A stretch of 33,272 bases of DNA from an uncultured Paludibacter sp. Lineage in GTDB: Bacteria > Bacteroidota > Bacteroidia > Bacteroidales > Paludibacteraceae. Under the pieces are notes generated by a model, which saw nothing but the letters and a program-made list of their open reading frames with translations, made no database searches and was not told the DNA's origin. The translations under genes were made by a program, and so were the position numbers. The stretch lies in the NCBI GenBank assembly GCA_937870645.1, contig CALMZF010000035.1, positions 1-33,272 on the forward strand, given 5' to 3'. Of the stretch, positions 1 to 33,272 are shown one piece after another (positions within the stretch are counted from its first letter, which is position 1; each line of letters begins with the position of its first letter).

Positions 1-1068
1 GAAAAAGGACTGAATTACGGCGCACTCCCCAAAGGTCTGCTAAAATTTCATTCGTATAAGGATGAAAAACGGACACCGATGCTCGAACACCTGGTGGAAG
101 GAGCTGTGTATGCCTCAACAGCTTCGGGGCAGGTAAATATTCATTTTACGGTGTCGGCTGAGCACCGTAGCCTGTTCGAAAAACACCTGGCCGAAAATCT
201 TCCCCGATTTGAAAAACGGTTTGGTGTCAAGTACAATGTTCATTTTTCGGAGCAAAAGCCATCGACCGATACCATCGCAGCCGATGCCGAAAATAATCCG
301 TTCCGCGATAAGGGAGAACTGGTTTTCCGTCCCGGTGGTCATGGTGCACTCATCGAAAACCTGAACGACCTCCACGCCGATATTATTTTTATCAAAAACA
401 TTGATAATGTAGTTCCCGATGCAATGAAAGAGGTGACTATTACCTACAAAAAAGTGATAGCAGGCGTGTTGGTACACTATCAGCAGCAGGCATTTGCTTA
501 CCTGAAGGAACTTGAAAATGAAAAGATATCGGATGCCAAACTCACCGTCATAGCTCAGTTCTGCGAAAAGAAACTGAATAATCACGCCGACAACCTGAAG
601 TCACTTTCGGGGAATGAACTGCGGCAATACCTTATGGGCAAACTGAACCGGCCCATTCGAGTATGCGGTATGGTGAAAAATGCCGGAGAACCCGGCGGAG
701 GTCCATTCCTTACCGTCAATGCCGATGGAACTGTGTCTCCGCAAATCCTCGAAAGTTCGCAAATTGACACAGATAATCCTGCCGATAAGGAAAAAATGAT
801 GAATTCCACCCACTTCAATCCGGTGGATTTGGTGTGCGGTGTGAAGGATTACAAAGGGCGAAAATTTGACCTGCTAAAGTTTGTGGATAAGAACACCGGT
901 TTTATTTCCTCCAAATCAAAAAGCGGGAAAGAACTTAAAGCCCTCGAATTGCCGGGTCTGTGGAACGGAGCCATGAGCGACTGGAATACCATTTTTGTAG
1001 AAGTGCCCATCGAAACCTTCAATCCGGTAAAAACTGTCAACGATTTGCTGCGCAAAGAGCACCAGTAG
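1..1068 (+). CDS. DUF4301 family protein (3' part; 5' end outside window)
   Basis: The reading frame is open from base 1, so the gene starts before the window and about 355 C-terminal residues are seen. The first visible residues (EKGLNYGALPKGLLKFH) and the later stretch with FRPGGHGALIENLNDL and IIFIKNIDNV match what I know of DUF4301, a Bacteroidetes family of roughly 500 residues whose fold resembles sugar nucleotidyltransferases. A glycine-rich stretch, GEPGGGPF, lies near the middle. No signal peptide can be judged because the N-terminus is missing. The substrate is unknown and I do not assign a reaction. The first ATG, at 79, is internal and not the true start. A strong terminator follows within 20 bases of the stop, so the transcript ends here. 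Confidence 0.85.
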   Translation, partial: EKGLNYGALPKGLLKFHSYKDEKRTPMLEHLVEGAVYASTASGQVNIHFTVSAEHRSLFEKHLAENLPRFEKRFGVKYNVHFSEQKPSTDTIAADAENNPFRDKGELVFRPGGHGALIENLNDLHADIIFIKNIDNVVPDAMKEVTITYKKVIAGVLVHYQQQAFAYLKELENEKISDAKLTVIAQFCEKKLNNHADNLKSLSGNELRQYLMGKLNRPIRVCGMVKNAGEPGGGPFLTVNADGTVSPQILESSQIDTDNPADKEKMMNSTHFNPVDLVCGVKDYKGRKFDLLKFVDKNTGFISSKSKSGKELKALELPGLWNGAMSDWNTIFVEVPIETFNPVKTVNDLLRKEHQ

Positions 1069-1086
1069 GATACGTATATAACAATG

Positions 1087-1120
1087 AAAAAAGGATGTTT
1101 TTTGACGAACATCCTTTTTT
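1087..1120 (+). terminator. Rho-independent terminator after the DUF4301 gene
   Basis: A perfect 13-bp inverted repeat (AAAAAAGGATGTT, 1087-1099, and AACATCCTTTTTT, 1108-1120) encloses an 8-base loop and ends in a run of six T. It starts 18 bases after the stop codon. Confidence 0.85.
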
Positions 1121-1348
1121 GTTGAATAATGTGAATTCTATACAGAGGAATGTACACTCTAACACCCGAATGTGTCGTCCCAACGTGGAGTGTTTTTCAA
1201 CAGGCAAATTTTTCCCGCAAACCAGTAAAGCCCCAAAGAAGGTGTTTTTTTTATTCATTTATTCCGGTTTTTTTTCTGTAGGGTTGGGGGCAATCGATTA
1301 TGTTATACGGAGACCTCTAATTTGTATTCACATGAATATAACCCGATA
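1121..1348. other. Intergenic stretch without a recognisable gene
   Basis: This lies between the terminator of the DUF4301 gene and the glucanase promoter. It holds an imperfect inverted pair, ACACTC (1152-1157) and GAGTGT (1186-1191), the second followed by T residues, which could be a weak second terminator. An open frame crosses the region but continues out of the preceding gene in another frame and has no protein-like composition, so I do not call it. Confidence 0.4.
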
Positions 1349-1380
1349 TTTGGGCACTCAAATATAATTTAATATATTTG
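1349..1380 (+). promoter_or_regulatory. Bacteroidetes-type promoter of the GH16 gene
   Basis: TTTG at 1349-1352 and TATATTTG at 1373-1380 are separated by 20 bases, a full match to the Bacteroidetes consensus (TTTG, 19-21 bases, TAnnTTTG). Transcription would start near 1387, giving an unusually long leader of about 170 bases before the ATG at 1561. Confidence 0.7.
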
Positions 1381-1495
1381 CAACCAAATTTGGTTTTTGG
1401 TGACAATCACTAACCATTTTATGAGGCAATTTCTCCGGACTCTGCTTCATTTTTTTTTGCCGTCAACCGGATGGATACTCTTATCCCCGTTTGCC

Positions 1496-1526
1496 GATAA
1501 TACTATGATAATACTATGATAATATT
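1496..1526 (+). repeat. 11-bp tandem repeat in the GH16 leader
   Basis: GATAATACTAT occurs twice in tandem (1496-1506, 1507-1517) and is followed by a partial third copy, GATAATATT (1518-1526). It lies 35 bases before the start codon of the glucanase gene, inside its predicted untranslated leader. Confidence 0.8.
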
Positions 1527-1560
1527 AAGATTCTGAATTTATTAATTAAATCTAAGGTAT

Positions 1561-3120
1561 ATGAAATCACGTTTTATGTTTTTATTGTGTTTGTTTTACA
1601 TTTCTTTTCAGTTAACAGCAAATGCTCAGGAAAAAAGTCTGTGGAAAATGGTTTTTGAGGATGAATTTAATGCCCAAACTTTTAACACTAAATACTGGAG
1701 TTATTGTACACGTGCAAATCCTGACTGGGCAAAATATCTCACATCGTCGCCTGCAACAGTGAACAATGCTGATGGCTTCCTGAAACTCAGACTTATCAAA
1801 AATACCGATACCAGTGTGGACAATGTGCCTTATTTGAGTGGTGGAATTCAAACTAAGTCTAAATTTAACTTTAAATACGGCAAGGTGGAAGTACGTGCTA
1901 AATTTAGTAATGGTCAGGGTTCCTGGCCGGCCATCTGGATGATGCCTCAGGATGCCAGTGCCGGCTGGCCGGCCTGTGGAGAGATTGATATTATGGAACA
2001 CGTGAATTCAGAAGACAGAATTCACCAAACAATCCATTCAGATTTTTCAAATACACAAGGAATCAAAAACCCGTCCCCAACGCTGACAACGGCTTTCGAC
2101 AAAAATGCCTTTAATGTATATGGTGTTGAATGGCACCCTGACAGACTCGATTTTACACTAAATGGCAAGCTTACATTTAGCTATCCGCGTATCAATACCA
2201 CCAAAACCGGTCAGTGGCCATTCGATAAACCTTTTTACATCATTCTGAACATGGCTGGTGGCGGCAGCTGGACAGGCGCTATTACCGAGACCGCGCTTCC
2301 ATTCGAAATGCAGGTGGATTGGGTACGTGTGTACGAACGCGATCCCGAAGGACCCTATATTGTACCCGGATGGACATCGAATAAATCTCAAAATAACACT
2401 CATAACGACACTTATTGGGCTAATACCTTTGTTAAGAAAATCACAACAACTGGTGCTCTGAATAACCTGAATTATGAGACTTCACAGCGTCCTGAATCTT
2501 ATTATTACGAACATGCCGATACGTTAAACGTCACCGAAAACAGTAGTGTTTCTTTTGACCTGACAGCAAATTCACTGGGCGACTATACTACAAGTACCGT
2601 ACTTCAGGATTTGAGGTACACCTGCAACTATGTGTATGCCGATTTTGATGGTGATAAACGTTTCGAAACTTCGCTCGAACGTATTGGAAATGTGCCTCCT
2701 ACTAATGGAGTGGGAGGAAATTTTAATGTCATGAACATTTCGCGGACACTGAATATCCCACAGAATAGTTCAGGTCGTACAGGACGGGTGAGAGTAATTT
2801 ACCATAATGCCTGGTCCGACAGGTTATCACCCGAAACAAGCGTTTTTGAAGGTTTGGTCTACGATTTTCCCATACGGATTAAACAAAAAGATACAAAAGT
2901 GCAGCAAATTGAACACCGTCCGGCAGTTTACCGGCATGGAGAATATGTTATATCTGAAAATATTGACGGAAATTACAAAGTAGAACTTTTCAATGCAAGC
3001 GGACAGTGCTTACAGGTTGATCATTATCGCGATACAAATTTTAGAATACAAGCACCTAAAGGTTTTGTAATTGTCAGAATTACCAACTCCTTAGGGTATT
3101 CATTCAGTTATAAATTGTAG
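1561..3120 (+). CDS. Secreted GH16 endo-beta-glucanase (laminarinase-like) with probable type IX secretion domain
   Basis: A 519-residue exported glycoside hydrolase. A signal peptide covers about residues 1-22 (basic start, hydrophobic core, cut near TANAQ). The GH16 domain spans about 26-260 and carries the family signature GEIDIMEH, with catalytic Glu141 and Glu146 and Asp143 between them. GH16 enzymes of this type hydrolyse beta-1,3- or mixed-linkage glucans; the exact polysaccharide cannot be read here. Residues about 280-440 form a beta-rich domain containing YADFDGDKRFE, reminiscent of the GEVED domain. The last 65 or so residues (GNYKVELFNASGQ, then KGFVIVRITN, ending SYSFSYKL-like) resemble the C-terminal sorting domain of type IX secretion cargo, which fits the PorT gene in this window. 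The gene stands alone, without SusC/SusD partners, behind its own promoter. Confidence 0.9.
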   Translation: MKSRFMFLLCLFYISFQLTANAQEKSLWKMVFEDEFNAQTFNTKYWSYCTRANPDWAKYLTSSPATVNNADGFLKLRLIKNTDTSVDNVPYLSGGIQTKSKFNFKYGKVEVRAKFSNGQGSWPAIWMMPQDASAGWPACGEIDIMEHVNSEDRIHQTIHSDFSNTQGIKNPSPTLTTAFDKNAFNVYGVEWHPDRLDFTLNGKLTFSYPRINTTKTGQWPFDKPFYIILNMAGGGSWTGAITETALPFEMQVDWVRVYERDPEGPYIVPGWTSNKSQNNTHNDTYWANTFVKKITTTGALNNLNYETSQRPESYYYEHADTLNVTENSSVSFDLTANSLGDYTTSTVLQDLRYTCNYVYADFDGDKRFETSLERIGNVPPTNGVGGNFNVMNISRTLNIPQNSSGRTGRVRVIYHNAWSDRLSPETSVFEGLVYDFPIRIKQKDTKVQQIEHRPAVYRHGEYVISENIDGNYKVELFNASGQCLQVDHYRDTNFRIQAPKGFVIVRITNSLGYSFSYKL

Positions 3121-3131
3121 GGATCTTTTTT

Positions 3132-3163
3132 TTGTTGGGTAAAATGTCTTGTTGGGTAAAATG
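3132..3163 (+). repeat. Direct repeat of 15 bp after the GH16 gene
   Basis: TTGTTGGGTAAAATG occurs at 3132-3146 and again at 3149-3163, two bases apart, right after the glucanase stop codon. The function is unknown; it may be a replication-slippage duplication. Confidence 0.75.
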
Positions 3164-3248
3164 AAACGAAATACGCAGGTATTGAAGTGGAGTTTTACCA
3201 CTCTCAGTTTATTAAAGTATTTTTTTTGATCTGGATATCCGGAGGGTG

Positions 3249-3321
3249 AGCCTTTTTGGGGACTCGAACCCCAGACCTATTCATTACGAATGAATTGCTC
3301 TACCAACTGAGCTAAAAAGGC
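3249..3321 (-). tRNA. tRNA-Thr (anticodon CGT)
   Basis: The minus strand folds into a complete 73-base cloverleaf: acceptor GCCTTTT/AAAAGGC, D arm GCTC/GAGC with AGTTGGTA loop, anticodon stem ATTCA/TGAAT with loop TTCGTAA, five-base variable region AGGTC, T arm TGGGG/CCCCA with TTCGAGT, and discriminator T. Anticodon CGT reads ACG threonine codons. The CCA end is not encoded. A TATCTTTG element lies 17 bases upstream of the 5' end. Confidence 0.95.
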
Positions 3322-3338
3322 TTGTTTGTTTTCGCGTG

Positions 3339-3346
3339 CAAAGATA
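3339..3346 (-). promoter_or_regulatory. -7 element of the tRNA-Thr promoter
   Basis: The minus strand reads TATCTTTG, a full match to TAnnTTTG, just upstream of the tRNA. I see no TTG at the expected -33 distance, so only the -7 box is called. Confidence 0.45.
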
Positions 3347-3462
3347 GACTTTTTTTGGAATAATGTAAAAAATAAATTCTCATTTTTCGGATTATACTTG
3401 CTTAGTAACCGTTGAAAGGTGTTCGAAGCCACAATCCCCCGAATGTTTTGGTTCATTTTCGA

Positions 3463-4155
3463 TTATTGGTCTTTCAGACTGTTGTAGTATTTCACTACCT
3501 TAATAAGATTTTCTTTGCGGATTGATTTTATTTTTTGTTGACGGAAGAAATGCTCCATGTAAGGCTCCTTGTCGGCAAGTGCATGTCTCACCGATTTGAG
3601 GTTTACAATTTTGTAAGCCTGATTGCCGTCCACCACCAGATACCAGCTGTCGGGCTCCGGGATAAATTCGGCTGGAACGGTACCGATAATCGGTTTTGCA
3701 TATTCCACCGGCTTAAACCGGACTGTCCGGCGCTGAAGCAGGTGACACTCACCGGTTTCGAGCAGCTCATAAAAGCCGCCTTTACCAATAAATGGCAGAT
3801 ATACGTAGGTGGAATTTCCAATGACCACTTTGTTCAGAAATCCGGGATTGCCGATGGCGTAAGCTTTACCATCTGCCTCATATTCAATTTCATCCGTAGA
3901 AATATTGTAGCGCAGCGGAGCACTGACTACTACTGTGTCTTTCATATATAGTTTTCCCGGAGTAAATTTTGGGTTTTGGTATGGACTTCCTTTAATATCT
4001 TTATAGTCAATTACATTCCTGGCGTGCAGGTTGTTCTCATAGTAACCTGTGAAAAAATGTTCGGAATAAATGGTGGGCGTAGTTTCCCATTGAGCCAACA
4101 GATTGAAAGTAGGGAAGAGTAATAGGATAAATAAAATGATTTTGTAAGTTTTCAT
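3463..4155 (-). CDS. Exported protein of unknown function (Bacteroidetes)
   Basis: About 230 residues from the ATG at 4155. I prefer this start to the upstream one at 4191 because it opens directly into a signal peptide (MKTYKIILFILLLFPTFNLLAQ). The mature part has a stretch GSPYQNPKFTPGKLYMKD followed by LRYNISTDEIEYE and IGNP, a pattern I associate with unnamed exported Bacteroidetes proteins (a beta-rich region with PLRYN-type motifs). The C-terminal 60 residues are basic (KSIRKENLIKVVKYY). No catalytic motif or lipobox is visible. It stands alone between tRNA-Thr and the car gene, to which it is divergent. The function is unknown. Confidence 0.8.
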   Translation of the reverse strand: MKTYKIILFILLLFPTFNLLAQWETTPTIYSEHFFTGYYENNLHARNVIDYKDIKGSPYQNPKFTPGKLYMKDTVVVSAPLRYNISTDEIEYEADGKAYAIGNPGFLNKVVIGNSTYVYLPFIGKGGFYELLETGECHLLQRRTVRFKPVEYAKPIIGTVPAEFIPEPDSWYLVVDGNQAYKIVNLKSVRHALADKEPYMEHFFRQQKIKSIRKENLIKVVKYYNSLKDQ

Positions 4156-4293
4156 ATGCCAATATGTTAGTGAAGTAACCTTTTTGTCCAAATATTGCGG
4201 TATAAAGATACTAAAACACTGGAATATTTATTATCCTGTTGGCAATTAAAATCTAATCGTTCCTTAATTATTTCTTAAACAGCTTTCAGCCCG

Positions 4294-4324
4294 TTGTAAA
4301 AACGAAACAAAATCCGTACTTTTG
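4294..4324 (+). promoter_or_regulatory. Promoter of the carbamoyl-phosphate synthase gene
   Basis: TTG at 4294-4296 and TACTTTTG at 4317-4324, separated by 20 bases, match the Bacteroidetes promoter consensus. Transcription from about 4331 gives an A/T-rich leader of about 115 bases. I see no convincing riboswitch or attenuator in the leader. Confidence 0.75.
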
Positions 4325-4445
4325 CACAAAATTGAGGATAAAATGATGATAAATGTTCGAAATTCGAATAAAAATGCATAATTGCATATAAAAATCATTT
4401 TTTCCTTTTTTTGAGTAAAAAAATCTAACACTCAATATACATACA

Positions 4446-7400
4446 ATGCATCACAAACCCCTTCATCTTGTTCTGGAAGACGGAACAGTATTTAAAGGAA
4501 AATCATTTGGTTATGAAAAGCCTGTAGCGGGCGAAGTTGTATTCAGCACCGGAATGGTGGGTTACACCGAAAGTTTGTCGGACCCCTCGTACTCCGGGCA
4601 GATACTCACCCTCACTTATCCGCTCATAGGAAATTACGGCGTTCCCAAGGATGAAATTATTGATGGAATTTCTACTTTTTACGAATCGGAAAAAATACAG
4701 GCAGCGGGTCTTATTGTTTCCGATTTTTCGTTTGAACACAGCCACTGGAACGCATCCATGAGCCTGAGCGACTGGCTCAAAGAAAATAAAGTTCCGGCGG
4801 TTTTTGGTATCGATACGCGCGAACTCACAAAACTGGTACGCGAAAAAGGTACCATGCTCGGCAAACTCGTTTTTCCCGGAGAAGAAGATATTGAGTTTGT
4901 CAATCCCGATGACGAAAATCAGGTTGCCAGGGCGAGTTGCAAAGAAGTAATCACTTATGGCAGGGGGAAAAACAAAGCGGTGCTTGTGGATTGCGGTGTG
5001 AAGCACAACATCATTCGCTGTCTGCTTCAGCGGGATACAACCGTGGTTCGGGTGCCCTGGAATTATGATTTTAATGCCCTGGAATATGATGGATTGTTTA
5101 TTTCCAACGGTCCCGGGAATCCGGCATACTGCGAGCAAACGGTTGAAAATATCCGCACAGCGATGGAAGCCGACAAACCGATATTTGGTATCTGTATGGG
5201 TAATCAGTTGCTTTCGTTAGCTGGTGGAGCAAAAACATATAAACTTAAATACGGTCACCGGAGTTGCAATCAGCCCGTACAGTTAGCGGGTACCCATCGT
5301 GCTTTCGTTACTTCTCAAAATCATGGTTTTGCAGTGGATAATTCCACGCTTACAGCCGACTGGGAACCGCTATTCATCAATATGAACGACGGAACAAACG
5401 AAGGTATCCGTCACAAAACAAAACCCTGGTTTTCGGCACAGTTTCATCCCGAAGCATCGGCCGGACCTACCGATACCGAATTTCTTTTCGATGTATTTAT
5501 CCGAACGATAAATGAAAAAAATATTTCTGTTCCCAAACTGATTGAAGAAGAACTGGATGCCAAACTGGTGGCAAAACATAATTACATTTCGGCCGAAAAA
5601 GGTGAAATTAAAAAAGTTCTCGTGCTTGGTTCAGGTGCCCTGAAAATTGGTGAAGCCGGCGAATTTGATTATTCCGGTTCGCAGGCACTCAAAGCTTTGC
5701 GCGAAGAAGGGGTGGAAACGGTACTTATCAATCCTAACATTGCCACCGTACAGACATCCGAAGGCATAGCCGATAAGGTGTATTTCCTGCCTGTAACGCC
5801 CGATTTTGTGGAACAGGTCATCGAAAAGGAACGTCCTGATGGCATTTTTCTATCTTTTGGCGGGCAGACCGCACTCAACTGCGGGGTAGCACTTTACCGT
5901 ACTAAAATTCTTGAAAAATACAATGTGAAAGTATTGGGAACCCCGGTACAATCAATTATTGACACCGAAGACCGTGAAATTTTCAATCAGAAACTTTCGG
6001 AAATTGATGTGAAATATATTAAAAGTGAAGCAGTTACATCTCTTGACGATGCCCTCAGGGCAGCCAATACGCTGGGTTATCCGGTTATTGTGCGTGCAGC
6101 TTATGCTCTTGGAGGTCTTGGTAGTGGATTTTGCGATAATGATGATGAGCTGAAAACGCTTGTAAACAAAGCATTCTCCTATTCGCCACAGGTATTGGTC
6201 GAAAAATCACTGAAAGGCTGGAAAGAAATAGAATATGAAGTAGTGCGCGACCGGTACGACAACTGTATTACCGTATGTAATATGGAGAATTTTGATCCGC
6301 TTGGCATTCACACGGGCGAAAGTATTGTGGTAGCTCCATCCCAGACACTCACCAACAGGGAGTATTACAAACTTCGCGAACTGTCCATTCGCATCATTCG
6401 TCATATTGGCATTGTGGGCGAATGCAACGTGCAGTATGCCTTTGATCCGGTTTCGGAAGATTACCGGGTGATAGAAGTCAATGCTCGTCTGAGCCGTTCA
6501 TCGGCACTGGCGTCTAAAGCTACGGGTTATCCGCTGGCTTTCGTAGCTGCCAAACTGGGACTGGGTTATGGACTTGCCGAACTGAAAAATTCTATTACAA
6601 AAGTTACTTCTGCTTTCTTTGAACCCGCACTCGATTATGTGGTCTGCAAAATTCCACGTTGGGATTTGGGTAAATTCCACGGAGTATCACGTGAACTGGG
6701 TAGCAGCATGAAATCGGTAGGCGAGATTATGTCTATCGGACGGAATTTTGAGGAAGTACTCCAAAAAGGACTTCGAATGGTAGGTCTGGGGATGCATGGG
6801 TTTGTGGGAAATAAGGAATTCGAAACCGGAAATGTAGAGAAGGATTTGGCTGTGCCTACCGATCGTCGGATTTTCTTCCTTGCGCAAGCTTTTCACGAAG
6901 GATACACAGTGGACCGAATTCACGAACTCACCAAAATAGACAAGTGGTTTCTCTATAAATTGCAGCAAATAGTGGATATGGAACGGGAACTTTCGGATTT
7001 CGATAAGCTGAGTGATTTATCCGACGAACTATTATTGGAAGCAAAAAAGAAAGGGTTTTCTGATTTCCAGATTACACGCATGGTGGTGAAAAGCAATAGC
7101 CACGATATGGACGAAGAAACCAAAAAAGCACGTGAATACCGCAAAAGTCGCGGAATATTCCCGGTAGTGAAGCAAATAGATACCCTGGCTGCCGAATATC
7201 CGGCATTGACCAATTATCTGTATGTGACTTACAACGGCACTACCACCGATGTGCATTACATGGGCGATCACCGCTCGGTAGTGGTACTGGGATCGGGTGC
7301 CTATCGCATTGGTTCCTCGGTGGAATTCGACTGGTGCGGGGTGAATGCGCTCACCACTATCCGAAATCAGGGACTTCGGTCGGTGATGATTAATTATAAC

Positions 7401-8813
7401 CCCGAAACGGTATCGACCGATTACGATATGTGTGACCGGCTTTATTTTGACGAGTTGACATACGAACGTGTCATGGACATTCTGGAAGCCGAAAATCCAA
7501 TGGGCACCATTGTATCAACCGGCGGACAAATCCCTAATAACCTGGCCATGAAACTTGCCGCTGCCAATATGCGAATTTTGGGAACACAGGCAGAGGATAT
7601 TGACAGGGCTGAGGACAGGAATAAATTCTCAGCAATGCTCGACGAATTGAAAATAGATCAGCCACGCTGGCAGGAACTTACCACCTACAGCGATGTAACC
7701 AGATTTGTAAAAGACATTGGTTTCCCCGTTTTGGTGCGTCCTTCGTACGTACTATCAGGAGCAGCCATGAATGTTTGCTACGATGAAACTCAGCTTAAAG
7801 CATTCCTCGATCTGGCTACCGAAGTTTCCAAAAAACATCCCGTGGTTATTTCCGAATTTCTGGAGCGTTGCAAGGAAATTGAAATTGATGCGGTGGCCGA
7901 AAAAGGCGAAATAGTGGTGTATGCCATTTCGGAGCATGTTGAATATGCCGGCGTTCATTCAGGTGATGCCACCACACAGTTTCCTCCGCAAAAAATTTAT
8001 GTGGAAACCATTCGCAGGATAAAAAATATTGCCCGAGAGATAGCTTCTTCACTCAATATTTCCGGACCGTTTAATATCCAGTTTTTGGCACGGGATAATT
8101 ATATCAAGGTGATTGAGTGCAATCTTCGTTCATCGCGCAGCTTCCCTTTTGTGTCCAAAGTATTGAAAATCAACTTTATTGATCTGGCTACCAAAGTCAT
8201 GCTTGGAATATCGGTTGAGAAACCGGAGAAGTCGGCCTTCGACTTGGATTATGTGGGTATCAAGGCATCGCAGTTTTCATTTACCCGCTTACAGCATGCC
8301 GATCCGGTGCTGAGTGTGGATATGACATCTACGGGTGAAGTGGGCTGCATCGGCGACAGTTTTTCCGAAGCAATTCTCAAATCACTGCTGTCGGTAGGCT
8401 ATCGCATTCCCCAAAAACGGATTATGATTTCTTCGGGTACTACCAAGTCGAAAGTGGATTTGCTCGATGCCTGCAAGCTCCTCGATGAGAAAGGCTATGA
8501 ACTCTATGCAACCCTGGGCACCCAAAAATTTCTGAAAGATAATGGTGTAAAAGCGATTGCCGTGAACTGGCCCGACGAAGAGGGCGATTACAATATCAAA
8601 GAGATGATTGCCAACAAGAAATTCGATTTGATTATCAATATACCCAAAGACCTCAGTCGCCGCGAGCTTACCAACGGATACATAATCCGCCGCAGTGCCA
8701 TCGATTTCAATATCCCCCTGGTAACCAATGCCCGGTTGGCCTCTGCATTTATTATCGCTTTCTGTACACTGAAAAAAGAGGATATTAAGATAAAAAGCTG
8801 GCAGGAATATTAA
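4446..8813 (+). CDS. carAB: Fused carbamoyl-phosphate synthase, small plus large subunit
   Basis: One 1455-residue frame holds the whole glutamine-dependent enzyme that makes carbamoyl phosphate for pyrimidines and arginine. Residues 1 to about 370 are CarA: the small-subunit N-domain, then a class I glutamine amidotransferase with nucleophile Cys250 (GICMGNQ) and His334-Pro-Glu336. After a linker of about 20 residues, CarB starts near residue 390 ([24 protein letters not shown]): first ATP-grasp half, second half from about 943 ([18 protein letters not shown]), and an MGS-like allosteric domain from about 1323. The ammonia and carbamate sites and both ATP-grasp regions appear intact. There is no in-frame ATG between the CarA end and about residue 613, so CarB is unlikely to start separately. 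The large-subunit part is strikingly like eukaryotic CPSase ([38 protein letters not shown]). It has its own promoter and terminator. No other pyr or arg genes are adjacent. Confidence 0.95.
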   Translation: [1455 protein letters not shown]

Positions 8814-8866
8814 TGAAGTAAGTGCAGGATAGAATGCGCTGAGAACCAAACAGAATACTTTAAATG

Positions 8867-8899
8867 AATGAGGGACAAGATTATTGCTTGTCCCTCATT
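8867..8899. terminator. Terminator between the car gene and the convergent PH-like gene
   Basis: A perfect 13-bp inverted repeat (AATGAGGGACAAG, 8867-8879, and CTTGTCCCTCATT, 8887-8899) with a 7-base loop, followed by T-rich sequence. It lies between two convergent stop codons (8813 and 8903) and probably serves both strands. Confidence 0.8.
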
Positions 8900-8902
8900 T
8901 AT

Positions 8903-9394
8903 TTAGTTTTGTTGTTCATTTATTTGTATAGCTTTTTCCGAGGCGATTGTTTCGAGCGCAACTTTTATTTCATCGGCCACCTCATAGTTATAATATGAAA
9001 GATGAATGGTATATGAAGAATTGTCGGAACTCCTGATTTTATAGTTTTTACCTACCTGAGTAATGGATTGAATATCTCTCCACCAGATTGTTTTTCCCGG
9101 AGTGGAGGCGTCGGGTTTGAGCGATATTTTATCGTTATTGATGACGATATATGGTCTTCTGATTAAGGCTATCACACCCTGAATCAAGTACTTAAAACCA
9201 AAGACAGCATAAAAAGCAAGATAAGCCCAGTCGAACTGGTCAAAGGTCTTATGGTTCATTTTGTCAATCATATAATACAAACCTACTGCTATAAATACAA
9301 TCCCTATAGCAGTGTGTATCAGGCTTTTGTTGTTTTTATCAGCTAAATTTCTCTTTAGTTCCATGGTTTTTTGTTTTGGCAAGTTTATTAGCAT
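8903..9394 (-). CDS. Membrane protein with bacterial PH-like domain
   Basis: A 163-residue protein (153 if translation starts at the ATG at 9364, MELKRN). Two membrane helices are seen at about residues 25-43 (LIHTAIGIVFIAVGLYYMI) and 57-80, followed by a C-terminal beta-rich stretch of about 75 residues. That stretch has the pattern YIVINNDKISLKP, then TIWWRDIQSI, then YKIRSSDNSSYTI and a closing helix, which resembles bacterial PH-like domains of small membrane proteins. The function is unknown. It starts 6 bases after the stop of the barrel protein gene upstream and is probably co-transcribed with it. A transmembrane PH-like identity is an inference from pattern, not from a family search. 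Confidence 0.7.
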   Translation of the reverse strand: MLINLPKQKTMELKRNLADKNNKSLIHTAIGIVFIAVGLYYMIDKMNHKTFDQFDWAYLAFYAVFGFKYLIQGVIALIRRPYIVINNDKISLKPDASTPGKTIWWRDIQSITQVGKNYKIRSSDNSSYTIHLSYYNYEVADEIKVALETIASEKAIQINEQQN

Positions 9395-9400
9395 TGTAAG

Positions 9401-10003
9401 TTAAAATCGTGCACCAATTCTCAGATCAATAAACTGGAAATGAATTCGTTTAGCATTGTTAAGACTGGGGTAGGAGGTGTAGCTGTACTGTATTTTTGCA
9501 AAATACTGTAAACGGGAGTCGGTATTGAGATTAGTGCCCAGTTCAAACTGTGTCTGGTGTCCCATCACGCCGCCGGCAATATCTTCTATTTTGAGTGTGT
9601 TGAGCAGCAACCCATATCCCAGAAAAGGGGTTAATCTTTTATCCCGGTTCAGGTTGTGACGTACCGTCCATCCGTAATTGAGCATCGATATGTCTTTTGA
9701 TGTGGCGTAGTCAGCAAATAATTTGGTGTAGCCAATAGGTACAGTGAGATAGACAGCCGGTTTTTTACCGTCCAATCCACTCACCTGCCAACCATAGTCA
9801 AAAAGTGCGCCCACACCGTGAGTGGCGCTATTACCATTCATTACACCGGAACGATCGATCAGTGAAAATACATTCCGGTAACCCGTTTCAAGACTGAGTT
9901 GATGGGGTACTTTGATCATTTTATATTCATCCAGAGTTTGTTGGCTGAAGGTATTTAAAGTAAATATGAATGTTGCCGTGAGAAGGAATACATTTTTTTT
10001 CAT
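9401..10003 (-). CDS. Outer-membrane beta-barrel protein, unknown function
   Basis: 200 residues with a signal peptide (MKKNVFLLTATFIFTLNTFS, cut near SQQ) and a mature part of alternating polar and hydrophobic strands typical of an 8-10 strand outer-membrane barrel: LSLETGYRNVFSLID, GVGALFDYGWQV, LTPFLGYGLLLNTL, LQYFAKIQYSYTS. It ends in FIDLRIGARF, with the C-terminal phenylalanine common to barrels inserted by the Bam machinery. It is the first gene of a probable pair with the PH-like membrane protein downstream. No enzyme motif is visible; it may be a porin-like or structural protein. Confidence 0.75.
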   Translation of the reverse strand: MKKNVFLLTATFIFTLNTFSQQTLDEYKMIKVPHQLSLETGYRNVFSLIDRSGVMNGNSATHGVGALFDYGWQVSGLDGKKPAVYLTVPIGYTKLFADYATSKDISMLNYGWTVRHNLNRDKRLTPFLGYGLLLNTLKIEDIAGGVMGHQTQFELGTNLNTDSRLQYFAKIQYSYTSYPSLNNAKRIHFQFIDLRIGARF

Positions 10004-10196
10004 ACGTTGTTTGTTTGTGATGCAGGGCGAAAAAAGTGAAAAATATTAAAATGAATTTTAGCCGGTAGATGTAACTGCTTAGGTTACCATAACTTTTTAC
10101 CGATTGATTTTGTTCAGATTAATTTGTCGTTTCTGAAAAATAACTGATGTGTACCAATTCTGTCATAGAGATGTATCTATAACAGAAACCGGGTTG

Positions 10197-10721
10197 TTAT
10201 ATCTTCCGAAACTTCTGATAAGTCAGCACATCTTCGTAGTTGGCGGGTGTTTTAATCCAGTTTTTCAGCTTGCCGTGCAGTTCATAATCATTCTCAAAGA
10301 GCTTTCGGCTCACGAGGTTGCTTTCTATAATCTGGACGTATAGTTGGTTTATTTTCAGAAAATTAAATACATACTCCTCCACTGTTTTCAGACTTTCGGT
10401 AGCCATTCCCCGACCCGAATATTCTTCAGCAACGTAAAGTCCGAGTGCGATGCGACTGTTGTGAATATCAAAATCAAACAAATCGACAGTTCCCACAGTT
10501 TTATTTTCAATTTTGCTCACAATCATCAACCGTATTTGTTTGCTTTCGTAAATGTCAGTGGGTGAGTGGGATATGTAATTTTTCAACTGATATCGTGAAT
10601 AAGGAGCACGTGTATTACCGGCAATCCATATCGAACTGTCGTTTTCCCACCGGTACAGCAGCTCCAGATCTTCGGGTTCTACCGCCCTCAATACTATCTT
10701 ATCGTTTTCCAGAAATTTCAT
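10197..10721 (-). CDS. GNAT-family N-acetyltransferase (RimJ/RimL-like)
   Basis: About 174 residues from the ATG at 10721 (MKFLENDKIVLRAVEPEDLELLYRWEND-type start of the RimJ/RimL subfamily). Longer starts exist at 10733 (ATG) and 10763 (TTG), but the family N-terminus fits 10721. The acetyl-CoA binding motif A is seen as LGLYVAEEYSGRGMATESL (Q/RxxGxG/A type). Next comes motif B-like QLYVQIIESNLVSRKLFENDYE. These enzymes acetylate N-termini of ribosomal proteins or small amines and amino groups; the substrate cannot be told. The gene begins 34 bases after the stop of the helix-hairpin-helix gene and is probably in one operon with it. Confidence 0.88.
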   Translation of the reverse strand: MKFLENDKIVLRAVEPEDLELLYRWENDSSIWIAGNTRAPYSRYQLKNYISHSPTDIYESKQIRLMIVSKIENKTVGTVDLFDFDIHNSRIALGLYVAEEYSGRGMATESLKTVEEYVFNFLKINQLYVQIIESNLVSRKLFENDYELHGKLKNWIKTPANYEDVLTYQKFRKI

Positions 10722-10755
10722 GTTAGTCTGCATATTACAATAAAAAACATTTTTT

Positions 10756-11715
10756 TTATTCAAAACTCAGGTAGGGTTCAATTTTCAGCAGGTCTTCATC
10801 CGAAAGTGAGTGCAGTTTCCTTAATTCATCAATATTCTTCAGTTTTCCCCTGTCACGTCTCAATTCATATATTTCTTTTGCCTTGCTGAAAGTAAGGTAG
10901 GGATGACTTTTAAGCCTTTCCACACTTGCTTTGTTTATATAAATTTTCGAAATATGGGATGGATCAGTACTAAGAAATGGTTTTATCTGCTCAAATATTT
11001 CGGGTTTCATGCCATACACTTCCCGGATTTGTTCCACCGAATGATACCCGCCTAAAATCCGGCGATAGCCCAGTATACTTTTTGCAAATCGCCTGCCTAT
11101 ACCCTTCACAGCAATGAGAGCAGTAGTGTCGGCCGAGTTTAATTCCACGATTGTGGTTTTGCTTTCGGTGAATTGCATAGCCGGTTTTTCGGTTGTTTCG
11201 GCTTGTGATTCTTGCCCGGTAGCTTTTCTTTCGGTGGGCTTCATCTCAGCTATCTGAATGTAAGGCATTAACTCTCCGGCTTTTTCGCTGCTGATACCGT
11301 ACACTTTGCTGAAATCTTCCGCTTTCCTGAATTTTCCGCCTTTGCTGCGATATTTCAGTATGTTTTTGGCAATATAGGGTTTAAGACCCAACCGAACAAA
11401 TGTGGCCGAATCGGCTGTATTGGGGTCAAATGCAAATAGTTGATAATGGGAGGTTTCGGATGATTTTTTAGTGTATGATTTGTGAAAATCGGGATAATTG
11501 TCCCATTGATTTTGGCGGGATCGTTCCTTTTCCGTCAGGCTTGCTTTGAATTTTTCGGCATCCTTCAAAAAAACTGTATTCTCTGTTTTATCATTCTCTT
11601 TGATAAAATAGGGCATGAGGAAGGTGGAAAGCAATGCCGCCAATATCAATGCAATAAGCACAATAATGCCTCTGCGCTGACTTTTGGAAAAATAAAAATA
11701 ATCTTTCCACACCAT
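10756..11715 (-). CDS. Membrane-anchored helix-hairpin-helix protein (ComEA-like)
   Basis: 319 residues. A basic N-terminus (WKDYFYFSKSQRRG) precedes one membrane helix at about 17-36. After a charged linker come three repeated modules of about 60 residues, each beginning with a conserved Asn (FDPNTADSATFVRLG, VELNSADTTALIAVKGIG, IYINKASVERLKSHPYL) and followed by a region G-x-(F/Y)-x-x-x-E-(D/Q/E). This is the helix-hairpin-helix pattern of ComEA and related DNA-binding proteins. The middle copy has the best hairpin, KGIGRRFAKSI. A role in DNA binding or uptake at the membrane is an inference; no other competence gene is nearby. The upstream inverted repeat separates it from proS. Confidence 0.88.
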   Translation of the reverse strand: MVWKDYFYFSKSQRRGIIVLIALILAALLSTFLMPYFIKENDKTENTVFLKDAEKFKASLTEKERSRQNQWDNYPDFHKSYTKKSSETSHYQLFAFDPNTADSATFVRLGLKPYIAKNILKYRSKGGKFRKAEDFSKVYGISSEKAGELMPYIQIAEMKPTERKATGQESQAETTEKPAMQFTESKTTIVELNSADTTALIAVKGIGRRFAKSILGYRRILGGYHSVEQIREVYGMKPEIFEQIKPFLSTDPSHISKIYINKASVERLKSHPYLTFSKAKEIYELRRDRGKLKNIDELRKLHSLSDEDLLKIEPYLSFE

Positions 11716-11735
11716 AATCGGGTTTTTAATTAAAA

Positions 11736-11788
11736 GGTAAACCGATAAATTAAATTTACTGTTAACAAAATAATTTATCGGTCAACCT
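11736..11788 (-). terminator. Probable terminator after proS
   Basis: An inverted repeat with an 11-bp perfect core (ACCGATAAATT, 11741-11751, and AATTTATCGGT, 11772-11782) is extended by AGGT (11735-11738 region) and ACCT (11785-11788) after a two-base mismatch. The loop is 20 bases. It lies 10 bases past the proS stop and is followed on the minus strand by TTTT. Confidence 0.55.
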
Positions 11789-11798
11789 GATGATTTAA

Positions 11799-13297
<1,499 letters not shown>

Positions 13298-13328
13298 TTA
13301 TAATAAACGATTTTTTGAAAACGAAATG

Positions 13329-13359
13329 CAAAGATATGAATTTCTGAAGTATTTGCCAA
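13329..13359 (-). promoter_or_regulatory. Promoter of proS
   Basis: On the minus strand TTG (13359-13357) and TATCTTTG (13336-13329) are 20 bases apart, a full consensus match. The start codon at 13279 lies about 45 bases downstream of the predicted transcription start. Confidence 0.7.
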
Positions 13360-13532
13360 TATGATAACCCGCTAATGTTGTGAAAAATAGTGCCGACAAT
13401 CGCACGACCTTGCTTAAAAAAAGCACAGCAATCTTAATTTAATCCAAGGGGATTACGAATGGAAATTAGAAAAATAACTCTGACTGTTTCCATTAAGTGT
13501 CTCTTTACTACTTTTATTCCAATAAAAAACTG

Positions 13533-13540
13533 TACTTTTG
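13533..13540 (+). promoter_or_regulatory. -7 element of the DEAD-box helicase promoter
   Basis: TACTTTTG matches TAnnTTTG and lies 28 bases before the ATG at 13569. No clear TTG is seen at the usual distance upstream. Confidence 0.5.
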
Positions 13541-13568
13541 TATGAAAATAGAATAGATTACCTACTAT

Positions 13569-14807
13569 ATGAGATTTGATGAATTACCTCTCTGCGATGC
13601 CGTATTGGATGGCTTGCAGGCTATGAACTTTACTGAAATGACTCCCGTGCAGGAGCAAGCCATACCGGTCATTCTGCAGAAACGTGACCTGATAGCTTGT
13701 GCACAGACCGGTACCGGTAAAACAGCAGCATATATACTTCCATTGTTAAATAACCTGCAGACTACGCCGCATACCGACGATGCAGTGAATGCTATCATCA
13801 TGTCGCCAACCCGTGAGCTGGCTCAACAAATTGATCAGCAAATGGAAGGATTTTCCTACTTTGTACCTACTTCATCGGTCGCAGTGTATGGTGGCAACGA
13901 TTCGCGGGCATGGGATGTACAGCGCAATGGTCTGCAAAGAGGCGCCGATGTGGTGATTGCCACCCCCGGAAGACTGATTTCTCATTTGAATTTATCAGAA
14001 ATAGACCTTTCACACGTTAGGTATTTTATTCTGGATGAAGCCGACCGTATGCTTGATATGGGATTTTTTGATGATATCATGCAGATAGTCAACCGACTTC
14101 CCAAAGAGCGACAGACTATCATGTTTTCGGCTACCATGCCTGCAAAAATTCGCCAACTGGCCAAAACAATTCTTCGCGATCCGGTAGAGGTGAAAATTGC
14201 CATTTCCCGTCCGCCCGACAGCATTATGCAGACAGCCTATATCTGTGAAGAAGGTCAGAAACCTGCCATTATCCGAAACCTCTTTTCCGAAAAATCGCCC
14301 GAGAAAGTTATTCTTTTCTCCGGATCGAAGCTAAAAGTGAAGGAAATAACCAAAACACTTCGCAGAATGGGATTGTCGGTGGGCGAGATGCACTCCGACC
14401 TGGATCAGGCTCAGCGCGACAGCATCATGCACGAATTCCGCAATAACCGCGTCAATATGCTTATTGCCACCGATATTGTTGCCCGTGGTATCGATATTGA
14501 CGATATTACACTGGTTATCAATTACGATGTGCCCTGGGAAGTGGAAGATTACGTTCATCGGATAGGTCGTACGGCGCGTGCCGGTGAAAACGGTATGTCA
14601 ATCACACTCGTAGCACCGGAGGAACAATACCGCTTCAAGCAAATAGAGGATTTTCTTGAAAAAAGTATTTTCAAAATTCCTCTGCCCGAAGGTATCGGCG
14701 AAGCACCAGAATATAATCCGGAAGCCAACAGACGGCGTAAAAAACAATTCAGTGCCCCCAAAGGAAATTTCAAAAGAAAGCATCACGGCTCAGGTAAAAG
14801 GAATTGA
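13569..14807 (+). CDS. DEAD-box ATP-dependent RNA helicase (RhlE-like)
   Basis: 412 residues with all DEAD-box motifs in order: Q motif (FTEMTPVQEQAIP, after an upstream aromatic at Phe3), motif I AQTGTGKT near residue 45, Ia PTRELAQQ, Ib TPGRL, II DEAD near 155, III SATMP, IV ILFSGSK, V ATDIVARGIDID and VI HRIGRTARAG. A short basic tail (RRRKKQFSAPKGNFKRKHHGSGKRN) probably aids RNA binding, as in RhlE-type helicases involved in ribosome assembly or RNA turnover. The LD-carboxypeptidase gene follows after 53 bases with its own possible -7 box. The exact RNA target is unknown. Confidence 0.95.
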   Translation: MRFDELPLCDAVLDGLQAMNFTEMTPVQEQAIPVILQKRDLIACAQTGTGKTAAYILPLLNNLQTTPHTDDAVNAIIMSPTRELAQQIDQQMEGFSYFVPTSSVAVYGGNDSRAWDVQRNGLQRGADVVIATPGRLISHLNLSEIDLSHVRYFILDEADRMLDMGFFDDIMQIVNRLPKERQTIMFSATMPAKIRQLAKTILRDPVEVKIAISRPPDSIMQTAYICEEGQKPAIIRNLFSEKSPEKVILFSGSKLKVKEITKTLRRMGLSVGEMHSDLDQAQRDSIMHEFRNNRVNMLIATDIVARGIDIDDITLVINYDVPWEVEDYVHRIGRTARAGENGMSITLVAPEEQYRFKQIEDFLEKSIFKIPLPEGIGEAPEYNPEANRRRKKQFSAPKGNFKRKHHGSGKRN

Positions 14808-14830
14808 TGATACAATTTGACCAATTTCCT

Positions 14831-14838
14831 TACTTTTG
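14831..14838 (+). promoter_or_regulatory. -7 element upstream of the LD-carboxypeptidase gene
   Basis: TACTTTTG matches TAnnTTTG, 22 bases before the ATG at 14861. The nearest TTG upstream (14804-14806) is 24 bases away, a little too far, so strength is uncertain. Confidence 0.4.
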
Positions 14839-14860
14839 CTAATAATTTCAGAATTATAAA

Positions 14861-15802
14861 ATGTCAAAATATCCCGATTTTTTAAAGGAAGGCGACGAAG
14901 TCAGAATTATTTCTCCTTCCGGAGTGATTGACCCCACACTGGTGGATGGTGCCATTATTTTACTCGCTTCGTGGGGATACAAAGCTACCGAAGGTATGTT
15001 TACGCGCAATGCTCTCGGACGCTTTGCCGGCAACGAACAGGAACGTTTTACCGACCTGCAGCAGGCGCTTGACGATCCCAATGTGAAAGCCATACTTTGC
15101 AGCCGTGGCGGTTACGGACTGGCACAAATCATCGACAGGATCGACTTCAGCCGGTTTGTCAAACATCCCAAATGGGTGATTGGTTTTAGCGATGTGACCA
15201 TTCTGCATCAGGCCTTGCTCTCCACGGGTATTATCTCCTTACACAGTGCTATGGCCAAGCAGTTTACTGAATTGCCAGCAAAAGCCGAGCCACTGGTTAT
15301 GATTGAAAATATACTCCGTGGTGATATTCCATCTTACAAAATCACGACCAATAAACACAACCGGTCAGGTATCGGTAAAGGAAAATTAATCGGAGGAAAT
15401 TTGTCGGTTTTCATGGGAATGCGGGGTACCGGTTATGATTTGCCCTTCAAAAATTCCATTTTATTCATCGAAGATATTGGTGAGAAACCCTATCAGATTG
15501 ACCGTATGATGCAAAACCTGCGCATCAGTGGCGCATTGTCACAATTATCGGGATTGTTGATCGGGCAGTTTACCGAATACGAAGAAGATCCCGAAATGAA
15601 TAAAACCCTGTTTCAGATCATTGCCGATGCGGTGAAAGAGTACAATTATCCGGTCTGTTACAATTTTTCGGCAGGTCATGTTGACAATAATTTTCCCCTG
15701 TTGATGGGTGCAAATGCCGAACTGAAAGTCACTGACAGAGGAGCTTCACTGTCATTTCAAACCACATTCTGGAAAAAAGCAGGAAATTTATTAAACCTGT
15801 AA
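14861..15802 (+). CDS. LD-carboxypeptidase (peptidase family S66)
   Basis: 313 residues, the normal length for S66 muramoyl-tetrapeptide carboxypeptidases, which remove the terminal D-alanine from murein tetrapeptides during cell-wall recycling. The N-terminus (GDEVRIISPSGVID) and the CSRGGYGLAQIIDRID stretch are typical. The catalytic serine is Ser110 in GFSDVT. The catalytic Glu lies in FIEDIGEKPYQIDRM and the His in FSAGHVDNNFPLLMGA. No signal peptide is seen, so it acts in the cytoplasm. Riboflavin synthase follows 61 bases downstream without an obvious promoter of its own and may share the transcript. Confidence 0.93.
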   Translation: MSKYPDFLKEGDEVRIISPSGVIDPTLVDGAIILLASWGYKATEGMFTRNALGRFAGNEQERFTDLQQALDDPNVKAILCSRGGYGLAQIIDRIDFSRFVKHPKWVIGFSDVTILHQALLSTGIISLHSAMAKQFTELPAKAEPLVMIENILRGDIPSYKITTNKHNRSGIGKGKLIGGNLSVFMGMRGTGYDLPFKNSILFIEDIGEKPYQIDRMMQNLRISGALSQLSGLLIGQFTEYEEDPEMNKTLFQIIADAVKEYNYPVCYNFSAGHVDNNFPLLMGANAELKVTDRGASLSFQTTFWKKAGNLLNL

Positions 15803-15863
15803 TTTTTTCAGATAAATAAATACAGGTTAGTAACTTATTATTAATCAATAAAATAAAAAAAAT

Positions 15864-16469
15864 ATGTTTTCAGGAATAGTAGAAGAATCGGCCACTGTTG
15901 TAGCATTAGTACCCGAACAGGAAAACCTGCATCTGACTTTGAACTGTTCGTTTGTCAACGAATTGAAAATTGACCAGAGTGTATCACACAACGGAGTTTG
16001 TCTGACGGTAGTGAGCAAAACTGCCGATACTTACACCGTAACAGCCATAAAGGAAACGCTGGAGTGCAGCAATCTGGGTAAATTGAAAGTTGGGGATAAG
16101 GTAAATGTGGAACGCAGCATGGTGATGAATGGTCGTCTGGATGGTCATATCGTTCAGGGACATGTAGATCAGACTGCCTGGTGTACCCGCATCGATGAAG
16201 CCGATGGCAGCTGGTATTTCACCTTCGAATATGAATTTGATCAGGCCATGGCCCGCAAAGGCTATATGACGGTGGACAAAGGCTCGGTTACTGTCAACGG
16301 TGTAAGTCTCACGGTGTGCAATCCGACCAACAATAGTTTTCAGGTGGCCATAATCCCTTACACTTTTGATCACACCAATTTTGGTCAGATTGCTGTTGGA
16401 ACTTACGTAAATATTGAGTTCGACATTATCGGCAAATACATCAGCCGTATGCTCGAATTTAATAAATAA
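15864..16469 (+). CDS. ribE: Riboflavin synthase, alpha chain
   Basis: 201 residues in two homologous lumazine-binding halves. The enzyme turns two molecules of 6,7-dimethyl-8-ribityllumazine into riboflavin and a pyrimidine by-product, and works as a trimer. The N-terminus MFSGIVEE is the family start. The first half has NGVCLTV and LGKLKVGDKVNVERSM, with DGHIVQGHVDQ at the start of the second half. The second half repeats the pattern with VNGVSLTV and FDHTNFGQIAVGTYVNIEFD, ending in GKYISRML. The other rib genes are not in the window. I see no FMN riboswitch upstream. A strong terminator follows. Confidence 0.96.
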   Translation: MFSGIVEESATVVALVPEQENLHLTLNCSFVNELKIDQSVSHNGVCLTVVSKTADTYTVTAIKETLECSNLGKLKVGDKVNVERSMVMNGRLDGHIVQGHVDQTAWCTRIDEADGSWYFTFEYEFDQAMARKGYMTVDKGSVTVNGVSLTVCNPTNNSFQVAIIPYTFDHTNFGQIAVGTYVNIEFDIIGKYISRMLEFNK

Positions 16470-16505
16470 CCGTATTTCAGACTATTTACAGCACAATTTT
16501 GAACT

Positions 16506-16543
16506 ATCCTCAATTTATTTTGTTCTACGAATAAATTGAGGAT
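16506..16543 (+). terminator. Terminator after ribE
   Basis: A perfect 14-bp inverted repeat (ATCCTCAATTTATT, 16506-16519, and AATAAATTGAGGAT, 16530-16543) with a 10-base loop, followed by TTATTTTG. It separates ribE from the membrane-Nudix gene. Confidence 0.75.
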
Positions 16544-16592
16544 TTATTTTGTCCTTAAATAGAGTTTATCACGTTGATTGTTACTGTTGAAA

Positions 16593-17777
16593 ATGGACGA
16601 ATTAAAAAAGCAAATCAAAGACTCTTTTTTTAATCCAATACTATACTTTTTGCCGTTACTGATTTTTTTTGTAGTGGATGATATGTTTGGATTAAATATG
16701 GCCTGGAAAATTTCCTTCCCCGTTGCTCTGGGTCTTGTGTTTTACGTTTACCTGAGTTATAATCGCTTGTTTTTGTGGCATTTAATGCTTTCGGTAGGAT
16801 ATGTTCTTATCGGACTTATTGTCAGTCTTATTCCCGCCAGGTATGAAATGAGAGGATTATATCAGTTTGCCGACGAATTTTTATTCCTCGGGATGATGTG
16901 CTTTTTTATTTTCCGAAAGTCATTCCTGGAAAAAGTTGCAAGCAAAGCCTTACCATACGAAATGCCGATGTCAAATAACGTGAATGAACTTTATCGCATC
17001 GTTAAGTATCTTATGGTTATCGTTTCAACGTATATGCTTGTCCGGGTTTTGTACTTTTTTGGCATTATCAATATGACTGAAAATCAGTTGCAGGATATCC
17101 AAATGGTTTATTACTATTGTTTCATTGTGTTGGGACTTTACGAAACCATTCGTGTGCTTATCGTACGTTATCGGTTGCTACACGAAGACTGGCTTCCGAT
17201 AATTGACGATAAGGGAAAGGTGACAGGAAGCAGTCAGTATTTTCATGATCTTACAGAAAGAAAACACATGCATCCGGTGGTCAGGCTGCATTTTATTGAC
17301 AATGGTGTTATCTTTCTTCGGCAACGGAAATCCCATGACAACACTGATGCCTCACTTTGGGATACACCTGTGAGCCGCCATGTTCGTTTGGGCGAATCGG
17401 TCGAACAGAGTTTACGATATAAATCCAAACAATACTATAACATCGAACCAAAGAAATTCTTTTTCCTCACAAATTACAAACTTGAGAATAAGTCCGAGTA
17501 TCAGTTTGTATATCTGTTTGTGTTATGCAAAATAGATGGCATTGAACTCAATAAGGATAAAGTACAGGCTACCAAATGGTGGACTGTAAATCAGATTGAG
17601 GATAATCTCAACACAGGTATTTTCACCGAACGATTTATAAAGGAATTTGAATTGCTCAAGAGGAGCGGACTGCTCGAACACGAAAGTTGTAATTGTGAAT
17701 GTGCACTGAAAGGCATGATTAAGAGCCGTTTAATTGACGGAAATACCGGAAGAGGCGCACAGAATTCAGCCTGCTAA
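16593..17777 (+). CDS. Six-helix membrane protein with C-terminal degenerate Nudix domain
   Basis: About 394 residues from the ATG at 16593 (a TTG five codons upstream is less likely). Six hydrophobic segments are seen in the first 205 residues, for example PILYFLPLLIFFVV, ISFPVALGLVFYVYLSY, WHLMLSVGYVLIGLIVSLI, FLFLGMMCFFIF, YLMVIVSTYMLVRVLYFFG and YYYCFIVLGLYETIRVLIV. The C-terminal half has a Nudix-like plan: WLPIIDDKGKVTGS, HPVVRLHFIDNGVIFLRQR, SLWDTPVSRHVRLGES, ending in a KWWTVNQIEDNL segment. The Nudix box itself is degraded: after RLGES the residues read VEQSLRYKSKQYYNI and lack the REUxEE metal ligands. A binding or sensing role rather than hydrolysis is an inference. The last 30 residues contain CNCEC. 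The 3' end overlaps the convergent DUF454 gene by 4 bases. Confidence 0.82.
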   Translation: MDELKKQIKDSFFNPILYFLPLLIFFVVDDMFGLNMAWKISFPVALGLVFYVYLSYNRLFLWHLMLSVGYVLIGLIVSLIPARYEMRGLYQFADEFLFLGMMCFFIFRKSFLEKVASKALPYEMPMSNNVNELYRIVKYLMVIVSTYMLVRVLYFFGIINMTENQLQDIQMVYYYCFIVLGLYETIRVLIVRYRLLHEDWLPIIDDKGKVTGSSQYFHDLTERKHMHPVVRLHFIDNGVIFLRQRKSHDNTDASLWDTPVSRHVRLGESVEQSLRYKSKQYYNIEPKKFFFLTNYKLENKSEYQFVYLFVLCKIDGIELNKDKVQATKWWTVNQIEDNLNTGIFTERFIKEFELLKRSGLLEHESCNCECALKGMIKSRLIDGNTGRGAQNSAC

Positions 17778-18151
17778 GGTTTCACTTTTATTTTCGTGGG
17801 AAATGATAATATATATATGCTTACACCCAAAGCAATACCCGCAAGCATTACCTGCAAATACCATTTTTCATTGACAACAAAAAAAATGCTGTACAACATT
17901 ACCAACCACATGGTGCTGATGGATAAAATCTTTATATTAAGTGGTATGGACTTATCTTCTCTGAAACTGCGAATATATTCACCAAATATCTTGTGATTCA
18001 AGAGCCAGTCATATAGCTTCTGAGAACTGCGGGCATAAAGAGCAGCTGACAAAAGCAGAAAAGGGGTTGTTGGCAGGACAGGCAAAAAAACGCCAAGAAT
18101 AGCTAAACCCAAGCAGATGGAACCGAGTATGACGAGTAATATTTTTTTCAT
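17774..18151 (-). CDS. DUF454 (YbaN-like) inner-membrane protein
   Basis: 125 residues, the normal length of this family. The conserved N-terminal signature is clear: GSICLGLAILGVFLPVLPTTPFLLLSAALYARSS, with the PVLPTTPF motif, then LYDWLLNHKIFGEYIR. Hydrophobic segments lie at about 4-24, 26-42, and two near 75-118. The function of the family is not established. The gene is divergent from ettA and its 3' end overlaps the membrane-Nudix gene. Confidence 0.9.
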   Translation of the reverse strand: MKKILLVILGSICLGLAILGVFLPVLPTTPFLLLSAALYARSSQKLYDWLLNHKIFGEYIRSFREDKSIPLNIKILSISTMWLVMLYSIFFVVNEKWYLQVMLAGIALGVSIYILSFPTKIKVKP

Positions 18152-18159
18152 TCAGCGTG

Positions 18160-18167
18160 CAAAGTTA
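18160..18167 (-). promoter_or_regulatory. -7 element of the DUF454 gene
   Basis: The minus strand reads TAACTTTG, a match to TAnnTTTG, 8 bases upstream of the ATG at 18151. This would make a nearly leaderless transcript. No clear -33 TTG is seen. Confidence 0.4.
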
Positions 18168-18180
18168 TAAAAATAACGGA

Positions 18181-18211
18181 TTGTTTTGCTTCCCTTTTTA
18201 TTTTATCTTTG
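18181..18211 (+). promoter_or_regulatory. Promoter of ettA
   Basis: TTG (18181-18183) and TATCTTTG (18204-18211) are 20 bases apart, matching the Bacteroidetes consensus. The ATG at 18270 lies about 50 bases after the predicted start. Confidence 0.7.
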
Positions 18212-18269
18212 TACTCCCAATTTAAACATTTCAAAATAATTAATAACCAATAAAACAGACACCAACTAT

Positions 18270-19943
18270 ATGGCTGATGATAAAAAAGTGATTTTCTCGA
18301 TGGTAGGAGTGAGCAAGCTGTATCCACCTCAGAAAAAAGTATTAAACGATATCTATTTATCCTTCTTTTATGGTGCTAAAATAGGTATTATCGGGTTGAA
18401 CGGTTCGGGAAAATCTACGCTGATGAAAATTATAGCCGGCGTCGAAAAATCATTTCAGGGCGAGGTTGTTTTCTCGCCCGGTTACTCCATAGGCTATCTG
18501 GAACAGGAACCGGTGCTCGACCCCAACAAAACTGTAAAAGAAATTGTACAGGAAGGAACGCAGGAAGTGGTGGATATGCTGGCCGAATTTGACCAGATTA
18601 ATGAGAAGTTTGCCGATCCCGATGCTGATTTCGATAAACTGATAATCCGTCAGGGCGAATTGCAGGAATTGCTCGATCATGCCGATGCATGGAATCTCGA
18701 CAATAAGCTGGACCGCGCAATGGATGCTCTGCGATGTCCTCCCGAGGATGCACTGGTCAAAAACCTGTCGGGTGGTGAACGCCGCCGGGTGGCTTTGTGC
18801 CGCCTCTTGCTCCGTCAGCCCGATATTTTGCTACTCGACGAACCGACCAACCACCTCGATGCCGAATCGGTTGAATGGCTCGAACATTACCTGCACAACT
18901 ATGCCGGTACAGTCATTGCCATTACTCACGACCGTTATTTTCTGGATAATGTAGCCGGTTGGATACTTGAACTGGACAGGGGAGAAGGTATTCCATGGAA
19001 AGGAAACTATTCATCGTGGCTGGAACAAAAGACTACGCGAATGGCAATGGAAGAAAAACAGGTCAGCAAACGCCGCAAGACCCTGGAACGTGAACTGGAA
19101 TGGGTGAGAATGGCTCCCAAAGCCCGCCAGGCCAAAGGAAAAGCCCGTCTGGAAGCTTACGACAGATTATTGAACGAAGACGAAAAAGAACGCGAAGATA
19201 AACTTGAATTATTCATACCCAACGGACCTCGTCTGGGAAATAAAGTGGTCGAGGCTATTGACGTTTCAAAAGCATTCGGCGATAAATTGCTGTTCGAGAA
19301 TCTCAACTTTATGCTGCCACCCAACGGAATTGTGGGAATAATTGGTCCGAATGGTGCCGGTAAAACTACGTTGTTCCGCCTGATGATGGGGCTCGAAAAA
19401 GTGGACAAAGGAACTTTTGAAACCGGTGAAACCGTAAAGATTGGTTACGTGGATCAAAGTCACACCGATATAGATCCTCAGAAATCGGTATATCAGGTCA
19501 TTTCGGGCGGAACGGAATTTATACGCGTAGCAGGTAAAGATATCAATGCGCGGGCGTATCTGTCGCGTTTTAACTTTACAGGTGGTGATCAGGAAAAACT
19601 CTGCGGCGTACTATCCGGAGGTGAAAGAAACCGCCTTCACCTGGCACTGACACTCAAATCGGAAGCCAATGTACTTCTGCTCGACGAACCTACCAATGAT
19701 ATAGACGTTAATACACTAAGGGCATTGGAAGAGGGACTCGAAAATTTTGCCGGTTGTGCCGTTGTTATCAGTCACGACCGCTGGTTTCTCGACCGCATCT
19801 GTACCCATATCATTGCCTTCGAAGGAGACTCACAGGTATTTGTATTCCAGGGAGGATATACTGATTATGAGGAAAATAAAAAGCAACGATTGGGCGATAG
19901 CGGCGAACCTAAACGCATCCGATACAAAAAGTTGATAGTATAA
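18270..19943 (+). CDS. ettA: ABC-F translation factor EttA (energy-dependent translational throttle)
   Basis: 557 residues, the usual EttA length. Two ATP-binding cassettes are present without membrane helices. The first has Walker A GLNGSGKST near residue 43, signature LSGGERRRVALCRLLL and Walker B with LLLDEPTNHLDAESVEWLE. The second has GPNGAGKTT, LSGGERNRLHLALTLK and VLLLDEPTNDID. The region between them is the charged linker (PtIM) with RMAPKARQAKGKAR, and an arm insertion lies in the first cassette. EttA binds the ribosomal E site and regulates the first elongation steps in response to ADP/ATP. It has its own promoter and is followed by a bidirectional terminator. Confidence 0.95.
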   Translation: MADDKKVIFSMVGVSKLYPPQKKVLNDIYLSFFYGAKIGIIGLNGSGKSTLMKIIAGVEKSFQGEVVFSPGYSIGYLEQEPVLDPNKTVKEIVQEGTQEVVDMLAEFDQINEKFADPDADFDKLIIRQGELQELLDHADAWNLDNKLDRAMDALRCPPEDALVKNLSGGERRRVALCRLLLRQPDILLLDEPTNHLDAESVEWLEHYLHNYAGTVIAITHDRYFLDNVAGWILELDRGEGIPWKGNYSSWLEQKTTRMAMEEKQVSKRRKTLERELEWVRMAPKARQAKGKARLEAYDRLLNEDEKEREDKLELFIPNGPRLGNKVVEAIDVSKAFGDKLLFENLNFMLPPNGIVGIIGPNGAGKTTLFRLMMGLEKVDKGTFETGETVKIGYVDQSHTDIDPQKSVYQVISGGTEFIRVAGKDINARAYLSRFNFTGGDQEKLCGVLSGGERNRLHLALTLKSEANVLLLDEPTNDIDVNTLRALEEGLENFAGCAVVISHDRWFLDRICTHIIAFEGDSQVFVFQGGYTDYEENKKQRLGDSGEPKRIRYKKLIV

Positions 19944-19950
19944 CGAATAA

Positions 19951-19983
19951 AAAAAAATCCATCAAAATATGATGGATTTTTTT
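19951..19983. terminator. Bidirectional terminator between ettA and porT
   Basis: A perfect 13-bp inverted repeat (AAAAAAATCCATC, 19951-19963, and GATGGATTTTTTT, 19971-19983) with a 7-base loop has T runs on both strands. It lies between the convergent stops at 19943 and 19985. Confidence 0.88.
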
Positions 19984-19984
19984 G

Positions 19985-20662
19985 TTATTCAATGTTGAAA
20001 GCCAGCGTAATCATCCGGGTGGTGAGTTTTGAAATGGCATCCGTTGGTCCCGGACCACTCGCAGGTGCTGTATCTCTCATAGCTGTAGGGGTAATTACAT
20101 TGCTGACACCAACTGCAAATTTCAAAACGGGTGACAGTTTGAAAAACGGAAAATACAGATCGCAGCCAACTCCTGCTTCAACCAGCGCATCAAAGGGATT
20201 TAACAAGACCGCCCGCTCTTTATTCCGACCCCAGTCCATCCACAATCCGCCACCGGCCAGCACATACGGACGATAATTGTCTTTTCGCTCGGAGCTATAT
20301 TTTATATACAATGGTAAATATAAGGGCACCGAAAGAATCTGAGCCGGATCATAATTCTTATAATTCAAGGTACGTTGGCTCAACATCAGGGTAGGAGTGA
20401 AGCGAAGATTGAAATAGCGGTTGAGGCGAAGGTCGCTGATAGCTCCTACCGAAAAACCCGGTGCTACGGCGGTTACACTTACATCCTTATTGATATCGGC
20501 CGGCACAACAGCAAAATCCATAAAATTCAACCCCAGTGCATAGCCAAAATGCAGCGGTTTATCATCCACATACGGCAGATTGCCCTGAGCATTACTCCCA
20601 CCAATAAAGAAAAAAACTGAGAATATAACTAATAAAAATTTCTTTGAAAATATCCTGTTCAT
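19985..20662 (-). CDS. porT: Type IX secretion outer-membrane barrel protein PorT
   Basis: 225 residues with a signal peptide (KKFLLVIFSVFFFIGGSNAQ). The mature part opens with the stretch I associate with PorT/SprT: LPYVDDKPLHFGYALGLNFMDFAV. Next come barrel strands (GAISDLRLNRYFNLRFTP, LYLPLYIKYSSE, YVLAGGGLWMDW, ALVEAGVGCDLYFPFF) and a C-terminal strand MITLAFNIE. PorT is needed for assembly of the type IX secretion system, which exports cargo such as the GH16 enzyme at 1561. It follows infB by 129 bases with a hairpin between, so it may have its own transcript, although I see no clear promoter. Confidence 0.82.
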   Translation of the reverse strand: MNRIFSKKFLLVIFSVFFFIGGSNAQGNLPYVDDKPLHFGYALGLNFMDFAVVPADINKDVSVTAVAPGFSVGAISDLRLNRYFNLRFTPTLMLSQRTLNYKNYDPAQILSVPLYLPLYIKYSSERKDNYRPYVLAGGGLWMDWGRNKERAVLLNPFDALVEAGVGCDLYFPFFKLSPVLKFAVGVSNVITPTAMRDTAPASGPGPTDAISKLTTRMITLAFNIE

Positions 20663-20732
20663 TTATTTTTTAGTTCGTTTGATTTCAAAACGCCGAATCA
20701 ACTTGTTTATTGTAATACAGCAGTTTAAAACA

Positions 20733-20767
20733 AACAAATTTTCACCGGATAAGGATGAAAATTTGTT
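20733..20767 (-). terminator. Probable terminator after infB
   Basis: A perfect 12-bp inverted repeat (AACAAATTTTCA, 20733-20744, and TGAAAATTTGTT, 20756-20767) with an 11-base loop lies 24 bases past the infB stop and is followed by TTTT on the minus strand. It is A/T-rich, so of moderate strength. Confidence 0.55.
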
Positions 20768-20791
20768 AGATTTTGTTTACTGAAACCCGAT

Positions 20792-23755
20792 TTATTTCAG
20801 GGTTTGTTTTACTTCTATCTCTTCGTAACTTTCAATCATGTCGCCCACCTGTATATCGTTGAAATTTTTCAGGTTAAGACCACATTCAAAGTTTACGCCC
20901 ACTTCTTTCACATCATCCTTGAAGCGTTTGAGCGAATCCAGATCGCCGGTAAATACTACAATGCCATCGCGGATAAGATGCACTTTGTTGTTGCGTTTTA
21001 CTTTTCCTTCACGCACAATACAACCGGCCACAGTTCCAACTTTGGTGATTTTGAAAACCTCCAGTACTTCGATGGTAGCTGTAACCACTTCCTTGATTTC
21101 GGGCGAAAGCATACCTTCCATGGCCGATTTTATCTCTTCGATAGCATCGTAAATGATGGAATAAAGCCGGATGTCAATTTCCTCTTTTTCAGCTAATTTT
21201 CGTGCCGATACACTTGGACGAACCTGGAAACCAACAATAATTGCGTTGGAGGCTGCAGCAAGAAGAATGTCCGAATCAGAAATAGCTCCAACTGCTTTAT
21301 GGATAACGTTAACCTGTATATGTGGTGTTGATAGTTTGAGCAATGAGTCGGAGAGAGCTTCAATTGAACCGTCTACGTCACCCTTGACAATAATATTAAG
21401 CTCTTTAAAGTCGCCCAAAGCAATACGACGACCAAGTTCGTCCAGAGTAAAGTGTTTCTTGGTACGAATGCTTTGTTCACGTTGAAGTTGTTCGCGCTTG
21501 TTGGCTATTTCGCGGGCTTCCTGTTCGCTTTCCACCACGTTGAAGGTGTCACCGGCTTGCGGAGCTCCGTTCAAACCCAGGATAAGTACGGGTTCAGAGG
21601 GTTTTGCTTCATTCAGACGCTGATTTCTTTCATTGAACATGGCTTTAATTTTACCATGATTAATACCGGCTAATACGATATCACCCTGACGGAGTGTACC
21701 ATTTTGTACCAGAACAGTGGCAACGTATCCGCGACCCTTATCCAGCGATGATTCGATAATGGAACCAATCGCCCGACGGTTAGGATTTGCTTTCAAATCG
21801 AGCATTTCGGCTTCAAGAAGCACTTTTTCAAGCAGTTCCTTTACGCCAAGTCCTTTTTTGGCCGAGATATCCTGTGACTGGTATTTACCGCCCCATTCTT
21901 CCACCAGATAATTCATGTTGGCAAGCGTTTCCTTAATCTTTTCTGGGTTTGCGCCCGGTTTGTCTATCTTATTGATAGCAAATACAATAGGGACATTGGC
22001 AGCTACAGCATGGTTGATGGCTTCTCTGGTTTGAGGCATTACGTCATCATCTGCCGCCACTATGATAATGGCAATATCGGTAATCTTTGCACCACGTGCA
22101 CGCATGGCTGTAAATGCTTCGTGACCCGGAGTATCCAGGAATGTAATTCGCTGACCGTTGTCAAGTTTCACATTATAAGCACCAATATGCTGGGTGATAC
22201 CTCCGGCTTCACCGGCTATTACATTTGTTTTACGGATATAGTCGAGCAACGATGTTTTACCATGATCCACGTGTCCCATCACCGTTACAATCGGGGAACG
22301 GAATTCGAGATCTTCTTCACTGTCAGCACCTTCTGATTCGGCTAATGCTTCTATCACATCCTGGCTTACATATTCGGTCTTGAAACCAAACTCATCGGCT
22401 ACTATGTTGATGGTTTCGGCATCCAAACGCTGATTGATGGATACCATCATCCCAATACTCATGCAGGTACGGATAACCTCATTGACAGAGATGTTCATCA
22501 TGGTAGCCAATTCGCTTACCGTTACGAATTCGGTAAGTTTCAATACGTTTTCTTCGCTCTTATCGCGGTCAAATTGTTCCTGAAGTTTGGCACTTACTAT
22601 ATCGCGCTTGTCACGACGGTATTTTGAACCTTTTCCCCGTTTGTTGTTGGCTTTTGAAAGCCGTGCTAATGTTTCCTTTATTTGTTTTTGAACATCTTCT
22701 TCGTTAACTACCGTTTTTATCGGTTTTTTGAAATGTTCTTTTTTGGTAGCTTGTTTTTTGCTGAAGTCAAGCGGTTCTGGCTTATTGATATCTACCCGCT
22801 GGGTGTTTATCCTTTTCCTTTTTGCTCCTTTGGCATCGGTTTTGACTTCTGCTTTTGGCTCAATTTTGACATCTTTGACCGGTTCACCTTTTTTGGGTTT
22901 GCCATCCACGTAGTTTTTCAGACGCTCATCACGTTCTTTTTTCTTTTGCTCCTTTGTTTTGGATTTTGGCCTGGTACTCTGATTAAGGCTGTCCAGATCT
23001 ATGGAACCAATTACAACAGGTGTGGGAGTAATTCCACGTTTTCCAATCCGGTATATTTCCTCCTCTTTTTCGTCTTCCTCCTCTTCCTCCTCCACATTGG
23101 TTGTTTCTATAACGGGTTTGGGTGCAACAGGTTTTTCTTCTTCCTTTTTCTTTATTTCAATAATCCGCTTTTCAGTTGCAGGCTCAGTAATTACTTCTTC
23201 TTTGAGTTTACTTTCACTTGATTCGGGCGGTGTAGTTGTTATTGTCTCTGTTTGGACTACTTTTACTTCAGGTATTTCAACCGGTTTTTCCTCTTTTGGA
23301 AGAGCGTCGGATGCCGGTTTAATGTCTGGCTGCGCGACAACAGGAGCTGCTTTTGGCTCTGCAACCGGTTCGGGTTTTTGAACTTTTGGAGTAGCTGGAG
23401 GAGTTGGTTTTGGTTTATCTAAATCAATATGTCCAACTTCTTTGATATGCGGACGCAGATCGCTCGAAACGGTGGTCGGGATCATCTCTTCCTTTTTCTC
23501 CGGTTTCTTCTGAAAACCTTCCAAAGCAATAGTTTCAGCTTTTTCTTTGGCCTGACGTTCCTGGCTCAAACGCTCAGATTCCAACTTCAAAGCCATGTCT
23601 TTGTTAAACTCTTTGGCGAGCAACAAATGTTCTTCATCGCTAATCTTTGAATTCGGGTCTGCAGCTATTTTATGCCCTTTTTTGGCAAGGAATTCCACTG
23701 CCGTAGCCATTCCCACATTTAAATCCTTACAAGCTTTACTTAATCTGATAGACAT
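20792..23755 (-). CDS. infB: Translation initiation factor IF-2
   Basis: 987 residues. The factor is a GTPase that brings initiator tRNA to the 30S ribosome. The N-terminus ([23 protein letters not shown]) is an IF2_N-type helical start. It is followed by some 350 residues of low-complexity Lys/Glu/Pro-rich linker, usual for Bacteroidetes IF-2. A second IF2_N domain lies at about 405-460. The GTPase domain has P-loop GHVDHGKT near residue 493, switch [17 protein letters not shown] and NKID. Domains II-IV follow to the C-terminus ([13 protein letters not shown]). It is the third gene of rimP-nusA-infB. A run of Glu at about residues 219-230 reads [12 protein letters not shown]. Confidence 0.97.
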
Positions 23756-23841
23756 ATTATTTAATTACAGTTTTTTTCTAAAGTAAAATATTTCAAAACA
23801 GCAGGTCTGAAATAGTTGGTATTCTCTTAATTTATTGTTTT

Positions 23842-25095
23842 TTAATCTTCAAATTCGGAAGATAATATAGCCCGCACTTCGTCGATAGTTTCTTCTTCAA
23901 AGTCGGTACGACGTATGAGGTCTTCACGGGGAATAGACAGTACGCTTTTTGCGGTGTCGCAACCGATAGCTTTCAGGGCATCTATTATCCACTGATCAAT
24001 TTCATCGGAGAATTCATCCAGGTAGATATCTTCTTCGTTTTGAGTTTCATCGATATCGCGGAATACATCCAGGGTGTATCCTGTAAGCATACTTGCCAGT
24101 TTGATGTTGAGACCGTTTTTACCGATAGCCTGCGAAACTTCTTCGGGTTTCAGGTAAATTTCAGCTTTCTTGTCAGCTTCATTCAACCGAATTGAGGTGA
24201 TTTTGGCAGGACTAAGTGAGCGTGCAATAAATAGGCTTAAGTTATTGGTATAATTAATAACGTCGATATTTTCGTTGCGCAGTTCGCGCACAATGCCGTG
24301 AATACGTGAACCCTTTACGCCTACGCAGGCACCTACCGGGTCAATTCTTTCGTCGTATGACTCTACAGCTACTTTAGCTCTTTCTCCTGGGATGCGGGCA
24401 ATTTTTTTGATTGTGATCAGTCCGTCGTGTATCTCGGGTACTTCGAGTTCAAACAGTCGTTGGAGGAAAACGGGTGAAGTACGTGAAAGGATGATTTTTG
24501 GATTGTTGTTTTTATTTTCAACCATTGCCACCACTGCGCGTACGGTTTCACCCTTGCGGTAAAAATCGGTGGGAATTTGCTCTGCTTTAGGCAGATAAAG
24601 TTCATTACCGTCCTCATCCATCAGCAGCATTTCCTTTTTCCAGATCTGATATAGTTCAGCACTTACTATTTCGCCAACTTTCTCGCTGTATTTTACATAA
24701 AGGCTGTCTTTTTGAAGTTCCAGAATTTTTGATGCCAACGTTTGACGTAATGTAAGAATGGCACGTCTTCCAAAACCAAAAAAATCAACCGTATCGGTTA
24801 CTTCTTCGCCCAATTGGTAGTCTTCATCTATTTTCTGAGCATCCGACAGCCTGATTTCCATATTTTCGTTTGTCAGTTCGTCATCGGCTACAACGGTGCG
24901 ATTGCGATAAATTTCGAAGTCGCCCTTGTCGGGGTTGATGATGACGTCAAAATTTTCGTCGGTTCCGTAGGTTTTTGAAATCACGTTGCGGAAAGATTCT
25001 TCCATTACACTGATAAGAGTACTTCTGTCAATGTTTTTAAGTTCTTTGAATTCGGAGAAGGTATCAATCAAATTGATGTTTTCTTTTTTGCTCAT
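23842..25095 (-). CDS. nusA: Transcription termination/antitermination factor NusA
   Basis: 417 residues, typical of NusA without the E. coli acidic repeats. The N-terminal RNA-polymerase-binding domain (about 1-130) is followed by an S1 domain (KGETVRAVVAMVENKNNNPKIILSR), then KH1 with RIPGERAKVAVESYDE and GACVGVKGSRIHGIVREL. KH2 follows with SQAIGKNGLNIKLASMLTGY. A short C-terminal helical region (IDALKAIGCDTAKSVLSIPREDL) resembles a helix-hairpin-helix element. NusA controls pausing, termination and antitermination. It begins 3 bases after the rimP stop, so the two are certainly co-transcribed; infB follows after 86 bases. Confidence 0.97.
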   Translation of the reverse strand: MSKKENINLIDTFSEFKELKNIDRSTLISVMEESFRNVISKTYGTDENFDVIINPDKGDFEIYRNRTVVADDELTNENMEIRLSDAQKIDEDYQLGEEVTDTVDFFGFGRRAILTLRQTLASKILELQKDSLYVKYSEKVGEIVSAELYQIWKKEMLLMDEDGNELYLPKAEQIPTDFYRKGETVRAVVAMVENKNNNPKIILSRTSPVFLQRLFELEVPEIHDGLITIKKIARIPGERAKVAVESYDERIDPVGACVGVKGSRIHGIVRELRNENIDVINYTNNLSLFIARSLSPAKITSIRLNEADKKAEIYLKPEEVSQAIGKNGLNIKLASMLTGYTLDVFRDIDETQNEEDIYLDEFSDEIDQWIIDALKAIGCDTAKSVLSIPREDLIRRTDFEEETIDEVRAILSSEFED

Positions 25096-25098
25096 GGC

Positions 25099-25566
25099 TT
25101 ATTTGAATCGGATAATGTATTTAGTTGTTTTAATATTAGTATATGGAATTTCTGTTTCTTCCACAATAGTTGTTTTGCGTTTTGCACCCTCTGGTTTCAC
25201 CAGCTTTTCCTGTTGCAGTATAATTTTTGCGTCATCACAAAGCATCAAAATTCCTGTAAGTTTTTTACCATCTTTGGTAAGTACTTCCACTTCGTTACCG
25301 AGATTTTTTTCGTATTGTTTCAGCACCTTAAAAGGCTCGGTTAGACCAGCTGAGGCCACTTCCAGTTCATAATCTTCGATTTCGCGGTCAAGATTTGCTT
25401 CTATATGACGGTTCAGTTCAGCACAGAAGTCAATAGAAACCCCTTCGAATGAATCAATCTCTACCAAAATGCGGTTGTCATTTGATACTTTCAGATCTAC
25501 AAGATAATATCCCGTGTTTTCTAAAAATGCCTCAACCAACTGTATTACAGTGTCTTTTAATATCAT
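25099..25566 (-). CDS. rimP: Ribosome maturation factor RimP
   Basis: 155 residues, the normal RimP length. The factor is needed for 30S subunit maturation. The conserved parts are seen: ILVEIDSFEGVSIDFCAELNRHIEANLD, then YELEVASAGLTEPFKVLKQYEKNLGNEVEVLTKDGKKLTGIL. The canonical S/G-L-(D/T)-x-P motif is ASAGLTEPF. It is the first gene of rimP-nusA-infB, a highly conserved bacterial arrangement. A promoter and a G/C-rich leader hairpin lie upstream. Confidence 0.95.
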   Translation of the reverse strand: MILKDTVIQLVEAFLENTGYYLVDLKVSNDNRILVEIDSFEGVSIDFCAELNRHIEANLDREIEDYELEVASAGLTEPFKVLKQYEKNLGNEVEVLTKDGKKLTGILMLCDDAKIILQQEKLVKPEGAKRKTTIVEETEIPYTNIKTTKYIIRFK

Positions 25567-25591
25567 TTTTTTTGGATTTTATAACAAAGAA

Positions 25592-25609
25592 GGGGACTTT
25601 TTTGTCCCC
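25592..25609 (-). promoter_or_regulatory. G/C hairpin in the rimP leader
   Basis: GGGGAC (25592-25597) and GTCCCC (25604-25609) form a perfect 6-bp stem with a loop of six identical bases (A on the transcript). It lies between the predicted transcription start (about 25626) and the rimP ATG at 25566, so it should be transcribed ahead of the operon. Confidence 0.6.
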
Positions 25610-25632
25610 CTCACGTTGCTCTATTTCGGATG

Positions 25633-25662
25633 CAAAAGTACGAATAATTTTTTAATTCACAA
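25633..25662 (-). promoter_or_regulatory. Promoter of rimP-nusA-infB
   Basis: On the minus strand TTG (25662-25660) and TACTTTTG (25640-25633) are 19 bases apart, a full consensus match. It is back to back with the yebC promoter. Confidence 0.72.
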
Positions 25663-25691
25663 TAGATTATCGAAAATGATTGATAAAGATA

Positions 25692-25721
25692 TTGAATTTT
25701 CAGTCAATTTTTCTACTTTTG
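25692..25721 (+). promoter_or_regulatory. Promoter of yebC
   Basis: TTG (25692-25694) and TACTTTTG (25714-25721) are 19 bases apart, a full consensus match. The ATG at 25756 lies about 28 bases after the predicted start. Confidence 0.72.
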
Positions 25722-25755
25722 CAGTCTGAAATTACAAACATATTATTTTATTTAT

Positions 25756-26475
25756 ATGGGAAGAGCATTTGAATACAGAAAAGCTACCAAAATGAAACGA
25801 TGGGGGAATATGGCCCGCGTTTTCACCAAGTTAGGCAAACAAATTACTATTGCTGTTCGTGAGAGTGGCCCCGATGCGGATACAAATCCCCGATTACGCG
25901 TGCTGATGCAGCAGGCTAAAAAGGAGAATATGCCGAAGGATAACGTGGAAAGAGCGATAAAAAAAGCAACTTCGCGCGATGAGGCCGATTATAAGGAGAT
26001 GGTGTATGAGGGCTACGGACCGCATGGCATTGCCATAGTAGTAGAAACTGCTACCGACAATCCCACACGCACAGTGGCCAATATTCGCAGTTATCTGAAC
26101 CGTCACGGTGGCTCACTGGGCACTTCCGGTTCGCTGGAGTTTCTTTTTGATCATAAATCGGTATTTCACATTGCCAAAAAAGAGGGTGTGGAACTCGATG
26201 ATCTGGAACTGGAACTGATTGATTTCGGAGTGGACGAACTGGTGGAAGATGAGGATGAAATTGTTCTTTATGGTGAATATACCTCTTATTCGGCTATTCA
26301 GAAATACCTCGAAGAACATGGTTACGAAATTACCACCGCTGAATTTGAACGAATTCCAAACGACCTGAAACACCTGACTGAAGAACAGCGCGCTTCAATC
26401 CATAAATTACTTGAAAAGATAGAGGATGACGATGATGTTCAGAACGTATTTCACAATATGGCGGAGGAGGACTAA
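25756..26475 (+). CDS. yebC: YebC/PmpR family (TACO1-like) regulatory protein
   Basis: 239 residues, normal for the family. The N-terminus (MGRAFEYRKATKMKRWGNMARVFTKLGKQI) is the Bacteroidetes form of the YebC start. It is followed by NPRLRVLMQQAKKENMPKDNVERAIKKA, the YEGYGPHGIAIVVE signature and TDNPTRTVANIRSYLNRHGGSLGTSGSLEFLF. An acidic tail ends the protein. Members have been described as transcription regulators and, more recently, as factors acting in translation of difficult sequences. It is divergent from rimP-nusA-infB across about 190 bases with two well-separated promoters. Confidence 0.94.
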   Translation: MGRAFEYRKATKMKRWGNMARVFTKLGKQITIAVRESGPDADTNPRLRVLMQQAKKENMPKDNVERAIKKATSRDEADYKEMVYEGYGPHGIAIVVETATDNPTRTVANIRSYLNRHGGSLGTSGSLEFLFDHKSVFHIAKKEGVELDDLELELIDFGVDELVEDEDEIVLYGEYTSYSAIQKYLEEHGYEITTAEFERIPNDLKHLTEEQRASIHKLLEKIEDDDDVQNVFHNMAEED

Positions 26476-26490
26476 ATTTTCTACCGGATT

Positions 26491-26522
26491 AAAAAAAGGA
26501 AAGCGTATGCTTTCCTTTTTTT
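26491..26522. terminator. Bidirectional terminator between yebC and panB
   Basis: A perfect 14-bp inverted repeat (AAAAAAAGGAAAGC, 26491-26504, and GCTTTCCTTTTTTT, 26509-26522) with a 4-base loop has T runs on both strands, between the convergent stops at 26475 and 26530. Confidence 0.9.
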
Positions 26523-26529
26523 AATTCAT

Positions 26530-27348
26530 TTAATACTGTTCGCTTTCGTTGGGGAAATCGGCTGATTTTACGTCGGCCACGTAGTTTTTGATGGCAGCAT
26601 CCATTGTGTCGGCCAGGTTGGCGTAACGGCGTAAAAAACGGGGCGAAAATCCTTTGGTTAGTCCCAGCATATCGTGAACCACGAGAACCTGTCCGTCGAC
26701 ACCACCTCCGGCACCGATCCCGATTACCGGAATTTTCAGCTCATTAGCCACTTTTTCGGCTAATTTTGCAGGAATTTTTTCGAGTACCAGGGAACAGCAT
26801 CCGGCATCTTCGAGAAAATGAGCATCCCTGAGCAGTTTTTTAACTTCTGCTTCTTCTTTGGCTCTGACTGTGTACGAGCCATATTTGTTGATAGACTGGG
26901 GCATAAGGCCAAGGTGTCCCATGATGGGAATACCTGCTGTGAGTATTCTCGTAATGGATTCGGCAATCTCTTCACCGCCTTCGAGTTTGATGCAGTCGGC
27001 GTGAGTTTCTTTCATCACCCGGATAGCCGAAGCTACCGCAATATCAGCATTACCCTGATAGCTCCCGAAAGGCATATCCACTACCACCAAAGCCCGTTGA
27101 ACAGCTTTAGCCACAGATTTTCCCATGAATATCATCTGGTCCAGCGTCATTGGAAGTGTGGTAGTATTGCCACACATGACATTGGAAGCCGAATCGCCAA
27201 CGAGTATAACATCTGTTCCGGCCTGATCAACTATGCTTGCCATGGTGTAATCGTAGGCGGTAAGCATACTGATTTTTTCGCCCCTTTTTTTCATTTCCAT
27301 CAGGCGATAAGTGGTTACTTTTCGCGTGTCTTCGCTATGTACTGACAT
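26530..27348 (-). CDS. panB: 3-methyl-2-oxobutanoate hydroxymethyltransferase (ketopantoate hydroxymethyltransferase)
   Basis: About 272 residues from the ATG at 27348 ([20 protein letters not shown]), the usual family start; an upstream ATG at 27384 adds 12 residues unlike the family. PanB adds a hydroxymethyl group from 5,10-methylene-THF to 2-oxoisovalerate, the first step of pantothenate and CoA synthesis. Seen are [28 protein letters not shown] (metal-ligand Asp), [11 protein letters not shown] (second metal Asp), [17 protein letters not shown] and the [20 protein letters not shown] signature near the C-terminus. No panC or panD is adjacent. Confidence 0.96.
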
Positions 27349-27381
27349 ATTCTTATTTTTTAGATTGATAATTACAGCATG

Positions 27382-27389
27382 CAAAGTTA
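27382..27389 (-). promoter_or_regulatory. -7 element of panB
   Basis: The minus strand reads TAACTTTG, matching TAnnTTTG, 33 bases upstream of the chosen ATG at 27348. This position also argues against the upstream start at 27384. The -33 element is not clear. Confidence 0.45.
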
Positions 27390-27523
27390 TAAATAATATT
27401 CAACTTGTCTTTCGTATTAAAACTTTAAATACTGGCTTACTGTTTTTTCATTGGTGTTGTGTTCAGAAATTAATTATTAATTGTTTTACGGGATGTTTTG
27501 ATTAATTTTACCAATTAAATAAG

Positions 27524-27572
27524 AGCTTTAAATAGGATTATATTTGTTGTTCCGATGCTGCTATTTAAAGCT
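27524..27572 (+). repeat. 12-bp perfect inverted repeat around a -7-like box, upstream of the HAD gene
   Basis: AGCTTTAAATAG (27524-27535) and CTATTTAAAGCT (27561-27572) are perfect inverted copies, 25 bases apart. TATATTTG (27539-27546), a match to the -7 consensus, lies between them. The HAD gene starts at 27629. This may be an operator or a leader structure; no -33 box is visible. Confidence 0.6.
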
Positions 27573-27628
27573 ATAAATATCAGAATAATAATTCCTGTAA
27601 TATATAAATTGAAATAAATATTGATTAT

Positions 27629-28402
27629 ATGATTAAAGCTATATTTTTTGACATTGACGGCACACTGGTAAGTTTCGAGACTCACCGCATACCACCTTCA
27701 GCTAGGAATGCAATAAAAGGATTGCAGCAAAAAGGAATAAAGATTTTTGTGGCAACGGGTCGTCATACGTCGGCTATCAATAACTTGGAAGATATACGGT
27801 TTGATGGATATATTTCAATTAACGGAGGTTATTGCACAGTTGAAAACAACAAATGTATTTACAAGAATCATATCCCGAAAAGTGATATAGAAGCGCTTGT
27901 TGACTTTCAGAAGAAAAATCCCTTTCCATGTTTGATCATGGAGGAAGAGGAAATGTTCATCAATTATCACAACCGCGATGTAGATCATATGCTGAAAATG
28001 CTTGATTTTCCAAAAATTAAAGTTCGTGCCCTCAGGGAATCGCTCCATTCGGATGTTTTACAGGTGGTTTCATTCTTCACCGAAGACAGAGAAAAAGACA
28101 TTATGGCTATACTTCCCGGCTGCGAATCAACACGATGGTATCCGCTATTCACCGATATTATTCCACAGGGAAGTCACAAAGGCGTTGGTATGGATAAAAT
28201 CTTAGCGTATTATAACATCTTACCTGATGAAACGATGGCATTCGGCGATGGCGGCAATGATATGACTATGTTGCGTCAGGCCGGTACAGGCATTGCCATG
28301 GGAAATGCCGAAGATAAGGTGAAAGCCATTGCCGACTATGTAACCGATACTGTGGATGCCCACGGTATATATAAAGCCCTGAAAAATTTTGGAGTATTAT
28401 AA
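27629..28402 (+). CDS. Cof-type HAD-superfamily phosphatase
   Basis: 257 residues with all HAD motifs of the Cof/IIB subclass: motif I FFDIDGTL (nucleophile Asp8, acid/base Asp10), motif II VATGRH, motif III Lys in QGSHKGVGMDKIL and motif IV FGDGGNDMTML. The C-terminal GTGIAMGNAEDKVKAIADYVTDTVDAHGI is the typical Cof end. The IIB cap domain lies between about 80 and 180. These enzymes act on sugar phosphates, flavin mononucleotide or other phosphorylated metabolites; the substrate cannot be told. It stands alone, downstream of a 280-base gene-free stretch containing an inverted repeat. Confidence 0.95.
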   Translation: MIKAIFFDIDGTLVSFETHRIPPSARNAIKGLQQKGIKIFVATGRHTSAINNLEDIRFDGYISINGGYCTVENNKCIYKNHIPKSDIEALVDFQKKNPFPCLIMEEEEMFINYHNRDVDHMLKMLDFPKIKVRALRESLHSDVLQVVSFFTEDREKDIMAILPGCESTRWYPLFTDIIPQGSHKGVGMDKILAYYNILPDETMAFGDGGNDMTMLRQAGTGIAMGNAEDKVKAIADYVTDTVDAHGIYKALKNFGVL

Positions 28403-28410
28403 AAATAATC

Positions 28411-30597
28411 TTAGAAATAATAACCTGCACTCACGTAAGGATAAATCTCTTTCGTACGGTCGGAATAGTTCAACCGGAGCGTAATCGGACCGATCAGGGT
28501 ATTGTAAAAATATCCTAACGATCCGCCAAAAATGGCATTACCTTTCAATATCTGCAGCGGATTATCATGTTGCAGGGTGTAGTTTAGTTCCAGTTGTACC
28601 CCGTGGTTTTTATTGATATTGTATTTGAGATTCACTTGCGTTTTCACCACCGACTTTTTGAAAATTTCCATTCCCTGCAATCCCTGTAATGATATTTGCT
28701 GGTTGACATATTGATTGTCCCACTGCCCACCAACAAGGTTTGAATAAATGAAAGGTACCGTGTCGCTCACGATTATTCGTCCGTCAATATGGGGAGACAA
28801 TGTAAATTTCCTGCTTATTTCAATGGGTTTGAAAAATGTAAAACTAAACGCCTGCATGGGATTTTTTCCTTCAAGTTGATAAAAATTATTGGTGGTAATG
28901 GCGTATTTGAAATTGAAATACATGCCTTTAGTAGGAGAGTTGATGTTGTTGAGATTATCATAACTGCCACTCAACAAGTAATTTATATAAGGTTTGGTTT
29001 CAAGGTTTAACTCAGGTTGTCGGGCATTTTTAAGCTCATACAGGTAGTAAAAATGATCAATATTGGCTCCGAGTTGAAGTTTGATATTGTAGAAATAAAA
29101 CTCACTAAAGTTTACATTGATACTATTCTGATAAAATCCAAGGTTATAAGCGAGTTTGCCCTTGTCAAATATGTTTATGTCATTTTTAGCTGTTTTTATT
29201 TTTACACCTCCTTTGTGAAGCACAGTGCGGTTAAGCGAATAATCAACCATCAGGTAGGGATTTTTGTTCAGTCGGGCAGTAACCCCGAAAGTAGAATTCA
29301 ACGAAGTGTTCAGTCTGATGGTAGTGTTAAGCAGAATAGATGCCAGATCTTGTGTATCGAACCGGATACCGACATTCAGATTGCGAATATTTTTCTTTTC
29401 AACTTCCAGCACAAGATCATAGGGTGGTCTGGTATTTTCGAGGCGATAGTGCACCCGCGAAAAAAGATCGGTACCGTAAAGTTGTGCAACTGTATTCTGT
29501 AATTCAGAACGTGTAATTTTGGGCTTAATATGCACCCTTTTAAGCACCAGCTGTTCATCAGTGGCCGATAATCCTTCGATATGCACACTTCGGAGCAGCA
29601 AAGTATCTGAAGCGATATAAGGATTATGAATCTGGGGGGTGAGATTTCGGTCTGAAATTCCAAGATTGTTTTTCAACTCCATCAATTCGTCCCATTTCTT
29701 CCGTGCTGTTGTTTCCCCTTTAAGCAGAATACTGTCAATTTCGTCCATTCTGAAACTGGCACTGTTATATTTGCCCAGATTTATCCGAATAGCAAGATTT
29801 GTATTGCGGAGATTTTCCTCATATTTTTCTTTTCCTAAGAAATTTTCCCATTGGTGAGTTAGCTCCAGCACCGACCCGGCATCTTTTTCCAATTTTTTCT
29901 CATCTTTTTCGAAACTGATGCCGATAACGATATCGGCACCCATCCTTTTGACCACATCTACCGGATAATTATTGAGAATACCACCATCAACAAGGAGCAT
30001 TGTATCGAGCTTTACAGGACTGAAAATACCGGGAATAGCCATACTCGATCGTAAAGCAATGGGTAGAGAACCGCGGGTAAAAACAACTTCCTTTCCGGTT
30101 TTCGCATCGGCAGCCACGCAGCTGAAAGGGATGGGCAATTTACTGAAGTTCATTTCTTCGTGATAACCGGTAGTGACGTCGAGTAAAAGATTAAGAATAT
30201 TCTGACCTTCAACAATACCGGAAGGTAATTTAATGCCCTCTTTAGCATAGTTGATTGTAAAAATATAGTTTTGAGCTTTTTCCCTTTCCGATCCTGATAA
30301 ATTGTATCGGTACACATCATCGGTGAGCAGGTGCATCCAGTCTTGTTTGTGAATAAGCGAGTCGAGCGCCCGGGCGTCATATCCGATGCTGTAAAGTCCA
30401 CCTACAATAGCACCCATACTTGTACCGGCTATGTAATCAATGGGAATTCCAGCTTCTTCAATTATTTTGAGTGCTCCCACATGTGCAAAACCTTTGGCAC
30501 CACCACCCATCAATACTACGCCAACTTTTTTGCGCTGACTGATAGCCGGCGATAGAAAAATCAGGAACGAAAAAAGAAAAAGCAGCAGTTTTCTCAT
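28411..30597 (-). CDS. Patatin-like phospholipase with C-terminal outer-membrane barrel (PlpD-type)
   Basis: 728 residues from the ATG at 30597, chosen because it opens into a signal peptide (MRKLLLFLFSFLIFLSPAIS). The patatin domain covers about 25-320: oxyanion hole GGGAKG (31-36), nucleophile Ser60 in GTSMG, and catalytic Asp204 in VDGGILNNYP. A POTRA-like stretch follows from about 330 (LLRSVHIEGLSATDEQLVLKRVHIKP). The C-terminal half is rich in barrel strands (NLNVGIRFDTQDLASILLNTT, GVTARLNKNPYLMVDYSL) and ends LRLNYSDRTKEIYPYVSAGYYF, with the terminal Phe typical of Bam substrates. The arrangement is that of a lipase presented with its own Omp85-like barrel. Substrate and final location are inference. 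Confidence 0.93.
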   Translation of the reverse strand: MRKLLLFLFSFLIFLSPAISQRKKVGVVLMGGGAKGFAHVGALKIIEEAGIPIDYIAGTSMGAIVGGLYSIGYDARALDSLIHKQDWMHLLTDDVYRYNLSGSEREKAQNYIFTINYAKEGIKLPSGIVEGQNILNLLLDVTTGYHEEMNFSKLPIPFSCVAADAKTGKEVVFTRGSLPIALRSSMAIPGIFSPVKLDTMLLVDGGILNNYPVDVVKRMGADIVIGISFEKDEKKLEKDAGSVLELTHQWENFLGKEKYEENLRNTNLAIRINLGKYNSASFRMDEIDSILLKGETTARKKWDELMELKNNLGISDRNLTPQIHNPYIASDTLLLRSVHIEGLSATDEQLVLKRVHIKPKITRSELQNTVAQLYGTDLFSRVHYRLENTRPPYDLVLEVEKKNIRNLNVGIRFDTQDLASILLNTTIRLNTSLNSTFGVTARLNKNPYLMVDYSLNRTVLHKGGVKIKTAKNDINIFDKGKLAYNLGFYQNSINVNFSEFYFYNIKLQLGANIDHFYYLYELKNARQPELNLETKPYINYLLSGSYDNLNNINSPTKGMYFNFKYAITTNNFYQLEGKNPMQAFSFTFFKPIEISRKFTLSPHIDGRIIVSDTVPFIYSNLVGGQWDNQYVNQQISLQGLQGMEIFKKSVVKTQVNLKYNINKNHGVQLELNYTLQHDNPLQILKGNAIFGGSLGYFYNTLIGPITLRLNYSDRTKEIYPYVSAGYYF

Positions 30598-30723
30598 TTG
30601 GATATTACTGAACGATATATTTAAAAGCATGGTGTGCATACACTATATATAACTCAAAATCAGTTGATTTGTTTTATAATTAACAACAATCAGAAGCCAT
30701 TTTATTATGAAGAAATAATAAGC

Positions 30724-31689
30724 TTATGATCTTGACAATTCACTTTTCGGAACTATCATCCGGATAGCATCGGTCAGAATACTCACCGTGCAATTATGTG
30801 CACCGGGAACAATAATACCGTCTGCTTCGACCTGTATGCTTTCGCTGCATTTCACACCGATGACATCTGTTCGGTACGATTTTATTACGGGATGTTTGGT
30901 GATTTTGCCGTTGAAAATTAATGGCAAAGCAGTAATGATATCTTTGAAGGTAGGTTTTTCAACAACAATCATATCAAAAACTCCATCGTAGGGCAGGGCA
31001 GAAGGATTTTGCCTGATACCGCCACCGCTGAAGCATCCGTTAGCTATATTCATGGTGAAGAGTTTCAAACTATGCTTTATACGGTTAATGGTAATGTCAG
31101 CATCTGTCGATTTGTATCTGAAAACTGCTGCCAATAAAGCGATGGTGTAGAGAAATGAAAAACTTCCGGTGTACTTTTTCAGCCTGTGAGTTAGATTGGT
31201 AACTTCGCCATCGAGGCCAAACCCTACGGAATTGATAAAAAAACGGGTGTCGGGAACACCATCCACTACATAATCAATTTTTCCTATATCAATGAGTTGT
31301 ACATTGTTCTGAAGGAACACCGACATGGATTTTTTGTCGTTTTTTCTCAGTTTCCAAAACCGCCCCCAGTCGTTTCCGGTGCCGCGTGGAATTAATGCTA
31401 TTCTGATACCGGATGTATCACCGGTGTTGGCTGCGAATATACCGTTAATAACTTCACTTATTGATCCGTCGCCGCCTAAAACAAGAAAATTTACACATCC
31501 ACGACGGGTATAGTGTTTTGCTATTTCAATGGCATGTCCCGAGTATTCTGTTTCTTTGTAAATGAAGGGAATACCTGCCTGATTGAGCGTGTGAATGATA
31601 AATTCCCGCTGTTTTGGCAGTTTCCTTATTCCGGCTTTCGGATTGGTAATAACCAGCCAGTGATTATCTGTAATAATTTCTTCAGACAT
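30724..31689 (-). CDS. Diacylglycerol-kinase-family lipid kinase (YegS/DgkB-like)
   Basis: 321 residues, the usual length. The nucleotide-binding part has ITNPKAGIRKLPK, then LVLGGDGSISEVINGI (the GGDGS motif, near residue 73) and IALIPRGTGNDWGRFW. The C-terminal beta-sandwich carries FFINSVGFGLDGEVT, then a metal-site-like ASGQN-type stretch is replaced by FSGGGIRQNPSALPYDGVFDMIVV, as in many members. The enzyme phosphorylates diacylglycerol, sphingosine-like or other lipids; the substrate is unknown. A G/C-rich hairpin lies just before the start codon, part of the inverted-repeat element described separately. Confidence 0.92.
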   Translation of the reverse strand: MSEEIITDNHWLVITNPKAGIRKLPKQREFIIHTLNQAGIPFIYKETEYSGHAIEIAKHYTRRGCVNFLVLGGDGSISEVINGIFAANTGDTSGIRIALIPRGTGNDWGRFWKLRKNDKKSMSVFLQNNVQLIDIGKIDYVVDGVPDTRFFINSVGFGLDGEVTNLTHRLKKYTGSFSFLYTIALLAAVFRYKSTDADITINRIKHSLKLFTMNIANGCFSGGGIRQNPSALPYDGVFDMIVVEKPTFKDIITALPLIFNGKITKHPVIKSYRTDVIGVKCSESIQVEADGIIVPGAHNCTVSILTDAIRMIVPKSELSRS

Positions 31690-31690
31690 T

Positions 31691-31905
31691 GAGAGGCCCC
31701 TCCAAACCTCCCCAAAGGGGAGGATTATGCTAATTAAATTAAAATATTATAGTGAAAAAAACGTAATATTAATACAATACTGATACAGTTGTAATTGATA
31801 GTGAGTAAGTTGTGAGGTGAAACTTTGAAACAAAAAAATAATTTCTAAATTCACATTATGTTTTAGAGTGACTTTTTCCCCTTTAGGGGGTCAGGGGGCC
31901 CGTCA
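31691..31905. repeat. About 215-bp element bracketed by G/C-rich imperfect inverted repeats
   Basis: The left end (31695-31723) reads GGCCCCTCCAAACC and then CCTCCCC-AAA-GGGGAGG. The right end (31877-31901), reversed, reads GGGCCCCCTGACC and then CCCCTAAAGGGGA. The ends are imperfect inverted copies, each with an internal CCCC/GGGG hairpin, around an A/T-rich interior. No transposase or target duplication is visible. Such CCCCTxxAGGGG repeats recur in Bacteroidetes intergenic DNA as far as I know, so a small non-coding mobile element or dispersed repeat is likely. The right end supplies the last codons and the stop of aroC. Confidence 0.5.
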
Positions 31906-32956
31906 TCAAATACAAATCAACCAACGTTAGTGCAGCCATTGCCTCTACTATGGGCACAGCACGGGGCAGTACGCACGGGTCGTGTCTCCCTTTGGCTTCA
32001 AGTTCCACAGCATTCAGGTCTTTATCGAGTGTGTTTTGTTTTATCGAAATGGTGGCTACCGGTTTGAAAAGCACGCGGAAATAAATATCCTCACCATTGC
32101 TGATGCCGCCCTGAATACCTCCGGAATTGTTCGTTTTGGTGGTAACTCTTTCACCTTCTTTGATGAAAGCATCATTCATTTCGGCACCGGTGAGGTGTAC
32201 GCCTTCAAAACCACGACCGTAATCAAAGCCGTGTGTGGCATTAATATTCAGCATGGCATTGGCCAGTCGTGCTTGCAGTTTGTCAAAAACCGGTTCTCCC
32301 CAGCCTACCGGAGCACCACTGATCACACAACTGATAATGCCGCCAATGGAATTTCCGTCTTTTCGTAATTCATCAATGTAGGCTATCATTTTCTGAGCGG
32401 TGGCAGGTTCGGGACAACGGACTATATTACTCTCAATCAACGATAAATTGAGATTTTCGTAAGATTTGCCAACGGCTATATGTCCCACCTGCGACGTGTA
32501 AGCTGTAATATCCACTCCCTGTTGTTTCAGCACTAATTTAGCAATGGCTCCGGCAGCCACCCATCCGGCTGTGGCACGTGCTGAACTTCGTCCTCCTCCG
32601 CGGTGGTCGCGTATGCCGTATTTCTGCTGATAGGTATAGTCGGCATGTGAAGGACGATACACGTCTTTCAGATGATTGTAATCCTTGCTTTCCTGGTTTT
32701 TGTTCCAAATGACAAAGGCAATGGGCGTTCCTGTAGTTTTTCCTTCAAATATTCCGGAAAGGAATTCCACGTTGTCTTCTTCGGAGCGGGGAGTAGATAT
32801 GATGGATTGCCCGGGACGGCGGCGGTTAAGTTCCTGTTGGATAAATGCCTCATCCAGCTCAATTCCGGCGGGACAGCCATCTACAATGCCGCCGACACCT
32901 TTTCCGTGCGACTCGCCAAAAGAGGTAAATGTAAAAAGTTTGCCGATTGTATTCAT
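31883..32956 (-). CDS. aroC: Chorismate synthase
   Basis: 357 residues, normal length. The enzyme makes chorismate from 5-enolpyruvylshikimate 3-phosphate with reduced FMN, the last step of the shikimate pathway. Seen are the N-terminal [18 protein letters not shown] (catalytic His), then [41 protein letters not shown] (second catalytic His region), and the later [11 protein letters not shown] and [13 protein letters not shown]. The C-terminus ends LMTGPLTP, encoded by an intergenic-type repeat (see findings). It starts 14 bases after the stop of the upstream gene and is probably co-transcribed with it. Confidence 0.96.
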
Positions 32957-32970
32957 AATTTAGTTTGTTA

Positions 32971-33272
32971 TTATTGTTCTACATCAGCTTCAACACTTAA
33001 ACTAAAACCGATGGGTGCAGTAGTCCAGCTTGCCTGACTTGTTTTTCTTGCGTAGGTTTTATGAAACAGTGACATTGGAAACCATAATCCACCATCGCCC
33101 AGATCTTTAACGAGTTCCAATGTTACAAGAAAATCTCCGTGTGTAACAATATTATAGTTTTGAATGTTAAGCGAAATGCTATTGTTCTTTATATCTGATT
33201 TTGCAAAATTTAGAAAAATAGGTTCGTGTAGAATATTTTCAAAATCCATTTTTCCATTCACCTGATAAATAT
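32971..33272 (-). CDS. C-terminal part of a Bacteroidetes hypothetical protein (5' end outside window)
   Basis: The minus frame is open to the right edge of the window, so at least 99 C-terminal residues of a longer protein are seen; the GTG at 33261 is probably not the start. The end contains DFLVTLELVKDLGDGGLWFPMSLF, then KTYARKTSQASWTTAPIGFSLSVEAD. This resembles C-terminal parts of Bacteroidetes proteins annotated as carboxypeptidase-like regulatory domain proteins (beta-rich, a peptidase-associated fold). That resemblance is from memory and is only weakly supported by the portion seen. It is the upstream neighbour of aroC. Confidence 0.7.
   Translation of the reverse strand, partial: IYQVNGKMDFENILHEPIFLNFAKSDIKNNSISLNIQNYNIVTHGDFLVTLELVKDLGDGGLWFPMSLFHKTYARKTSQASWTTAPIGFSLSVEADVEQ

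Follow-up and report, generated by a model that had tools for sequence, protein, structure and literature searches.

A YciB-like membrane protein with a degenerate Nudix domain in Paludibacteraceae, a candidate ligand sensor or regulator

Nudix domains that sense a ligand rather than cut it are already known, in animal TRPM2 and in bacterial NrtR. NrtR is a soluble protein that carries a DNA-binding domain; YfcD and IPP isomerase are also soluble proteins, and the site of type I IPP isomerase is formed by a catalytic cysteine and five metal ligands. To our knowledge, Escherichia coli YciB carries no Nudix domain. E. coli YciB has been said to act together with DcrB in membrane fluidity (PMC9487459) and has been described as a toxin receptor (PMC11630599). 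YfcD was listed as undetermined in a survey of the clan (PMC5389931), and a further study placed it among nucleotide sugar hydrolases that were assayed on protein-bound ADP-ribose (PMC4680915). The NUDT9-H domain of TRPM2 was described as having a canonical box in invertebrates and a vestigial one in vertebrates (PMC6461439), and the Nudix domain of NrtR regulators has been assigned to ligand sensing (PMC4666351). Neither a YciB-Nudix protein nor a bacterial membrane Nudix pseudoenzyme was found described in the titles and abstract openings of the open-licence PMC papers listed by our searches.

We analyzed a window of 33,272 nucleotides from an uncultured Paludibacter sp. (contig CALMZF010000035.1 of assembly GCA_937870645.1), in which one gene encodes a membrane half joined to a Nudix half (Table 1). 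The window protein shares its Nudix fold with YfcD (2FKB; VIA-align Z 20.0, 158 residues, 2.1 A) and with IPP isomerase (Z 19.3), and the conserved H..H..GH..ExE positions of its intact relatives align with the isomerase; unlike these enzymes, it lacks the box glutamates and carries serine at the position of the isomerase cysteine. Its N-terminal half is, by way of intact fused proteins, a diverged relative of YciB/IspA (PF04279), although the window protein itself gave no direct match to this family (Pfam, E up to 1). Like TRPM2, it is a membrane protein with a C-terminal Nudix domain, whereas it has no TRP ion-channel domain (Pfam lists NUDIX alone, E up to 1). The NrtR structure 3GZ8 was also matched (Z 14.4), and the use of a Nudix domain in ligand sensing is a further possible likeness; in contrast to NrtR, no DNA-binding domain was found in the window protein, for which Pfam gives NUDIX alone and the model gives membrane helices, a Nudix domain and a short helical tail.

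Table 1. Positions of the gene, its parts and its upstream elements in the window
Feature	Coordinates	Strand	Basis or remark
Riboflavin synthase (RibE), upstream neighbour	15864..16469	+	NF006767, 217.5 bits (cut-off 155)
5' element: AACTAT..TTTGTT motif (16502-16524) and hairpin (16506-16543)	16502..16543	+	ends 49 bases upstream of the start codon
Whole gene: YciB-like membrane half and degenerate Nudix half	16593..17777	+	394 aa; ATG at 16593, stop at 17775-17777
Residues 1-197: diverged YciB/IspA (PF04279)-type domain, six membrane helices	16593..17183	+	model helices, profile-profile match
Residues 198-358: YfcD / IPP isomerase-type Nudix fold	17184..17666	+	profile and structure matches
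Residues 262-284: degenerate Nudix box	17376..17444	+	only the GX5E glutamate (E268) retained
Residues 366-370: CNCEC tail	17688..17702	+	alignment of the window's group

Architecture of the protein

The first-pass annotation had described a six-helix membrane protein fused to a Nudix domain, and this layout was borne out by an AlphaFold2 model calculated from a 60-row alignment of the window protein and 59 named relatives (mean pLDDT 87.1, pTM 0.73). In the model, long helices extend as far as residue 196 and are followed by a Nudix-type alpha/beta domain at about residues 199-358 and by a final helix, with residues 385-394 at a pLDDT below 50. The domain boundary had been placed near residue 205, which was close, and about 198 fits better. 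An alternative upstream start, TTG at 16578, would add 5 residues. The Nudix part is suggested to face the cytosol because clusters of lysine and arginine, read from the sequence, lie at the N-terminus, in the linker between helices 4 and 5, and behind helix 6. NCBIfam gave no match to the window protein. A chance or mispredicted reading frame was ruled out by matches in 128 of 200 genomes of the window's family, which we take to be Paludibacteraceae, together with low dN/dS; chance is also unlikely because the Nudix domain is conserved and 68 relatives share the loss of the box.

Model-based comparison confirmed that the C-terminal half has a predicted Nudix fold resembling YfcD and IPP isomerase, an affinity that the first-pass annotation had not named. 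Foldseek of the model against the PDB placed E. coli YfcD (2FKB) at the top (E 3.7e-10), so that the check proposed in the first-pass annotation found the Nudix fold present, and a profile search matched the same entry (E 3.6e-7). Pfam NUDIX (PF00293) scored 14.5 bits on the window protein, below its cut-off of 21.1 bits, and was found in 36 of the 60 rows of the relatives' alignment (E <=0.01; best 2.3e-9). The protein can be placed in PF00293 by its fold, and the box GX5EX7REUxEExGU is not present in it. A phmmer search of the window protein against the PDB returned nothing but matches to a potassium channel, at chance level (best E 0.57).

The membrane half is, by profile comparison, assigned as a diverged YciB-type domain linked through intact fused relatives, a point that was likewise absent from the first-pass annotation. 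At E 0.01, PF04279 was not found in any of the 60 aligned relatives' rows, and it matched no protein across the window's own genome. All 13 intact full-length relatives matched both NUDIX and IspA/YciB (PF04279), and a membrane-part profile of the 54 rows in the window's group matched that of these 13 with a probability of 98.1% (E 6.7e-14) when the window protein was present in one alignment only, while a reversed-sequence control gave 0.34%; a separate comparison with the window protein in both alignments is inflated. YciB ancestry is supported because the intact relatives match PF04279 and the profiles agree, whereas the reversed control does not. Matches covering only the YciB-type membrane half (model positions 1-190), in apparent frames of 189-202 aa, were seen in three other genomes (G053:C40, G657:C435 and G711:C263).

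The degenerate box and its clade

Searching genome contigs with the single window protein returned no relative, and an alignment used as the query instead yielded 62 named loci. Relatives from the same order were of three kinds: intact full-length fused proteins, Nudix-only proteins (frames mostly of about 170-230 residues), and degenerate full-length proteins of the window's kind. Among other genomes of the class, related matches were IPP-isomerase-like and carried the cysteine (17 rows, L155-L171), and the families lie near each other. Residues were counted over non-identical rows, after removal of identical sequences had reduced 144 rows to 116 and fragments below 340 aa (L117, L120 and L121) had been omitted; positions marked here with an asterisk follow the numbering of L002, in which H264* and E269* correspond to H263 and E268 of the window protein.

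The absence of the REUxEE residues, as first annotated, holds: the R-E-U-x-E-E-x-G columns read Y276 K277 S278 K279 Q280 Y281 Y282 N283, with all three REUxEE glutamates substituted. A complete REUxEE was found in all 13 intact fused rows and in all 17 soluble rows outside the isomerase-like set, and in none of the 54 rows of the window's group or the 15 rows of its sister group; conservation mapping, proposed earlier, shows the box to be degenerate throughout the clade. Within the window's group, the box glutamates persist as E278* in 1 of 54 rows, E281* in 33 and E282* in 3. The window protein does not have E281*, and some members of its group could still hold metal, given that this glutamate is retained in 33 of them.

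When aligned with the isomerase structure 1OW2, H220*, H227*, H264*, E303* and E305* of the intact rows fall on isomerase columns that we take to be the metal ligands of the type I enzyme, and all five are present in the 13 intact fused rows. The window protein lacks the complete set of cysteine and five ligands, showing S261 for the cysteine, a gap at H220* and Q304 for E305*. In its group, H220* was found in 1/54, E303* in 46/54 and E305* in 2/54, and H227* (54/54), H264* (50/54) and E269* (53/54) were largely kept, as were W256 and D257 in window numbering (54/54 each). The 13 intact rows share 33 invariant Nudix positions, of which the window's group retains 12 (in at least 90% of its 54 rows); 9 are intermediate and 12 are lost. 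The retained set includes H227, W256, D257, H263, E268, Y295, W330 and E351 of the window protein. Among the lost positions are two box glutamates (of three) and two metal positions of the isomerase type (of five). Position 231, a histidine in intact rows, is an arginine in 53/54 of the window's group and 14/15 of the sister group. The sister group shows further losses in the pocket (H264* in 2/15, W257* in 0/15) and keeps W330 and E351 in 15/15 each. The CNCEC tail, a candidate metal-binding segment, exists as annotated: C368 and C370 (CxC) occur in 50/54 rows each and C366 in 44/54, conservation of CxC is limited to the window's part of the degenerate clade, and C312 (51/54) joins C368 and C370 as a cysteine that marks the group.

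In a tree of 103 Nudix domains, from which 13 of the 17 isomerase-like rows were left out and whose root was placed at the midpoint only, the 69 degenerate rows formed one clade (support 99/93), in which the 54 rows of the window's group (99/98) separate from the 15 of the sister group (100/95). This one old clade rules out the freshly decayed single gene as an explanation. The first-pass annotation had named homologues with an intact box as evidence against a non-cleaving protein, and such homologues do occur, as all 13 rows of the intact fused set; they lie in other lineages, with none among the 69 rows of the protein's own clade, which argues for descent from an enzyme and leaves the idea standing. 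The soluble rows were interspersed with the intact fused ones (5 label changes) and formed no single group, and degenerate sequences could possibly attract each other (long-branch attraction); with these features and the midpoint root, any sequence of fusion, fission and loss read from this tree would be provisional. From close pairs within the window's part of the clade, median dN/dS was 0.084 for the Nudix domain (10 usable of 14 pairs), 0.096 for the membrane part (13 pairs), 0.136 for the box region (12 pairs) and 0.134 for the tail (8 pairs). The box region is somewhat more relaxed, and the Nudix domain as a whole is not.

Gene neighbourhood and soluble homologues

A survey of the neighbours of homologues, which had been proposed earlier, showed riboflavin synthase as the adjacent, co-directional upstream gene in 42 of the 51 named loci of the window's kind (L060-L110), an association not foreseen in the first-pass annotation. 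Including the window, the gap between ribE and the gene is 73-123 bases in 36 of 43 cases and longer in 7, and the genes past riboflavin synthase vary (LD-carboxypeptidase, RelA/SpoT, phosphoglycerate mutase, PEP carboxykinase). No riboflavin synthase was found beside sister-group genes in the loci inspected; dipeptidyl peptidase IV lies upstream there, often with lipoyl synthase, in 9 (L111-L114, L116-L119 and L121) of the 10 named loci L111-L119 and L121, and in all 6 unnamed loci for which upstream sequence exists (L135-L140). The flavin link thus characterises one family, since this neighbour was not found in the sister group, and may be regulatory, functional or merely inherited. On the other side, a small membrane protein of the DUF454 (YbaN) type, at 17774-18151 on the minus strand, is convergent with the gene and overlaps its stop, and its cluster occurs in 22 of the 62 named loci.

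The AACTAT..TTTGTT pattern of the leader has a single match in its own genome, and 15 of the fetched loci contain one match each, the window itself being counted three times among them (L001, L152, L199). In six near relatives, 96.4% of the cells of the 14-pair hairpin pair, and 4 of the 14 pairs have changed on both sides; RNAalifold on 22 leaders gave no consensus fold, the hairpin being supported in the six near relatives only, and Rfam over the window reported tRNA only and none for the leader element. The hairpin was considered as a mere terminator of ribE and this was ruled out, as L061 and L064 keep it behind another upstream gene. The leader element goes with the Nudix gene because these two of the six, without ribE upstream, retain it.

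A soluble homologue with an intact box, also new relative to the first-pass annotation, was surveyed across genomes. Among 393 genomes of the order, for which a completeness of at least 95% was requested, 60 show a full-length match with a score typical of the intact fused form (E 1.5e-115 or better) and 84 a strong match confined to the Nudix part, and none was listed with both, against 12.8 expected (this value and the Fisher values assume independence and ignore relatedness). The box was read as intact in the sequences of 14 members of each list, the others being assigned by score or by Nudix-only coverage; the list of 84 includes two longer frames (G059, 313 aa; G163, 394 aa), the listing covers matches down to 1.4e-62, so that a weaker soluble copy in some of the 60 is possible, and G058 (apparently split over two contigs) and the partial or divergent G053, G657, G711 and G752 were left out of both lists. 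In the order sample, 9 of the 12 genomes with a degenerate gene also hold a soluble copy, a count that excludes the window's genome and G087, where the match to residues 181-365 sits in a 384-aa frame. The same is true of 0 of the 14 genomes with an intact fused gene (E <1e-10), two of which show a weak second match (E 3.6e-6 and 4.2e-4). Within the window's family, 36 of the 50 genomes having a full-length match better than 1e-40 contain a second match and 14 do not, and six more family genomes have full-length matches at 1e-26 to 1e-32. All 20 second copies read from the 36 genomes were soluble with an intact box. No soluble copy was found in the window's own genome (94% complete), and a soluble partner is not obligatory, because 14 of the 50, the window's included, show no second match. 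The sole over-threshold NUDIX match of that genome (L198, G000:C37:3151-3516) belongs to a protein of 231 aa that, by eye, resembles an NrtR-type regulator.

Proposed role and rival readings

We favor, with confidence slightly better than even, the view that the window protein is a neofunctionalised membrane-anchored Nudix pseudoenzyme acting as a ligand sensor or regulator. Its computed basis consists of the fold, the ancestry of both halves, the loss of the catalytic set, the single clade, the purifying selection and the genome pattern. The ancestral Bacteroidales protein probably carried a YciB/IspA-type six-helix domain fused to a YfcD/IPP-isomerase-like Nudix hydrolase, and was probably a membrane-tied enzyme, because 13 full-length relatives retain an intact box. 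Catalysis would have been lost in one lineage, apparently once; most genomes of that lineage also hold a distinct soluble homologue whose box is intact, and the remaining membrane protein has been maintained under strong purifying selection. Its putative cytosolic pocket most likely still binds a ligand without cutting it, the candidates being whatever the soluble enzyme uses as substrate or releases as product, or some other nucleotide or diphosphate, and the ligand-bound state would alter the YciB-like half or a partner bound to it. Of the receptor or regulator reading in the first-pass annotation, there is good support for a fold that was retained while its catalytic set was lost, and a role in binding or regulation follows as the most likely continuation; we infer the absence of catalysis, the cytosolic side, the binding of a ligand and the coupling to the membrane half.

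The most economical account has the ligand-bound state act on the membrane half. Its main rival is a scaffold or subunit, in which the dead domain would associate with the intact soluble enzyme and tether or tune it at the membrane, ligand binding being secondary. This rival, which we regard as unlikely, gains from the genome pattern (0 of 393 genomes listed with intact-type fused and soluble genes together, a soluble copy with the degenerate gene in 9 of 12, a second match in 36 of 50, and 20 of 20 copies read as intact), and is weakened by the 14 of 50 genomes, the window's among them, in which no second match appears. The additional pocket losses of the sister group fit poorly, on the alignment, with one conserved ligand. 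Together with the retention there of the fold residues W330 and E351, they are consistent with a structural remnant, in which the Nudix domain would serve a YciB-like membrane protein solely in folding or dimerisation; since the Nudix dN/dS is as low as that of the membrane part (0.084 vs 0.096), and H227, W256 and D257 (54/54), H263 (50/54) and E268 (53/54) persist in the window's group, we consider such a remnant quite improbable.

An enzyme that still works through a non-canonical metal or catalytic site appears very doubtful. The GX5E glutamate and two histidines are present in the window protein, and the isomerase-like rows, presumably members of a family with enzymatic activity, carry arginine at 278* (16/17); those rows, however, hold E281* and E282* (17/17) and the cysteine, where the window protein has Q280, Y281 and S261, and it further lacks all three box glutamates and has Q304 in place of E305*. 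A bolder version of the sensor view would make the protein an independent counterpart of TRPM2, arising when a fused enzyme split into a soluble hydrolase and a dead membrane sensor, which would read the substrate metal-free, through the loss of glutamates and the arginine gained at 231, and signal to the YciB-type domain; in Paludibacteraceae a flavin or redox tie is possibly added by the riboflavin synthase neighbour and the cysteine tail. We put this forward tentatively, as a rather improbable extension.

The sensor or regulator reading would place in bacteria a membrane family with intact relatives, apparently one loss and a soluble counterpart, in which the step from enzyme to sensor could be followed. 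The family would also offer a way into the YciB-type membrane domain, which is poorly understood.
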